Part shown: positions 1 through 64,000 of the stretch, one piece after another | Position numbering within the stretch: the stretch's first letter is position 1 | Layout: each line of letters opens with the position of its first letter | From: Sandaracinus sp. | GTDB taxonomy: Bacteria > Myxococcota_A > Polyangia > Polyangiales > Houyiibacteriaceae | Direction: 5' to 3' | NCBI GenBank assembly: GCA_002699025.1 | Contig: PABA01000203.1 | Location: 1-64,000 of the forward strand | DNA length: 64,000 nt | Notes under the pieces: generated by a model | The model's database searches: none | What the model was told of the DNA's origin: nothing | Seen by the model: only the letters and a program-made list of their open reading frames with translations | Program-made: the position numbers and the translations under genes

Positions 1-416
1 AAGAACCGACCTGTGTGACGCCGCCGAAGGCGGCGCCGAGCCGCCCACGGCGGCGCTGGTAAGCCAAAATAGCGAGCGCCAGCGAGCGGAAGACGCCGCG
101 CAGCGGCAAAGCCGCGTCTCTGCGAAGGGGAGCGCCCCGGCCGCGCACGCGGCGAAGTCACCTTTCTGCGAAGGGGAGCGCCCCGGCCGCGCAGCGGCAA
201 AGCCGCGTCACTGCGAAGGGGAGCGCCCCGGCCGCGCACGCGGCGAAGTCACCCTTCTGCGAAGGGGAGCGCCCCCATCTCCGCCCCGTAGCCCGGCCCC
301 ACGGAGCCGCGTTCGTGTACCCACGAAGAACCGACCTGTGTGACGCCGCCGAAGGCGGCGCCGAGCCGCCCACGGCGGCGCTGGTAAGCCAAAATAGCGA
401 GCGCCAGCGAGCGGAA
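1..416. repeat. Compound non-coding repeat block with a 91-bp direct duplication
   Basis: Bases 1-91 recur exactly at 326-416. Between them, a unit beginning ctgcgaaggggagcgccc occurs four times (about 120, 166, 211 and 257) at roughly 45-bp spacing, with small GC-rich inverted repeats such as cgccgccgaaggcggcg. I see no convincing gene in 1-422. The block lies directly downstream of the minus-strand gene ending at 423, so it may contribute hairpins to its 3' end. Confidence 0.85.
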
Positions 417-422
417 AACGCG

Positions 423-1076
423 TCAGCCGACCAGGAGCACCAGCACGCCGAGGATCGCCGCCCCCGCCGCCAGCAGGAACGACGCCCCGCGCAGGAACGC
501 CGCCACGTCGTCGTCCGGCCTCAGCATGCCCGGCTCGGTCCGCGTCGAGATCTGCGGCCGCTCCGCCTCCGACCCCCACACGGCCCAGGTCGCCGTCGGG
601 CTCCGATAGGGCCCGGCCTCGTCCAGCTCCAGCGGCGCCCGCTCGATCCAGCCGACCACCGCGATCTCCTCCCCCGCGCGCAGCCGCCGCTCCGCCGTCA
701 GCCCGCCGTCCTCCCAGAGCGTCGCCGCCTCCACGTCCGCCAGGGCCGGATCCACGAAGAGCCGCCCGGTCCCGTCGTCCAGGTAAAAGGCGTGCGTACG
801 AAAGCCGTGCTCACGCTCGCGCCGCATCGCCCCCCCGAGCGACCCGTAGGTCGCGTGCTCGAGGAAGACGCAGGCAGCCCCGTCCACCGAGCTCGGGCTC
901 GTCTCGAGCGGCACGATGCGCCCCACCACGCGGAAGCGCCCAGGCGCCAGCTCCCCGATCGCCCGCAGCGGCGCCTCCTCGCCCGGCTCGCCCCGCCTCC
1001 GCTTCGAGCGCGACCGGGCCATCGCCTGCAAGCCCACCGCCGCGAGCAGCGCACCGATCAACAGCGCCCAGTCCAC
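423..1076 (-). CDS. Two-TM membrane protein resembling the GIDE/MULAN domain
   Basis: Encodes 217 aa. An N-terminal membrane segment (about residues 3-18) and a C-terminal one (about 195-215) flank a soluble domain with the layout FRVVGRIVPLE, then ACVFLEHATYG, FYLDDGTGRLFVDP and EEIAVVGWIERAP. This order resembles the GIDE/MULAN-type beta domain found in membrane proteins of bacteria and in eukaryotic E3 ligases; no RING finger is present here. I chose the GTG at 1076 because GGGAGG lies about 6 nt upstream and the membrane segment then begins at once; an ATG at 1124 is an alternative. The biochemical role is unknown. Confidence 0.6.
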   Translation of the reverse strand: MDWALLIGALLAAVGLQAMARSRSKRRRGEPGEEAPLRAIGELAPGRFRVVGRIVPLETSPSSVDGAACVFLEHATYGSLGGAMRREREHGFRTHAFYLDDGTGRLFVDPALADVEAATLWEDGGLTAERRLRAGEEIAVVGWIERAPLELDEAGPYRSPTATWAVWGSEAERPQISTRTEPGMLRPDDDVAAFLRGASFLLAAGAAILGVLVLLVG

Positions 1077-1455
1077 CGCCGCCTCCCGCCGACGCGTCGC
1101 TCCCCCCACGCCGACGCGAAGCATCGACGGACCGAGAGGGAGAGGCGTTCCGGCTGACTCATGACCGAGGGTGGGCCCCCCATCCGGGGAAGGCCGCGCA
1201 TCCCAACAGGCTGCGGTCACCCGGAGTCGACCGCAAGACCGCGAGATGGATGGGCACGGATTTTTCCACCCCAAATGTGCACGTCCTTCTCGACGTGGCC
1301 GGGGAAGCTTCGGTATCCTCCGGGTCCTGGCGAATCGTTGACATCTGCGAGTCTCCGATGCGTCAATCGTGGTGGATGGGGAGTCGAGCGCTGGTGAGCG
1401 CCGCTCCCGGGTGTGTGTGGGCCGGTGAGATCACCGGGCTTTTTTGGGGGATGGA
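1077..1455. other. Divergent intergenic region
   Basis: About 380 bp between the minus-strand GIDE-like gene and the plus-strand kinase. It should hold both promoters. The only clear element I see is a TTGACA at 1338-1343 on the plus strand, with no good -10 at 16-18 nt. No gene or RNA is recognised. Confidence 0.4.
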
Positions 1456-3231
1456 GTGACGACGGAAGCGCCGAAAGACGCGAAGGCCGACGCGGCCGAT
1501 CCCGGCGAGGGATCCGCCGACGCCGACGCGCCCGACGCCGCCGACGCGCAGGCGAAGAAGCCTCCGCCCGCCCCCTCGGGCCGCCGGAAGAAGGGCCCCG
1601 ATCCGCTGATCGGGCGCGTCATCAACGACCGCTTCCGCATCACCTCGGTCATCGCCCGCGGCGGCATGGGCAAGGTCTACCGCGCCGAGCAGGCCCCCTT
1701 GGGCCGCGAGGTCGCCCTCAAGATCCTCAACCCGAACTACAGCGGCGAGCACGACCCCGAGTTCCACAAGCGCTTCTTCCTCGAGGCGTCCATCTGCGCG
1801 AAGCTCACGCACCCGAACACGGTCACGATCTTCGACTACGGGCGCACGGACGACGACGTCTACTACATCGCGATGGAGCTGCTGGAGGGCCGCACGCTCC
1901 ACCGCACGCTCCGGGACGAGAGCCGCCTCCCCGCCGAGCGCGCGATGCACGTCGCCCGCCAGGTCTGCCGCAGCCTCCGCGAGGCGCACGGCCTCGGCGT
2001 CATCCACCGCGACCTGAAGCCCGCGAACATCTTCCTGGTCAAGCACGGCGACGAGAAGGACTTCGTCAAGGTGCTCGACTTCGGCCTCGTGAAGGACCTC
2101 GAGAAGCAAGAGGACCTCACGCAGACGGGCCTCTTCATGGGCTCGCCGAAGTACATGTCGCCGGAGCAGATCCGCGGCGAGAAGGTCGACGCCCGCTGCG
2201 ACGTCTACGCCCTCGCCGTCATCCTCTACGAGATGCTCTGCGGCAAGGTCCCCTTCGACCGGCCGAACTCGGTGAACATCCTCATGGCGCACGTCCATGA
2301 GAAGCCGCCCTCGATGAACGACCTCGTGCCCGAGGCGGCCATCGATCCGCGCCTCGAGCAGGTCGTCATGAAGGGCATGGCGAAGAACGCGGACGAGCGA
2401 TACGGCAGCATGGACGAGTTCCTCGTCGCGCTGAAGCAGACCGCGGCGCAGAGCGGCCTGGCCGTGTCGCGCTCCGGCGAGACCGCGCTCAGCGGCGAGT
2501 TCGCCATCTCCGGCGGGTCCACGGGCTCCTACCCCTCCGTGCAGATCACGGGCGAGGGCAGCGGCAGCGTGCCGAACGTGACCCCGAGCGGCGCGCTCCA
2601 GCCGCCGATCGCCCAGGACGACTCGATGACGACCGGCGACCCGTTCGCCGATCCGAACCGCAAGGGCAAGGGCATCCTCTTCGCCGGCGCCGTCCTCCTG
2701 CTCGCCGCCCTCGTCGGCGGCTACTTCGCCCTCAGCGGCGACGAGGAGCCGAGCGAGCCCATCGCCGACAGCTCGACCACCGAGACCGAGCCCGAGCCGC
2801 CCGAGCCGGAGCCGCCGACCATGGAGGCCACCATGGAGGCGGCGAGCACCATGGAGGCGAGCGCCATGGGCGGCGAGGCCGCCGGCACGGGCATGGACGA
2901 GGTCGCCCGCCTCCGCGTGACCCTCCGCTCCGAGCCCGCCGGCGCGACCGTGGTCGTCGGTGAGCACGAGTACGGTCCGACCCCGGCCGAGGTCGAGTGG
3001 ACCGGCGAGGAGGCCGCGATGGGCCGCGAGGTCACCTTCCAGTTCCAGCTGGCGGACCATCGCGACTTCACCGTCACCCGCACCCTCGTCGGCGAGGACA
3101 TCACGGTCGAGGCCACCCTCGATCCGATCCGCCGCCGCCGCTGGCGTCGCCCGACGACGCCGATGATGACTTCGTCCATGGGGGACAGCCCCTCCATCGG
3201 CATCAAGGGCTACAAGCTCGAGCCCTACTGA
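1456..3231 (+). CDS. Membrane-anchored Ser/Thr protein kinase with PEGA-like tail
   Basis: 591 aa, PknB-like. An Ala/Asp-rich N-terminus (1-50) precedes a Hanks-type kinase domain (about 60-326) with glycine loop ARGGMGKVY, ATP lysine in VALK (K89), HRDLKPAN (catalytic D186) and DFG (D208), then GSPKYMSPEQ as the activation/P+1 segment. One membrane helix (about 407-426) separates it from an acidic linker with repeated MEA motifs and a C-terminal beta domain containing RSEPAGATVVV, typical of PEGA domains. It probably senses envelope conditions. The GTG at 1456 is preceded by GGGGG at 5 nt; a TTG at 1444 is possible. A GC hairpin without a T-run follows at 3236-3253. Confidence 0.9.
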   Translation: MTTEAPKDAKADAADPGEGSADADAPDAADAQAKKPPPAPSGRRKKGPDPLIGRVINDRFRITSVIARGGMGKVYRAEQAPLGREVALKILNPNYSGEHDPEFHKRFFLEASICAKLTHPNTVTIFDYGRTDDDVYYIAMELLEGRTLHRTLRDESRLPAERAMHVARQVCRSLREAHGLGVIHRDLKPANIFLVKHGDEKDFVKVLDFGLVKDLEKQEDLTQTGLFMGSPKYMSPEQIRGEKVDARCDVYALAVILYEMLCGKVPFDRPNSVNILMAHVHEKPPSMNDLVPEAAIDPRLEQVVMKGMAKNADERYGSMDEFLVALKQTAAQSGLAVSRSGETALSGEFAISGGSTGSYPSVQITGEGSGSVPNVTPSGALQPPIAQDDSMTTGDPFADPNRKGKGILFAGAVLLLAALVGGYFALSGDEEPSEPIADSSTTETEPEPPEPEPPTMEATMEAASTMEASAMGGEAAGTGMDEVARLRVTLRSEPAGATVVVGEHEYGPTPAEVEWTGEEAAMGREVTFQFQLADHRDFTVTRTLVGEDITVEATLDPIRRRRWRRPTTPMMTSSMGDSPSIGIKGYKLEPY

Positions 3232-3336
3232 CCGACCGGGCGCCTCCGCCCGGCCCGCGAACACGCTTTCTTCCTTCGTCGCCCGGTCATCTCCGGTCCG
3301 GGTGCTCCCTCGAACGCCTATCCACGGGACTACTCG

Positions 3337-6033
3337 GTGCAGCAGCTACTTCGACGCCTCGCGCTCCCGGCGGTCATCGCCGTCGTCACGCTCTCCTTCA
3401 CCCAGACGGCCTTCGCGGATGTGCGAACGGAGGCACGCCGCCACTTCCGTCGCGGCATGCAGCTCATCGCAGACGGCAGCCTCGACGAGGGCATCGAGGA
3501 GCTCGAGCTCGCCTACGAGACGCTCCCGCACCCGAACGTCCTCTACAACATCGGCCGGGCCTACGCCGAGGCCGGTCGCTACCAGGACGCCCTCGAGTAC
3601 TTCGAGCGCTACCTCGCCTCCGACCCGCCGGACCGCGAGGACGTGATCGGCTTCATCGACGCCATCGAGGCGCGCCTCGCCGCCACCCAGCCGGAGCCGA
3701 CGGAGACGGCCCCGGAGCCGACGGAGGCGCAGCCCGAGCCCATCGTCGAGACCAACGTGAGCGACGAGGAGATCGTCGCCATCGAGGAGTCCGCCACGCA
3801 GATCGAGGCGCTCGCCGAGGCGACGCAGAGCGACGCGCTGCGCGAGCGGGCCGCCCGCCTGCGGCAGCTCGCGGCGAACCTCCGCGAACGCTCCGAAGCC
3901 CTCGCGGCGCAGGAGGCGGCGGCCGCGGAGGCTGCCGGCGGCGGCGAGGAGACCGGCGGCGGCGAGGAGACCGGCGGCGGCGAGGAGACCGGCGGCGGCG
4001 AGCAGGTGGCCACCGGCGGCGGCGAGGAGACGGGCGGCGAGCTCGAGCTCGGCGCGCAGCGTACGGAGGTCTTCGAGGAGGAGGTCGTCTCCGCCTCGCG
4101 TTTCGCCGAGTCCCCGCTCGACGCGCCGAACTCGACGCACATCATCACCCGGCAGGACATCCGCCTCACCGGCCTGACCGACATCAGCGCCCTCCTCCGC
4201 CGCGTCGCCGGCGTCGAGGTCATGCAGCACTACCCGGGCCACACGGACGTGAACATCCGCGGCCTCGGCCAGCGCCAGAGCAACAAGACCCTCTTCCTGG
4301 TCGACGGACGCATGACGCGCCTCGACTTCCTGGGCATGTCCTGGGTGCAGATGCTCCCGATCTCGGTCGAGGACATCGAGCGGATCGAGGTCATCCGTGG
4401 TCCGGCCGCCGCCGTCTACGGCGCCGACGCCTTCTCCGGCATCGTCAACATCATCCTCCGCGAGCCCGGCGAGAACGAGAACTACGTCCGCGGCTCGGGC
4501 GGCAGCCAGGCCTTCGGGCGCCTCGCCGCCTCGGTCAGCGGCCGCACCGAGAACTTCGGCATGCGCATCAGCGGCGGCTACCAGCGCATGGACCACTTCG
4601 AGAACCTCATCGACCCCGAGCGGGTCGACTACGGCACGGCCGACATCGTCTCGGACCCGGAGCTGGGCATCGAGCGGCTCTGGTTCAACGGTGACCTCCG
4701 TTTCCGCGTCGGCGACGGCTTCGTCATCCGCGCGGGCGCGGCCGTGAACCAGGGCGACGGCACCATCCAGGGCATCAGCCGCCTGCGGCAGACCCAGGCG
4801 CAGAACTCGGTCTTCTCCCAGTCCTACCTCAGCATCACGACCCCCGTCGGCATCGGCCTCCGTACCTACTGGAACCGCTTCAGCACGGACGTCGATGGCT
4901 TCGAGGAGCCCCCCGGCGCGCTCCCCACCGTCGGCGACCTCCGGCAGGACATCGTCGACACGGAGCTCAACTTCAACCGCCAGTTCGAGCTCGGCATCCC
5001 CCAGAACCTCTCCATGGGCGTCGGCTACCGCTTCAAGGACGTCGAGTGGGACTGGATGAACGACGACCAGACCGAGCACCACTTCTTCGGCTACCTCCAG
5101 GACGCCCTCCAGCTCCACGAGACGCTCCGCCTCACGCTCAACGTCCGCATCGACCGGCACCCGCTCCTCGACGGCGTCCAGTTCTCGCCGCGTGGCTCGA
5201 TCGTCTGGCGCTTCATCGAGGGCAACTCGCTCCGCTTCACGGGCGGCACGGCCTTCCGCTCCCCGGCCTTCCTCGAGAGCTACCTCGAGTTCGAGAACCG
5301 CACGCCGCTCCGGGGCGTGACGACCATCGGCCAGGGCAACCAGGACCTCGATCCCGAGCGCATCATCAGCTTCGAGCTCGGCTACATGAACCAGGCGACG
5401 GACTTCTTCGCCCTCGAAGCGAACGTCTACTACAACCTCGTCTTCGACCAGATCCAGCTCGCCGCCATCGACACCTTCACGCTCCAGGACTGGGGCAGCG
5501 GCGCGATCGAGTACGACGAGGGCAAGGAAGCCTTCGCGGTCGGAAACCTCCAGTTCGACAACGAGAACGCGACCTTCCGGCAGATCGGCGGCGAGCTCGG
5601 CGTCCGCGTGTTCCCCGTGGACGGTCTCGATATCTACGCGAACTACGCCTACCACGACACCGAGCCGACCGATCAGAGCGACTTCCAGGAGACGCCGGTC
5701 CGCGGCCAGGACGAGCGCACCTCGGCGCACAAGATCAACGCCGGCATCCAGTACCGCTCCCCCATCGGCCTCGACTTCAACATCGACGTCCACTGGGTGA
5801 GCGACCAGGTCTGGGTCGAGCAGGTCACGGACGCGACCCGCGGCGTCGGCTTCCAGCAGTTCCCGCTCGACGGCTACACGCTGCTCAACGCCCGCGTCGG
5901 CCTCCGCCTCTTCGACGACAAGCTCGAGCTCGGCATCACGGGCACGAACCTCACGTTCCAGCGCGTGCGCCAGCACCCGTTCAGCGTCCCCGTCGACACC
6001 CGGATCATCGGCTCCGGCATCTTCCGCTTCTGA
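3337..6033 (+). CDS. TonB-dependent outer-membrane receptor with N-terminal TPR region
   Basis: 898 aa. A signal peptide ending TAFA (about 1-27) is followed by a TPR-like region (28-115, with NVLYNIGRAYAEAGRYQDAL and EYFERYL), a helical acidic linker, five GGGEET-type repeats (about 203-235), a TonB-box-like stretch EEEVVSASR, a plug domain (about 262-385, with VDGR and IEVIRGPAAAVYGADAFSG) and a 22-strand-type barrel ending in F (GIFRF). It imports an unidentified ligand using TonB/ExbBD energy. The fused TPR region is unusual and may bind a periplasmic partner. It starts at GTG and lies 15 bp before a paralogue, probably in the same operon. Confidence 0.92.
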   Translation: MQQLLRRLALPAVIAVVTLSFTQTAFADVRTEARRHFRRGMQLIADGSLDEGIEELELAYETLPHPNVLYNIGRAYAEAGRYQDALEYFERYLASDPPDREDVIGFIDAIEARLAATQPEPTETAPEPTEAQPEPIVETNVSDEEIVAIEESATQIEALAEATQSDALRERAARLRQLAANLRERSEALAAQEAAAAEAAGGGEETGGGEETGGGEETGGGEQVATGGGEETGGELELGAQRTEVFEEEVVSASRFAESPLDAPNSTHIITRQDIRLTGLTDISALLRRVAGVEVMQHYPGHTDVNIRGLGQRQSNKTLFLVDGRMTRLDFLGMSWVQMLPISVEDIERIEVIRGPAAAVYGADAFSGIVNIILREPGENENYVRGSGGSQAFGRLAASVSGRTENFGMRISGGYQRMDHFENLIDPERVDYGTADIVSDPELGIERLWFNGDLRFRVGDGFVIRAGAAVNQGDGTIQGISRLRQTQAQNSVFSQSYLSITTPVGIGLRTYWNRFSTDVDGFEEPPGALPTVGDLRQDIVDTELNFNRQFELGIPQNLSMGVGYRFKDVEWDWMNDDQTEHHFFGYLQDALQLHETLRLTLNVRIDRHPLLDGVQFSPRGSIVWRFIEGNSLRFTGGTAFRSPAFLESYLEFENRTPLRGVTTIGQGNQDLDPERIISFELGYMNQATDFFALEANVYYNLVFDQIQLAAIDTFTLQDWGSGAIEYDEGKEAFAVGNLQFDNENATFRQIGGELGVRVFPVDGLDIYANYAYHDTEPTDQSDFQETPVRGQDERTSAHKINAGIQYRSPIGLDFNIDVHWVSDQVWVEQVTDATRGVGFQQFPLDGYTLLNARVGLRLFDDKLELGITGTNLTFQRVRQHPFSVPVDTRIIGSGIFRF
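3937..4044 (+). repeat. In-frame 18-bp tandem repeat encoding GGGEET
   Basis: About five copies of an 18-bp unit (ggcggcggcgaggagacc and variants) encode the Gly-Glu-rich linker between the TPR part and the plug of the first receptor. The unit length is a multiple of three, so copy changes would alter linker length without frameshift. The paralogue downstream lacks it. Confidence 0.85.
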
Positions 6034-6048
6034 TCGCGATCGCTTCTC

Positions 6049-8733
6049 ATGACGCCCGTCTCCCAGCCTCGACGCCGCTCCGCGGCCGGCGCCGCCCTCT
6101 CCGTGGCGCTGGTCCTGCTGATGGCGCCGTTCGCCCGAGCGGACGTGCGCACGGAGGCGCGGCGTCACTTCCGCCGCGGCATGCAGCTCATCGCAGACGG
6201 CAGCCTCGACGAAGGCATCGAGGAGCTCGAGCTCGCCTACGAGACGCTCCCGCACCCGAACGTCCTCTACAACATCGGCCGCGCCTACGCCGAGGCCGGT
6301 CGCTACCAGGACGCCCTCGAGTACTTCGAGCGCTACCTCGCCACGGACCCGCCCGATCGTGAAGACGTGATCGGCTTCATCGACGCCATCGAGACGCGGA
6401 TCGCCGCCGCGCAGCCCGCCGCGGCGGAGGGCGGCGAGGGCGAGGCGGAGCCCACCACCACGACCGGCGGCCCGGAGCTCCCCGTCGGGGCCGCGGCCAC
6501 CGACGACGAGATCGCCGCCCTCGAGGAGTCGGCCGCGCAAATCGCGCAGCTCGCCGAGGCCACCCAGAGCGAGTCGCTCCGGGCGCGGGCCGCTCGCCTC
6601 CAGGAGCTCGCCCAGCAGCTCCGCGACGCCGGAGAAGGCCGCGCCCCCGCTCCGACCGGGGGTGGCGCGACCGCCGAGGGGGGTGGGGAGCCCGGCGACG
6701 AGGTGCTGCCCGAGCTCGAGCTCGGGGGCGAGCGCGAAGAGGACATCTACGCCGAGCAGGTCGTCTCGGCCTCACGCTTCGCCCAGTCGCCGCTCGACGC
6801 GCCGAACGCCACCACGAACATCACGCAGCAGGACATCCGCCTCTCGGGCCTGACCAACATCGGCGAGCTGCTCCGGCGCGTGCCGGGCGCAGACGTCATG
6901 ACGCTGACGCCCTCCGACGTGTCGGTCAGCTTCCGCGGGTTCAACCAGCGCCTCTCGCCGCGGACCCTGGTGCTCATCGACGGACGCTCGGTCTACATCG
7001 ACCCGCTCGGCGCCACCTTCTGGGGCATCCTCCCCTTCAACGTCGAGGACGTGGAGCGCATCGAGGTCATCCGCGGCCCGGCCTCTGCGCTCTACGGCGC
7101 CGACGCCTTCTCGGGCATCGTCAACATCCTCACGCGCCCGCCCGGCGAGCCGCGCACCCGGGTCGTGCTCGGCGGCGGCAACGCCGGGCGCGTCCACGGC
7201 CACGTCTCGACCTCGGGGAGCGAGGGCGCCTTCGCCTACCGCGTGGCGGCCGGCTACAACCGGCAGGACCGCTTCACCCGCGAGGTCTCCGACGAGCGCG
7301 TCGACCACGAGTTCACCTTCCCCGAGTCGCGGAACATCGGCGTCAACACCGCCCACCTCAACGCCTCCGCGCGCTACCGGCTGAGCCGCGAGGTCGAGAC
7401 CTACCTCCAGGGCGGCTTCAGCTCGAACCAGCAGAACTTCCAGGGCACGGGCCCGCTCCGCGACTTCCTCTCGCAGGGCCCCTACTCGCACCTCATGGCG
7501 GGCCTGACCTCGAGCTGGGGCTCGGTCCGCTTCTTCTGGAACCGGGTCAACGCGGACGCCGGCCTCCCCGCGCCCGTGCTCGGCGGCGACTCGCTCCGCG
7601 GCGAGTTCGACTGGAACACCTACGACGTCGAGGCCGAGCTCGCGCGGGAGTTCCACTTCCTCGTCGACCACAACCTGCACATCGGCGCGAGCTACCGGCG
7701 CAAGCAGATCGACTGGGCCTACCTGAGCGACGAGCAGTTCGAGAACCACGGCGCCGTCTTCTTCCAGGACACGCTGACGATCCTCGACAAGCTCATCCTC
7801 GTCGCCAGCTTCCGCACGGACTTCCACCCGCTCCTCGACAAGCCGATCTTCTCGCCGCGCGGCGCCGTCGTCGTTCGCCCCACCGCGGGCTCGGCGATCC
7901 GCGCGTCGGTCGGCACGGCCTTCCGCACGCAGACCTTCCTCGAGAGCTACCTGCAGCTCCAGAACCCGACGCCCCTCGACGGCGTCAGCGTCCTCTCCCT
8001 CGGCTCGGAGCCGGGCGCGCAGCGGCTCGGTACCCCGCGCCTCGACCCGGAGCGCATCCTCTCGGCCGAGCTCGGCTACCGGAACGACGAGAGCGACTAC
8101 TTCGACGTCGAGGTGAGCGCCTACTACAACCGCGTCACCGACCTCGTCATCCTCTCGCAGATCCGCCCCTTCGCCCTCTCCGACTTCGGCGCGGAGGACA
8201 GCCCGGCGGGCTACGACGAGGGCGTCGCCAGCTACCCGATCGGCACCATCGGCTTCATCAACGACCCGTCCGAGTTCGACGTGGTCGGCGGCGAGATCGC
8301 GGCGCGCATCTACCCGGTGACGGGCCTCGACATCTACGCGAACTACGCGCTGAACCAGGCCTTCGTCACCAACAGCACGCTCCCGAACGGGCAGACGCTG
8401 CGCGAGGACGAGGAGCGGACGAGCACGCACAAGCTGAACCTCGGCATCCAGTACCGCTCGCCCTTCGGCCTCGACATCGCCCTCGATTTCCACTGGGTGA
8501 GCGCCCAGGACTGGCTCGAGCAGGCCTTCGACGCCGAGGAGGGCGTGCGCTTCCAGAACTTCCCGCTGGACGCCTACTACCTGCTCAACGCCCGCGTCGG
8601 ACAGCGCCTCTTCGACGACCAGCTCGAGCTCGGCCTCTCCGTCTTCAACCTCACCAACAACAAGATCCGCCAGCACCCCTTCGGTCAGCGCCTCGAAGCC
8701 CGCGTGCTGGGCACCGTGGCCTACAGCTTCTGA
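6049..8733 (+). CDS. Second TPR-TonB-dependent receptor, paralogue of the preceding gene
   Basis: 894 aa. It has the same architecture as the gene before it: signal peptide ending PFARA, TPR-like region (about 33-118) almost identical to that of the first receptor, linker, TonB-box-like EQVVSASR, plug with VLIDGRSVYIDPLG and IEVIRGPASALYGADAFSG, and a barrel ending VAYSF. Plug and barrel diverge clearly from the first copy while the TPR part stays nearly the same, also at DNA level. It probably takes a related but different ligand. It starts 15 bp after the first receptor and ends 10 bp before the lipoprotein gene, so all three are likely co-transcribed. Confidence 0.92.
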   Translation: MTPVSQPRRRSAAGAALSVALVLLMAPFARADVRTEARRHFRRGMQLIADGSLDEGIEELELAYETLPHPNVLYNIGRAYAEAGRYQDALEYFERYLATDPPDREDVIGFIDAIETRIAAAQPAAAEGGEGEAEPTTTTGGPELPVGAAATDDEIAALEESAAQIAQLAEATQSESLRARAARLQELAQQLRDAGEGRAPAPTGGGATAEGGGEPGDEVLPELELGGEREEDIYAEQVVSASRFAQSPLDAPNATTNITQQDIRLSGLTNIGELLRRVPGADVMTLTPSDVSVSFRGFNQRLSPRTLVLIDGRSVYIDPLGATFWGILPFNVEDVERIEVIRGPASALYGADAFSGIVNILTRPPGEPRTRVVLGGGNAGRVHGHVSTSGSEGAFAYRVAAGYNRQDRFTREVSDERVDHEFTFPESRNIGVNTAHLNASARYRLSREVETYLQGGFSSNQQNFQGTGPLRDFLSQGPYSHLMAGLTSSWGSVRFFWNRVNADAGLPAPVLGGDSLRGEFDWNTYDVEAELAREFHFLVDHNLHIGASYRRKQIDWAYLSDEQFENHGAVFFQDTLTILDKLILVASFRTDFHPLLDKPIFSPRGAVVVRPTAGSAIRASVGTAFRTQTFLESYLQLQNPTPLDGVSVLSLGSEPGAQRLGTPRLDPERILSAELGYRNDESDYFDVEVSAYYNRVTDLVILSQIRPFALSDFGAEDSPAGYDEGVASYPIGTIGFINDPSEFDVVGGEIAARIYPVTGLDIYANYALNQAFVTNSTLPNGQTLREDEERTSTHKLNLGIQYRSPFGLDIALDFHWVSAQDWLEQAFDAEEGVRFQNFPLDAYYLLNARVGQRLFDDQLELGLSVFNLTNNKIRQHPFGQRLEARVLGTVAYSF

Positions 8734-8743
8734 GGAACCGCGA

Positions 8744-10651
8744 ATGCGAAAGACCCTGCGACACTCCTGGCTCCTTCTGACCGCTTTCGCTCTGGCGGCG
8801 TGCGGCGACATCCCCGTCGACGACTTCCGCTCCGAGGGCGGCGCCTCGCCCGACCCGACGGGCGTCATCCAGGGCACCATCCTCTACTCCGGGCCGCGGC
8901 CGGTCTGCGAGTACGACGAGGTGACCGGTGACCCGACGCGGGTGCTCGGGCGGGTCGTCCTGACGCTCTTCGTCTTCGACAACCCGCCGCCGCCGGACGG
9001 CAGCGCGACGGGCGCGGCGAACCTGCTCACGGTGCCCGGTCAGCTGCTCTTCACGACGCTGAACGACTGCCTGCCGCAGGACGCGACGCCGGAGCAGCGG
9101 GCCGAGTTCATCGTGCGCTCGGTCGAGTTCACCTGGCCGGAGATCCCGCTCGGGGACGGGGGTCCCCTCGGCTACCAGATCCGCGGCTTCTACGACTACG
9201 ACGAGGACTTCATCCCGTTCTTCGGCATCACCCGGCTCGGCACGGCCGGGGACATCGCCGGCGGCGCCTTCGTCGACCCGAACGCGGCCGTCCGCGAGTT
9301 CCGCGAGATCCGCTTCGGCGCCGCGCAGGACCGGCCGAACGGCGAGGTCATCGGCGGCATCAGCGTGGCCCTCGGCGCGCCGATCAACACGGAGCTCCCG
9401 GCCTTCCGCCTCACCGGCGATCCGCTGAACGCCGAGGAGGTCCTGCCGACCTCCGATGACCCGATCGTCCGCGAGAACGACCTCTACGACAACACGAACA
9501 CCCGGCTCGAGATGTTCTCCCGGAACCCGGACGACGAGCAGACGGCGGCGCTGATGAGCGCCATGGACGTGGGCGGCCTCGCGCTGAACACGGCCAACGA
9601 GTTCGCCTACGCCTGGTACGTCCGCCCGGTGAACGTCGACGACAACCCGGAGGAGCAGGACCTGCACCCGATCCTCGGCTCGGCGAACATCCCCTGGTAC
9701 TTCCCGATCGTCCTCCAGCAGCGGGTCCAGAACGAGATCGAGGTCGCCGCCGGGGTGCCGAGCGTGCTCCTCGTCCCGACCGTGCGGCCGACGCAGGTGC
9801 TCAACAAGGAAGTGTTCTACCCGAACATCGACATCGCGATCGCGCCGGTCGGGGCCGTGTCGACGGCCGCCGACGACCGCTGCACCTTCCCCTACATCCC
9901 GCCCGGCAACACCACGGCGAACTACGAGCGCATCCCCGTCGACTGCCAGGAGGTCCCGGCCGGCTTCTACGCGACGAACGTGCTCCAGGGTCTCGCCGGC
10001 GCCCTGCCGGCCGGCGGGGGTGTCCGCGAGTGCGACGCCGGCGCGCCCGGCATCGGCGACCCCTGCGTCTCGGACACCCAGTGCGAGCCCTTCGGGCTGG
10101 TCTGCAACAACGCGGGCGAGTGCGCCGCATGCCGGACGGGCGCCGCGTGCCAGGACGGCCGCTGCCAGGTGCTCAACCTGATCTCCGACACGCAGCGGAA
10201 CCTCATCGGCGGCCAGTACTCCTCGCAGAGCTGGGCCGTGCCCAACGCGCTCGGGGACCCGAGCCAGGTCGGCGAGGACGCCGCCGTGGCCAGCCAGGGG
10301 CCCGAGGGGCTCTACGTGGTCTACGACCCGAACCCGGAGGGCCCCGTGGGTCGCCAGGGCGGCCGCGCCGGCTGCGACCGAGCCGTCGACCCGGCAGACG
10401 GCATGGAGCGCGACATCGTGTACCAGACCTTCGAGACCGCCTACGGCGACGCCGCCGCGGAGGTCGAGGAGATCTGCTGTGGCCCGATCGAGCACCTCTG
10501 CGGGCTCCCGCTCTGCGAGGCCATCGACGCCGGCGGCGGCCTGATGATCCGGAGCTCGCCCACGAGCTCGGAGACGGACGACCAGGGGCGCGTCATCCCG
10601 AACTGCGTGCCCTTCGAGATGCCCGCGCTCTGCTGCGGCGCCGCCGGCTGA
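8744..10651 (+). CDS. Large lipoprotein linked to the TonB receptors
   Basis: 635 aa. A signal peptide with lipobox LAAC (Cys20) marks a lipoprotein. The body is mostly beta/coil, with an N-terminal region that could be a carboxypeptidase-like fold (GVIQGTILYSG...). It has a Cys-rich segment at about 425-475 (CVSDTQCEP, CNNAGECAACRTGAACQDGRC) like small disulfide knots in myxobacterial surface proteins, and further cysteines near the C-terminus (EICCGPIEHLCGLPLC, LCCGAAG). Position suggests a surface-exposed partner of the two receptors, by analogy with SusD-like lipoproteins beside TonB receptors, but no SusD similarity is seen. Strong terminator downstream. Confidence 0.85.
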   Translation: MRKTLRHSWLLLTAFALAACGDIPVDDFRSEGGASPDPTGVIQGTILYSGPRPVCEYDEVTGDPTRVLGRVVLTLFVFDNPPPPDGSATGAANLLTVPGQLLFTTLNDCLPQDATPEQRAEFIVRSVEFTWPEIPLGDGGPLGYQIRGFYDYDEDFIPFFGITRLGTAGDIAGGAFVDPNAAVREFREIRFGAAQDRPNGEVIGGISVALGAPINTELPAFRLTGDPLNAEEVLPTSDDPIVRENDLYDNTNTRLEMFSRNPDDEQTAALMSAMDVGGLALNTANEFAYAWYVRPVNVDDNPEEQDLHPILGSANIPWYFPIVLQQRVQNEIEVAAGVPSVLLVPTVRPTQVLNKEVFYPNIDIAIAPVGAVSTAADDRCTFPYIPPGNTTANYERIPVDCQEVPAGFYATNVLQGLAGALPAGGGVRECDAGAPGIGDPCVSDTQCEPFGLVCNNAGECAACRTGAACQDGRCQVLNLISDTQRNLIGGQYSSQSWAVPNALGDPSQVGEDAAVASQGPEGLYVVYDPNPEGPVGRQGGRAGCDRAVDPADGMERDIVYQTFETAYGDAAAEVEEICCGPIEHLCGLPLCEAIDAGGGLMIRSSPTSSETDDQGRVIPNCVPFEMPALCCGAAG

Positions 10652-10674
10652 GCGGCGCGCGCGACGAGCTCCGA

Positions 10675-10713
10675 CGACGAGGCGGGCCCGACCGGGCCCG
10701 CCTCGTCGCGTTT
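10675..10713 (+). terminator. Intrinsic terminator after the receptor-lipoprotein operon
   Basis: Perfect 15-bp inverted repeat (10675-10689 with 10694-10708), loop GACC, followed by a short T-run (cgttt). It lies 24 bp after the lipoprotein stop. Confidence 0.8.
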
Positions 10714-10778
10714 CGGGAATCGCTCGGCGCCGCCCGGGCTTTTTGACCCGGAGGGCCGCCCGCGATATCTCGAACGAC

Positions 10779-11702
10779 GTGACGCCCGCCGTGCTCACAC
10801 CGGGGAACTTCGACGGGGTGCACCTCGGCCACCAGGCCCTCGTGCGCGCCGCCCGGGAGCGCGCCGACGCGGAGGGCTGGCGCGCCGTCGCCATGTTCTT
10901 CGATCCGCACCCCACGGCCTTCTTCCGGCCCGAGGCGGCGCCGCCCCTGCTGACCCAGCCGGCGCGACGGGCCGAGCTCCTCCGGGCCCGCGGCGCGGAC
11001 GCGGTCGACGTGCGGACGTTCGACGCGGCCTTCGCGGCCCAGTCGCCGGAGGCCTTCGTCGAGGACGTCCTGGTGGGCGAGCACCGGGTGCGGGCCATCG
11101 TCTGCGGCCCGGACTTCCGCTTCGGCGCGAAGCGCGCCGGGGACGTGTCCGTGCTGCGGCGCCTCGGCGAGGCGCATGGCTTCGACGTGCGCGTCGTGGA
11201 CCCGGTCCGCGAGGCGGGGGGCGTGGTCTCCTCGACGCGCGTGCGGGGGCTGATCGGCGAGGGCGAGGTGGCCGCGGCGTCGGCGCTCCTCGACCGGTAC
11301 CACGACGTGACGGGCGTGGTGGTGGAGGGCGACCGGCGGGGGCGGACCATCGGCTTCCCGACGGCGAACCTCGCCGGGCCCGAGGACAGCCCGCTCGGTA
11401 TGGTGCCGGCCGATGGCGTCTACGCCGTCATCGCGCGGGCCGACGACGGACCGCCGCTGCGGGGCGTGGCGAACATCGGCGTCCGCCCGACCTTCGAGGC
11501 CGGGCGCTCGCTCGAGGTGCACCTGCTCGACTTCGAGGGGGACCTCTACGGCCGACGCCTGCGCGTGGCCTTCGTGGCGCGGCTGCGCGGCGAGCGGAAG
11601 TTCGACGGGGTCGACGCGCTCGTGGCGCAGCTCGGGCGGGACGTGGAAGAGGGGCGAGCCGCGCTCGACGCGGCCGACGAGGGGCGGCTCGAGTGGATCT
11701 GA
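10779..11702 (+). CDS. ribF: Bifunctional riboflavin kinase/FAD synthetase
   Basis: 307 aa. It makes FMN from riboflavin and ATP, then FAD from FMN. The N-terminal adenylyltransferase half has GNFDGVHLGHQ, FFDPHP and VCGPDFRFG; the C-terminal kinase half has GRTIGFPTANL, DGVYAV, GVANIGVRPTF and the closing LRGERKFD. Length is usual for RibF. The start is not certain: GTG at 10779 puts the nucleotide motif near the N-terminus, while TTG at 10743 or GTG at 10791 are possible. It overlaps the next gene by 10 bp, suggesting coupled translation. Another riboflavin-pathway gene (ribA) lies on the other strand at 21103. Confidence 0.92.
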   Translation: MTPAVLTPGNFDGVHLGHQALVRAARERADAEGWRAVAMFFDPHPTAFFRPEAAPPLLTQPARRAELLRARGADAVDVRTFDAAFAAQSPEAFVEDVLVGEHRVRAIVCGPDFRFGAKRAGDVSVLRRLGEAHGFDVRVVDPVREAGGVVSSTRVRGLIGEGEVAAASALLDRYHDVTGVVVEGDRRGRTIGFPTANLAGPEDSPLGMVPADGVYAVIARADDGPPLRGVANIGVRPTFEAGRSLEVHLLDFEGDLYGRRLRVAFVARLRGERKFDGVDALVAQLGRDVEEGRAALDAADEGRLEWI

Positions 11703-12739
11703 ACAGGCTCTATCGCTACCGGCGCGGCGAGCTCGAGCGGGAGGCGCGGCGCCTCGGCGTCGAGCGCCCCGAACGCCTCGACCGGCGCGAGCTCGAGCGA
11801 CGCATCCGCGACGCGAGCGGCGGCTCCACGACCAAGCGCGCGCGCCGGGCCTTCCGGAAGGTGCTGGGCTTCGCCAAGGCGCTCGCGGGCGCGGCGCCGA
11901 GCCTGCCGCGCAGCGCGCCCCCGCGGCCGGCCCCGCCGCGACCGAAGCCCGCCCGCGCCACCGAGAGCCCCCGCCCGCCCACCGACGAGAGCGCGAAGGC
12001 GAGCCCGTCGACGCCCGCCGCGCCGAAGGCCTCCGCGCAGGCCTCCGCCGCGCCGACCTCCGCGACGCATGCCGCGGCCGCGCCACCCACAGCAGGGTCG
12101 CCGCGGGCGGAGCCGTCCTCCTCGCCCGCGCCCGAGCCGCCTCCGGCCCCGGCGAGGGACGCGAGCCCCCAGCCGACGCCGGTCCCCGTCAGCGAGACAC
12201 CGTCGACCACCGGCCGCCCCGCGCCCTTCGCCGAGGATCCCGAGCTCGACGAGCTCCTCGAGCAGGAGCCGATCCAGACCCGCACCATGGCGCGCATCCT
12301 CGCCGAGCAGGGCTTCCAGCGGCGCGCCCGGGCCATCTACCAGAAGCTCCTGCGCGAACGCCCGGAGGACGGCGAGCTCGCGCGCGAGGCCCAGCGCCTC
12401 GGCGACGAAGGCGCCGATGAAGACGAAGAGGGCGACCGAGACGAGTGCGTCGCCGTCGCCCTCGAGGCCGAGCGAGCGCTCGTCGCCTGGCGCGTCACCC
12501 CCGCCGGCCTCGAACGCGCCCGACGCCTCGCGCCCGGCGACGCCCCCCTCGTGCTTCGCGCCATCGTCCTCGCCCCCCGCGGCGAAGGCGTCCGCCGCGA
12601 GGTGCGCGAGTGCGGCATCCCGAAGGTCGGAGAGCAGGTGCTCCGCGTCGCCGCCGAGGCGCGCATCGTGGCCGCCGTGGGCCTGAAGCTCCCCGACCGC
12701 TTCGTCTCCATCGCCCACGCCCCCGCCCTCACCCTCTAG
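11693..12739 (+). CDS. Hypothetical protein with SAP-like N-terminus and TPR-like segment
   Basis: 348 aa, not recognised. Residues 1-40 (RLYRYRRGELEREARRLG, then RLDRRELERRI) resemble a short SAP or Rho-N type helical motif. A long Pro/Ala/Ser-rich disordered linker follows (about 60-175), then a helix pair QTRTMARILAEQGFQRRARA typical of one TPR, an acidic patch, and a C-terminal beta domain with VAWRVTPAGLERARRL. The GTG start lies inside the end of ribF. The reading frame is supported by uniform GC3 and by a terminator just after the stop. Confidence 0.65.
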   Translation: MDLNRLYRYRRGELEREARRLGVERPERLDRRELERRIRDASGGSTTKRARRAFRKVLGFAKALAGAAPSLPRSAPPRPAPPRPKPARATESPRPPTDESAKASPSTPAAPKASAQASAAPTSATHAAAAPPTAGSPRAEPSSSPAPEPPPAPARDASPQPTPVPVSETPSTTGRPAPFAEDPELDELLEQEPIQTRTMARILAEQGFQRRARAIYQKLLRERPEDGELAREAQRLGDEGADEDEEGDRDECVAVALEAERALVAWRVTPAGLERARRLAPGDAPLVLRAIVLAPRGEGVRREVRECGIPKVGEQVLRVAAEARIVAAVGLKLPDRFVSIAHAPALTL

Positions 12740-12763
12740 AGCGACGGCCTCCCGGCCGTCGCT
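12740..12763. terminator. Bidirectional hairpin between convergent genes
   Basis: Perfect 10-bp stem (12740-12749 with 12754-12763), loop TCCC, between the convergent stops at 12739 and 12762. The right arm includes the stop codon of the PilZ gene. There is no long T-run on either side. Confidence 0.55.
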
Positions 12764-13103
12764 AGCCGATCAGGGTCAGGAAGGTCTCGAGCTGGTGCTG
12801 CTGGAGGGGGCTGAGCTCGCCGAACTGGACACCGATGAGGTGAAGCCCGTCGTCGCGCTCGGCGGACCAGCGGACGGCGCCGCGCGCCTCGAAGGGATCC
12901 TGGTCCGGATCCTCGATGCCGTCCTGGGTCAGAAAGAGGGTCAGGCTCAGCGTCGCGCCGTCGGGGACGGGGTGCTCCATGATCAGGCCGACCCCACCGG
13001 CGGAGAGGTTCTGCGTCGAGACGGCCACCGTCTCGCCCTTGAAGCCGATCTCGCCCGCCACCTCGACGGGGTAGCGTTGATGCTGCCTCTGCTCGTTGCC
13101 CAT
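12762..13103 (-). CDS. Single-domain PilZ protein
   Basis: 113 aa. PilZ domains bind cyclic di-GMP. Both diagnostic motifs are present: RQHQR (RxxxR) near the N-terminus and NLSAGGVG (D/NxSxxG) about 30 residues later, then the beta strands TLSLTLFL, RGAVRWS and LIGVQFGEL. Many such small PilZ proteins in myxobacteria have no attached output domain and act by protein contact. I chose the ATG at 13103, which has an AGGGGCG-type ribosome site; an in-frame ATG at 13136 would add 11 residues. Confidence 0.88.
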   Translation of the reverse strand: MGNEQRQHQRYPVEVAGEIGFKGETVAVSTQNLSAGGVGLIMEHPVPDGATLSLTLFLTQDGIEDPDQDPFEARGAVRWSAERDDGLHLIGVQFGELSPLQQHQLETFLTLIG

Positions 13104-13145
13104 CGACTCGCCCCTGCCGCGCGCCACGCGGCCCATCCGTTCCCA

Positions 13146-13799
13146 TCACCTCGGGGCCCCGACGTCCCCCACCCGACGACGCGGCCGGCGGGCTCCACCC
13201 CGAGTCCCGAGGATGCGGGTGAACGCGCCGGAGGTAAAGGCGTCCAGGAGCGCCTCGAGCTCCCGGATGCGCAGGAGCGTGCCCGGATCCCGCGCGCCCA
13301 GCAGATCGCGCTCGAGCTGGAGCCGACGCCGCTCGTAGAAGGCCTCGACGACGAGCCGCACGCGCTCGTCCCGGAGCAGGGCCCGCTGGCGCTCTTCGCG
13401 CAGCAGCCCCACCTCGTTCGGCCCGTAGGCCGCGCGGTCGAAACGGAACGTGAGGGACGCATCGAGGACCAGGTCGTCGTCGGTCGAGATGCGCGTCTCC
13501 TCGTCCTCGATCTGCGCGCTCAGATCGCGCTGCTGACCTCGCCGCACGCCCACCCGGAGCTGCGGCAGCCAACCTCCCCGGCGCGCCCGCCGCGCGACCT
13601 GCCGCGCCCGCGCCGGGTCGTAGGCGGGATCGACCGAGACGGCCTCCACGAGCTCGTCGAGCCGCGGCTCGTGCTCGTAGGCGGCGAGGGCCTCGGCCAC
13701 GGCCTCGGGGCTGGGCGCGGGCGGGACCTGCGCCCGGGAGGCGGCGGGGAGGAGGGCGGAGAGGAGCGAGGTGGCGAGGGCGAGGCGAGCGAGGGTCAT
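13146..13799 (-). CDS. Exported hypothetical protein
   Basis: 217 aa. A signal peptide (MTLARLALATSLLSALLPAA, then SRAQ) is followed by a domain with YDPARARQVARRARRGG, an acidic ISTDDDLVLDASLTF stretch and a long charged helix (about 130-185, EERQRALLRDERVRLV, YERRRLQLERDLLGA). The pattern of short strands plus long amphipathic helices resembles part of a TolC-type outer-membrane protein, but the length is too short for one. The ATG overlaps the stop of the upstream lipoprotein gene (ATGA), so the two are translationally coupled. Confidence 0.7.
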   Translation of the reverse strand: MTLARLALATSLLSALLPAASRAQVPPAPSPEAVAEALAAYEHEPRLDELVEAVSVDPAYDPARARQVARRARRGGWLPQLRVGVRRGQQRDLSAQIEDEETRISTDDDLVLDASLTFRFDRAAYGPNEVGLLREERQRALLRDERVRLVVEAFYERRRLQLERDLLGARDPGTLLRIRELEALLDAFTSGAFTRILGTRGGARRPRRRVGDVGAPR

Positions 13800-14149
13800 G
13801 GCGAGTCTCCAGTCGGATCCGTGAGCAGGCGGCGGAGGGCGACGAGGGCCTGGCGTCGCTCCCAGCGGCAGAGGGAAGCGCTCCGACACGGCAGGCGGCC
13901 AGCGAGCCGGCCCGGGAGCGCCGCCGCCCGCGGCGGGAGGCGCGCGGGTCGCTCGGGCATCGCCGGGCTCCAGACGAGGCGCGCCAGGAGCACGCCGCTC
14001 CAGCGCCTCCGGGCGCGCGCCGCGCTCCCCGAGCTACGCTCGACGCTCCGCCGCGCCTCCGCCGCGAGCCGAAGCCGCGGCCAGCCACTCCCGCGCGCGC
14101 AGCCCGCGATCAGGAGGGAGAGGGCGAGGGCGGCGAGGACGGCGCGCAC
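13796..14149 (-). CDS. Small Arg-rich lipoprotein
   Basis: 117 aa from GTG at 14149. The start VRAVLAALALSLLIAGC is a lipoprotein signal with lipobox IAGC. The mature part is very rich in Arg, Ala and Pro and has no recognised domain. A longer start at ATG 14188 is possible. It ends with TGA overlapping the ATG of the following exported protein, which supports this frame. Its function is unknown. Confidence 0.5.
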   Translation of the reverse strand: MRAVLAALALSLLIAGCARGSGWPRLRLAAEARRSVERSSGSAARARRRWSGVLLARLVWSPAMPERPARLPPRAAALPGRLAGRLPCRSASLCRWERRQALVALRRLLTDPTGDSP

Positions 14150-14299
14150 GGAGCCTCTTCGCCCCGGGACCAGGTCGGTTGCGAGCATGGCATGGAGCGA
14201 AGAGGCGAACGAGCGAGCCACTCCGCGATCACGGAGCCCGCGGCACGGGCTCCGCCGACGCTCGGAGGGGCGGGCCTCGACGACCGCCCGACGCGAGCC

Positions 14300-14467
14300 C
14301 CATCACCTGCGCACCATCACCTGCGCACCATCACCTGCGCACCATCACCTGCGCGCCATGACCCGCGCACCATCACCTGCGCACCGTGACCCGCGCACCA
14401 TGACCCGCGCACCATCACCCGCGCACCGTGACCCGCGCACCATCACCTGCGCACCATCGCCCGCGCG
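14300..14467. repeat. 14-bp minisatellite, 12 copies
   Basis: Twelve head-to-tail copies of catcacctgcgcac with internal variants (catgacccgcgcac, cgtgacccgcgcac). The unit is not a multiple of three and every frame is poor, so it is non-coding. It lies between the PDZ membrane protein (stop at 14506) and the small lipoprotein gene. Confidence 0.9.
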
Positions 14468-14505
14468 AGCGAGCTCGCCGGCGACGGCTCGCGGCTCGCT
14501 GACGC

Positions 14506-15996
14506 TCAGAGGTGCAGGTGCGCCTCGGCGGGCGCCCGGCGCGAGCGCACGACGGCCAGCGCCAGGGCGAAGCAGCCGGCGATCCAGAACGCAGCGCGTG
14601 CGTCCGGCGGCGTCAGCTCGGCCGGGTCCACGGGCGCGCCTCCGCTCGTCGCGCCCACCATGGCCCAGACCAGCCCCGCGAGCGCCGTGGGCCCCGCGAA
14701 GCGCCGCGCCGCCGCCGGGAGCGCCCCGCCCGCGAGCCCCAGCGCGACGGCGAGCGCGAACCAGACCGGGAGGGGCGCCGCCGCCAGCGCGCCCCCGACG
14801 AAGAGGAGCGCGAGGAGCCCGGCCGCCAGCCCCCGCTCGACGTCCCGCAGCACCCGCGGCCCCAGGCCGCCGGCCCCCAGCGCGCCGAGGCCCCCGAAGA
14901 AGGCGAGCGCGGAGATGGGCGAGCGCAGGAGCAGGGCGTCGCCCCAGCCCTCCCCCTGCGCCGCGAGCGCGGCCGCGAGGCTCGTCGTGCCGAGCTGGAG
15001 CGCCGCCGCGCCGAAGGCCAGCCCCAGCGGCGCCACCTCGAGCAGGGCCCCGAGCGGCCGGCGGCAGGCGAAGCCGCGCCCGAGGGCGAGGATCGCGAGA
15101 GCGAGGCCCCAGAGCATCAAGTCGCCTCCGACGGTCCGGACGAGCGCCGCGCCCCCCAGCGCGAAGAGGCCGAGGCGGACGAGCGGTCCCACGCGACGGC
15201 TGCGCTCGAAGCGGAGCCGCGCCAGCGGCCCGACGAGGGCCGCGAAGAGGAGCAGCGCGGCCGCGCCGAAGGGGAACGGCGAAGGGGCCCGGGGCGCCTC
15301 GAGGGGGATGCGAACGCGCCGCTCGCCGCCGACGTCGTCGCGCAGCAGGGTGAGCTGCGGCGCCGCGCCGGGCTGCGGCAGGAGCTCGGCCGGGCTCCGC
15401 GCACGCCAACCGTGGACCGCCACGATCCGATCTCCTGGTCGGACGCCCGCCCGCGCCGCGGGCCCGCCGTCCACGACCTCGGCCACGCCGAGCCCGAGGG
15501 TCCCCGGCTCGGCCTCCTCCAGCCGGAGCCCGAGCGCCTCCCCGTGCGCGGCGGCGGCCCGCTCTTGATCCCGGTCGATCCCCACGGCCCGCGGCGAGCC
15601 GAGGTCGAGGCGCGCCTCCTGGCGACCGACCACCCGCTGCCCGCGGGGCGAGGCGAAGGCCAGCTCGGCGTCGCCCACGAAGGTGCCGCGCCCGCCGAGA
15701 CGGCGCAGCAGCGCGTCCTCCACGGGCACCTCCGCCCGGTCCGCAGCGACGGCGCGGACCTCGAGGGTCTCGTCGTAGTCCCGCGGCGCCTCCCCCGGCG
15801 CGTGGAAGCGGCCGCGGAGGCGTAGCGTCCCCTCCCGACCGACCGGCAGCCCCTCGGCCTCGACGCGGAGCACGGCGCCGCGATCGAGGCGCTCCGGCCC
15901 GACGGCCTCGACCTCGAGGAGCTCCGCGTCCACGGTCGGCGCGCACCCGCCCAGCATCAGCGCGAGGGCGACGGCGAGGGGGCGCGAGGAGAGCAC
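14506..15996 (-). CDS. Lipoprotein-type PDZ protein with polytopic membrane domain
   Basis: 496 aa. It begins with a lipoprotein-like signal (ALALMLGGC), followed by a beta-rich region (about 20-140), a PDZ domain (about 155-235, LGLGVAEVVDGG and AGVRPGDRIVAVHGW), and at least eight hydrophobic segments from about 250 to the end (for example LLLFAALVGPLARL, GLALAILALGRGFA, LALAVALGLAGGALP). An N-terminal lipid anchor and PDZ domain on a polytopic protein is unusual; the membrane half has the hydrophobic pattern of ion-translocating subunits such as the NuoH family, but I cannot confirm that. The role is unknown. Confidence 0.72.
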   Translation of the reverse strand: MLSSRPLAVALALMLGGCAPTVDAELLEVEAVGPERLDRGAVLRVEAEGLPVGREGTLRLRGRFHAPGEAPRDYDETLEVRAVAADRAEVPVEDALLRRLGGRGTFVGDAELAFASPRGQRVVGRQEARLDLGSPRAVGIDRDQERAAAAHGEALGLRLEEAEPGTLGLGVAEVVDGGPAARAGVRPGDRIVAVHGWRARSPAELLPQPGAAPQLTLLRDDVGGERRVRIPLEAPRAPSPFPFGAAALLLFAALVGPLARLRFERSRRVGPLVRLGLFALGGAALVRTVGGDLMLWGLALAILALGRGFACRRPLGALLEVAPLGLAFGAAALQLGTTSLAAALAAQGEGWGDALLLRSPISALAFFGGLGALGAGGLGPRVLRDVERGLAAGLLALLFVGGALAAAPLPVWFALAVALGLAGGALPAAARRFAGPTALAGLVWAMVGATSGGAPVDPAELTPPDARAAFWIAGCFALALAVVRSRRAPAEAHLHL

Positions 15997-16250
15997 GCCC
16001 GACCCTCGCGTCGGGCGCCGATCCCGTCAAAAAAGCCGCTCGGCAGCGCGCCGGCGAGGCGGCACGTCGCAGCCCTCGACGACCCCCTCGCGCGGGCCCC
16101 GCGAAGGGGCCTGCCGACTTCGACCGTCATGCCCTCGAGCGCGAGCGGAGGGCGCCGCGCTCCGACGTCGCGCGCACGGCCCACGGGCCCTCGGGGCCGG
16201 ACGCACGACGGAGGAGAACCTCGACGGAGGAGAACCTCGACGGAAGAAAG

Positions 16251-16276
16251 AAGGCGAGAGGCACGCCTCTCGCCTT
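16251..16276 (-). terminator. Terminator of tRNA-Ala
   Basis: Perfect 11-bp stem (16251-16261 with 16266-16276) and 4-nt loop, followed on the minus strand by CTTTCTT. It begins 12 nt after the CCA end of tRNA-Ala. Confidence 0.75.
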
Positions 16277-16287
16277 CGGATTCTCCT

Positions 16288-16363
16288 TGGTGGAGCTGAG
16301 GGGAATCGAACCCCTGACCTTCGCACTGCCAGTGCGACGCTCTCCCAGCTGAGCTACAGCCCC
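16288..16363 (-). tRNA. tRNA-Ala (anticodon GGC), canonical
   Basis: 76 nt including an encoded CCA. Acceptor GGGGCTG/CAGCTCC contains the G3-U70 pair that marks alanine tRNAs. The anticodon loop CTGGCAG has U33 and GGC; D and T arms are standard (GGTTCGATTCC T-arm). It is a single gene with its own promoter and terminator and serves as the host-type reference for the unusual tRNA array at 52305-58626, which also contains Ala-GGC. Confidence 0.97.
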
Positions 16364-16390
16364 AGGAGTGGTCCCCCGCGGGGGACCGAG

Positions 16391-16419
16391 GTTGTGGTCC
16401 AGGACGCGCCCCGTGTCAA
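16391..16419 (-). promoter_or_regulatory. Probable sigma70 promoter of tRNA-Ala
   Basis: On the minus strand TTGACA (16419-16414), a 17-nt spacer and CACAAC (16396-16391), 28 nt before the tRNA 5' end. A GGTCCCCC/GGGGGACC inverted repeat (16370-16387) follows between the -10 and the tRNA. Confidence 0.5.
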
Positions 16420-16447
16420 AGAGTTTTTTCGGGGCGCGCCGCGGGGC

Positions 16448-17443
16448 TCACATCTCCTCTTCGGGCGTCACGCAGATGCCGGGCGTCGTCGGCGTCCGCA
16501 CCTCCGCCATGTCCCCGGGCTCGAGCGGCAGGCACTCGAGATCCATGCCGCACTCACCGCTGAAGGCCACGCCCCCGTCCTCCGGGGTCCCGGCGTCCGG
16601 CAGGGCGCCCGCATCGGGCGGCGCGGTCCCCGCGTCGGTCTCCTCGCCCGGCACCTCGCAGAAGGAGAAGCAGGCGCCCCCCGTGTCGCTCGTCGGCCGG
16701 CAGCTCAGCCCGGGCGCGCACTGGTCGAGGAACTCACAGGCGCTCCCCTCCATGCCATCCTCGCCCTCGGCGGGCTCCCAGTCGAAGCAGTCGGCGACCA
16801 GGTCGCCGTTCGTCGCGCCGAGCACGTAGCAGGCCTGCCCCTCGTCGCAGCCGGTCTGGTAGACGGGGTCGCAGTTGCTCGCCGTCTGGCAGAACCCGAA
16901 GAAGGGATCGCTGTTCGCGCCGAGGCAGATGCCGTCCTCGCCGCAGTCGGTCGTCTCGCCGTCGCACATGCGCTGGCAGACGGCGAGCGGCGCCGGGCCG
17001 GGCCGGTTCGCGCTGGTGCAGAAGAAGCCCTGCTGGCAGTCGTCGGCGATGACGTCGTCGGTCGTGTCGTCGGGCGTCACGTCCTGGTTGAAGGAGCAGA
17101 GCACGCCCTCCCCCTTGAAGCGGTCGCCCTCGACGCACGCGAAGTAGACGTCGACGATGTCGCCGGCCTCGTCGGCCTCGAGCGCCACCGCGCACTTGGC
17201 GCCGTCGCCGCAGCTGTCGGCCTCGAAGGGGTCGCACTCCTGCGCGGTGCCCGCGTCCGTGCCGGCGTCCTCGCCGCCCGCGTCCATGGGGGGCATGCCC
17301 GAGTCCGTGCCCGAGTCCGTGCCGCCGCCCGCGTCGACGCCACCGGCGTCCGTGCCACCGGCGTCCACGTCGCCGCCGTCGTCGTCCCCGCAGGCGAGGC
17401 CCAGGGCGAGAGAGGCGATGAGGGTGATTCGAAGAAAGCGCAT
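16448..17443 (-). CDS. Asp/Gly/Ala-rich Cys-containing lipoprotein
   Basis: 331 aa. Signal with lipobox LGLAC (Cys18) followed by a low-complexity linker of DAGG/DSG/DAG repeats (about 19-68), as is common in myxobacterial surface lipoproteins. The folded part (about 70-260) has many cysteines in EGF-like spacing (CDPFEADSCGDGAKC, CQQGFFC, CDPVYQTGCDEGQACY, CAPGLSCRP). A second Asp/Ala/Gly linker precedes the C-terminus (DAGALPDAGTPEDGG). It is likely exported and disulfide-bonded, or metal-binding. No enzymatic motif is seen. Confidence 0.8.
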   Translation of the reverse strand: MRFLRITLIASLALGLACGDDDGGDVDAGGTDAGGVDAGGGTDSGTDSGMPPMDAGGEDAGTDAGTAQECDPFEADSCGDGAKCAVALEADEAGDIVDVYFACVEGDRFKGEGVLCSFNQDVTPDDTTDDVIADDCQQGFFCTSANRPGPAPLAVCQRMCDGETTDCGEDGICLGANSDPFFGFCQTASNCDPVYQTGCDEGQACYVLGATNGDLVADCFDWEPAEGEDGMEGSACEFLDQCAPGLSCRPTSDTGGACFSFCEVPGEETDAGTAPPDAGALPDAGTPEDGGVAFSGECGMDLECLPLEPGDMAEVRTPTTPGICVTPEEEM

Positions 17444-17635
17444 CGTCGTGGTCCTCCACGGCCCGCGCCCACCATCCCTGGCGCGGCCAAGCGCGCAGAC
17501 TAGCAGCAGGAGCGGAAAACGGACAAGACGACGCGATGCGTCAACGCCCTTTTCGCTCGGCCCACGCAGCCTTCGGGATGGCGCCCTCCTCCGTCCGCCC
17601 CTCGGAGGTCCGGACGCGGACCCGAAACGGATCGC

Positions 17636-19108
17636 TCAGCGGAGCTCGTGGGGCATGCGGTCGCGCGGGCTCTGGAAGTAGTGGAGCGGCGAGTAGTAGA
17701 GGAAGTTCGAGACCCGCGCCGTGTAGAGGCAGGCGTAGGCCTCCACCTGATGCCCGAAGCTCGAGACCTCCGGCCCGGTCTTGAAGAGCGATCCCCAGAA
17801 GCGGTGGAAGCGGTGGTCCACGCCCCCCTCGAGCTGGTCGTACTCCCGCTCGGCGATCCGCACGCGCTGCTTGAGCCGGTCCACGGCCCGCCTCAGCCGC
17901 ACCCGCTCCGCCTCGAGCGCCGGCGCCAGGGCCCGCTGGCTCCGCTCCCGCTCGAGCGCCTTCAGCGCCCGCTGCTGATCGCGCAGCTCCTCGAGCAGCC
18001 GAAAGCGCTGCTCGTCGAGCGCGTCCAGCCGCGCGAGCGAGTGCTCGACCTCCCCGTGCGCGCCGAGCTCCTCCTCCATCTCCTGGACGATCATCACCGT
18101 GCGCCAGGCGGTCTCCTTCTTCGCCCGGAGCACGTCGCCGTAGATGTGGTCGCCGACGTAGAGGACCCGGTCCCCGGTCGTCCCCAGGAACGACTGCAGC
18201 CCACGCAGGTCGCCGCCCGCGTAGGTCTTGCCGCGCTCGAGCCTCTCCGCCGCCCGCCGGTCGCCGTCCTCGAGCACCTCCTCGAAGGGCGCCTCCCCCG
18301 TGAAGAAGGTCGGCTTCTTCGCCGCGCAGAGCACCAGGTCGAAGTAGCCCCGCCAGTCCCGGTACTGCGGCAGCGTGTCCCCGAGCAGGTAGGTCATCAT
18401 CCGCTCGGTGTAATCCGGCTGCGAGTTCGTCAGCAGGAAGACCTTCTTCCCGGCCGAGCGGAGCTGGTGGAGCGTCCGCCCGAGCATCGGATCCCGGTAC
18501 ACGTAGCGCGGCAGGTCCGAGAGGATCGCGTCGAGGATGCTCCCGTCGCGATGCGAGAGATCGATGCCCTCGCGCACGTCCGCGAAGAGCTGGTCGTAGT
18601 CGATGGGCTCGTCGCTCACCGCCTCGAGGTGCTCGACCGCGGCGCAGTAGACCGTGACCTCGGCGAGCGCGTAGAGCGTGTCCACCCAGTGGTAACGCGG
18701 GCTCGCCGGGCGGAGCCGCCGCGTGTGGTAGGCGTGGCGCCGCTCCTCCTTCGTCAGCTCGCGCATGCCGTGGTAGGCGCGCTTGACGTACTTGTAGCGG
18801 TCCATCTTCAGGACGTTCCCGAGCTTGCGGTCCACGAGGAGGCCGCGGATCGGGAAGTCCGTCCGGTACTTCATGTCGCGGAGCGCCGCCGGGTACCCGC
18901 GCTCGAGCAGCTTGGTGATGGTCGCCTCGATGGAGAGGCGGTCCATCTCGTCCTGGTCGTAGATCGCCAGGGTGTAGTCCATGTCGAACCCCACCCAGTC
19001 GACGTCCTCGAGCCGCAAGCTCCGGTTGCAGTAGATGCGATGCGAGGGGGTGGGCGGGGAGCCGCCGGCGAGCTGCGCGACCTCGGGCAGCGGGAGCGTG
19101 AGCTGCAC
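17636..19108 (-). CDS. HAD-superfamily cytosolic 5'-nucleotidase (cN-II-like)
   Basis: 490 aa. HAD family of the purine 5'-nucleotidase type, which hydrolyses nucleoside monophosphates such as IMP and GMP. HAD motif I is GFDMDYTLA (nucleophile Asp and acid Asp), motif II is VFLLTNSQ, and motif IV is YVGDHIYGDV. The region FPIRGLLVDRKLGNVLKMD is typical of this subfamily. The C-terminal third is a long coiled coil (about 355-440). The length is normal for the family. The upstream region 19109-19490 is non-coding. Substrate specificity cannot be read from sequence. Confidence 0.88.
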   Translation of the reverse strand: MQLTLPLPEVAQLAGGSPPTPSHRIYCNRSLRLEDVDWVGFDMDYTLAIYDQDEMDRLSIEATITKLLERGYPAALRDMKYRTDFPIRGLLVDRKLGNVLKMDRYKYVKRAYHGMRELTKEERRHAYHTRRLRPASPRYHWVDTLYALAEVTVYCAAVEHLEAVSDEPIDYDQLFADVREGIDLSHRDGSILDAILSDLPRYVYRDPMLGRTLHQLRSAGKKVFLLTNSQPDYTERMMTYLLGDTLPQYRDWRGYFDLVLCAAKKPTFFTGEAPFEEVLEDGDRRAAERLERGKTYAGGDLRGLQSFLGTTGDRVLYVGDHIYGDVLRAKKETAWRTVMIVQEMEEELGAHGEVEHSLARLDALDEQRFRLLEELRDQQRALKALERERSQRALAPALEAERVRLRRAVDRLKQRVRIAEREYDQLEGGVDHRFHRFWGSLFKTGPEVSSFGHQVEAYACLYTARVSNFLYYSPLHYFQSPRDRMPHELR

Positions 19109-19490
19109 CTTCCCACGCTATCACGGCCGAGCCCCCGCGGTTCGCCGGAAGCGACGCCACGATCGGAGGCCGGAGCGAGGGGAGGGAGACGGAGCCCAGG
19201 ACGCCATGAGGCCCAACGTTTCGACGGGCCGCCGGTTCGCCCGCTCGACGGCGCGTCGGTTCGACGGGTCGCCGGTTCGCCCGCTCGACGGCGCGTCGGT
19301 TCGACGGGTCGCCGGTGGGCCGCTCCAGCACGCAACGGCTTGCCCAGTCGACGGAGCGGCGGGTCGCCGGGGACGGTCCGACGTTTCGAAGGCGCGACGG
19401 CGCGACGGCTACGACGGAACGCGAAGAGGCCGGCCCCGGTGGGAGCCGACCTCGGCGAATGCGCGCGCCTGTCGGCGCGCTACGCGGCGT
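19109..19490. repeat. Intergenic region with 40-bp tandem repeat
   Basis: A 40-bp unit beginning ttcgacggg(c/t)cgccgg occurs as two nearly exact copies from 19219 to about 19298, followed by a partial third copy to about 19320. Other ttcgacgg and cgacggcgcg fragments are scattered to 19430. No gene is seen. It separates the nucleotidase from rpmA. Confidence 0.8.
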
Positions 19491-19757
19491 TCACTCGGCC
19501 GCTTCGGGCGCGTACACGGCGATGCGCTTGGCGCGCTTGCCGTGGCGCTCGAACTTCACCACGCCGTCCGCCTTGGCGAAGAGCGTGTAGTCCTTGCCGA
19601 CGCCGACGTTGGCGCCCGGCTTGAACGTCATGCCGACCTGCCGGACGAGGATGCTGCCCGCCGTGACGGTCTCGCCACCGAAGACCTTGACCCCGCGGTA
19701 CTGCGCGTTGGAATCGCGCCCGTTGCGCGAGGAGCCCTGACCCTTCTTATGCGCCAT
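19491..19757 (-). CDS. rpmA: 50S ribosomal protein L27
   Basis: 88 aa, normal length. It starts [16 protein letters not shown], the flexible L27 N-terminus that reaches the peptidyl transferase centre; [19 protein letters not shown] follows. No N-terminal extension is present, unlike in Firmicutes where it is cleaved. It lies 15 bp after rplU, the standard rplU-rpmA pair. Confidence 0.97.
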
Positions 19758-19772
19758 CTCTTCCTCCGCTCC

Positions 19773-20081
19773 TCAGGCGCTGACGCCCGTGATCTTCAGC
19801 TCGGTGTAGGGCTGACGGTGCCCGTACTTCCGGCGGTAGTTCTTCCGGCGCTTCTTCTTGAAGACGATGATCTTCTTCGCCCGGTCCTGCGCGACGATCT
19901 CGGCGCTGACCTTCGCGCCCGTGACGGTGGGCGTACCCACGGCGACCTTCTCGCCGCCGACCATCAGGACCTCGTCGAACTCGACGGAATCACCGACGCC
20001 GCCCGCGAGCTTCTCGACGCGGATCACGTCGCCCTCGCTGACGCGGTACTGCTTGCCGCCGGTCTTGATGACTGCGTACAT
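19773..20081 (-). CDS. rplU: 50S ribosomal protein L21
   Basis: 102 aa. It starts [14 protein letters not shown] and contains [20 protein letters not shown], the basic 23S-rRNA-binding segment of L21, ending in ITGV. It is the first gene of the rplU-rpmA pair. A candidate promoter lies about 130 nt upstream. Confidence 0.97.
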
Positions 20082-20216
20082 GGCTTGCTCTTCTTCCAGG
20101 GGTCGCCGGCTCGAAAATCGCCGGACCAGGAGGTCATCGCGGCGGGCCTCGACGTGAGAATCGCGGGCGATGAGCCGATCCCCTCCGGGCGCGCGGCGCC
20201 GCGATGGGGGAGGCGA

Positions 20217-20244
20217 AGTGTATGGAGAACGGAGCCGGCCGCAA
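20217..20244 (-). promoter_or_regulatory. Candidate promoter for rplU-rpmA
   Basis: On the minus strand TTGCGG (20244-20239), a 16-nt spacer and TACACT (20222-20217). This would give a 5' leader of about 125 nt before rplU, long enough for an autoregulatory structure, but I see no clear L21-type leader. Confidence 0.4.
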
Positions 20245-20317
20245 GGAGAATTTCGCGATCGCCGGGATCTCCGCGGATCTCCTCGCCTTCCGGCGTCGCC
20301 GGGGCGCCGATCCGCTC

Positions 20318-21043
20318 TCAGCGCCCCTTCTTGCCGCCGCCCTTCGGGCCCCCCTCGCGACGCGGCGGTCGGCGGTCTCCGCCCGCCCCCCCCTCGCGGC
20401 GCGGCGGCCGACGGCCTCCGCCGCCTCCACCGCCCTCGCGATCGCGGACCAGCGGCGTCATGCGGCGGCCCATGGCGGCGAGCGCCTGCGGGGCGACGGG
20501 CACGGCGAGCTCGAAGCGGAGCGTCTTCGGGTCCACGGCCGAGACACGGCCTTCGAAGCCCGCATCCAGGAGCGCCGCCTCGGCCCGCATCCAGATGGCC
20601 ACGGCCTCGTCCGAGAGCGTGTCCATGGGCAGCTCCGCCGCCGCACAGGCGGCCTTCGCCAGGGCCTGGGCCCGGTCGGCGGGCACCTCGAGCACCTCCT
20701 CGGCGAGCGCGTCGAAGTCGATGAGGCTGCGCCCGCGCCAGAGGCCGAGCCAGAGCGCCTCCGCCAGCAGGCGTCCGAGCTCCGCGTCGTCCTCACGGGC
20801 CTCGCGCATGCGCGCCACGCGCGCGTCGAGCACGCTCCGCGCGTCCCGGTTGGCGACCCCCGGGACGAGCGCCACCGGGCGCGGATCGCGCAGGCGCGGG
20901 CCCCGCTTGCGGCGCGGCCGATACACGTCCTCGTCGCCCCGCGCGAGCGCCTCGAGCTCGGGGTCGAGGCCCTTCCGCGGCTCTCCGCTGCCGCGACGTC
21001 GCAGCACGGGCTTGCCGGGGTCCCGCTTCTTGCGCTTCGCCAT
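20318..21043 (-). CDS. Hypothetical protein with Arg-Gly-rich tail
   Basis: 241 aa, not recognised. A basic N-terminus ([18 protein letters not shown]) precedes a helical core (about 60-190: [55 protein letters not shown]). The C-terminal 50 residues are almost only Gly, Arg, Pro and Glu with repeated RRPPRREGG blocks, like an RGG-type RNA-binding tail. Between ribosomal protein and translation-factor genes (rplU, prfA), an RNA-linked role is plausible but unproven. Confidence 0.65.
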
Positions 21044-21102
21044 GCCGCGGTCTTACGGGGCGCCCGGGCCGTCCGCAAACGCTTGCGGCGCGCCCGCCGT
21101 CC

Positions 21103-21783
21103 TCACTCGGCGTCGAGCAGGACCGCCGGGTCGTACTCCGGCGCGAGGGGCGCGGGCTTGGGCACGGCGTCGTCCTCGAGGTCGTACATGTGCCCCATGC
21201 GGGCCCGCTTCGTCTCGAGGTAGCCGCGGTTCAGCTCGTGCGGCTCGACCAGGTGCGGCACGCGCCGGACGACCTGGATCCCCTCGGCCCGGAGCTGCTC
21301 GACCTTCGAGGGGTTGTTCGTCATCAGCTGCACCGAGCGCACGCCGAGGTCCTCGAGCATGGCCGCCGCCATGTGGTAGCGGCGCAGGTCGTCGTCGAAG
21401 CCGAGCACACGGTTCGCGTCGACCGTGTCGTAGCCCTTCTGCTGCATGTGGTAGGCGCGCAGCTTGTCGCCGAGCCCGATGCCGCGGCCCTCCTGGCGGA
21501 GGTAGAGCACGACGCCGGTGCCGGCCTCGGCGATGCGGCGCAGCGCGAGGTCCAGCTGCTCGCGGCAGTCGCACTTGAGCGAGTGGAGGATCTCGCCCGT
21601 GAAGCACTCGCTATGCGCGCGGCAGAGCACCTCGCGGGCGCCCTGGACGTCGCCGCGCACGATGGCCAGGTGCTCGTTGGGGTTCCCTTGCTCGCGGTAG
21701 GCGATGACCTGAAAGGCCCCGTACTCGGTGGGCAGGCGACATTCCGAGTAGCGTTCGACCCGGACAGAGGACTGCGAATTCAT
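21103..21783 (-). CDS. ribA: GTP cyclohydrolase II
   Basis: 226 aa. First committed step of riboflavin synthesis: GTP to 2,5-diamino-6-ribosylamino-pyrimidinone phosphate plus formate. The zinc cysteines are in HSECFTGEILHSLKCDCR, the substrate region is LRQEGRGIGLGDKLRAY, and NNPSKVEQL is the typical C-terminal motif. It is a stand-alone RibA, not fused to RibB. The ATG at 21783 is preceded by GGAAG; a TTG two codons upstream is less likely. The C-terminal 25 residues after HMYDL are a divergent tail. Confidence 0.93.
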   Translation of the reverse strand: MNSQSSVRVERYSECRLPTEYGAFQVIAYREQGNPNEHLAIVRGDVQGAREVLCRAHSECFTGEILHSLKCDCREQLDLALRRIAEAGTGVVLYLRQEGRGIGLGDKLRAYHMQQKGYDTVDANRVLGFDDDLRRYHMAAAMLEDLGVRSVQLMTNNPSKVEQLRAEGIQVVRRVPHLVEPHELNRGYLETKRARMGHMYDLEDDAVPKPAPLAPEYDPAVLLDAE

Positions 21784-21993
21784 CAGCAATGACTTCCAGT
21801 TAGCGGAGTTGGCGACTCCGGCAATCTAGGTCCGGCCCCGTCCCTGTCAAGGTACCGTCCAGGTTTCTGGCGGACCGTCGAAGCAGGGCATGCCGTCCCC
21901 TAGAGGCTGTGACGTCGCTAAGCGTGCGATCGTTTCGAGGAAAGTGCGAGCCCCGCGCGCGAACTTCTCTCGCCCGCGGCCCGCCGGGAGCGT

Positions 21994-23064
21994 TCAGATC
22001 TCGCTCTGGCGCTCGAGCTGGGCGGCCTGGTGGGACGCGCGGAGCGCGCCGAGCACGTCGTCGATCTCGCCCTCGACGAACTTGTCGAGGCTGTGGATGG
22101 TCAGCCCGATCCGGTGATCCGTGACCCGGTTCTGCGGGTAGTTGTAAGTGCGGATCTTCTCCGAGCGCTCGCCCGTGCCGACCATGTTCCGGCGCTCGTC
22201 CCGGATGGCCGCGTCCTGCTCGTCCTGCGCCTGCTCGAGGAGCTTCGCGCGGAGGATCTGCATCGCCTTCGCGAGGTTCTGGTGCTGGGAGCGCTCCTGC
22301 TCCGAACGCACCATGATGCCAGTCGGGATGTGCAACAGGTTCACGGCCGAGTTGGTCGTGTTCACGTGCTGACCGCCGGCGCCGCTCGCGGCGGTCTTCG
22401 TGATCTTCAGGTCCTTGTCGTCGATCGCGACGTCGACCTCGTCGGCCTCGGGCATGACCGCGACCGTGGCGGTCGAGGTGTGGATGCGTCCCTGGGACTC
22501 GGTCGCCGGCACGCGCTGGACCCGATGCACGCCACCCTCGAAGCGGAGCCGCGAGTAGACCTGGTCGCCGCTGATGACGGCGATGATCTCCTTGAAGCCG
22601 CCGGCGCTCGCGTCGCTCTTGGAGGTGACGTCGACCTTCCAGCCCTGCCGCTCGGCGTAGCGCGAGTACATGCGGAAGAGGTCCGCCGCGAAGAGCGCCG
22701 CCTCCTCGCCCCCCGTGCCGGCGCGGATCTCGAGGATGGTGTCCCGCTCGTCGTTCGGATCCTTCGGCAGGAGCAGGAGCTGCAGCCGCTCCTCGAGCTC
22801 CTCGCGCTCCTTCTCGAGCTCGGGCAGCTCGGCCTCGGCCAGCTCCCGGAGCTCCGGATCCTTCAGCGCCTCCTTGTCGTCGGCGATCTGCTCGCCGACC
22901 TCCCGGTAGCGGGCGAAGGCCTGGACGAGCTCGTCGAGGTCGGCGCGCTCCTTGGTGAGCTTCATCAGCCGGTCCGTGTCGCTGACGATCTCCGGACGGC
23001 AGAGCATCTCCTCGATGTCGCCGTAGCGCGCGGCGAGGGACTCGAGCTTCTTCAGGGGGAGCAT
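21994..23064 (-). CDS. prfA: Peptide chain release factor 1
   Basis: 356 aa, full length. RF1 reads UAA and UAG: the PAT tripeptide for stop recognition is in RVPATESQGRIHTS, and the GGQ catalytic motif is in ASGAGGQHVNTTNSAVNL. The N-terminal helical domain has LPLKKLESLAARY. prfA is followed here upstream by a DUF1385 gene (15 bp), an arrangement seen in many bacteria. prmC, the usual GGQ methyltransferase neighbour, is not seen in the window. Confidence 0.96.
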   Translation of the reverse strand: MLPLKKLESLAARYGDIEEMLCRPEIVSDTDRLMKLTKERADLDELVQAFARYREVGEQIADDKEALKDPELRELAEAELPELEKEREELEERLQLLLLPKDPNDERDTILEIRAGTGGEEAALFAADLFRMYSRYAERQGWKVDVTSKSDASAGGFKEIIAVISGDQVYSRLRFEGGVHRVQRVPATESQGRIHTSTATVAVMPEADEVDVAIDDKDLKITKTAASGAGGQHVNTTNSAVNLLHIPTGIMVRSEQERSQHQNLAKAMQILRAKLLEQAQDEQDAAIRDERRNMVGTGERSEKIRTYNYPQNRVTDHRIGLTIHSLDKFVEGEIDDVLGALRASHQAAQLERQSEI

Positions 23065-23079
23065 GGCTGCGGGGCGCCT

Positions 23080-24129
23080 TCAGGCGTCGGGCTGGGCCAC
23101 GACCGGGCGGAGCGCCGGGAGCGCGTCGACGAAGCGGTCGAAGCTCGGGAAGACGAGCGGATCCTCGCCGCCGGCCGGGGCGCGCTCGCCGACGCGCTGC
23201 CGCCAGGCGGCCGCCTCCATGGCCGTGATGGCGACCTCGACCTGCTCGTCGGTGGGCTCGCGCGTGCTGATCTTCTGGAAGAGGAAGCCCGGGAGGAGGA
23301 AGACCTGGAGCGGGCCCTTGGTGCAGAAGCGCGCGCTCAGGCGCTGGAGCTCGTAGGAGACCGCGGCGATGAGCGGCAGGAGGGCGATGCGGAGGAGGAG
23401 GAGGGCGATCCAGCCGAGGGCGCCCTCGGCGTTCGGGAGCAGGAGGGGCGCGAAGAGCGAGCCCGCGAGGATGGACACGATCACGACGACGACGAGGAAG
23501 GTCGTCCCGCAGCGCGGATGGAGCGTGGTCTGCGCCTGGACGTTCTCGACCGTGAGCGGGAGCTCCTTCTCCCAGGCGTGGATCGTCTTGTGCTCGGCGC
23601 CGTGATACTGGAACACGCGCCGGATCTCGGGGATGCGGCTGATCGCGACGAGGTAGCCGAAGACGATCAGCAGCTTGAAGCCGCCGATGACGAGGTGGTA
23701 GTTCGCGTCGCTCAGGCCGAACTCGTGGCCGAAGAGCTTGCCGGAGCCGGAGGCGAGGAGCTGCGGCAGGGCGACGAAGAGGCCGATGGCGAAGGCCGTC
23801 GAGAGCATCATCGCCAGCTTCGAGCCGCCCTCCGCTTCGGCCTCGCGCTCCTCGTCGGTCATCTGCTGCTCCGCGCTGAACTGGAGCGCGCTGAAGCCGA
23901 GCGAGAGGGACTCGACGAGGGTGGCGACGCCGCGGAAGCCGGGGAGCTTCCAGAGCTTGCCGTCCCAGCGCGTACGGAGCGGCATCTCCTGCACGGCGAT
24001 GGCGCCGTCCGGGCGGCGCACGGCGACCGAGAGGCCGCTGGGGGCGCGCATCATGACGCCCTCGATGACCGCCTGGCCCCCGATGTAGGGCTTCTTCTCG
24101 TCGTCCGGCATCCGGCCCAGAATAGTCAT
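23080..24129 (-). CDS. DUF1385 (YqhQ-like) polytopic membrane protein
   Basis: 349 aa. The start region KPYIGGQAVIEGVMMR is the hallmark of the DUF1385/YqhQ family. HPRCGTTFLVVVVIVSIL and YHGAEHKTIHAWE are also conserved, the latter with His/Glu residues that may bind metal. Four or more membrane segments are seen (about 110-130, 145-165, 210-230, 240-260). The cellular role is unknown. GGAGGG lies directly before the ATG at 24129, closer than usual; a second ATG at 24111 is possible. Confidence 0.85.
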   Translation of the reverse strand: MTILGRMPDDEKKPYIGGQAVIEGVMMRAPSGLSVAVRRPDGAIAVQEMPLRTRWDGKLWKLPGFRGVATLVESLSLGFSALQFSAEQQMTDEEREAEAEGGSKLAMMLSTAFAIGLFVALPQLLASGSGKLFGHEFGLSDANYHLVIGGFKLLIVFGYLVAISRIPEIRRVFQYHGAEHKTIHAWEKELPLTVENVQAQTTLHPRCGTTFLVVVVIVSILAGSLFAPLLLPNAEGALGWIALLLLRIALLPLIAAVSYELQRLSARFCTKGPLQVFLLPGFLFQKISTREPTDEQVEVAITAMEAAAWRQRVGERAPAGGEDPLVFPSFDRFVDALPALRPVVAQPDA

Positions 24130-24155
24130 CCCTCCGGCGAGGGCCACCCGAGCGC

Positions 24156-26498
24156 TCAGTGAGGCGCCGGCGCGCCCGGGAGCGTGTCGGACTCGGTCGG
24201 GGAGCCCAGCAGGAGCGCCGCCATCGGATCCGAGGCCGCCCCCTCCGGGCCCGTCGGCGCCGGCACGTCGGGCTCGGTGCGCGGCCCCTCTGCGCCCTCC
24301 GACGGAGCCTCTCCATCGGCGGCCCCGCCCTCCTGCACCCAGGTGTCCGAGGCGCCTCGGGGAGCGAGGCCGGGCTCCGTCGCGTCGGGCGCGTCGGGCG
24401 TCGCGACCCAGGTGTCGTGGGCGCCGCCGAGCACGAGCGCCTGCGCGGCGTCGACCGGCTGTGGGCTCGCGGGCCCCCGAGGCCGGGCCGGCGCCCGCGC
24501 CGCACCGAAGATCAGCGCCTCGACGCCGCCGGGAGCGCCCTGCGTCGACCCCTCCGAGCCAAGCTGCGTCGACGCGGCGCGCCTCGGCTCCGCCGGCTCC
24601 GACGCGGCGCGCTCTGTCTCCGCAGGCCCCGGCGCGGCGGGGGCCCCGCTCTCCCTGCCCGCTCCGCTCCCTCCGAAGAGCCAGGTCGGCGCGTCCACCG
24701 CCTTCGCGGCCCGGGCCGTCGTCTTCGGTCGCGGACCCTTCGCGGCCGCGCGGGTCTTCCGTTCCGGACGCCGGGGGCTCGGTCGACCACCGGCCGCGTG
24801 CGCACGCCCCTGGGCCCGGTCCGAGCTCGACGTCCGGCCCGTCCTGCCGCGCCAGATGGTCCAGGCGCGCCGAAGCCTGCGGAGGCCCGCCGAGCGGGAC
24901 ATCCACTCGGACGCGCGCTCCCGCCCCGCCGCGAGCCCCGCTGCGAGGCGCGCCCGAAGCCGCGCGCCGCGCCCGGGCGCGGCTTCCGGATCCTCGAGCG
25001 CGTCCTCGGATCCGGCCGAGCTTCCGGCCGACTTCTCCGCCGACGCAGCCGCCCTCGAGCGCGCCTTCGCGCCGAGCTTCCGGGCGACCTGCGCGAGGTC
25101 GCGACGCAGCACGAAGAGCGCCCCACCGAAGAGCCCCAGCGCCAGCAGCCAGACCCAGCCGCGCCCACCCGGCGCCGCCTCGGCCACCGCCGCCTCGCCC
25201 CCCTCCGCGCGCGGCGCCGCCTCGACCGGCACCTCCTCACCGAGGAGCTCCGCCACGCGCTCCCCGTGCTCGGCGCGCGGATCGAGCCGCGCCGCCTCGC
25301 GGTAGCCCTCCGCGTCGAGCACGCCCCGCGCCCGATCCGCCTCGGCCTCGAGGAAGATCCGCCGCCCGCGCCAGCGCGCCGCCTCGGGCGCGTCCGGCGC
25401 CAGCCAGAGCGCGCGCCGCAACCCGCCGAGCTCGTCCCCCCGCGCCACGCCGAGGCGCAAGAGGGCATCGCCCACGATCCCGGGCCTGGGCGGCTCCGGC
25501 GCGTCGCGCAGCACGGCGTCCAGCGCCCGCTCCGCCTCCTCGTGGCGCCCCGCCTCGAGGGCTTCCAGCGCCGCGTCGATCCGCGCGTTCACCGGCGCGA
25601 GGCGCCGCTCGTCGAGCCGCTCGTAGAGCGCGCGCATGGTCCGCCGCCAGCCCCACTCGAGCGGCGCCTCCTCGTCGAGCTTGTGCCGGAAGGCGATGCG
25701 GAACTGCCAGAGCGCGTTCCGCCCGTAGGCCTCCATGGCGGCCCGGGCCGCCTCGCGCACGCGATCGTCCGGATGATCGACGAAGGAGATCGTCACCGGC
25801 ATCGCGTCGAGCTCGCGGATCTCCGCGTAGGCCCCGACCAGCTCCGCCAGCCTCCCGAGGTCCTCCGTCTGGAGCGCCGTCGCCGGGTTGCTCATGCCGA
25901 GCTCGTCGATGCTCACGCGCGCCCAGCGCCGCACGTCGCGGTCGTCATGACCGCGCAGGACCACCAGCGCCGGCAGGAGCGCCTCGCCGTGCCGATGGAC
26001 GATCCGCCGCCGCTCCCAGCGCCACATCTCGGGCGTGAGCGCCAGCACGTCGCCGATGCGCCGCTGCGCCTCGAGCGTGCCCATGCGCTCGAGGGAGCGG
26101 ATCAAGAGCAGGCGCTCCGCCGAGCGCCCGATGATCGCGTCGCGCCGCTCCGCCAGGGTCGGCAGGATCCCGGGCTCGATGTCGACCATGTCGTCCGCGC
26201 GGCGGCTCCCGGTCGCATGCCGAAAGGCCCGGAGCGCGTCGTAGCCGTCCTCCCCGGGGATGATCTGACGCCGCGTGTAGGCCACCCGCGCGTCGATCGC
26301 CCCGAGCGCCGAGGGCGGCAGGTGACCGAGGCGCTCCACGGCGCGCGCCCGCTTCGCCGGATCCTCCGCGCGCAGGTCTTCGGCCCACGCCTCGAGGTCC
26401 GACCGCTCGAGCGCCGGCTGGGCCGACGCGAGCGTGGCCGCGGCGAGGAGCCAGGCGAGCGCGAGCACGCCCAGCACCCCTCGTCCGACCCGCCGCAC
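24156..26498 (-). CDS. Large membrane protein with HEAT-like ectodomain and repetitive disordered tail
   Basis: 780 aa. Signal or anchor segment (GVLGVLALAWLLAAATLASA), then about 430 residues of alpha-helical repeats like HEAT units (AWAEDLRAEDPAKRARAVER, DVRRWARVSIDELG), a TPR-like stretch (GRHEEAERALDAVL), and a second membrane helix (GWVWLLALGLFGGALFVL). The remaining 300 residues are disordered and carry a recurring motif (TWLFGGSG, ALIFGAA, ALVLGGAHDTWV, ALLLGSPTESDTL). The GTG at 26498 lies 12 nt after acyP and avoids the overlap of the longer start at 26561. Its function is unknown; I have no family name. Confidence 0.65.
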   Translation of the reverse strand: MRRVGRGVLGVLALAWLLAAATLASAQPALERSDLEAWAEDLRAEDPAKRARAVERLGHLPPSALGAIDARVAYTRRQIIPGEDGYDALRAFRHATGSRRADDMVDIEPGILPTLAERRDAIIGRSAERLLLIRSLERMGTLEAQRRIGDVLALTPEMWRWERRRIVHRHGEALLPALVVLRGHDDRDVRRWARVSIDELGMSNPATALQTEDLGRLAELVGAYAEIRELDAMPVTISFVDHPDDRVREAARAAMEAYGRNALWQFRIAFRHKLDEEAPLEWGWRRTMRALYERLDERRLAPVNARIDAALEALEAGRHEEAERALDAVLRDAPEPPRPGIVGDALLRLGVARGDELGGLRRALWLAPDAPEAARWRGRRIFLEAEADRARGVLDAEGYREAARLDPRAEHGERVAELLGEEVPVEAAPRAEGGEAAVAEAAPGGRGWVWLLALGLFGGALFVLRRDLAQVARKLGAKARSRAAASAEKSAGSSAGSEDALEDPEAAPGRGARLRARLAAGLAAGRERASEWMSRSAGLRRLRRAWTIWRGRTGRTSSSDRAQGRAHAAGGRPSPRRPERKTRAAAKGPRPKTTARAAKAVDAPTWLFGGSGAGRESGAPAAPGPAETERAASEPAEPRRAASTQLGSEGSTQGAPGGVEALIFGAARAPARPRGPASPQPVDAAQALVLGGAHDTWVATPDAPDATEPGLAPRGASDTWVQEGGAADGEAPSEGAEGPRTEPDVPAPTGPEGAASDPMAALLLGSPTESDTLPGAPAPH

Positions 26499-26509
26499 CG
26501 GCCCCGCGA

Positions 26510-26791
26510 TCAGCGCTTCGCGATGCGGAAGTCGGAGAACTCGCCCGTGTAGCTCCGCCATTTGGTCTCGACCTTGTCGACGCGCGCGGTCGCGGGTCCC
26601 TGCTGCGCCCAGGCCAGGAAATCCTTCACGGCGTCTTCGTCGCCCTCGACGACCATCTCGACGGTCCCGTCACCGCGGTTCTTGACCCAACCGGTCAATC
26701 CGAGCTGACGGGCCTCCCGCTGAGCGGTCGCCCGGTAGAACACGCCCTGCACGCGGCCGCGCACGACGAGCTGGATGCGCTTCTGTCCCAT
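26510..26791 (-). CDS. acyP: Acylphosphatase
   Basis: 93 aa, family length. It hydrolyses acyl phosphates such as acetyl phosphate or carbamoyl phosphate. The phosphate loop and catalytic Arg are in VRGRVQGVFYR, and the catalytic Asn is in GWVKNRGDGTVE. It ends FRIAKR in place of the usual F-x-I-x-x. It stands between rplQ and the large membrane protein gene, probably co-transcribed with the latter. Confidence 0.95.
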   Translation of the reverse strand: MGQKRIQLVVRGRVQGVFYRATAQREARQLGLTGWVKNRGDGTVEMVVEGDEDAVKDFLAWAQQGPATARVDKVETKWRSYTGEFSDFRIAKR

Positions 26792-26898
26792 GGGACTCCT
26801 CGCTTCTGCCTCAGACGGCGTCGCGCCGGCAAATTAGTGGCGAAGACTCGCCCCGCGCGCCGGCGCCGGCGCAGGGCGACGCGCCCCGGAAACGCAAA

Positions 26899-26922
26899 GA
26901 GCCCGACCGCGAGGCCGGGCTC
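26899..26922 (-). terminator. Terminator after rplQ
   Basis: On the minus strand a 10-bp stem with one G-U pair and loop TCGC, followed by TTTGCGTTT. It lies 25 nt after the rplQ stop and closes the alpha-operon part of the ribosomal cluster. Confidence 0.75.
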
Positions 26923-26946
26923 ATGCGTTCGAGGCGGCGGGGAGGA

Positions 26947-27465
26947 TCACTCCTCCTCGCGGACCGCCTTCTTGCGAGCCGGCGCGGCCGAGCCGACGAG
27001 CTCGATGACCGAGATGGGCGCGTTGTCGCCCTTCCGGTTGTGGAGCTTCACGATGCGCGTGTAGCCCCCGCCCTTGCCTTCCTTGGCGCGCTCGACGTAG
27101 CGGGGCGCGATCTCGTGGAAGAGCTTGTGGACCAGGTCCACCTCCTCGACGGTCTCCTCGTCGATGGTGCGCTCCATCTTCTTCGGGAGGAACTTCGCCA
27201 CCTCGCGCTGCGCGTGGATGCGCGCGGACATCACGCGCTTGCGCTCGGCGTCGTCCGAGATGGTGCCGATGTCGACCGTGAGGTCGTCACCCAGCCGGAC
27301 GGCGCGCGTGATGAGGCGCTCCACGATCCGGCGGAGCTCCTTCGCCTTCGCGTCGGTGGTGCGGATCCGCTCGTGAAGCACGAGGTTCCCCGCGAGGTTG
27401 CGGAACATCGCCCGGCGGTGAGGGGTGTTCCGCCCGAACTTCCGGCCTGCCTTGAGGTGTCGCAT
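26947..27465 (-). CDS. rplQ: 50S ribosomal protein L17
   Basis: 172 aa. It starts [20 protein letters not shown], the L17 signature, with [20 protein letters not shown]. It is longer than the about 120-aa E. coli protein: a middle insertion and a Lys/Ala/Glu tail after [15 protein letters not shown] are present, as in other delta-type lineages. It is the last gene of the ribosomal cluster; an unusual 153-bp gap separates it from rpoA. Confidence 0.96.
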
Positions 27466-27618
27466 CGTTCTGCCCTGCGTTTCGTGCGCCTCGCGGCGCT
27501 CGATGAGAAAGCCTGGGTTCTCGCTCCGCCCGGGGCGAAAGCGAAGGCGAGCCGGGAACCGACTCGCCCTTGGAGGGGGCGGGCCCGACGTGGTCGCCGG
27601 CCCCGTCCTACCTCGGGT

Positions 27619-28641
27619 TCACTGGTTGGCCTGCTGGTTCTTCCAGCGCTCCAGCATCTGGGGCCAGTTGTCGATCTTCATGCCGAGGGACAGGCCCATG
27701 TCGGCGAGGATCTCCTTGATCTCCTTGAGCGACTTCCGGCCGAAGTTCTTGGTCTTCAGCATCTCGGCCTCGGTCTTCTGCACCAGCTCGCCGATCAGGT
27801 GGATGTTGGCGTTCTGGAGACAGTTGGCCGAGCGCACCGAGAGCTCGAGCTCCTCCACCGAGCGGAAGAGGTTCTCGTTGAGCGGCTCCTCCTCCTCCTC
27901 GGGCTCGATCGGCTCTTCCTCTTCCTCGAAGTTGATGAAGATGGTGAGCTGGTCCTTGAGGATCTTCGCCGCGAAGGCGACCGCGTCGGCCGGGAGCACC
28001 GAGCCGTCGGTCCACACCTCGAGGGTGAGCTTGTCGTAGTCCGTGACCTGACCCACGCGGGCGTTGGTGACGGTGTAGTTGACCTTCTTGATCGGCGAGA
28101 AGAGCGCGTCGATCGGGATGGTCCCGATGGCCATGCCGGGCGCCTTGTTGCGCTCGGCGGGCACGTAGCCGCGGCCGACGTTGACCGTGAGCTCCGCCGA
28201 GAAGCGGCCGCCCTTCGCCACCGTGCAGATGACGTGGTCGGGGTTCAGGATCTCGATCTGGTCGTTGACCTGGATGTCGCCGGCCGTGATCTCGCAGGGG
28301 CCTTCCTTGTCGATCCGGACCACCTGGGTCTTGGCGCTGTGCGCCCGGACCACGACCTCCTTGAGGTTCAGGATGATCTCGGTGACGTCCTCGACGACGT
28401 CCGGCACGGACGTGAACTCGTGGAGGGCCCCGTCGATCTTGACGGCGGTGATGGCCGCGCCCTGGAGCGACGAAAGGAGCACGCGCCGGAGGGAGTTGCC
28501 GATCGTGATGCCGAAGCCGCGCTCGAGCGGCTCGCAGACGAACTTGCCGTAGGTCTCGGTCAGGGAATCCTGATCGACCGGGACGGACTTGGGCCGGATC
28601 AGCTCACGCCAGTTGCGCGCGACGAGGGTCGGGGTGCTCAT
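27619..28641 (-). CDS. rpoA: RNA polymerase alpha subunit
   Basis: 340 aa. N-terminal dimerisation and beta/beta'-contact domain (about 1-235, with [20 protein letters not shown] and GYVPAERN), an acidic linker ([14 protein letters not shown]), and the C-terminal DNA/activator-binding domain (about 265-330, [12 protein letters not shown] and [17 protein letters not shown]). It is placed between rpsK and rplQ; rpsD, normally directly upstream of rpoA, is not here. Confidence 0.97.
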
Positions 28642-28718
28642 GTTCTCGCTCTCTCCTCTGGACCAGCGAAGAAGTCAAAGAAACCGGGAGCGCGGCGCGG
28701 AGCCGCGCTGCACGGGTC

Positions 28719-29123
28719 TCAGACCCGGCGCCGCTTCGGCGGGCGGCAGCCGTTGTGGGGGACGGGCGTGACGTCACGGATGAGCGTGACGCGCATGCCG
28801 ACGTTCTGGAAGGCTCGGAGGGCCGACTCGCGGCCGGCGCCCGGGCCCTTCACGAAGATCGCGACCGTCCGCATGCCCAGGTCGGCGGCCCGGCGGGCGG
28901 CCTCCTCGGCGGCGAGCTGCGCCGCGAAGGGCGTGCTCTTGCGGGAGCCCTTGAAGCCGCGGGCACCGGCGCTGCACCACGACACCGCGTTCCCGTTCAG
29001 GTCGGTGATCGTGACGATCGTGTTGTTGAAGGTGCTCTGAATGTGGGCGATGCCGCTCGAGGGCGCCTTCTTGGAGCGCTTCTTCGAGGACTTCTTGCCC
29101 TTGGTGGTCTTGCCCTTGGCCAT
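28719..29123 (-). CDS. rpsK: 30S ribosomal protein S11
   Basis: 134 aa. The Lys-rich N-terminus is followed by [20 protein letters not shown], the S11 signature, and it ends with [18 protein letters not shown]. It lies 46 bp after rpsM. rpsD does not follow; rpoA starts after a 77-bp gap. Confidence 0.97.
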
Positions 29124-29169
29124 GGTGCTTCTCCGGAAACCGAGCTAGGCGGTGAAAACTCTGGGCGCC

Positions 29170-29538
29170 TCAGCGCTTGCGGGACATCGGGCCGCGGCGC
29201 GGGCCCTTGCGGGTACGGGCGTTCGTGTGGGTGCGCTGACCGCGGACGGGGAGGCCCCGGCGGTGACGCAGGCCGCGGTAGCAGCCGAGGTCCATGAGAC
29301 GCTTGATGTGGAGCGTCACCTCGCGGCGAAGGTCACCCTCCACCTTGAAGTGCATGTCGATCGCCTCGCGGATCTTCCGCACCTCGGAGTCCGTGAGGTC
29401 GTCCGCGCGCTTGTCCTCGGCGATGCCCGTGAGCTCGCAGAGCTTCTTCGCGCGGGCGGGGCCGATGCCATAGATGTACTGGAGCGCGATGACCGTGTGC
29501 TTCCGAGCGGGAAGGTCGACGCCAGCGATGCGAGCCAT
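29170..29538 (-). CDS. rpsM: 30S ribosomal protein S13
   Basis: 122 aa. It starts [20 protein letters not shown], with the helix-two-turn-helix [18 protein letters not shown] and the basic end [20 protein letters not shown], all typical of S13. The 118-bp gap before it carries no rpmJ, which usually sits here. Confidence 0.97.
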
Positions 29539-29656
29539 GATTCGTACCTGTGTGTTCGAACGCCCCGAACATCGGGGAAAAGGGTTGCGTTGAGAGACTT
29601 CGGTGTATCGGAGGGCGAGCGGAGGACGGTGTGTCGGAGGGCGGGGTGCCGGAGGT

Positions 29657-29875
29657 CTAGGGGAGCTTCTCGAGGATGCGGCCGCGGGTGGGGTCGTTGG
29701 GAGAGCGGGAGACGCGGACCCGGTCGCCCGGGAGCAGCTTGACGACGACTCGGCGGGCCTGAGACGAAAGCGCGGCTCGGAGGACCGAGCCGTCGTCGAG
29801 GCGTACCCGGAAGAGCCCTTTCGGGAGCGTGGCGTCGACCACGCCGTGGAGGATGGCGGGCGCGTCGTGGCTCAC
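29657..29875 (-). CDS. infA: Translation initiation factor IF-1
   Basis: 72 aa, the standard IF-1 length. It has one S1/OB fold: [20 protein letters not shown], then [20 protein letters not shown], matching the conserved LPGDxVxVxxSPYDLTRGRI core. It diverges in the middle ([10 protein letters not shown] in place of GKMRKNFIR). It starts at GTG with no methionine aminopeptidase gene between it and adk. Confidence 0.9.
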
Positions 29876-29915
29876 GGGCTCTTCGTCGTCTTCTGCAGGT
29901 CTCTCGCGCTGCCTC

Positions 29916-30539
29916 TCAGAGGCCGAGCGCGGTTTCGATCCTCTTCGTCACCTCGTCCAGGGAGCCGACTCCGTCCACGCGGGCCACGAGGCCCTTCTTC
30001 TCGTAGTAGGGAAGGACCGGCTCGGTCTTCTTCTTGTAGCCTTCGAAGCGCGTCCGGACGACTTCCTCCGTGTCGTCCTTCCGCTGCTCCACCTCCACGC
30101 CGGAGGGCGGCGGATTATAGCGGACGTGGTAGGTCTGTCCAGTCTTGGGATCAACTCTGCGACCGGTGATGCGCTCGACGATGTCCTCGACGGGCACTTC
30201 GATGACCACGACCTTGGCGATCTTCCGGCCCATCTCGGACAGAAGCGCGTCGAGCGCCTCCGCCTGAGGCTGGGTCCGCGGGAAGCCATCGAAGATGGCG
30301 CCCTTCTGCGCGTCGCTCTGCGAGAGACGCTTCTTCATGAGCTCGAGCACGAGCTCGTCGGGGACGAGCTTGCCGGCGGACATGTACTCGTCGAACTTCT
30401 TCCCGAGGTCGGAGCCCGACTTCCGCTCCGCGCGCATCAGGTCGCCGGTCGAGATCTGGGGCACGTCGAGCTTCTCGACGAGGCGCTCGGCCTGGGTCCC
30501 CTTGCCCGCTCCGGGCGGTCCGAAAAGTACGAGATCCAT
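29916..30539 (-). CDS. adk: Adenylate kinase
   Basis: 207 aa. It converts ATP plus AMP to two ADP. The P-loop is LFGPPGAGKGTQAERL; the AMP-binding part is PQISTGDLMR; IFDGFPRTQPQAEAL and the LID region RRVDPKTGQTYHVRYNPP follow. The LID has no zinc cysteines, as in E. coli-type enzymes. It starts 12 bp after secY, the classic secY-adk order. Confidence 0.97.
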   Translation of the reverse strand: MDLVLFGPPGAGKGTQAERLVEKLDVPQISTGDLMRAERKSGSDLGKKFDEYMSAGKLVPDELVLELMKKRLSQSDAQKGAIFDGFPRTQPQAEALDALLSEMGRKIAKVVVIEVPVEDIVERITGRRVDPKTGQTYHVRYNPPPSGVEVEQRKDDTEEVVRTRFEGYKKKTEPVLPYYEKKGLVARVDGVGSLDEVTKRIETALGL

Positions 30540-30551
30540 CGTGCTCTCCCC

Positions 30552-31880
<1,329 letters not shown>

Positions 31881-32029
31881 CGATGGCTCTACGTGCTGAC
31901 GTGCGGCTGACGTGCGGCGTGAGGCCGGGCCCCGGCCGCGGGCGCCTTACATAGCCACGATCGGCCGGGGACGCACGCAGACGAGGAGGGTCTGTAAGTG
32001 AGGCGGGCGTTCACCCGCGTTTTGCGTCG

Positions 32030-32118
32030 AAAAAGGCGCCCTCCCGGCCCCCCGCCAACTGGGCGGGGCGACGCGACCGGGAGGGAGAGACGAGAGCGGC
32101 CGGCGTGGAGCCGGCCGC
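32030..32118 (-). terminator. Terminator region between rplO and secY
   Basis: On the minus strand, after rplO, a first hairpin (32096-32104 with 32110-32118) is followed by a larger one: a 9-bp outer stem (32077-32085 with 32039-32047) enclosing a GC hairpin, then cgcc and five T (32034-32030). This is a good intrinsic terminator inside a normally continuous operon. Confidence 0.65.
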
Positions 32119-32125
32119 GTCTCGC

Positions 32126-32641
32126 TCACTCGGCGCTGGCGGGCGCCTCCGCGGCGGCCTCCGGCGCTCCACCGAGCACCTGGACGCTGCCACCGGCCTT
32201 CTCGATCTTCTCCTTCGCCGACTTGCTGAAGGCGTGGACCTGGACCGTGAGGGCCTTGTCGAGCTCCCCGTCACCGAGGATCTTCACGATGTCGACGCGA
32301 CGCTTGAGGAGCCCCTTGCTCTTCAGGGCCTCGAGGTCGACGGTCTCGCCGGCGTCGAACTTCTTCGCCAGGTCGTCGACGTTGAACGTCGCGACACGCT
32401 TGGCGAACTTGTTCGTGAACCCGCGCTTCGGGATGCGCCGGTAGAGCGGCGTCTGACCGCCCTCGAAGCCGAGCATGCCGAAGTCGCCCGGGTGACGGGC
32501 CTTCTGACCCTTCATGCCCTTGCCGGCGGTCTTGCCGATGCCGGAGCCCTTGCCCCGACCCTTGCGCTTCTTGGGGCGCACCGCACCCGGCGGCGGCCGG
32601 AGCCGCGACAGGATGGGGACGTTCTTCTCTTCCTCAGCCAT
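32126..32641 (-). CDS. rplO: 50S ribosomal protein L15
   Basis: 171 aa. It has [38 protein letters not shown] and [18 protein letters not shown], all typical of L15. A C-terminal Ala/Glu tail ([14 protein letters not shown]) extends beyond the usual end. The start overlaps the end of rpmD by 8 bp. Confidence 0.97.
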
Positions 32642-32824
32642 CGATTTCCTCCACCGAAACCAGGTGGATGACCTTCTTGATCATGCCGCGGAACGCGGGC
32701 GTGTCGTCGACGACCACGCTCTTGTGCGGGCCGCGCAGGCCGAGCCCCTTCAGCACCTTGCGGTGCTTCTCCGGGCGACCGATCTGCGAGCGGACCTGGG
32801 TGACCTTGAGCTTCTTGGCGGCGC

Positions 32825-32828
<4 letters not shown>
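32634..32828 (-). CDS. rpmD: 50S ribosomal protein L30
   Basis: 64 aa. [40 protein letters not shown] and [10 protein letters not shown] match bacterial L30. It overlaps both neighbours (rpsE by 4 bp, rplO by 8 bp), so translation is coupled. Confidence 0.96.
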
Positions 32829-33340
<512 letters not shown>

Positions 33341-33347
33341 GGCGTCC

Positions 33348-33698
33348 TCAGAAGCTCAGGCCGGCTTCGCGCGCGCCGTCGGCGAGCGCCTTCACGCGAC
33401 CGTGGTAGATGTAGCCGTTGCGGTCGAACACGACCTTGTCGATGCCCTTCTCGAGGGCGGCCTTGGCGAGCGCCTCGCCGACGGCCTTGGCCTTCGACTT
33501 CTTGTCGCCCTCGGCGCCGAAGTCCTTCAGGCGCGAGGAGCTCGAGACGAGCGTGCGGCCCGACGTGTCGTCGATGACCTGGGCGTAGATGTGCTTGGCG
33601 CTCCGGTAGACCGAGAGGCGCGGGCGCTCCGGCGTGCCGAAGACCTTCTTGCGAATGCGCCGCTTGCGGCGGGCGCGGCCGGTGAGACTCGTGTTCAT
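33348..33698 (-). CDS. rplR: 50S ribosomal protein L18
   Basis: 116 aa. [20 protein letters not shown] and [20 protein letters not shown] are the L18 core that binds 5S rRNA. It lies 10 bp after rplF. Confidence 0.97.
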
Positions 33699-33708
33699 CG
33701 TCCTACCC

Positions 33709-34299
33709 TCACTTGCCCGACTTGCCGGCCTTCTCGCGAATCTTCTCGCCGGTGTAGCGCACGCCCTTGCCCTTGTAGGGCTCGGGGGGCCGCACGCCGC
33801 GGATACGGGCCGCGACCTGGCCGACGAGGGCCTTGTCCACCGACTCGAGGTGGACGCGGGGGAACTTGGTTCCGCCGATGTCCATCTGCTCGATCTTCAC
33901 CGAGATCCCCTCGGGGATGGCGAGCTCGGGCTGATGCGACAGACCGACGGTCATCTTGAGCGTGCCGTCCTTGAACTCGGCGCGGTAACCGACGCCCCGG
34001 AAGTCCAGGCTGCGCGTGTACCCCTCGGAGACGCCGAGGGCCATGTTCTGGAGCAGCGCGCGGGTGGTGCCCTGGTGCTGGAGGCCGAGCTTCCCGGAGC
34101 CGTCGACCGGGCGCACGAGGAGCTCGTTGCCCTCCTGCTCGATCGTCACCTCGGGGCGGAACTCGTGGGCGATCTCGCCCTTCTTGCCCTTCATCGTGAC
34201 CTTGGTCCCCTCGATGGAGACGGTCACGCCGCTCGGGATCGCCACCGGCTTCTTGCCGTTGCGCGACTGCTTCTGCGTGATCGGGGTCGCGGTACCCAT
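33709..34299 (-). CDS. rplF: 50S ribosomal protein L6
   Basis: 196 aa. Two L6 domains: [20 protein letters not shown] and [20 protein letters not shown], then the end [19 protein letters not shown]. The ATG at 34299 shares one base with the rpsH stop and has GAGG 7 nt upstream; a GTG two codons before is less likely. A short N-terminal extension ([15 protein letters not shown]) precedes the usual start. Confidence 0.95.
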
Positions 34300-34682
34300 C
34301 ACCACACCTCGCAGATGACTTCGCCGCCCACGCCCTTCTCGCGCGCCGACTTGTCCGTCATCACGCCGTGCGACGTGGAGAGGATGGCGACGCCGAGGCC
34401 GTTGTGGACCTTGGGGATGCTCTCGCGGCCGACGTAGAAGCGACGGCCGGGGCGGCTCGCGCGCTTGAGCCCTTCGAAGGCACAGCGACGGTCACGCCCG
34501 TACTTGAGGAAGACCGTGAGGTGGCGATCGCCGACCTCGTAGTCGTTCACGTAGCCCTCTTCCTTGAGGATCTTCGCGATGTTGAGCTTCAGCTTGGACA
34601 GGGGCATCTCGGCCCGGTCGAGACGCGCGAGAGAGGCGTTCCGAAGACGGGTCAGCATGTCCGCGATGGGATCGGTCATCAT
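34299..34682 (-). CDS. rpsH: 30S ribosomal protein S8
   Basis: 127 aa. TDPIADMLTRLRNASLAR is the S8 start, and GLGVAILSTSHGVMTDKSAR with GGEVICEVW the S8 end. It directly follows rplE with only 17 bp between; rpsN, which normally sits here, is absent. Confidence 0.97.
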   Translation of the reverse strand: MMTDPIADMLTRLRNASLARLDRAEMPLSKLKLNIAKILKEEGYVNDYEVGDRHLTVFLKYGRDRRCAFEGLKRASRPGRRFYVGRESIPKVHNGLGVAILSTSHGVMTDKSAREKGVGGEVICEVW

Positions 34683-34699
34683 GGCGACGAACCTCTAAT

Positions 34700-35251
<552 letters not shown>

Positions 35252-35344
35252 GTTCTCCTCCGGGTTGCATCCGGTGCCTGACCACCGGATGGGCCGGGGG
35301 GTGTGGAGCCTGAGCTCCGTAGTCGTGGGGTGGGGGGTGTCCTG

Positions 35345-35424
35345 GCTCGGTCGAGCAGAAGCTCGCTCGAGCAGAAGCTCGGTCGAGCAAGGGCTCGCTC
35401 GAGCAGGCGCTCAGTCGAGCACGG
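35345..35424. repeat. 16-bp tandem repeat running into the end of rplX
   Basis: Five consecutive 16-bp units of the form gctcgNtcgagcaNNN. The last unit contains the stop codon and the last codons of rplX (stop at 35411). Each unit carries a tcga/cgag palindrome, so the transcript could fold into alternating small stems between rplX and rplE. Confidence 0.85.
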
Positions 35425-35722
35425 CGCCGCTCTTCACGGCGATGCGGACCTTCTTGCCGTCGGAGTCCTCGCCCATGCGGATCCGCGTGGGCTTCTCGGT
35501 CTCCGGGTCGACGAGCATCACGTTCGAGGCGTCGACGGGCGCCTCCTTCTCGACGATCCCGGCCTCCCGGAACTTCCGCGGGCTCTGGTGACGCTTGATG
35601 ACGTTGATGCCCTCGACGATGACGCGGCCGTCGTCGAGCACGCGGAGCACGCGGCCCTGCTTGCCCTTCTCCTTGCCGGCGATCACGTGGACGAGGTCGT
35701 CCTTCTTGATGCGGATGGCCAT
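35411..35722 (-). CDS. rplX: 50S ribosomal protein L24
   Basis: 103 aa. The KOW motif is DLVHVIAGKEKGKQGRVLRV, then GINVIKRHQSPRKFREAGIV, typical of L24. The last codons lie in a 16-bp tandem repeat, so the C-terminus may be variable between strains. It overlaps the rplN stop by one base. Confidence 0.96.
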   Translation of the reverse strand: MAIRIKKDDLVHVIAGKEKGKQGRVLRVLDDGRVIVEGINVIKRHQSPRKFREAGIVEKEAPVDASNVMLVDPETEKPTRIRMGEDSDGKKVRIAVKSGAVLD

Positions 35723-36090
35723 CAGACCACCTCCGGCGCGAGCGAGACGATCTTCATGAACTTCTTGCCGCGCAGCTCTCGCGCCACCGGCCCGAAGATG
35801 CGGGTACCGATGGGCTGGTTGTCCTTGTCGATGAGGACGGCGCTGTTCGTGTCGAACTTGATGTAGGTGCCGTCGTCGCGCTGGTACTCGCGGCGCGTGC
35901 GGACGACGACCGCGCGAGCGACCTCGCCCTTCTTCACGCGGGCCTGGGGCAGCGCCTCCTTGATGGAGACGACGATGATGTCGCCCAGCCCGGCGTAGCG
36001 GCGGCGCGAGCCACCGAGGACCTTGAGGCAGGCCACCTTCTTCGCGCCGCTGTTGTCGGCGACGTCGAGAACGCTTTCCGTCTGAATCAC
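35722..36090 (-). CDS. rplN: 50S ribosomal protein L14
   Basis: 122 aa, standard length. [20 protein letters not shown], then [20 protein letters not shown] and [20 protein letters not shown] are textbook L14. The start is 1 bp after the rpsQ stop. Confidence 0.98.
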
Positions 36091-36091
36091 G

Positions 36092-36481
36092 TCACACCTC
36101 CGGCGGCCGCTCGAGCAGGCGCGTCGCGACCCAGCGCTTCGTCTTCGACTTGGGCCGACACGCCTGAATCTCCACGAGGTCGCGCGTACGGAACTCCTCG
36201 CGCTCGTCGTGGGCGTGGTACTTCTTCTTCTGCTTCACGTACTTCCCGTAGAAGGGGTCACGGAAGCGACGAATGACCTCGACCACGACCGTCTTCTTGG
36301 CGCGGTGCGGGTTCTTCGTGTCGTTGACGACCCGGCCCACGAGGCGGCGGCGCTGCCCCGGACCCTTCTTCGCCTCGACCTCGGGCGCCTGCGCCTCGGC
36401 CTTCTCCTCGGGCGCGGCGGCCTCCGGGGCGGCGGGCGCGGCCTCTTCGGTCGCGGCTTCCTGCGTCTGCTCTTCGGACAT
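36092..36481 (-). CDS. rpsQ: 30S ribosomal protein S17 with acidic N-terminal extension
   Basis: 129 aa, about 40 longer than usual. The S17 OB fold (from [20 protein letters not shown] to [13 protein letters not shown]) is complete. Before it come 40 residues rich in Ala, Glu, Pro and Gln ([20 protein letters not shown] and more). The ATG at 36481 is the only good start far upstream; an internal start would lack a ribosome site that I can see. The extension probably lies on the ribosome surface. Confidence 0.94.
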
Positions 36482-36504
36482 CGTTCAACTCCAGGCGACG
36501 GCGC

Positions 36505-36732
36505 TCAGGCCTCGGCCGACTCCGTGCTCGCCTCGGTGCTCGCTTCCGCGTGACGCTCCCGGAGGATGGTCTTCACGCGGGCGATGTCACGGCGCAGGCG
36601 GCCGATCTCGCTCGTGTCGTCGAGCTGGTTGGTGTGGTTGTCGAAGCGAGCACGCCAGAGCTTGCGCTGGAGCTCTTGCTCGAGTCCCTCCAGCTCCTCG
36701 GTGGTCTGCTCGCGGATCTCGGACGGCTTCAC
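36505..36732 (-). CDS. rpmC: 50S ribosomal protein L29
   Basis: 75 aa. [39 protein letters not shown] and [14 protein letters not shown] match L29. The final [14 protein letters not shown] is an extra tail made of a short repeat. The start overlaps the rplP stop by 4 bp. Confidence 0.96.
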
Positions 36733-37145
36733 AGCTGCTCACTCCGCTTCATGAACTGGGTGCCGATGGGGAGCTTGTGGCCCGCGATGCGGAACGCCTC
36801 GCGCGCGACCTCCTCGGGCACACCCTGGATTTCGTAGAGCACCTTCCCGGGGCGGACCTGGGCGACCCAGGCCTCGACGGAGCCCTTACCCTTACCCATT
36901 CGAGTCTCGAGGGGCTTCTTGGTGATGGGCTTGTCCGGGAAGACGCGAATGAAGAGCTTGCCCTGGCGCTTGACCGTCCGCTGGATGGCCATACGGGCGG
37001 ACTCGATCTGCCGGGCGGTGACGCGGCCGCGCTGGGTGGCCTGCAGGGCGAAGTCCCCGAAGGAGACGTCGGACCCGCGGTAGGCCTTGCCCTTGAGGCG
37101 GCCCTTCATCTGCTTGCGGAACTTGGTGCGCTTGGGCTGAAGCAT
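36729..37145 (-). CDS. rplP: 50S ribosomal protein L16
   Basis: 138 aa. [20 protein letters not shown], then IFPDKP-type segment [20 protein letters not shown] and [20 protein letters not shown] are typical of L16, which helps place tRNA in the A site. It lies 15 bp after rpsC. Confidence 0.98.
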
Positions 37146-37160
37146 GACTTCCTCGTCGGT

Positions 37161-37817
37161 TCAGCGGCGGACGCCGGGGCGACGCTGCTGGGGCACGACC
37201 TCACCCCGGAAGATCCAGCACTTGATGCCGACCGTTCCGGCGGTCGTCTTGGCGACGGCGGTGCCGTAGTCGATGTTGGCGCGGAGCGTGTGGAGCGGGA
37301 CGCGGCCCTCGCGGTACCACTCGGTCCGGGCGATCTCGGCGCCGCCGAGGCGGCCACCGGCCTCCACGCGGATGCCCTTGACGCCGAACTTCATGGCGGT
37401 GGAGACGGCCTTCTTCATCGCCCGGCGGAACGCGACGCGGCGCTCGAGCTGGGTGGCGATGTTCTCGGCGACGAGCTGGGCGTTCGTCTCGGCCTTCCGG
37501 ACCTCCTGGATGTCCGGGGGCATGACGTTCGACTTGCTGAGCTTCTGCAGGTCGCGCTGGAGCTGCTCCACGCCCGAGCCGCGCTTGCCGATGATGATGC
37601 CGGGACGCGAGGTGTAGATGATCACCTTCACGTTGTTGGCGGCGCGCTCGATCTCGATGTCCGCGATGCCGGCGTGGCCGTACTTCTGGCGGATCTTGTC
37701 CTTGAGGGCGAGGTCCTCATGGAGCCAGGAGGCGTACTGCCGGTCCTGGTACCACTTGGACTTCCAAGGCTTGATGACGCCGAGACGAAAACCGTAGGGG
37801 TGGGTCTTGTGGCCCAT
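37161..37817 (-). CDS. rpsC: 30S ribosomal protein S3
   Basis: 218 aa. It has [20 protein letters not shown], the KH domain [20 protein letters not shown], and the C-terminal [20 protein letters not shown]. The length is normal, without a long acidic tail. The start lies 3 bp after rplV. Confidence 0.98.
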
Positions 37818-37820
37818 CGT

Positions 37821-38165
37821 TCACTCTTCCTCACCGACGACGACGGTGATGTGGCTCATGCCCTTCACGATGCGGGTGGCGCGGCCCATGGCCCGGGGGC
37901 GCCAGCGACGCATGTGCTGGTCGGGGGCCTTGTCCACGAACGCCGTCTTCACGACGAGGGCGTCGAGGTCGACGTTCTCGTCCTGCTGCCGGGCGTTGGC
38001 GACGGCGCTGTCGAGCACCTTCGCGACGATGCGGGCGCCGCTCTTCGGAGTGAAGCGCAGCTGATCGAGCGCGATGGCGACGTTCTTGCCGCGGATGAGG
38101 TTCACGACGGCGCGCGCCTTGCGGGGCGAAATGCGCTGGAACCGTGCTTTGGCGGTGGCTTCCAT
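37821..38165 (-). CDS. rplV: 50S ribosomal protein L22
   Basis: 114 aa from the ATG at 38165, which has GAGGA upstream. RISPRKARAVVNLIRGKNVA and the tunnel loop RRWRPRAMGRATRIVKGMSH are L22 features. A longer in-frame start at 38216 would add 17 non-homologous residues. A 138-bp gap before it holds a candidate promoter, unusual inside the S10 operon. Confidence 0.95.
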   Translation of the reverse strand: MEATAKARFQRISPRKARAVVNLIRGKNVAIALDQLRFTPKSGARIVAKVLDSAVANARQQDENVDLDALVVKTAFVDKAPDQHMRRWRPRAMGRATRIVKGMSHITVVVGEEE

Positions 38166-38235
38166 GGTGTTCCTCGAGGCCCGCGAACTCGTCGAAATCG
38201 TGGCCGAAATGGCCACCCTCGGCGAAAGGGCGCGG

Positions 38236-38264
38236 GATCTAGCACGAGGGCGACGGGGTCACAA
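38236..38264 (-). promoter_or_regulatory. Candidate internal promoter before rplV
   Basis: On the minus strand TTGTGA (38264-38259), a 17-nt spacer and TAGATC (38241-38236), about 70 nt before the rplV start, in the otherwise unexplained rpsS-rplV gap. A GTGGCC/GGCCAC hairpin (38200-38216) lies in the would-be leader. Confidence 0.45.
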
Positions 38265-38303
38265 GGGAGAAACGGACCCGCGTCGCGATTCGTGCGATTT
38301 CGG

Positions 38304-38579
38304 CTACCTACGGCCCTTCTTGTCAGTGATGTGGCCGTGGAAAGTGCGCGTGGGCGCGAACTCTCCGAGCTTGTGCCCGACCATGTTCTCCGTGACGAAG
38401 ACGGTGATGAACTTGGTGCCGTTGTGGACGGCGAAGGTCAGGCCGACGAAGTCGGGCGTGATGGTCGAACGGCGGGACCAGGTCCGGATCATCTTCCGGT
38501 CGCCGGTGGCCTGCGCCTTCTCGACCTTCTTCACGAGGCTCAGGTCGATGTACGGACCCTTCTTGATCGAACGTGCCAT
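38304..38579 (-). CDS. rpsS: 30S ribosomal protein S19
   Basis: 91 aa. [40 protein letters not shown] and [19 protein letters not shown] are S19. It shares one base with the rplB stop. Confidence 0.98.
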
Positions 38580-39406
38580 TACTTCTGCTTCCGCCTGCGG
38601 ACGATGAACTTGTCGGTGAACTTGTTCGTGCGGGTCTTCTTGCCCTTGGCGAGCTGACCCCAGGGCGAGCGCGGGTGTCCGCCGCCGCTCGTCCGGCCCT
38701 CACCACCGCCCATGGGGTGGTCGACCGGGTTCATGGTGACGCCGCGGTTGTGCGGGCGGCGACCGAGCCAGCGGGTGCGGCCGGCCTTGCCCATGGTCAC
38801 GCGGGCGTGCTGGAGGTTCGACACCTGGCCGATGGTGGCGCGGCAGTCGAGGTGCACCCGGCGCATCTCGCCGCTCGGGAGACGGATGACGGCGTACGCG
38901 CCGTCCTTCGCCATGAGCTGCGCGGCCGTGCCGGCGGAGCGGACGAGCTGGCCGCCCTTGCCGATCTTGAGCTCGATGTTGTGAATCATCGTGCCGAGCG
39001 GCATGTGGCGGAGCGGCATCGCGTTGCCGGGCTTCACGTCGGCGTTGCGCGAGCTGATGACCTCGTCGCCGACCTTCAGGCCGTCCGGGGCGAGGATGTA
39101 GGCCTTCTCGCCGTCCTTGTAGTGGACGAGGGCGATGCGGGCCGTCCGGTTTGGATCGTACTCGAGGCTCTTGATGACGCCCGGGACGCCGATCTTGGCG
39201 CGCTTGAAGTCGATCTTCCGGTAGAGGCGCTTGTGGCCGCCCCCGCGGAAGCGGGTCGTGATGCGGCCGTGGTGGTTACGGCCGCCCGAGCCCTTCTTGC
39301 TCGAGGTGAGCTTCTTCTCCGGGCGCTTCTTGGCGAGACCGTCGAAATCCGGCGACTCGTAGAAACGGCGCGACGGGGACGTCGGCTTGAACTTCTTGAT
39401 CGCCAT
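38579..39406 (-). CDS. rplB: 50S ribosomal protein L2
   Basis: 275 aa. [20 protein letters not shown] and the peptidyl-transferase-proximal [20 protein letters not shown] are L2 signatures, with [13 protein letters not shown] intact. It lies 3 bp after rplW. Confidence 0.98.
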
Positions 39407-39409
39407 GGA

Positions 39410-39700
39410 TCAGGCTCCTTCGTAGAAGTCGATCGAGTCATCCGGGCCGAGGGTGACGATCGCCTTCTTCCAGTTGCGGGTCTTGAGCCGGCGGCGGCCC
39501 ATGCGCTTGGGCTTGCCCCGGACGATCAGCGTGTTCACGTCGAGCACGTTGACCTTGAAGAGCTCCTCGACGGCCTTCTTGATCTCGATCTTGTTGGCTC
39601 GGAGATCGACCTCGAAGAGGTACTTGTTCTCGTCGTCGCGGAGGATGCTGCCCTTCTCGGTGAGGATCAGCGGGCGCTTGATCACGTCTTCGATCTGCAT
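39410..39700 (-). CDS. rplW: 50S ribosomal protein L23
   Basis: 96 aa. [40 protein letters not shown] and the end [12 protein letters not shown] match L23, which forms part of the exit-tunnel docking site for trigger factor and SRP. Confidence 0.97.
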
Positions 39701-39715
39701 TGGTCAGCGCTCCGT

Positions 39716-40345
39716 TCAGGCCTTGTTGCACCGGGCCGTGAGCGCCTCGACGGCCTTCTTCGTGAGCACGAGGTGATCGTGGCGAAGCAGGTCGTAGAGG
39801 TTGACGCCCTCGGGCGGGAGAACCTGGTGAGAGGGGAGGTTGCGCGCGCTCAGGCGGAGCTTCTCGTTGGCCTTGTCGTCGACGATCATCGCGGACGAGT
39901 CGACCTGGAGGTTCTCGAGCACCTTCGCGAGCTTCTTGGTCTTGATCTCCTCGAGCTCGAAGTCGTCGACCACGGTGAGGCGGCCCTCGGCGAGCTTCAT
40001 GGAGAGGGCGCTCTTCAGAGCGCCGAGGCGCATCTTGCGCGGGGGGCGGTAGGCGTAGCTGCGGGGCTTGGGCCCGTGGGCCTGGCCGCCGCCGACGAAG
40101 ATCGGCGCGCGGATGGTGCCGTGACGGGCGCGGCCCGTGCCCTTCTGGCGGTAGATCTTCTTGCTCGAGCCCTGCACCTCGGCGCGGTTCTTCACGCGGT
40201 GCGTGCCCTTGCGCTTGGAGGCGAGCTGCGCCTTGAGGACCTCGTAGAGGAGGCCTTCGTTCACGTCGGCCGCGAAGACGTCTTCGGCGAGATCGATCTC
40301 GCCGACGTTCTCCCGGCTCAGGTTGTAGACGGTGGTCTTCGGCAT
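39716..40345 (-). CDS. rplD: 50S ribosomal protein L4
   Basis: 209 aa. It has GTHRVKNRAEVQGSSKKIYR, QKGTGRARHGTIRAPIFVGG and VVDDFELEEIKTKKLAKVLE, the L4 tunnel loop and core. It directly follows rpsJ by 7 bp; rplC, expected between them, is missing. Confidence 0.97.
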   Translation of the reverse strand: MPKTTVYNLSRENVGEIDLAEDVFAADVNEGLLYEVLKAQLASKRKGTHRVKNRAEVQGSSKKIYRQKGTGRARHGTIRAPIFVGGGQAHGPKPRSYAYRPPRKMRLGALKSALSMKLAEGRLTVVDDFELEEIKTKKLAKVLENLQVDSSAMIVDDKANEKLRLSARNLPSHQVLPPEGVNLYDLLRHDHLVLTKKAVEALTARCNKA

Positions 40346-40352
40346 GATGACC

Positions 40353-40655
<303 letters not shown>

Positions 40656-40662
40656 CTTGGAC

Positions 40663-41853
<1,191 letters not shown>

Positions 41854-41910
41854 TGTCTTTGCCTCCTGAAGGAGCGGGATCTTCTCGTTGCGGGGAGCGC
41901 GGCGGCGGGC

Positions 41911-44025
<2,115 letters not shown>

Positions 44026-44117
44026 GATGATCTCCGATTCGTCGGGTCGGGTGCAGCCGAAGGAAGGGGCGTAGAGCCAGGAGTCGAAGCCGGAGACGAG
44101 AGAGGGCGGAAGACGCA

Positions 44118-44193
44118 CGAAAGCCCCTCCGAGCCGGGCCGACCCACCTCGGGTCTGGCCTGTTCCCTGGGGAACGTTTCGGAAGGGGCTTCG
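44118..44193 (-). ncRNA. Three-stem structured element in the fusA leader
   Basis: In the 355-bp rpsG-fusA gap, the transcript can form an outer stem (44182-44193 with 44118-44130, small bulges) enclosing two hairpins: GTTCCC/GGGAAC (44162-44175) and a strong GGCCGACCC/GGGTC-GGCC stem with loop (44137-44160). This three-way junction is followed by TTTCGTG and lies about 90 nt before the fusA start. It could be a cis-regulatory leader, an attenuator or an RNA-processing site. The rest of the gap (44026-44117 and 44194-44380) shows no gene. Confidence 0.45.
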
Positions 44194-44380
44194 AGAGTGC
44201 TCAGTCGCGGGCGGGCTCGGTGAGCGCGCGGACCCGGCGGTCTTCCTGGCAGCTCTCGTCTATGGGCGGTTCGTCATCTAGCGGGGTGGGCTCCATGTCT
44301 CCCGGGGGTTTCCCGCTCGCGGCGCGTTGGCTCGGAGGCGGGACCTGTCGGGATGGTGGTGCGAGAGGTTCAGGCGGCGA

Positions 44381-44851
44381 TCACCAGCGGTAGTGGGCGA
44401 AGGCCTTGTTGGCGTCGGCCATCTTGTGGGTGTCCTCGCGCTTCTTGACCGCGTTGCCGCGGCCCTGCGAGGCCTCCACGAGCTCGGCGGCGAGCCGCTC
44501 GACCATCGACTTCTCACCGCGCTGGCGGGAGTAGTTGACGAGCCAGCGCATGGCGAGGCTCATGCGGCGGTCCTGGCGGACCTCCACGGGGACCTGGTAG
44601 GTGGCACCGCCGACGCGGCGGCTCTTGACCTCGACGCGCGGCTTCACGGTGTCGAGGGCCTTGCGGAAGACCTCGAGGGGCGGCTGCTTGTGCCGCTCTT
44701 CGATGATGTCGAAGGCGCCGTAGAGGATGCCCTCCGCGGTGCTCTTCTTGCCGCCCTTCATCAGGATGTTGGCGAACTTCGCCACCATCTTGTCCTTGTA
44801 CTTGGCGTCGGGCGTGATCGAACGCTTCTGCGCAGTGCGACGGCGACTCAT
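44381..44851 (-). CDS. rpsG: 30S ribosomal protein S7
   Basis: 156 aa. [40 protein letters not shown] and the end [20 protein letters not shown] with FAHYRW are S7. It is 4 bp after rpsL. Confidence 0.98.
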
Positions 44852-44855
44852 GGCT

Positions 44856-45254
44856 TCAGCTCTTCGGCTTCTTCACGCCGTACTTGGAGCGGCGCTGGGT
44901 GCGGTTGGCCTTGTTCGTGTTCGACGGGCCGCCGGCGCCGGTGGCGTCGAGCGTGCCGCGGACCACGTGGTAGCGGACACCGGGCAGGTCCTTCACACGA
45001 CCGCCACGGATGAGGACGACCGAGTGCTCCTGCAGGTTGTGGCCCTCGCCCGGGATGTAGGTCGTGGCCTCGATCCCGTTGGAGAGACGCACACGCGCGA
45101 CCTTCCGGAGGGCCGAGTTCGGCTTCTTCGGGGTCGTCGTGTAGACGCGGACGCAGACGCCACGCTTCTGCGGGCACTTCTGGAGCGCGGGGGAGTCGGT
45201 CTTCTTCCGGACCTTCTTGCGCCCCTTGCGCACGAGCTGGTTGATGGTCGGCAT
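44856..45254 (-). CDS. rpsL: 30S ribosomal protein S12
   Basis: 132 aa. It starts [20 protein letters not shown]. The decoding-site loops [20 protein letters not shown] and [20 protein letters not shown] carry the lysines whose change gives streptomycin resistance, here in the sensitive form. It is the first gene of the str-S10-spc-alpha cluster, with a promoter about 170 nt upstream. Confidence 0.98.
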
Positions 45255-45378
45255 CGTTTCGGTCGGCCTGTCCTGGGTGGGGCCCGGCGGTAGCCGGAGC
45301 GCCCGAAGTCTCGCTGACCCCGTCGTGAGGGAGGGGGCGTCCGCTCTCGCGGCCCGCGCGGCCCTCCCATGAGCCACG

Positions 45379-45410
45379 AAAAAACACCGGGAATTCGAGA
45401 CCCGGCGTTT
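45379..45410 (-). terminator. Terminator-like hairpin in the rpsL leader
   Basis: On the minus strand CGCCGGG (45407-45401), 9-nt loop, CCCGGTG (45391-45385) and then six T (45384-45379). AAA/TTT pairs extend the stem. It lies just downstream of the rpsL promoter -10 and 125 nt before rpsL, so it can act on read-through from upstream genes or as an attenuator for the ribosomal cluster. Confidence 0.65.
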
Positions 45411-45421
45411 CGGGGAGGCGA

Positions 45422-45449
45422 AAGATACCGGCGAGCCCGGGGCTGTCAA
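45422..45449 (-). promoter_or_regulatory. Sigma70 promoter of the ribosomal cluster
   Basis: On the minus strand a perfect TTGACA (45449-45444), 16-nt spacer, TATCTT (45427-45422). This is the best promoter in the window and fits the high expression of rpsL and the following genes. The rest of the 45255-45555 gap holds the leader and no gene. Confidence 0.75.
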
Positions 45450-45555
45450 GGCGGTTTCGGCCTTTTCTGCGGTGTTTCCGGGGCGGGGCGGCGGATCACG
45501 TGTGATGACGGCCCGTTGGGCGGCGCGTGGGGGTGGCCGCGAGGGGGCGGGGAGC

Positions 45556-46476
45556 TCAGAAGCGGAGCCGGAGCTCGGCGGAGCCGGGGCCGACGCCCAC
45601 CTCGAGCTCGAGCTCGGGGGGCTCCACTTCGGGGAGGTCGTCGGGGAGGGGGCGCTCGCGGGTCTCGGTGCGCACGGGGACGTAGTTGATCTGGGCCTCG
45701 AGGATGCCGGCGAGGGTGACGGTCGCGAAGAGGGCCGTGAAGAGCTGGTTGCCGATGCGGGCAGAGCGCTCGAGGCGCTCGAAGCGGTCGCGCTCGGCGG
45801 GGGTCACCTCGTCGACCTGGCCACGGAGCCAGCGGTGCCAGCCCCAGAACGCGAGGCTGCCGGCGACGAGGGCGGCCTCACCGATGGCGAGCGTGATGCC
45901 GAGGCGCCGGTTTCCGTTGCGGAATTGGCCGACGCCGAAGGGGACGAGGGCCAGGCCGCGGCTGTTGCGCTCCTCCACGACCTGCTCGGTGGCGAGCTCC
46001 TCGAGGCGGCTCATGCGCTCTTGCTGGCGCAACATGCGTTGAATTCGTTCGCGATTCAGGCGCTCGAGGCGCTCGCGGCGCTCGCGCTCGGCGTCGGCGC
46101 GCTCCTGGAGGTAGCGTTGGCGGACCTCGCGGAAGACGTCGACGATGGCGGCGGGGAAGGCGAGCGGGTCGACCTGGTAGGTCTCGTCGTCCTGGAGGAG
46201 GAGGCGGAACTGGGTCTCGGCCTCCTCGCGGCGGCCCTCCCAGATGTAGGCGGCGCCGAGGTATTTGCGGGACTCGAGGACGAGGACCTCGTTCTGGATG
46301 GCCGGGACCTCGCCGCCGACCATGGCCTCGAGGCGGGCGATGGTGTCGGCGTAGCGCTGCTCGTCGTAGGCCTCGCGGGCGGCCTCGAAGTCGGCGAGCT
46401 CGTCCGCGCGCGCGCCCGCGGGGGCTGCGAAGAGCCCCGCCAGGAGTAGCGCCGTGATGCCGAAGCCGCGTGCCAT
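45556..46476 (-). CDS. Exported TPR-like membrane protein
   Basis: 306 aa. Signal peptide ([18 protein letters not shown]), TPR-like pairs ([40 protein letters not shown]), a charged coiled coil (about 125-165) and two hydrophobic segments ([20 protein letters not shown] and [20 protein letters not shown]), then a Pro/Glu-rich tail and an exposed beta-like C-terminus. It is likely an envelope protein and probably co-transcribed with the upstream kinase gene (28 bp). Its function is not recognised. Confidence 0.75.
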
Positions 46477-46504
46477 GCGATGAGAGGGCGCGCGGGCGGA
46501 GAGC

Positions 46505-48310
46505 CTATTCCTCGTCCCGCGGTGGAGTGACGCGCAAGTCCGTCACCTCCCCAGCCCTGAGGTCCACTCGCCCTGTATAGACTTCGCGACCGTCCCGTGT
46601 CACTCGGATCCGCCGTCGCTCGCGGAGCTCCTCCATGGGGACGGGGAGCAGGGCGTTGGTCCGACCGCGCGCGGCGGCGCCCGGGCCTCCGTCGACCTCG
46701 ACGTCGCCGACGAGGCCGCGGACCATGAGGCGCGCCGGGCGGAAGCGGAGCTGGGCGTCGAGGAAGTAGGGGTCGGCGCCCGGGGGGATGCGCCGGTTTC
46801 GGATGACCAGCTCGACGCAGCAGCCGCTCGGGCTGGCGATGGCGAAGCTGTGCGGGCCCGGGTCGAGCTCGACGGAGCGGATGCCGGGTGGGGGGCCGAA
46901 GGGGCGCGCGGGGGCGTCGTCGACGGCGATGGTGACGTTGGCCGGGCGGGGGCGGAAGACGACGGTGCGCTTGCCGGCGGGCGGGCGGAGGATGCGGAGG
47001 CGGGGGCCGCCGTCCGGGGGCGAGGCGGAGCCGGCGTCGCTCGGGCCGGCGTCGGCGGCGCCCGCGTCGGCGGGGCCTGCGTCGGGGGCCGCCGGGGCGG
47101 CGTCGAGGGCACCGGCGTCCCCGAGGACGCCGTCCCCGGCGTCGGTGACGAGGGCGCCGGCGTCGAGGCTGCCGGAGGAGCCGCCGCCGTCCTCGGGCCA
47201 GAGGAGCACGGCGGCGAGGGCGGCGGCGCCGAGGAAGAGGGCGGCGCCGCCGAGCCAGAGGGTGCGCTGGCCGTCGTCGCCGAGCTTGTCGAGGAGCCGG
47301 AGGACCTCCTCGTTGCCCTCGTCGAGGGCGAGGACGCGGTTGAAGCACTCGAGGGCGGCGGCGCGGTCCTTGCGCTCCATGGCCTCGCGGCCGCGGCGGG
47401 TGAGGACGGCGATGGCGTTGTCGCGGAGCTCGGCGGCGACGGCCTCGGGGTCGGCGAGGTAGCGCTCGAGGAGGGCGTCCGGGTCGTCCAGCTCGAGGCC
47501 CTGGAGGAAGGCGAGGAGATCGGCCTCGAGCTCCTCGGCGGAGGCGTGGCGCTCGCCCGGCTCGCGCGCCATGGCGCGGAGGACGATGCGGCGGAGCTCG
47601 CCGCCGATGGCGGGCTGGACGCGGAGCGGGTCGGCGAACTCGGCGTCCATGATGCGCTTGAGCACCTGGTGCGGGTTGCGGCCCGTGAAGGGGAGGCGGC
47701 CGACGGCGAGGAAGTAGAGGACCGTGCCGAGGGAGAAGATGTCGGAGCAGGCGCCGATGTCGCCGCCCTCGACCTGCTCGGGGGCCATGTGGCCGGGGGA
47801 GCCGAGGATCTGGCCGGTGGCGGTGAAGGACTGGGCGTCGACCATCTGGGCGATGCCGAAGTCCGTGAGCTTCACCGTGCGGGCCTCGTGGAAGAGGACG
47901 TTCTCGGGCTTGACGTCGCGGTGGACGATGCCGTGCTGGTGGGCGGTGGCGAGGGCGCGGGCGATCTGGATGCCGATGGCGGCGACGATCTCCGGGGGGA
48001 GCGCGCCGTGGTCCTCGGCGAAGCGCTTGAGGGTCGGGCCCGTGAGGAGCTCGGCGGCGATGTAGGACTCGGGCGAGTCCTCGCCGCTGTAGTCGTAGAC
48101 CTCGAGGATGTTGGGGTGCTTCAGCTTGGCGACGCTGCGGGCCTCGCGGGTGAAGCGGATCCGGGCCTCGGGGGCCTTCTGGAGGTGCGGGTGGAGCACC
48201 TTGACGGCGACGAGGCGGTCGAGGCGCTCGTCACGGCCGCGGAACACGGTCGCCATGCCACCGTGGCCGATCTCTTCGAGGAGCTCGTACTTCTCGAGCT
48301 TGCGCAGCAT
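46505..48310 (-). CDS. Ser/Thr protein kinase with membrane anchor and PEGA-like domain
   Basis: 601 aa. The kinase domain (about 8-270) has EEIGHGGMATVFRG, VAVK (K37), HRDVKPEN (D132), DFG (D150) and GSPGHMAPEQV. A TPR-like pair (about 300-335, REAMERKDRAAALECFNRVL) follows, then a membrane helix (351-371), a Pro/Asp/Ala/Gly linker with repeated DAG and a beta domain (about 450-601) similar to PEGA. It may be a paralogue of the kinase at 1456. The ATG at 48310 has only a weak ribosome site. Confidence 0.9.
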   Translation of the reverse strand: MLRKLEKYELLEEIGHGGMATVFRGRDERLDRLVAVKVLHPHLQKAPEARIRFTREARSVAKLKHPNILEVYDYSGEDSPESYIAAELLTGPTLKRFAEDHGALPPEIVAAIGIQIARALATAHQHGIVHRDVKPENVLFHEARTVKLTDFGIAQMVDAQSFTATGQILGSPGHMAPEQVEGGDIGACSDIFSLGTVLYFLAVGRLPFTGRNPHQVLKRIMDAEFADPLRVQPAIGGELRRIVLRAMAREPGERHASAEELEADLLAFLQGLELDDPDALLERYLADPEAVAAELRDNAIAVLTRRGREAMERKDRAAALECFNRVLALDEGNEEVLRLLDKLGDDGQRTLWLGGAALFLGAAALAAVLLWPEDGGGSSGSLDAGALVTDAGDGVLGDAGALDAAPAAPDAGPADAGAADAGPSDAGSASPPDGGPRLRILRPPAGKRTVVFRPRPANVTIAVDDAPARPFGPPPGIRSVELDPGPHSFAIASPSGCCVELVIRNRRIPPGADPYFLDAQLRFRPARLMVRGLVGDVEVDGGPGAAARGRTNALLPVPMEELRERRRIRVTRDGREVYTGRVDLRAGEVTDLRVTPPRDEE

Positions 48311-48486
48311 CGCAGGGGCGCCGTCCTCCGCGCGCGGCCCTCGCGGAGCAGGGGGCGGCGCGACTATCCGCCGGGGCCGAATTGGTCCGCAAGGTGAAAT
48401 TCCGGCGAAGGGCGGGCAAAGGGCGGGACACCGACGAGCGCGACACGGGCTGACGCGGCGGCGAGGGGGCGGGCGCCGGGCGGCCC

Positions 48487-49773
48487 TCAGAGCTCGGTGA
48501 GGGTCTCGGGGAAGCAGAGCTCGACGAAGGGCACGGGGCCGCCGTCGTCTTCGCCGGCGACGACGACCAGCACGCCAGACTCGAAGAGGAGCGCGAGCGG
48601 GGCGCGGTGGGTGCGCGCGAGCTCCCAGGCGGGCTCGATGCGCCAGCCGTCCTCGCCGTGGGTCGCGCGCTCGACGAGGGCGCCGCCGACGAGGTAGGGG
48701 CCGGCGGAGACGACGCCCGCGCGGGCCATGGGCCAGGCGGGACCGGCGCTCGCGACGCAGGCGCCGGGGCAGCCCTCGAGGGCCAGGGTCGCCGGGCCGT
48801 CGGAGCCCTCGCCGACCAGGAGGACGGCGTCTCCATCGCGGATGGCGGCGGCGGGCGCGAAGGCGGGGAGGTCCACGAGGCTCGGCGCGCCCGCGGCGGA
48901 GACGACCTCCGCGCCCTCGGCGGCGTCGACCACCAGGACGCGGCCTCCGTCGAAGGGGACGAGGAGCGGCGCGGCCCGGGGCGCGGTGAGCGTGGCGGCG
49001 CTGGTGCTCCCGTCGGCGGCGACGAAGGTGAGGCCGGCGCTCGCGGTCCCGCCGGCGACGAGCGCGCCGCCGCCGGGGAGCGCGACGGTGGCGCTCTGGG
49101 CGTCGGCGCCGTCGTGGAGCGCGAGGGAGGTCTCGCGCTCGTCGGCGGAGGCGAGGTCGTAGAGGACGGCGCCCTCCCCCGTGACGGCGAGCATGGTGCT
49201 GAGCCCGACGGCGGCGCCGCGAGCCGGGCCCTGGGCGAGGCTCAGGTCCTCGAGCTCGCCCGGGTAGAAGCGGAGGAGGTCGAGGAACTCCACGGCCGAC
49301 GAGGGGGCGCCGGAGGCTTCGCCAGCGAGGAACAGGGCGAAGGTGTCGAGGCGCGCGCCGGCCGGGAGGGTGCGCGGGAGGTCGAGCTCGGCCTCGGGGA
49401 CGACCTCGCAGACGCCGGGCGGGCCGACGAGCACGCGGACGAGGCCGCCGGCAGAGATGGGCGCGAAGGTCGGCGGGGCGCCGTGGAGGAGGACCGCGCC
49501 GTCGGCGCTCTCGAGGCGGACCCGGAGGCGGGTGTCGGCCGAGAGGGAGCCGAGCTCGATGGCGGCGCTCCGATCGTCGGCGTCGGCCTCGAGCTCCGTG
49601 CGCGCCCGGCCCGTCTGCTCCATCGCGAGGGTGAAGCGCGCGACGCCGGGCGCCTCGAGCGGGTCCTCGCCGGTGGTGGTGACGATGCGGACGTCGATCG
49701 CGGCGCGCGGGGGGTCGTCCTCGCAGCCGAGGAGCGCGGGGGCGAGACAGAGGAGCGGCAGGAGCCGGCGCAC
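48487..49773 (-). CDS. Lipoprotein with beta-propeller-like repeats
   Basis: 428 aa. Lipobox LLGC (Cys17) after LLPLLCLAPA. The body has regular repeats of the type SATVALPGGGALVAGGTASA and APLLVPFDGGRVLVVDAAEG, which suggest Kelch-like or similar blades, and a few cysteines (CEVVPE, GCPGACVAS, LCFPE). It lies upstream of the kinase gene with a 177-bp gap and divergently from pabB. No catalytic motif is visible. Confidence 0.75.
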   Translation of the reverse strand: MRRLLPLLCLAPALLGCEDDPPRAAIDVRIVTTTGEDPLEAPGVARFTLAMEQTGRARTELEADADDRSAAIELGSLSADTRLRVRLESADGAVLLHGAPPTFAPISAGGLVRVLVGPPGVCEVVPEAELDLPRTLPAGARLDTFALFLAGEASGAPSSAVEFLDLLRFYPGELEDLSLAQGPARGAAVGLSTMLAVTGEGAVLYDLASADERETSLALHDGADAQSATVALPGGGALVAGGTASAGLTFVAADGSTSAATLTAPRAAPLLVPFDGGRVLVVDAAEGAEVVSAAGAPSLVDLPAFAPAAAIRDGDAVLLVGEGSDGPATLALEGCPGACVASAGPAWPMARAGVVSAGPYLVGGALVERATHGEDGWRIEPAWELARTHRAPLALLFESGVLVVVAGEDDGGPVPFVELCFPETLTEL

Positions 49774-49903
49774 GGGCGCAGCGTGGGAGAGCGGGGCGGG
49801 GGCGGCAAGGAGCGGGTCGCCCCCCGGACGGCAGGGGGAGCGCGGAGGCGGGCCGGCGGCGAGGCGGGTTGCCGGGGCGCGGGCGGGCCGGTATCCGCGC
49901 TCG

Positions 49904-51205
49904 GTGCACGTCGAGGACGCGGGGCGCTGGTCGGGGGAGGCGGTGGAGGACGCGGCGCGGGCGCTGCGGGGCGCCGGCGGGCTGGCGTGGCTCGACGGCG
50001 ATGGGAGCGCGGGGGCCGGGCGGCGGAGCTACCTCGCGTGCGCGCCGGTGGAGGTGGTGCGGGCGGAGCACGGTGACGCGGACCCGTTGGGCGCGGCGGG
50101 GCGGCTCGAGGGATGCGGCGACGACTCGGACGCGCCGCGCTGGGTGGGCTACGTGGCCTACGACGCCTGGTGGGCGGGGCGCGCGTCACGGCACGCGCGC
50201 GGAAGCCACGGCGGGCCGGTGCTCTGGTGGGGGCGCTACGACGCCGTGCTCGAGGTGGACCACGCGCGCGGGGTCGGGCGGATCGTCGCGGACGACGCGG
50301 CGGCGGCGGCGCGCCTTCGGGAGCGGCTGGTGGGGGCCGGGCAGCGGGAGGCGGCGCACGTGGGCGCGCTCGAGGTCACGCCGGCGGACGCGCATGCGCG
50401 CGCGGTCGAGGCGGCGCGGGAGCACATCGCGGCCGGGGACATCTACCAGGTGAACCTGGCGCGGTGCTGGCGGGGGAGCTTCGAGGGTTCGGCGCTGACG
50501 CTCTGGGAGGCGATGCGGCGGGCGAGCCCGGTTCCCTATGGGCTCTACGTGGACGCGGGGGACCATCAGGTGCTCGCGCGGACCATGGAGCGCTTCCTCG
50601 ACTGGACGCCGGACGTGCGCGGGGTCGGGCGGATCGAGACGCGGCCGATCAAGGGGACGAAGGCGCGGCGGGGGGACGACGGCGCCGAGGCGGCGGCGCT
50701 CCGGGCGGATACGAAGGAGCGAGCCGAGCACGCGATGATCGTGGATCTCATGCGCAACGACCTCGGCCGGGTCGCGGAGATCGGGAGCGTGGAGGTGGTC
50801 GCGCCGCTGACCGTGGAGCCCTACGCGAAGCTGCATCACCTCGTGACGACGGTGCGCGCGCGCACGCGGCCGGGGACGGACCTCGGGGCCGTGCTGCGCG
50901 CGACCTTCCCGCCGGGAAGCGTGACGGGGGCGCCGAAGCGGCGGGCGCTGGAGATCATCGACGCGCTCGAGCCGCACCCGCGTGGCGTCTACTGCGGCTG
51001 CGTGGGGCACGTGGATCGGCGCGGCGGGGCGCACCTTGCGGTGGCGATCCGGACGGCCGTCGTGCGCGGCGGGGCGGTCGAGTACTTCGCCGGGGGCGGG
51101 CTCGTATGGGCCTCGGAGGCGGCGCGCGAGGTCGCGGAGACCGAGCTGAAAGCGCGTGTGTTCCTGGATGCGATCGAAGACATGCACGATAGCTTCCCGG
51201 GGTGA
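49904..51205 (+). CDS. pabB: Aminodeoxychorismate synthase component I
   Basis: 433 aa. It converts chorismate with ammonia (from the PabA glutaminase) to 4-amino-4-deoxychorismate for folate. Motifs are IAAGDIYQVNLA, TRPIKGTKARRG (the PIKGT lysine marks PabB rather than TrpE, which has PIAGT), DLMRNDLGRV, and FPPGSVTGAPKRRALEIIDA. The in-frame GTG at 49904 fits the family N-terminus; the open frame upstream to 49343 is antisense to the lipoprotein gene and is rejected. pabA and pabC are not in the window. Confidence 0.92.
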   Translation: MHVEDAGRWSGEAVEDAARALRGAGGLAWLDGDGSAGAGRRSYLACAPVEVVRAEHGDADPLGAAGRLEGCGDDSDAPRWVGYVAYDAWWAGRASRHARGSHGGPVLWWGRYDAVLEVDHARGVGRIVADDAAAAARLRERLVGAGQREAAHVGALEVTPADAHARAVEAAREHIAAGDIYQVNLARCWRGSFEGSALTLWEAMRRASPVPYGLYVDAGDHQVLARTMERFLDWTPDVRGVGRIETRPIKGTKARRGDDGAEAAALRADTKERAEHAMIVDLMRNDLGRVAEIGSVEVVAPLTVEPYAKLHHLVTTVRARTRPGTDLGAVLRATFPPGSVTGAPKRRALEIIDALEPHPRGVYCGCVGHVDRRGGAHLAVAIRTAVVRGGAVEYFAGGGLVWASEAAREVAETELKARVFLDAIEDMHDSFPG

Positions 51206-51276
51206 TCCGAAAGAGCACGCACTGATGCTCGTGGGCAGCCGCGAGAAGAAAAACTGATTTCGGAAAAGATTTTTCG

Positions 51277-51305
51277 TTGACACCCCCAGAGGGGTGCGTT
51301 AGCTA
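51277..51305 (+). promoter_or_regulatory. Candidate promoter of the small gene at 51315
   Basis: TTGACA at 51277-51282 followed at 17 nt by TAGCTA (51300-51305), just before the 51315 ATG. The -35 is perfect, but the -10 is weak. The preceding stretch 51245-51276 is AT-rich (aaaaactgatttcgg, aagattttt), like an UP element. Confidence 0.45.
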
Positions 51306-51314
51306 GAGAGCACG

Positions 51315-51671
51315 ATGACGAGGCAAGCCCATACCCACCGGCCGACCTGCTCCTGGCAGGCTGCCCCGCGGAATGCCCGCGGCGGCGTGGTCGAGGTACG
51401 GGTCGTGGATCCGTCGGGGAGCCCGATCATGTCGGGCGCCTGGACGGCGGTCTCGCTCGGACGGTCGGAGTCGGCCTGTGCGCCTGCTCCTGCCTCGGCG
51501 GCCACGTGCTTCGCCTATCGCGCGGAGAAGAAGGACGGCTTTCGTCGTCCGTCGACCGACAATCAGCAGGATATCGGCGGGGCCTCCCTCCCGGCGGCTG
51601 GCGAGATCGCCAGTGATTTCGGCGCCATGCTACTGAGCGCCGAGCGTCTCGAGGAGGGTCCCCCCAGCTAG
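51315..51671 (+). CDS. Small protein of unknown function, own transcription unit
   Basis: 118 aa. About 80% of third positions are G or C, more than at second positions, which supports coding, but a structured RNA cannot be excluded. The protein has three cysteines (PTCSW, ESACAP, ATCFAY) and a VVEVRVVDPSGSPIMSGAW segment; no family is recognised. The ribosome site is weak (GAGAG). It has a promoter before and a good terminator after it, and it precedes the tRNA array by about 630 bp. Confidence 0.45.
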   Translation: MTRQAHTHRPTCSWQAAPRNARGGVVEVRVVDPSGSPIMSGAWTAVSLGRSESACAPAPASAATCFAYRAEKKDGFRRPSTDNQQDIGGASLPAAGEIASDFGAMLLSAERLEEGPPS

Positions 51672-51683
51672 CGGTGGAACCAC

Positions 51684-51743
51684 ACCGGCCCATGGCCGGT
51701 AGGTTTGGATGAAGCCGCCAGCGACCTCGCCGGCGGCTTTTTT
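51684..51743 (+). terminator. Hairpin plus intrinsic terminator after the 51315 gene
   Basis: A 7-bp hairpin ACCGGCC/GGCCGGT (51684-51700, with AACC/GGTT flanks) is followed by a perfect 8-bp stem AAGCCGCC/GGCGGCTT (51712-51719, 51732-51739) and T-run to 51743. This closes a short transcript that begins near 51310. Confidence 0.85.
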
Positions 51744-51746
51744 CGT

Positions 51747-51802
51747 GTCTGGGCTGGAGAGTCTGGGCTGGAGAGTCTGGGCTCGAGAGTCTGGGCTGGA
51801 GA
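51747..51802 (+). repeat. 14-bp minisatellite, four copies
   Basis: Four head-to-tail copies of gtctgggctggaga, one with gctcgaga. It starts three bases after the terminator T-run. It is the same unit length as the unrelated 14300-14467 repeat. Confidence 0.9.
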
Positions 51803-52304
51803 TCCCGGGCCGCCGACCCAAGCGAAGAGCATGCCGGGGAAGAGCCCCGGCCCGAGGAACGAACGAGGAGAGGAGAACGACCGGCCGAGGCCGGAACGAG
51901 AGCGAGATGGACGCAGCGGGAGGTCATCTCTCGAGACGCGACGGGCGGATCCCGGGCGTCCCGAGCGAGCGCCTCGGTGGCCGAGCACGACCTCGAACGA
52001 GGGCCTGCGCGGTGAGCTCGAGGCAGCCCAGCCCCCGATGGGGGGCCGGACGAGGGGACTCGTACGCGCTGAATCAATCTCTATTTTCATCGAATCACAA
52101 CACTCATAGTTTGCTCACTCTCGCCGAACGTGATGCCCATTCTGCGGACGACTCCGCGGAACAGAGGGAAGAGGCGAAGCGCGAGGAGGCCGGTGCGCCG
52201 GCCCTTCGTGGAGGGTGTCCAGCAGACTGACGCCAGGCTCTCGTGCTCCTTTTACGGGCCGCCTGCGTCAGCGCAGGTGGCCCGTCTTCGTTTCCGTCCC
52301 CGCC
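51803..52304. other. Leader region of the tRNA array
   Basis: No gene is seen in these 500 bp. 52074-52112 is the only AT-rich patch and contains TTTTCA (52084-52089), 15-nt spacer, CATAGT (52105-52110), a possible plus-strand promoter about 195 nt before the first tRNA. A long 14-bp hairpin with TCAG loop (52254-52285) precedes the first tRNA by 19 nt and could be a processing signal or a terminator-like barrier. Confidence 0.45.
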
Positions 52305-52384
52305 CGGGTAGGCGCCGGTGGCCGGCAGGCGGCCTGTAAAGTCGCCGGGGCTCTGCCCACGAGGTTCGATTCCTTCCTGCCCGA
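52305..52384 (+). tRNA. tRNA-Tyr (GTA), array member 1
   Basis: Acceptor CGGGTAG/CTGCCCG, anticodon loop CTGTAAA, long variable arm as expected for tyrosine. The D-loop is only TGG inside a 5-bp GCCGG/CCGGC stem, and the T-stem has a mismatch. Discriminator A; no CCA encoded (ACCG follows). Confidence 0.85.
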
Positions 52385-52474
52385 CCGCGAGAGCTCCCTC
52401 CGAGGACCCCGTTCTCCGACGACCCAGTGGGGGGAGCGCGAGCGAACGACGAGACCGAGGCCCGGCCTCGGCAC

Positions 52475-52545
52475 GGGGCACTAGCTCAACGGCAGAGCAG
52501 CCGGCTCTTAACCGGTCGATCAGGGTTCGACCCCCTGGTGCCCTA
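52475..52545 (+). tRNA. tRNA-Lys (CTT), array member 2
   Basis: Acceptor GGGGCAC/GTGCCCT with a G1-U72 wobble, U8, A9, D-stem GCTC/GAGC, loop CTCTTAA, T-arm CAGGG/CCCTG. Discriminator A, no CCA encoded. D-loop 7 nt. Confidence 0.9.
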
Positions 52546-52638
52546 CCGGCGCCGCGACCCGCTCGCGACGCGACGGGAGAGGTGCGCCCTGCGCCCGCTC
52601 CCGGGAGCCCCCGGCTCCCATCGCTCTTTCGAGAACAC

Positions 52639-52710
52639 ACCGGACTGGTCCAACGGCGAGGACGCGTGGCTCTGAACCACGAGGTCGGGGTTCGACTCCC
52701 TGGTCCGGTA
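52639..52710 (+). tRNA. tRNA-Gln (CTG), array member 3
   Basis: Acceptor ACCGGAC/GTCCGGT, D-stem GTCC/GGAC, anticodon stem CGTGG/CCACG with loop CTCTGAA. Discriminator A, no CCA encoded. A second, standard tRNA-Gln (TTG) lies at 59624. Confidence 0.9.
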
Positions 52711-52866
52711 CCGCGTCACCCCAGCGGGGGTGGCGGGAGGTCTTTGACAATCGGGGGACGTGGGGCGGTGTCGCGCCCGCCTCACGTCACTCCGGCGCTT
52801 CGGCTCGCAGACGAGCTGGGGCGCCGGAGAGCAGGTCTTCGAGCTCGGCTCGGCGGCCTGCGACGT

Positions 52867-52942
52867 GGTGACCGCGCAGAGGTCTGTCCGCTCGGCCGTG
52901 ACCCGAGTCGGCGTCGGGGTTCGATTCCCCCCGGTCACCCCA
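52867..52942 (+). tRNA. tRNA-His (GTG), array member 4
   Basis: Keeps the histidine identity G-1 and C73, with acceptor GTGACCG/CGGTCAC and encoded CCA. The loop CCGTGAC has C33 in place of U33. The D-arm is degenerate (GCAG, AGGT, CTGT; only 16 nt from acceptor to anticodon stem) and the T-stem has one mismatch. Confidence 0.82.
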
Positions 52943-52988
52943 CGGCTCGCTCCGCGGAGCGAGCGCGCGCACCGGGAGCCCGGTGCGT

Positions 52989-53059
52989 GGGGAGGTAGCT
53001 CAGGGAGAGCGCCCCGGCCGTTAACCGGGGTTGTTGCGGTTCGACTCCGCACCTCCCCG
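52989..53059 (+). tRNA. tRNA-Asn (GTT), array member 5
   Basis: Acceptor GGGGAGG/CCTCCCC, D-stem GCTC/GAGC with a 5-nt loop AGGGA, anticodon loop CCGTTAA with C33. T-arm TGCGG/CCGCA; discriminator G as normal for Asn; no CCA encoded. Confidence 0.88.
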
Positions 53060-53086
53060 CCGGGCGGCGACTCCGGTCGCCGCGAC

Positions 53087-53159
53087 GGCTCGAAAGCGCA
53101 TCTGGTGAGCGCGTCCGGTTGAAGCCCGGAAGGTGCAGGTTCGATCCCTGCTCGAGCCA
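53087..53159 (+). tRNA. tRNA-Phe (GAA), array member 6
   Basis: Acceptor GGCTCGA/TCGAGCC, D-stem GCGC/GCGC, anticodon stem TCCGG/CCGGA with loop TTGAAGC (G37), T-arm GCAGG/CCTGC. Positions 8-9 are AA rather than U8. Discriminator A, no CCA. Confidence 0.88.
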
Positions 53160-53206
53160 CCGCGTGGGCGGAGGGGCTGAAGGCCTCGCACCGCCCGCCC
53201 GACGCT

Positions 53207-53281
53207 GCCGCGTGATGAAGCTGGCGTACCAGCTCCGCTGTCTACGGAGTGAGACGGGTTCGATTCCCGTACGCGGCGCCA
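53207..53281 (+). tRNA. tRNA-Asp (GTC), array member 7, first copy
   Basis: Acceptor GCCGCGT/ACGCGGC, loop CTGTCTA with U37 where a purine is normal, T-arm ACGGG/CCCGT, discriminator G and encoded CCA. The D-arm is aberrant: a CTGG/CCAG stem with loop CGTA, preceded by seven unpaired bases. It ends one base before the next tRNA. Confidence 0.87.
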
Positions 53282-53282
53282 C

Positions 53283-53354
53283 CCACTCGTCGTCCAATGG
53301 TGAAGACGCCCGTCTGATACGCGGGAAACGGAAGTTCGATTCTTCCCGAGTGGA
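53283..53354 (+). tRNA. tRNA-Ile (GAT), array member 8
   Basis: Acceptor CCACTCG/CGAGTGG, anticodon stem CCCGT/GCGGG, loop CTGATAC, T-arm GGAAG/CTTCC. The D-stem is 3 bp (GTC/GAC). Discriminator A as for Ile; no CCA encoded. Confidence 0.88.
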
Positions 53355-53384
53355 CCGCGCGCCCCGCGAGGGGAGCGTTCGCGA

Positions 53385-53457
53385 GGGATCGTGGCCCAAC
53401 GGGGAGGGCGCCGGTGTCGCAAGCCGGAGACTGCGGGTTCGAGTCCCGCCGGTTCCA
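53385..53457 (+). tRNA. tRNA-Ala (CGC), array member 9
   Basis: Acceptor GGGATCG/CGGTTCC contains G3-U70, the alanine identity pair. Loop GTCGCAA, D-stem GCCC/GGGC, T-arm GCGGG/CCCGC. Discriminator A, no CCA. Confidence 0.9.
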
Positions 53458-53485
53458 CCGCGCGCCGAACGGGGCGCGTTCGAGA

Positions 53486-53557
53486 GGGGATGTAGCTCAG
53501 GGGGAGAGCGCAGCCATGGCACGGCTGAGGCCGCGGGTTCGATTCCCGCCATCTCCA
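53486..53557 (+). tRNA. tRNA-Ala (GGC), array member 10
   Basis: Acceptor GGGGATG/CATCTCC again with G3-U70; loop ATGGCAC; D-loop AGGGGGA. It is a second Ala-GGC besides the canonical one at 16288, from which it differs through most of the molecule. No CCA encoded. Confidence 0.92.
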
Positions 53558-53584
53558 CCGCGACGGCGCCCGGCGCCGCGCCAT

Positions 53585-53659
53585 GCCCACGATGCGTAGT
53601 CGGCGACGCACCGCCCCGGTAAGGCGGAGAGCCGGGTTCGATTCCCGGCGGGGGCTCCA
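53585..53659 (+). tRNA. tRNA-Thr (GGT), array member 11
   Basis: Acceptor GCCCACG/CGGGGGC with one A-G mismatch, D-stem GCGT/ACGC, anticodon stem CCGCC/GGCGG with loop CCGGTAA (C33). Discriminator T, CCA encoded. Confidence 0.87.
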
Positions 53660-53778
53660 TCTCTCGAGTTGTCGTTCGTTGTTCGTTCCCGCGGGAGGGG
53701 CGCCGACCTCTCCCAGCGCGCCTTCCGGCTCCGCGGCTCCGCTCCGGCGGGGGCTTCGGGGTCGGAAGACGCGCTCCT

Positions 53779-53853
53779 GCCCTCGAAGCGTAGGTAGCGA
53801 CGCGCCGCCCTCGTAAGGCGGAGAGCCGGGTGCGAGTCCCGGCATGGGCTCCA
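53779..53853 (+). tRNA. tRNA-Thr (CGT), array member 12
   Basis: Loop CTCGTAA and D-stem GCGT/ACGC parallel the Thr-GGT gene. The acceptor GCCCTCG/CATGGGC has two mismatches and the T-loop is TGCGAGT, losing U55. CCA is encoded. It may be decaying or specialised. Confidence 0.78.
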
Positions 53854-53862
53854 GACGATTCC

Positions 53863-53940
53863 GGCGCGTTCGTCTAGCGGCACCAGGACACCCGGTTTTC
53901 AGCCGGGGAGGCGGGGGTTCGAATCCCCCACGCGTCACCA
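53863..53940 (+). tRNA. tRNA-Glu (TTC), array member 13
   Basis: Acceptor GGCGCGT/ACGCGTC, TTCGTCTAG D-side typical of Glu, anticodon stem CCCGG/CCGGG with loop TTTTCAG, T-arm GGGGG/CCCCC, encoded CCA. It is the only U34 anticodon in the array. Confidence 0.92.
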
Positions 53941-53941
53941 C

Positions 53942-54012
53942 GCTCCCGTAGTGAAAGGGAATCACGCAGGTTTCCGGAGCCTGAAGTCCACGTTCGAATC
54001 GTGGCGGGAGTG
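53942..54012 (+). tRNA. tRNA-Arg (CCG), array member 14
   Basis: Acceptor GCTCCCG/CGGGAGT with G1-U72, D-stem GTGA/TCAC, loop TTCCGGA, T-arm CCACG/CGTGG. Discriminator G, no CCA. It starts one base after the CCA of the preceding Glu. Confidence 0.9.
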
Positions 54013-54074
54013 CCGCGGAGCTCGGCTCCGCTTCTTCATGGCGGAGCTTCGGCGCCGCGCTCGAGAGAGATCCT

Positions 54075-54148
54075 CCGTGTGTAGCTCAGGCTGGAGGAGC
54101 GCCCCGTTCGGGTCGGGGAGGCCGGCGGTTCGAATCCGTCCACACGGA
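54075..54148 (+). tRNA. tRNA-Pro (CGG), array member 15
   Basis: Acceptor CCGTGTG/CACACGG, D-stem GCTC/GAGC, anticodon stem CCCCG/CGGGG with loop TTCGGGT. C1-G72 with discriminator A as usual for bacterial Pro (C1-G72 is normal). No CCA. Confidence 0.9.
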
Positions 54149-54210
54149 CCGGCGCTTCGGCGCCTTCGCGTGCGCTCTCCATCCGGCCGAGTCGGAGCGA
54201 GGGTGCCGAT

Positions 54211-54285
54211 GCTTCTCTGGTGAAAGCGGAATCACTCGGGCGTGCGGAGCCCGCGTTCCAGGTTCGAGCCCTGGGGGGAGCGCCA
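54211..54285 (+). tRNA. tRNA-Arg (GCG), array member 16
   Basis: Acceptor GCTTCTC/GGGGAGC, D-stem GTGA/TCAC, anticodon stem CGGGC/GCCCG with loop GTGCGGA, encoded CCA. Anticodon GCG is very rare in bacteria, which normally read CGC with ACG (inosine); that gene is also present at 54450. Confidence 0.88.
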
Positions 54286-54289
54286 TCGC

Positions 54290-54357
54290 GTGCCGGTGTT
54301 CTGGGAACGCCGCCGGCTGCAACCCGGCGAAGGTGGGTTCGACTCCCACTCGGCACT
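54290..54357 (+). tRNA. tRNA-Cys (GCA), array member 17
   Basis: Acceptor GTGCCGG/TCGGCAC, anticodon stem GCCGG/CCGGC with loop CTGCAAC, T-arm GTGGG/CCCAC, discriminator U as required for CysRS. The D-arm is minimal, GTTC-TGG-GAAC with a 3-nt loop. Total 68 nt, no CCA. Confidence 0.88.
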
Positions 54358-54449
54358 CCGGCGAGGAGACGATCACCGCCCGCGCGTTCGGCGCGCGGTG
54401 CCGTGCGCTCGCCCTCGCCCACTCTTCGTGCCGCCCGCGGGCGGCGCCT

Positions 54450-54522
54450 GCTTCCGTGGTGAAACGGATCATCACGCGGGTCTACGAAACCCGAGTTCCA
54501 GGTTCGAATCCTGGCGGAAGCG
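54450..54522 (+). tRNA. tRNA-Arg (ACG), array member 18
   Basis: Perfect acceptor GCTTCCG/CGGAAGC, D-stem GTGA/TCAC, loop CTACGAA (A34, normally edited to inosine by TadA), T-arm CCAGG/CCTGG. No CCA. Confidence 0.93.
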
Positions 54523-54558
54523 CCGGCGGTCGCTTCGCGGCGACCCGCCATCACGAAC

Positions 54559-54628
54559 GGCTGCGGGCCGAGGACGGCCGACGCCTCTCATACGGGCGGC
54601 CGCGAGAGTTCGAGTCTCTCCGCAGCCA
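54559..54628 (+). tRNA. tRNA-Met (CAT), array member 19
   Basis: Perfect acceptor GGCTGCG/CGCAGCC, loop CTCATAC, T-arm GAGAG/CTCTC. The paired position 1-72 argues for an elongator (or Ile2) rather than initiator. D-stem is GGCC/GGCC with loop GAGGAC and no normal 8-9. Discriminator A, no CCA. Confidence 0.85.
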
Positions 54629-54629
54629 T

Positions 54630-54702
54630 GCGGGGCGAGTCGTCTGGGGACGACGCCGCCGTCACGAGGCGGACGAGCAGGGTTCGATTCCCTGGCCCCG
54701 TA
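54630..54702 (+). tRNA. tRNA-Val (CAC), array member 20
   Basis: Acceptor GCGGGGC/GCCCCGT with G1-U72, D-stem GTCG/CGAC, anticodon stem CCGCC/GGCGG with loop GTCACGA, T-arm CAGGG/CCCTG. Discriminator A, no CCA. It starts one base after tRNA-Met. Confidence 0.9.
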
Positions 54703-54807
54703 CCGAGGTCGACGCCCAGGCGCCGACCTTCGCGGAAGCAGCCGGTCCGTCTGCGAGCCGGAGCCCCCGAGCCCAGGTGGCGACGACGCGGTCCGCGGCG
54801 GCTCGGC

Positions 54808-54888
54808 GCTGGAGTGGCGGAACGGGAGACGCAGCGTGCTCAAACCACGTGGCCCTCGGGCGTGCAGGTTCGACTCCTGCCTCCAGCA
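54808..54888 (+). tRNA. tRNA-Leu (CAA), array member 21
   Basis: Class II with long variable arm. Acceptor GCTGGAG/CTCCAGC, anticodon stem GCGTG/CACGT with loop CTCAAAC, T-arm GCAGG/CCTGC. Discriminator A as required for LeuRS; no CCA. Confidence 0.92.
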
Positions 54889-54917
54889 CCGCTCGCGCGA
54901 GCGAGCTCATCGATCAT

Positions 54918-54989
54918 GGCGCGTTGTGCATCTGGGTATGCAGCCCCGTTGTCTCCGGGGTGAGACGGGTTCGATTCCCGTACGCGTCG
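54918..54989 (+). tRNA. tRNA-Asp (GTC), array member 22, second copy
   Basis: Acceptor GGCGCGT/ACGCGTC, a normal D-stem TGCA/TGCA, anticodon stem CCCCG/CGGGG with loop TTGTCTC, again with U37. T-arm and end (acggg to cgtc) match the first Asp copy; the 5' half differs. Discriminator G, no CCA. Confidence 0.9.
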
Positions 54990-55012
54990 CCGACGGCTTC
55001 GGCCGTCCATGC

Positions 55013-55094
55013 ACCGGAGTGGCGGAACGGTATACGTAGCGCGCTCAGAACGCGTGGCCCTCGAGGCATGCAGGTTCGACTCCTGTCTCCGGTA
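55013..55094 (+). tRNA. tRNA-Leu (CAG), array member 23
   Basis: Class II. Acceptor ACCGGAG/CTCCGGT, anticodon stem GCGCG/CGCGT with loop CTCAGAA, long variable arm, T-arm GCAGG/CCTGT. Discriminator A, no CCA. Confidence 0.92.
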
Positions 55095-55109
55095 CCGGTA
55101 TTGATGGGA

Positions 55110-55391
55110 GGGGCTGAGCTTCGCCCCTCCCCCGTCGGAGGCGAGCTCCGCCGGGTCCCCCTCCCTCGCGCTCGCTTCGCTCGCACGCGCCTCCCCGTTC
55201 TTCGAGTCCGGGCGAGCGCGGCCTGCGAGGCCGGGCCGAGCGGGCAGATGCGGGCGCGGTCGCTTCGCACGACACGGCGCCATCGCTCGCCACGGGCGCG
55301 CCCGCAGACACCGGGCCGCCCTCCTCTTCCCGCTCTCGGACCGCTCGCTCGGGGCTGAGCTTCGCCCCTCCCCCGTCGGAGGCGAGCTCCG
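55110..55391 (+). repeat. 41-bp direct repeat flanking an array gap
   Basis: Bases 55110-55150 recur exactly at 55351-55391 (ggggctgagcttcgcccctc and onward). The 308-bp stretch between tRNA-Leu (CAG) and tRNA-Val (GAC) has no tRNA or gene. Each copy contains a ggggctgagcttcgcccc hairpin. It looks like a duplication or insertion scar. Confidence 0.85.
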
Positions 55392-55402
55392 GCGCGGATC
55401 AC

Positions 55403-55475
55403 ACGGGATGAGTCGTCTGGGGACGACGCCGCCATGACGAGGCGGAGGAGCAGGGTTCGATCCCCTGATCCCGTA
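55403..55475 (+). tRNA. tRNA-Val (GAC), array member 24
   Basis: Perfect acceptor ACGGGAT/ATCCCGT, D-stem GTCG/CGAC, anticodon stem CCGCC/GGCGG with loop ATGACGA, T-arm CAGGG/CCCTG. Very similar to tRNA-Val (CAC), so the two arose by duplication. No CCA. Confidence 0.92.
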
Positions 55476-55534
55476 CCGACGCGGCGGCGCGCTCTGCGCC
55501 GCGAACGAACACGCGCCCCGACCGGGCGTGCCAC

Positions 55535-55617
55535 GCCAGGGTGGCGAAACGGTAAACGCAGCACGCTGAGGTCGTGTGGCCCCTCGAGGCATGCAGGTTC
55601 GACTCCTGTCCCTGGTA
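55535..55617 (+). tRNA. tRNA-Leu (GAG), array member 25
   Basis: Class II. Acceptor GCCAGGG/CCCTGGT with G1-U72, anticodon stem GCACG/CGTGT with loop CTGAGGT, T-arm GCAGG/CCTGT as in Leu-CAG. Discriminator A, no CCA. Confidence 0.9.
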
Positions 55618-55639
55618 CCGGCGGCGCGAGCCGCCTCCC

Positions 55640-55712
55640 GACGGATTCGTCTAGTGGCCCAGGACGCTTGGTTCTCAGCCAGGAAACACGGGTTCGAGTC
55701 CCGTATCCGTCG
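55640..55712 (+). tRNA. tRNA-Glu (CTC), array member 26
   Basis: Perfect acceptor GACGGAT/ATCCGTC, TTCGTCTAG D-side, anticodon stem CTTGG/CCAGG with loop TTCTCAG, T-arm ACGGG/CCCGT. Discriminator G, no CCA. Last tRNA before the HNH gene. Confidence 0.92.
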
Positions 55713-55834
55713 CCGCGACGCGCACGAGATCGCCGCGCGTCGCTCGGCCGAATGGTCGGCCAGCGGGTCCCCCTTCGCGGGGGCGACCCGTCTCGTCCAC
55801 CACCGCGTGCCGCAGGCACGCAGGAGATCTCGCC

Positions 55835-56353
55835 ATGCGCACGCTCGTTCTCGACCAAGGCTACCAACCGCACCAAATCGTCCCCTGGCAGAAGGCCGTC
55901 ACGCTCCTGTACGTGGGCAAGGCCGACGTCGTGGAGGAGTACGAGGACGTCATCCGTTCCGTCAGCCTCGCGATGCGCATGCCCGCCGTCGTGCGCCTCC
56001 GCCAGGGGAACCGCTTCCGCCAGCACCGCATCAAGTTCTCGCGCCTGAACGTCTTCCTGCGGGACGGCTTCAGCTGCCAGTACTGCGGCGAGAAGCTGCC
56101 GATGCGTGACCTGACGTACGACCACGTCCTGCCGCGCGCCCAGGGCGGCACCACGACGTGGGAGAACATCGTGACCGCGTGCCGCCGCTGCAACGAGCGG
56201 AAGGCGGACCGGACGCCGCAGCAGGCGAAGATGCCGCTCCGCAAGGCGCCGCGTCGGCCGAAGTGGCTGCCCGGGGGCACGCTGCACCTCGACGTCTCGC
56301 ACATCCCGCAGCACTGGCGGACGTGGATGTCCTGGACCTCGGCGCTCGCCTGA
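55835..56353 (+). CDS. HNH endonuclease inside the tRNA array
   Basis: 172 aa. The N-terminal MRTLVLDQGYQPHQIVPWQK and AVTLLYVGKADVVEEYED segment, then SRLNVFLRDGFSCQYCGEKL, LTYDHVLPRAQGGTTTWENI and ACRRCNERK form an HNH domain with two CxxC zinc pairs (CQYC, CRRC) and the DH...N catalytic set. This HNH subfamily is common as a stand-alone chromosomal gene. AGGAG lies 9 nt before the ATG, just after a GCGTGCC/GGCACGC hairpin. Surrounded on both sides by tRNAs in the same direction. Target unknown; a homing, defence or tRNA/DNA nicking role is possible. Confidence 0.9.
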   Translation: MRTLVLDQGYQPHQIVPWQKAVTLLYVGKADVVEEYEDVIRSVSLAMRMPAVVRLRQGNRFRQHRIKFSRLNVFLRDGFSCQYCGEKLPMRDLTYDHVLPRAQGGTTTWENIVTACRRCNERKADRTPQQAKMPLRKAPRRPKWLPGGTLHLDVSHIPQHWRTWMSWTSALA

Positions 56354-56507
56354 TGGGGAGCGCCTTCCGCGTCGGGAATGGTCCCGGCGCGGGCCCTCCG
56401 GGAGGGGGGCGCGCCAACGAACGCCGCGGGAACGCGCGCCTCCCTCCCGGTCCTTTCTTCGCGTCGCCCAGCGGGTGACGCCCCTCCGCCGGCGCCGGCG
56501 GAGCCCT

Positions 56508-56579
56508 CGGGGTGAAGTCTTGGGGGAAGACGCCCGGCTGGGGGCCGGGAAGGTGCAGGTTCGACTCCTGCCACCCCGA
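56508..56579 (+). tRNA. tRNA-Pro (GGG), array member 27
   Basis: Acceptor CGGGGTG/CACCCCG, D-stem GTCT/AGAC, anticodon stem CCCGG/CCGGG with loop CTGGGGG, T-arm GCAGG/CCTGC. Positions 8-9 are AA. Discriminator A, no CCA. Confidence 0.9.
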
Positions 56580-56604
56580 CCGCGCTCTGCGGAGCGCGAT
56601 CGAT

Positions 56605-56688
56605 GGAAGCGAAGCTGGTCGGGGGACCAGGCTCCGTTGGAAGCGGATGCGCGCCCATGGGCGTGGGGTTCGAGTCCTCTCGCTTCCG
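56605..56688 (+). tRNA. tRNA-Ser (GGA), array member 28
   Basis: Class II with a CGCCC/GGGCG variable arm. Acceptor GGAAGCG/CGCTTCC, loop TTGGAAG. The D-stem is extended to 6 bp (CTGGTC/GACCAG) with a 4-nt loop GGGG. Discriminator G as for Ser; no CCA. Confidence 0.88.
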
Positions 56689-56696
56689 CCGACCCT

Positions 56697-56783
56697 GGAG
56701 AGCAAATCGGTGCAGGCCACCGAGCCCGCCTCGAAAGCGGTGCGCGCCTTCGCGGGCGTGGGGTGCGAGTCCTCTGCTCTCCG
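56697..56783 (+). tRNA. tRNA-Ser (CGA), array member 29
   Basis: Class II. Acceptor GGAGAGC/GCTCTCC, loop CTCGAAA, 6-bp D-stem TCGGTG/CACCGA with loop CAGGC. The T-loop is TGCGAGT, losing U55 as in Thr-CGT. Discriminator G, no CCA. Confidence 0.85.
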
Positions 56784-56955
56784 CCGCCGCGTTCATGGAG
56801 GGGCCGCTCTCCCCCTCGCCCTCGCTTCGCTCGCACGCTCTTCGAACGAGAGCGTGGGGGCGGTCCACGAGGGCCGGCGCGGGCGCAGGCGCTCGCGTCG
56901 CTCGAGACGATCACGACGGCCCCGTCGAACGACGCCGGGTCGCTCGGGAGCTCAT

Positions 56956-57023
56956 ACGTCGGTGCTCTGGGAGCAGCTCGGATTCCAAATCCGGTGAGTC
57001 GGGTTCGATTCCTGGCCGGCGTG
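56956..57023 (+). tRNA. tRNA-Trp (CCA), array member 30
   Basis: Acceptor ACGTCGG/CCGGCGT, anticodon stem TCGGA/TCCGG with loop TTCCAAA, discriminator G as required for TrpRS. The D-arm is minimal GCTC-TGG-GAGC. 68 nt, no encoded CCA end. Confidence 0.88.
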
Positions 57024-57066
57024 CCGGTGCGCCTTCGGGCGCGCCTCGGCCTCCCTCGAGGCCTCT

Positions 57067-57152
57067 GGAGAACGAACTGGCCGGGCGGCCAGGCCGGTTT
57101 GCTAAACCGTGCGCACCCGCGTGGGTGTGGGGTTCGAGACCTCCGTTCTCCG
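57067..57152 (+). tRNA. tRNA-Ser (GCT), array member 31
   Basis: Class II. Acceptor GGAGAAC/GTTCTCC, loop TTGCTAA, 6-bp D-stem CTGGCC/GGCCAG with a 4-nt loop, T-loop TTCGAGA. Discriminator G, no CCA. Confidence 0.88.
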
Positions 57153-57276
57153 CCGGCGCGACGCCTCTGCTGACGACGGCGTCGCGACCCCGGTCCTCTG
57201 TTTCCTTCGGTGGGCGGCACCGGAGCTCGTGCGGAGGAGCGATGAGGGGTGCACCCGCCTCCGGGGCACCCCGCCT

Positions 57277-57347
57277 GCGGTGATGGTCCAACGGCACGAC
57301 ACCAGAGTCCCATCCTGGAGACGGGGGTTCGATTCCCCCTCACCGCA
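57277..57347 (+). tRNA. tRNA-Gly (CCC), array member 32
   Basis: Acceptor GCGGTGA/TCACCGC, anticodon stem CCAGA/CCTGG with one mismatch, loop GTCCCAT with normal U33, T-arm GGGGG/CCCCC. Discriminator A where U is usual for bacterial Gly. No CCA. Confidence 0.87.
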
Positions 57348-57372
57348 CCGCCGAGCGCCCCATGGAAGTAGC

Positions 57373-57430
57373 GGGGCCGGAGCGAGTCTCTCCTTCCAAG
57401 AGATCAGGCCACTCGTACTGGTCCGGCCCC
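57373..57430 (+). ncRNA. tRNA-like three-stem element without T-arm
   Basis: 58 nt: outer stem GGGGCCG/CGGCCCC, a TCTCT/AGAGA hairpin and a second hairpin GGCCA/TGGTC with loop CTCGTAC, which reads like an anticodon loop CGT. No TTCGA T-arm is present. It lies between tRNA-Gly (CCC) and the slipin gene, in the same direction. It may be a tRNA remnant, a regulatory leader for the slipin gene, or chance. Confidence 0.35.
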
Positions 57431-57523
57431 TCCGGCGCGTCCCGCCGGAGCTCCCCGTTCTACGTCTTGCCACTGCGTAGGCGCTCGGCCTCCCTTTCCA
57501 CCCCTTTCCCCAGGAGGTGCACC

Positions 57524-58354
57524 ATGTCGCACTTCGTCGTTCCGAACGCCCACGTCGGGCTCCTCTACGTGGACGGCGTCTACGAGGACGCCCTCCCCCC
57601 CGGCCGCCATCCCCTGGGCGGCGGCCTCTTCGACCGCAAGGTCCGCCGCGTCGACCTCGTCGACCTCCGCGAGCGCTCCCTCGTCATCAAGGGCCAGGAG
57701 ATCCTGACCCGCGACAAGGTCGCGATCCGCGTCTCGCTCCTCGTCTACTTCGAGGTCGTCGACCCGGTCGCCGCCAAGCACCACGTCGCCGACTACGAGG
57801 CGCGCATCTACGAGGACGTGCAGCTCGCTGCGCGCCGCTTCCTCGCGAGCCGCGACCTCGACGCGATCCTCAGCGACCGCAACGAGATCTCGGACGCGGT
57901 CCGCGAGACCGTCAAGGACGCGGCGCAGGGCTACGGCGTCGAGATCCACCGGGCGGACGTGAAGGATCTCGTCTTCCCGGGGAACCTCAAGACGATCATG
58001 AACCAGGTCCTCGAGACCGAGCGCCGCGCGGAGGCGAAGCTCATCCAGCAGCGCAAGGACATCGAGGCCCGCAAGCTGGCCGCCCGGGCCGACGAGGAGG
58101 CGCAGCGGCGTCGCCTCGAGGCCGAGCGCGAGCGGCTCCACCTCGAGCTCGAGGCGGAGAAGGAGCGCTCGGCGGCCGAGCTGGAACGCCAGCGCGTCGC
58201 GCTCCGGGCCGAGGTCGAGCAGGCCGAGGCCCTCGCCGCGCACCCGGCCCTGCTGAAGCTTCGCCAGCTCGAGACCCTCGCGACCATGGCCCGCTCCGGC
58301 GGGCGCTTCGTGGTCGGCCTGAAGGACCTCGAGCTCCTGGAAGACGAGCGCTGA
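57524..58354 (+). CDS. SPFH/band-7 (slipin-like) protein inside the tRNA array
   Basis: 276 aa. The SPFH domain has HFVVPNAHVGLLYVDGVYED, ERSLVIKGQEILTRDKVAIR, YFEVVDPVAAKHHVADYEAR and FLASRDLDAILSDRNEISDA, followed by a long charged coiled coil (about 175-245). Unlike most slipins it has no N-terminal membrane helix, so it may bind membranes by other means or stay soluble. AGGAGG lies 7 nt before the ATG. tRNA genes flank it on both sides in the same direction. Slipin genes are sometimes found near RtcB-type RNA repair genes (my recollection, not checked); no rtcB is in this window. Confidence 0.88.
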   Translation: MSHFVVPNAHVGLLYVDGVYEDALPPGRHPLGGGLFDRKVRRVDLVDLRERSLVIKGQEILTRDKVAIRVSLLVYFEVVDPVAAKHHVADYEARIYEDVQLAARRFLASRDLDAILSDRNEISDAVRETVKDAAQGYGVEIHRADVKDLVFPGNLKTIMNQVLETERRAEAKLIQQRKDIEARKLAARADEEAQRRRLEAERERLHLELEAEKERSAAELERQRVALRAEVEQAEALAAHPALLKLRQLETLATMARSGGRFVVGLKDLELLEDER

Positions 58355-58450
58355 CTCGTCGTTCCTCCCGGCTGCTCCAGCGGCCACGCCGCGCCCCTCC
58401 TCGCACCCGCGGGGGGAGGCGAGGCACCGCGCCTCTTCGGAGGCGCGTCT

Positions 58451-58522
58451 GCGACGATCGTCCAATGGACAAGACACCGGCTGGCCATGTCGGAGATGTG
58501 GGTTCGACTCCCGCTCGTCGCT
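58451..58522 (+). tRNA. tRNA-Gly (GCC), array member 33, G33
   Basis: Acceptor GCGACGA/TCGTCGC, anticodon stem CCGGC/GTCGG with loop TGGCCAT. Aligned with Gly-CCC the anticodon is GCC and position 33 is G instead of the near-universal U. T-arm GTGGG/CCCGC; discriminator U; only CC follows. Confidence 0.83.
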
Positions 58523-58552
58523 CCCGCGGCCCGCGCTCCGGGCCGCGCCTCC

Positions 58553-58626
58553 GCGAGAATCGTCCAACGGCAGGACACCGGTGCGCCACGCCGAAGATGT
58601 GGGTTCGAGTCCCGCTTCTCGCACCA
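58553..58626 (+). tRNA. tRNA-Gly (GCC), array member 34, C33
   Basis: Acceptor GCGAGAA/TTCTCGC, D-stem GTCC/GGAC, loop GCGCCAC with C33 and anticodon GCC. The anticodon stem has one mismatch and can also pair more tightly with a 5-nt loop. T-arm GTGGG/CCCGC, discriminator A, encoded CCA. Last member of the array. Confidence 0.83.
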
Positions 58627-58796
58627 CGCCGCGCGAACCGTCCGGGCTCGCCGCGCCTCATGGAGCAGACACGCTCGGGCTGCCCGCTCGGTCGACCTGC
58701 TCCGGCCCTCCCGCTCTCGAACAGGGCGGCGGCCGGCACGTCCGCCGGGGCGAGGCGGCGCCGAGCCTCCACGCTCGAGCTTCCTCGCCGGCCTCC

Positions 58797-59495
58797 TCAG
58801 GCCTCCGCGCCCGCGTCCCCCGAAGGTTCCTCCCCGCCGCCCTGGCGGGTGAGGAAGCGCGCGAGCAGCGTGCGCTTCGATCCGTCGTCGAAGCGCACCT
58901 CGAGCTTCGCGCCGCCGTCCAGCTCGCGCAGGATCGCGCCGCCGCCGAACTTCGGGTGCGAGACCCGCTTGGCGGGCGTCTCGTCCACGACGAGCGCCGG
59001 CCGGAAGCCCCCGAGGTCCTCGTCGTGCACGGACTTGAACGCGCGCGCCTTGTCGTCCGACTCGTCCTCGCGGAGCTGCTCGAGCTGCGTGCCCACCAGC
59101 TCGTCGAGCCACGCCTCGAGAGGCACGGCGTCGATCGAGCGGTCGCGCGTGTCGAAGAAGGCGACACCCTTCCCGCCGAGGGGCGCCGCCACGAGCACGT
59201 CGCCGCCCGGGTCGCGCCCGAGGCCGACCATGCCGCGCGGGCCGCCGCTCGCGTGGAGCTCCTTGGTCAGCGAGACGACGTTCTGCAGGCGCACGTCGAA
59301 GCCCTCGAGGGCGACGTCGCCGTTCGCGAGGAGCGCGAGCAGGTTGTCGCCGAGCTTCAGGCCGAGGGTCTTCTCGACGTCCTCGACGAGGGCCGCGTCG
59401 AGCGTCGGGTCGGTCTTCGTGCCGCTCACGTAGCGCAGGTGCAGCAGGCGGCGCTTGATCGGGTCCGTGAGCTCGAGCGTTCGCGCGGTGGCCAT
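58797..59495 (-). CDS. Hypothetical protein with Tudor/KOW-like C-terminus
   Basis: 232 aa, family not recognised. The N-terminal part (DAALVEDVEKTLGLKLGDNL, LLALLANGDVALEG) is somewhat like SMI1/KNR4 (SUKH) proteins, with IDAVPLEAWLDELVG later. The C-terminal VSHPKFGGGAILRELDGGAK and LEVRFDDGSKRTLLARF resembles the small beta barrel at the end of UvrD-type helicases. Between the array and tRNA-Gln (TTG), on the opposite strand. SUKH proteins can be immunity factors, but that is only a possibility here. Confidence 0.62.
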   Translation of the reverse strand: MATARTLELTDPIKRRLLHLRYVSGTKTDPTLDAALVEDVEKTLGLKLGDNLLALLANGDVALEGFDVRLQNVVSLTKELHASGGPRGMVGLGRDPGGDVLVAAPLGGKGVAFFDTRDRSIDAVPLEAWLDELVGTQLEQLREDESDDKARAFKSVHDEDLGGFRPALVVDETPAKRVSHPKFGGGAILRELDGGAKLEVRFDDGSKRTLLARFLTRQGGGEEPSGDAGAEA

Positions 59496-59623
59496 GGGGC
59501 GCCGAGCATACCGCGCGGCGCGGGCGGCGAAAGGGGCAATCCGGCGGCGGGGCCTTCGTGGCTCGGCCGCCGCGCCCGTGGTATGTGCACGACATCCGAG
59601 CGCGGCCCGGCCGCGCCACTCTC

Positions 59624-59697
59624 TCCGGCGTCGTCTAATGGCAGGACAGCGGACTTTGAATCCGCGAATCGTGGTTCGAATCCACGCGCCGGAACCA
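59624..59697 (+). tRNA. tRNA-Gln (TTG), canonical
   Basis: Acceptor TCCGGCG/CGCCGGA, D-stem GTCT/GGAC, anticodon stem GCGGA/TCCGC with loop CTTTGAA, T-arm CGTGG/CCACG, encoded CCA. It is well formed and lies 1 kb outside the array, so I treat it as an ordinary host gene. The 276-bp stretch after it shows no gene. Confidence 0.95.
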
Positions 59698-59973
59698 GCG
59701 CCCGACCTCGATCGCCGCGGCGCCGAGCCGGCTGCGTGAGGCCGCCCCGGCGGTCGAGGACGGGAGGCGCCGCGCCGCGGGTCGGAGTCCCTCCAGCGAT
59801 CCGCTCCGGGGATCCGCTCGACGTCCCGCTCCGCGAACGGCAGGCGCCAGCTCTTCTCGCCGGGGGCTCCCTCCGCTTCGTGGGGTGGACCTCGCCCACC
59901 CGGCCCGCCCATCGACACGCGCCCCACGAGCGGGCAGTCGGCGCGGCGTCGCCCCCTTCGAAGCGCGGCGGAG

Positions 59974-60717
59974 TCAGGCGCGTGCGCGGAGACGCAGGAA
60001 GGCTTCGTGGTTGCCCTTCGGGCCCTTGATGGGCGCGTCGGCGCGGGCGACCTCCTCGAGGCCGAGCGCGGCGGCCTCGGCGGCGACGGCGTCGATGGCC
60101 TTCGCGCGGAGCGCCGGGTCCCGGACGACGCCGCTCGTCTTGCTGACCTCGCGGCGGCCGACCTCGAACTGCGGCTTCACCATCGCGACGACCTCGCCCC
60201 CCGGGCGCAGCAGCGCGACGGCCGCGGGGAGGAGCTTCCGGAGTGAGATGAAGGAGGCGTCGATGACGACGAGATCGATGGGATCGGGCAGGTCGCCGGC
60301 CTTCAGGTGGCGCGCGTTGGTACGCTCCATGACGACGACGCGTGCGTCGTTCCGGAGCTTCGGATGCAGCTGACCGTACCCGACGTCGATCGCGTAGACC
60401 TTCGCCGCGCCGCGCTGGAGCAGGCAATCGGTGAAGCCGCCGGTGGAGGCGCCGAAGTCGGCGGCGACGAGGCCGGCCGGATCGAGGGCGAAGGCGTCGA
60501 GGGCGCCCTGGAGCTTGAGGCCCCCGCGGGAGACGTAGGGGTTGTCGGTGCCGCGCACGACGAGCTCGACGTCGGACGCGAGGCGCTCGCCGGCCTTCTC
60601 CACGCGCTGCTCGCCGACGTAGACCTTGCCGGCGAGGATCAGCGCCTGCGCGCGGGAACGGCTCGGCGCGAGCCCGCGCTCGTGCAGGAGGACGTCGGCC
60701 CGGACCTTCTTCGCCAT
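59974..60717 (-). CDS. tlyA: TlyA-type rRNA 2'-O-methyltransferase
   Basis: 247 aa. N-terminal S4 RNA-binding domain (VRADVLLHERGLAPSRSRAQ, YVGEQRVEKAG), then an RrmJ/FtsJ-like fold with RGGLKL, the SAM motif ADFGASTGGFTDCLLQRGA, DVGYGQLHPKLR, VVIDASFISLRKLLP and KPQFEVG. In mycobacteria TlyA methylates C1409 of 16S and C1920 of 23S rRNA and gives capreomycin sensitivity. The divergent lipoprotein gene overlaps its 5' end if its GTG start is right. Confidence 0.93.
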   Translation of the reverse strand: MAKKVRADVLLHERGLAPSRSRAQALILAGKVYVGEQRVEKAGERLASDVELVVRGTDNPYVSRGGLKLQGALDAFALDPAGLVAADFGASTGGFTDCLLQRGAAKVYAIDVGYGQLHPKLRNDARVVVMERTNARHLKAGDLPDPIDLVVIDASFISLRKLLPAAVALLRPGGEVVAMVKPQFEVGRREVSKTSGVVRDPALRAKAIDAVAAEAAALGLEEVARADAPIKGPKGNHEAFLRLRARA

Positions 60718-61674
60718 CGGCGGCGCGAGCGTAGCAGCTCGCGCGTCGGTCGCCGGGCCGCGGCGCTCGCCGCGCTGATGCTGGCGGCCTGCGGCGGCAG
60801 CGCCGAGAGCGCGCCGCCGCCGGTGGCGCCGGTGGCCGTGCGCACGCCAGCGCCGGCCCCGCTGCCCCAGACCTGGCCCGCGCCCCCCGAGCTCGGCTCG
60901 CGGCTCTGGGTCGACGTGAGCGCCTGCGAGGCGAGCCCGGCCTGCGCGCCGGCCCTCGCGCAGGCCGAGAGCTACTACCGCGAGCGGCGCCCGGACATCG
61001 CGGCGCTCCTCGCCGACCCGCGCCTCGACCCCTTCGAGGCGGAGACGATCTACGTGGCCCTCGTCACCTTCGGCTGGGACTGGGTGATGGTGACGACGCA
61101 CGACGACGACGTGCGGCCGGGGCTCGACGCGATGGCTCCCCTGGGCGCGCGGGGAGACGGCTGGCGCGAGGTGCCGGGCTGGCGGGAGCCGCCGCTGGCG
61201 CGGGCCGACCACCCGCACCGGGTCGTGAGCGTGGCGCCGGGCGCCCTCCCCTGGCTGCGCCCCGACGCGACGCTCGAGGCCTTCTGGCGACCGGGCGAGG
61301 ATCTCGCCGCCCTGCGCGCCGAGCCCTCCCGGCGGCGCTACGCCCGGAGCTCCCTGATGCCGGAACGCTTCGAGGCGCGGCTCCGGGTGGCGCCGACGCA
61401 GGGCGAGGCGCCGCCGGCCATGGCGCTCTCCTTTCGCGGTGCGTATCCGGACGCGGAGCAGGCGGAGCGGGCGAAGGCGATGGCCGAGCGGCGCATCGAG
61501 GCGGCCGCGCGGATGCCGGTGCTCGCGCTCGCGGGGCTGGCGAGCGCGCTCGAGAGCATCACCCTACGGCGCGAAGAGAGCACGCTCCTCGGCGAGCTCA
61601 CGCTGACGGGCGCGCAGGCGGCGCTCCTGACCCGGCTGCTGCTGAACCGCATCCGGCTGCCCGACGGCATGTGA
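60682..61674 (+). CDS. Lipoprotein of unknown function
   Basis: 330 aa from the in-frame GTG at 60682. RRAAALAALMLAACGG is a lipobox signal (LAAC) after a long basic n-region. The mature part has CEASPACAPALAQAESYY, TFGWDWVMVTTHDDDV and a C-terminal segment AMALSFRGAYPDAEQAERAK and GELTLTGAQAALLTRLLLNR of mixed helix/strand. Since no ATG/GTG lies closer to the signal, the start is uncertain; it would overlap tlyA divergently by 36 bp. No family is recognised. Confidence 0.68.
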   Translation: MQEDVGPDLLRHRRRERSSSRVGRRAAALAALMLAACGGSAESAPPPVAPVAVRTPAPAPLPQTWPAPPELGSRLWVDVSACEASPACAPALAQAESYYRERRPDIAALLADPRLDPFEAETIYVALVTFGWDWVMVTTHDDDVRPGLDAMAPLGARGDGWREVPGWREPPLARADHPHRVVSVAPGALPWLRPDATLEAFWRPGEDLAALRAEPSRRRYARSSLMPERFEARLRVAPTQGEAPPAMALSFRGAYPDAEQAERAKAMAERRIEAAARMPVLALAGLASALESITLRREESTLLGELTLTGAQAALLTRLLLNRIRLPDGM

Positions 61675-61708
61675 AGGCGCCCCTGGATGGGCTCGGCGCG
61701 CGACGGGC

Positions 61709-62791
61709 TCAGCGGGCGAGCTGGGCTTCGAGGGCGGCCTCGACCGGGCAGCCCTCGCGGGGGTCGAGGTAGAGCCAGGCGCGGCGACCGAAGAGCCAGC
61801 GCTCGCCCTCGCGGCGGACGAGCGCGGCGCGCGGGATGCGGAAGACGTCGCCGCCCGCGACCCGGGCGACGAGGTCCGTGGCCGTGAGGACGACCTCGAT
61901 CGGAGCGAGGCGGGTGCGCTCGGGGCCCGGCTCGGGGAGCGACGAGGAGGCGATCCAGCGGCGAATGGCGTCCGCCAGGCGACCGAAGCGCGTCGGCTCC
62001 CGATGGGCGACGATCTCCTCGGCGCGGGCCGAGGTGCGGTAGCCCCCCTCGGGGCGGGCGTCCGTCGGCCAGCGCTCGGAGCGCACGAAGCGCTGGTCCG
62101 GCCGCGCGAGCCAGCCCATGCGGCGGACCGAGCCCGGGCGGCGCTGCTCGAGCTCGGCGACGAGTGCCTCGATCTGCTCGCCCCAGTCGGCGTCGTCCTC
62201 GCGGCCGAGAAAGGCGACGCGCGTATGGCCACGCTCCCTCCAGCTCAGCGCGACGACCGGCCAGAGGTCGTCAGGCGTGGCGTGCTCGACCTCGCGCCAA
62301 TGGATGTCGGTATGCGGCCATGGGGCCGAGCCGCTGAGGAGCTCGCCCACCACGGTCTGGTAGTGGCGTTCCCGCTCGACGGGGAGACGCAGCACGTCGC
62401 CCCTCCACGCGATGCGCGGTCCTCCCTCCCAGTCGCCCTCGAAGGCCCGGCCCTGCTCCTCCCAGAGCTCCGCCTCCGTCCGAGCGGCGACCGCCTCGGC
62501 GAAGGCCCGGGCGTGAGACGCCCAGCGTGCGCCTGCGCTCCGGGGCGGCTTCACCTCCCGGCTCTGGCGGATGCGCCGGTCGACGAAGGTGAGCTTCACG
62601 CGGCGCGGCCCCCAGCGAACGACGCGCAGGGCGGTCCAGGAGACGCGCACGGCGCGGAAGGCGGGGGTCTCCCAGCCGTCGAGGTCGGGGCCGCCGCTCA
62701 GGAGGACGCCCGGCTCGCCCCAATCGAGAACGCGCGCGAGCTCGGGATCGAGGCGCATGCCTTCGAACCGTGCTCGCGCGCGTCCGCTCAT
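61709..62791 (-). CDS. Hypothetical protein beside ssb
   Basis: 360 aa, not recognised. No signal or membrane segment. It contains RAVRVSWTALRVVRWGPRRV, ERERHYQTVVGELLSG, HTRVAFLGREDDADWGEQIE and the end GERWLFGRRAWLYLDPREGC, an alternating strand pattern of a soluble protein with two similar halves. The ATG at 62791 is 16 nt after ssb; ATG 62758 is possible. Likely co-transcribed with ssb. Confidence 0.65.
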   Translation of the reverse strand: MSGRARARFEGMRLDPELARVLDWGEPGVLLSGGPDLDGWETPAFRAVRVSWTALRVVRWGPRRVKLTFVDRRIRQSREVKPPRSAGARWASHARAFAEAVAARTEAELWEEQGRAFEGDWEGGPRIAWRGDVLRLPVERERHYQTVVGELLSGSAPWPHTDIHWREVEHATPDDLWPVVALSWRERGHTRVAFLGREDDADWGEQIEALVAELEQRRPGSVRRMGWLARPDQRFVRSERWPTDARPEGGYRTSARAEEIVAHREPTRFGRLADAIRRWIASSSLPEPGPERTRLAPIEVVLTATDLVARVAGGDVFRIPRAALVRREGERWLFGRRAWLYLDPREGCPVEAALEAQLAR

Positions 62792-62807
62792 CGGTGGGCT
62801 GCCCCGC

Positions 62808-63335
62808 TCAGAACGGGATGTCGTCGTCGCCGAAGTCGTCGGCAGGGAAGTCGTCGAAGCCGCCGCCGCCGCCGCCGCCACCACCACCGCCGCCGCCGCC
62901 GCCGTAGCCGCCGCCACCACCGCCGCCGCCGCCGTAGCCGCCACCGCCGCCGAAGTCGCCGCCGCCGCCGCCGAAGTCGTCACGGCGCCCGCCGCCGCCT
63001 CCGCCGCCGAGGAGGATGATGTTGCGCGCGCGGATCTGCGTGGAGTTCCGCTTGTTGCCCTCGCGATCCTCCCACTGGCGGTACTCGATCGAGCCCTCGA
63101 CGCAGATCGTCCGGCCCTTCTGGAGGAACTTGCCGAGCGCCTCGGCGCGCTTCCCCCAGACGATGACCGTGTGCCACTCCGTCTTCTCGTCGCGCTCGCC
63201 CGAGCGCTTCACGAAGGACTCGGTCGTCGCCAGGCGCATGCGCATGCGCGCCATGCCGCTCTGGGTGTACTGCACCTCGGGATCCATCCCGAGGTTGCCG
63301 ATGAGGATCACCTTGTTGAGACCTTCTCGCGCCAT
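62808..63335 (-). CDS. ssb: Single-stranded DNA-binding protein
   Basis: 175 aa. OB fold (about 1-110) with NKVILIGNLGMDPEVQYTQS, EWHTVIVWGKRAEALGKFLQ and GRTICVEGSIEYRQWEDREG. A long Gly-rich linker (about 112-160, with a few Tyr and Phe) leads to the acidic tip DFGDDDIPF that recruits partners. The Gly tract is encoded by ccg/cca-rich repeats (62870-62980) and could vary in length. Confidence 0.97.
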   Translation of the reverse strand: MAREGLNKVILIGNLGMDPEVQYTQSGMARMRMRLATTESFVKRSGERDEKTEWHTVIVWGKRAEALGKFLQKGRTICVEGSIEYRQWEDREGNKRNSTQIRARNIILLGGGGGGGRRDDFGGGGGDFGGGGGYGGGGGGGGGYGGGGGGGGGGGGGGGFDDFPADDFGDDDIPF

Positions 63336-63685
63336 CTCGTCCTACTCGCTTCCCCGCATGACCGCCCCTCGCCCGGGGCCGACCCCCAGCGGGGTCGTCG
63401 TGTGGATGTCTTCTCTCGTTCGCGGCCGCCTCGGGCGAGCCACGGCTGGGTCTTCCTCGCGGTGCGCCTCGGCGCCCCAGCTGCCGCTCTTCGCTCCCGG
63501 CGCGGGTCGGGCGCCGGGCGAGGGGGGACCCTACTCGGCCGGTGTGACGTGGGCAACGGGGGCCCCACGCCCCGCGCCCGCGGAGCTCGCTGGCCCGGCC
63601 CGGCGTCCGCCTCGCGGGGCCGAAAACACTCGACAATCGCCCGGGGGCGCTCCGCGAAGCGCCGGCCCGCGCGACCTCCTCGAGC
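63336..63685. other. Intergenic region upstream of ssb
   Basis: 350 bp between ssb and the MopE-like gene, both minus. It should hold the ssb promoter. I see only a GACCCC/GGGGTC hairpin near 63383-63400 and GC-rich inverted repeats, no gene and no clear promoter. Confidence 0.35.
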
Positions 63686-64000
63686 TCAGCAGCCCTCGTC
63701 GAGGCGATCGTCGCAGTCCTGATCGACCTCGTCCGCGCAGACCTCGTCGGCCCCGGGGAAGATGGTGTCGTCCATGTCGTCGCAGTCCGCGCCCCCGCAC
63801 GCGATGGACACGGCGCCGTCGTCGTCCACGTCCCCCTCGAGGTCGCACTCGCTCAGGCAGCGGCCGAGCTCCTCGTCGCAGGTCTCGACCTCGGCGCAGG
63901 CCGGCGCGTCGGCCCCCACGCAGCCGCGGTCGTCGGCGGCGAGGTCGTCCGGGAGACAGCGCTCGCGGCCGTTGCAGAAGACGTCGTCTTCGCAGTCGGC
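63686..64000 (-). CDS. MopE-like Cys/Asp-rich metal-binding protein, partial
   Basis: At least 104 codons up to the window edge; the frame is open beyond it. DVDDDGAVSIACGGADCDDM, DDTIFPGADEVCADEVDQDC and DDRLDEGC form the putative metal-binding repeat found in MopE and many myxobacterial surface proteins (DCDD...PGA.E.C...D.DC). Further repeats upstream (CNGRERCLPDD, CDEELGRCLSECD) point to a large Cys-rich exported protein. Only the C-terminal end is seen, closing at GC-stop. Confidence 0.85.
   Translation of the reverse strand, partial: ADCEDDVFCNGRERCLPDDLAADDRGCVGADAPACAEVETCDEELGRCLSECDLEGDVDDDGAVSIACGGADCDDMDDTIFPGADEVCADEVDQDCDDRLDEGC

Follow-up and report, generated by a model that had tools for sequence, protein, structure and literature searches.

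What is known of signalling by bacterial outer-membrane receptors mainly concerns STN domains and anti-sigma factors. The Myxococcota carry very numerous eukaryotic-like Ser/Thr kinases, and to our knowledge the signals for most of them are not known. In the FecA-type transducers, an extra N-terminal domain is joined to the plug via the TonB-box loop and contacts an anti-sigma factor at its periplasmic tail (PMC11637429). The locus analysed here resembles those of FecA, FpvA and FoxA in having a TonB receptor with an extra, predicted periplasmic domain ahead of a putative TonB box, and in having as neighbour a gene for a predicted single-pass inner-membrane protein with an extracytoplasmic C-terminal tail. 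Its chief interest is a conserved cassette consisting of a kinase, a TPR-bearing receptor and a lipoprotein.

The locus lies at the start of a contig (C214) in a draft genome of Sandaracinus sp. (9.24 Mb), and the window analysed was a stretch of 64,000 nucleotides. Genes for a Ser/Thr kinase, receptor A, receptor B, a predicted lipoprotein and RibF follow one another on the forward strand (Table 1). With gaps of 15 bp between A and B and 10 bp between B and the lipoprotein gene, at least these three genes probably form one operon. RibF was also found 3' of the lipoprotein gene in many relatives with one- or two-receptor loci, within the flanks fetched. At the contig start, two copies of a 96-bp sequence (1-96 and 326-421) form a direct repeat at 99% identity, and a near-tandem repeat of 90 bp occupies 95-184 and 186-275 (98%). 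A small PilZ-domain protein (PF07238) is encoded on the reverse strand at 12762-13136, and G014 and G043 likewise have such a gene close to the cassette.

Table 1. Features of the two-receptor locus and related genes of the same genome (window positions unless contigs are given).
Feature	Position	Strand	Basis or remark
Membrane Ser/Thr protein kinase	1444-3231	+	Pfam, motifs, TM scan, orthologues at same position in relatives
Receptor A	3337-6033	+	Pfam, AlphaFold model, Foldseek
TPR module of A, residues 28-116, homogenised tract	3418-3684	+	Pfam, identity profile, model
Helical hairpin of A, residues 143-199	3763-3933	+	Model; conserved, not homogenised
TonB-box-like EEEVVSAS of A, directly 5' of plug	4075-4098	+	Sequence
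Plug of A	4117-4443	+	PF07715, 6.2e-22
Receptor B, same architecture as A	6049-8733	+	Pfam; open reading frame
TPR module of B	6142-6408	+	97% identical to that of A
Plug of B	6793-7119	+	PF07715, 1.5e-22
Predicted lipoprotein	8744-10651	+	Lipobox LAAC; without Pfam family
Riboflavin kinase/FAD synthetase RibF	10743-11702	+	3' of lipoprotein
Kinase-adjoining stand-alone TPR-module genes	Contigs C43, C125, C128, C167, C198, C220		

Each receptor begins with a signal peptide, after which come a TPR module and a linker, and then the plug and barrel of a TonB receptor. The full order in A is signal peptide, TPR, helical hairpin, Gly/Glu-rich linker, TonB-box-like motif, plug and beta-barrel. The barrel was recognised by a PF00593 match as well as by the AlphaFold model of A and Foldseek. 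This model (mean pLDDT 82) contained five helices at residues 29-117 and a helical hairpin at 143-199, and then, after linkers, the plug and barrel; the linkers at about 122-139 and 197-253 were disordered. The best Foldseek matches were Cir, PirA, BtuB and PfeA. In the motif EEEVVSAS, the two valines were invariant or nearly so among the aligned receptors (alignment A1). Since this motif adjoins the plug just as the TonB box sits immediately ahead of the plug in BtuB, the TPR module is predicted to be periplasmic and N-terminal to the putative TonB box. The Pfam scan detected no STN domain in the receptors; it gave TPR matches in its place, and the model of this part was all-helical. The linker of A is encoded by 18-bp tandem repeats (3936-4046) specifying (GGGEET)n, and the draft contigs of G002, G006 and G037 end within the receptor linker region.

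The earlier note had called a TPR module fused to a TonB receptor unusual. As regards annotation this stood, for no Pfam or NCBIfam model covers the combination, and the literature, which was partially covered, yielded no description of a TPR-TonB receptor or of a kinase-TonB receptor pair in the phylum; as regards occurrence it did not, for the fusion is common within the phylum and present in many families. It is not a one-off and recurs phylum-wide within the cassette. Among 57 relatives, 22 possessed a full-length receptor together with the lipoprotein, while three more gave weak receptor matches only, without lipoprotein. The more distant families of the order have a single TPR receptor, and in a phylum-wide sample TPR receptors were found in families beyond the class too, so that at least two classes are represented.

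Relatives keep the gene order, with the membrane Ser/Thr kinase first, then one or two TPR-receptors and then the lipoprotein; in G036, G050 and G218 the kinase has moved. A kinase gene was directly upstream on the same strand for 37 of the 45 TPR receptors with enough flank, drawn from several families and at least two classes of the phylum, versus 0 of 13 TPR-less receptors (Fisher p=6e-8, a value which ignores shared ancestry, the TPR receptors being probably one clade). The kinase of the present locus has its catalytic domain at about 1642-2406 (Pfam Pkinase, 1.8e-48) with HRDLK and DFG motifs, one transmembrane segment at about 2674-2730 in the TM scan, and a PEGA match at about 2917-2997 in its extracytoplasmic tail (Pfam, 3.1e-4). 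In all of the complete cassette kinases a single hydrophobic segment followed the catalytic domain, with 110-210 residues beyond it, and HRDxK and DFG were retained in 36 of 37, the exception being a fragment cut at a contig end. PEGA was recognised, above or near the cut-off, in 7 of 10 Polyangiales cassette kinases tested and in 2 of 10 from other classes. At least 150 Ser/Thr kinase matches were obtained in this genome; another such domain lies on the reverse strand of the window (47543-48289), inside an open frame of 1226 residues. The mirror-tree partial correlation between TPR and kinase tail was 0.29 overall, -0.07 for single-receptor loci and 0.47 for the ten A-B genomes; being significant on the full set and not on single-receptor loci, it was not used as support.

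A search of the genome for other genes with this TPR module, as the earlier note had advised, revealed 21 loci besides the receptors, most of which include a signal peptide and none of which encodes a receptor. Six of the 21 start 95-609 bp 3' of a same-strand kinase gene (Table 1), where 0.17 would be expected as computed from 219 candidate kinases (p about 2e-8). TPR and PEGA occurred within one chain in 4 of 6 such proteins examined, and at the A-B locus TPR is carried by the receptors and PEGA by the adjacent kinase. This circumstantial pattern suggests that TPR and PEGA may cooperate.

It is plausible that both receptors have a common periplasmic partner, and the candidate is the membrane Ser/Thr kinase encoded upstream. 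We propose that A and B are duplicates whose plug and barrel may have been specialised for different ligands, and that recurrent gene conversion would hold the N-terminal periplasmic TPR alike within each genome as a transducer for the adjacent kinase; we give this reading an even chance. Weighing against it are the eight TPR receptors that have no kinase beside them and the failure to recognise PEGA in most of the kinases from other classes. The putative contact of the TPR would be the extracytoplasmic tail of the PEGA-tailed kinase encoded just upstream. An occupied or transporting receptor may alter the presentation of its TPR to this tail, and TonB-driven transport or ligand binding would thereby shift the TPR-tail contact and alter the cytoplasmic kinase activity. 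The kinase would relay the signal, and the downstream lipoprotein would probably aid ligand capture at the surface. Convergence of two receptors on one kinase would favour TPRs that both stay matched to it, and this would explain why conversion has persisted in the TPR while plug and barrel show none. The TPR-kinase contact, the direction of signalling and the ligands are what we infer. More tentatively, and with somewhat less than even confidence, these receptors may be kinase-coupled TonB transducers throughout the phylum, in which the TPR would inform a single-pass Ser/Thr kinase about the state of ligand or transport; two receptors would serve one kinase in part of the order, with recurrent conversion keeping the shared, kinase-facing domain identical.

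The near-identical TPR parts described for A and B in the earlier note were confirmed, with 97% identity between the domains at the protein level and 94% at the DNA level, and the segments 3415-3705 and 6139-6429 were 92% identical in DNA without gaps. For the plugs and barrels, which the note had described as strongly different, protein identity was 61% and 40%, and for the linker it was 43%. Exact runs of 68, 60, 38 and 30 nt were shared in the TPR, and the longest outside it was 22 nt. The claim that silent positions are alike as well fared less well. Codons for the same residue differed at 13/85 (15%) in the TPR and 79/328 (24%) elsewhere (p=0.053), and fourfold sites at 9/44 versus 70/193 (p=0.03), which is weakly in favour; the barrel alone, with 41/207 same-residue codons differing, came near the TPR value and thus close to the equality that the earlier note had named as refuting its claim. 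Codon bias in this genome sets a ceiling of about 26% on silent differences, and because these are saturated by it the silent-site test, including this comparison of TPR and barrel, has little power in this pair. The earlier note had left the choice between gene conversion and constraint at the DNA level; conversion is now favoured over constraint alone, and the proof comes from the relatives and not from the silent sites of this pair.

The A-B tandem was present in ten genomes (G000, G005, G006, G007, G010, G013, G014, G035, G043 and G015). In G015 it is divided between two overlapping contigs, and an assembly artefact was considered, the contig break being in the TPR of B; since the two contigs share an identical overlap of 99 bases and, of 150 positions at the start of B, 5 are different in A, the two copies are distinct and real. 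In the plug+barrel tree, A and B formed two fully supported clades with largely parallel inner branching, and pairing of each A with the B of the same genome was rejected. In the TPR DNA tree, A and B of the same genome were strongly supported sisters in G000, G010, G015 and G035, the four copies from genus g6 (G005 and G013) formed one group, and a constraint holding the A genes together was rejected (p-AU 2e-8). In the sliding comparison, the within-genome excess was restricted to residues 26-115, where no A/B signal remains. For the TPR, 4 of 9 genomes had their own paralogue nearer than every orthologue; for hairpin, plug and barrel this held in 0 of 9. Silent codon differences were 5/72 in the TPR versus 101/308 elsewhere in G015 (p<1e-5) and 16/83 versus 131/350 in G035 (p=0.0009). 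TPR silent sites were saturated in 5 of 9 pairs; in G005, G007, G010, G013 and G014 the TPRs were 83-92% alike in protein with silent sites apparently saturated, and conversion there would therefore be old or indirect. Homogenised silent sites were thus clear in G015 and G035, borderline in the A-B pair of the window and absent from the other pairs. Since plug and barrel follow the gene and the TPR in four lineages follows the genome, the TPR module alone has been repeatedly homogenised, most simply through gene conversion. Not every genome is affected, as homogenisation was almost absent in G043. The homogenisation itself is shown by the tree conflict, and we infer recombination as the mechanism behind it.

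Conversion could also act passively, the tandem copies recombining most often in the TPR because it is the longest well-conserved stretch; the sharing would then be without function, and the TPR would bind something general, for instance a component of the TonB complex or the cell wall. No other block of high DNA identity is as long as the TPR, two tandem genes that have diverged and lie 2.7 kb apart make good recombination substrates, and eight TPR receptors are without a kinase alongside. However, plug residues 346-375, with an identity of about 86% both inside a genome and from one genome to another, were not homogenised, and the hairpin (146-190) is conserved and follows orthology. The constant absence of a kinase beside TPR-less receptors, together with the adjoining of kinases by other TPR modules of the genome, also speaks against passive conversion, which we consider rather unlikely.

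Less likely still is a reading in which the TPR serves the lipoprotein, the Bam machinery or TonB in assembly or targeting, and the kinase regulates expression or is merely co-transcribed. TPR domains are frequently scaffolds, and the lipoprotein was present in 22 of 22 relatives with the receptor and absent from the others among the 57, which would agree with such a module. Against this, a TPR is present in just 2 of 11 plug proteins of the same genome, the other receptors doing without it, and the association with kinases recurs for TPR proteins which are not receptors. In the lipoprotein, the lipobox cysteine (Cys20) was invariant in the alignment and no Pfam family was found. Its model was mainly beta (pLDDT 81), and identification from the fold was tried; the search gave no clear PDB match usable for this, and SusD was not among the fold matches. 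Parallel co-evolution without conversion, in which both TPRs would track the same changing partner and come to resemble each other in protein, fits the five pairs with saturated silent sites and is very improbable, since silent sites are alike too in G015, G035 and, weakly, G000, with exact runs of 60-86 nt, and dozens of identical lineage-specific residues would be hard to attain in parallel.

Taken together, the analysis favours specialised duplicates with a TPR shared through conversion, and suggests an outer-membrane-to-kinase signalling route of which the literature covered has no description. If a conserved cassette links such a kinase with a TonB receptor, one group of these kinases would gain a defined input and a route for testing it. 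Domain-specific conversion is in addition a natural experiment, which marks the part of the receptor that is to stay common against the parts free to diverge.

Compared with known systems, A and B differ from FecA, FpvA and FoxA in that the extra domain is a TPR instead of STN, that the membrane neighbour is a Ser/Thr kinase instead of an anti-sigma factor with an ECF sigma factor, and that one domain sequence is common to two receptors. No anti-sigma or ECF sigma factor was found beside the receptors, the neighbours being the kinase and the lipoprotein without Pfam match; membership in the FecA/FpvA family was rejected, as both the STN domain and the anti-sigma neighbour were looked for and absent. 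With Cir, BtuB and PfeA they share plug and beta-barrel, whereas those receptors have neither TPR nor kinase neighbour; the identity to receptors of this kind, about 20%, does not allow the ligand to be read. As in SusC/SusD and BtuB/BtuG, a lipoprotein gene lies 3' of the receptor gene, but the lipoprotein here is without SusD or BtuG similarity, and the TPRs, which in SusD-like proteins are in the lipoprotein, are here in the receptor. The stand-alone TPR and TPR-PEGA proteins of the same genome, unlike A and B, have no plug or barrel; they possess the same TPR module, and several of them are likewise encoded 3' of a Ser/Thr kinase.
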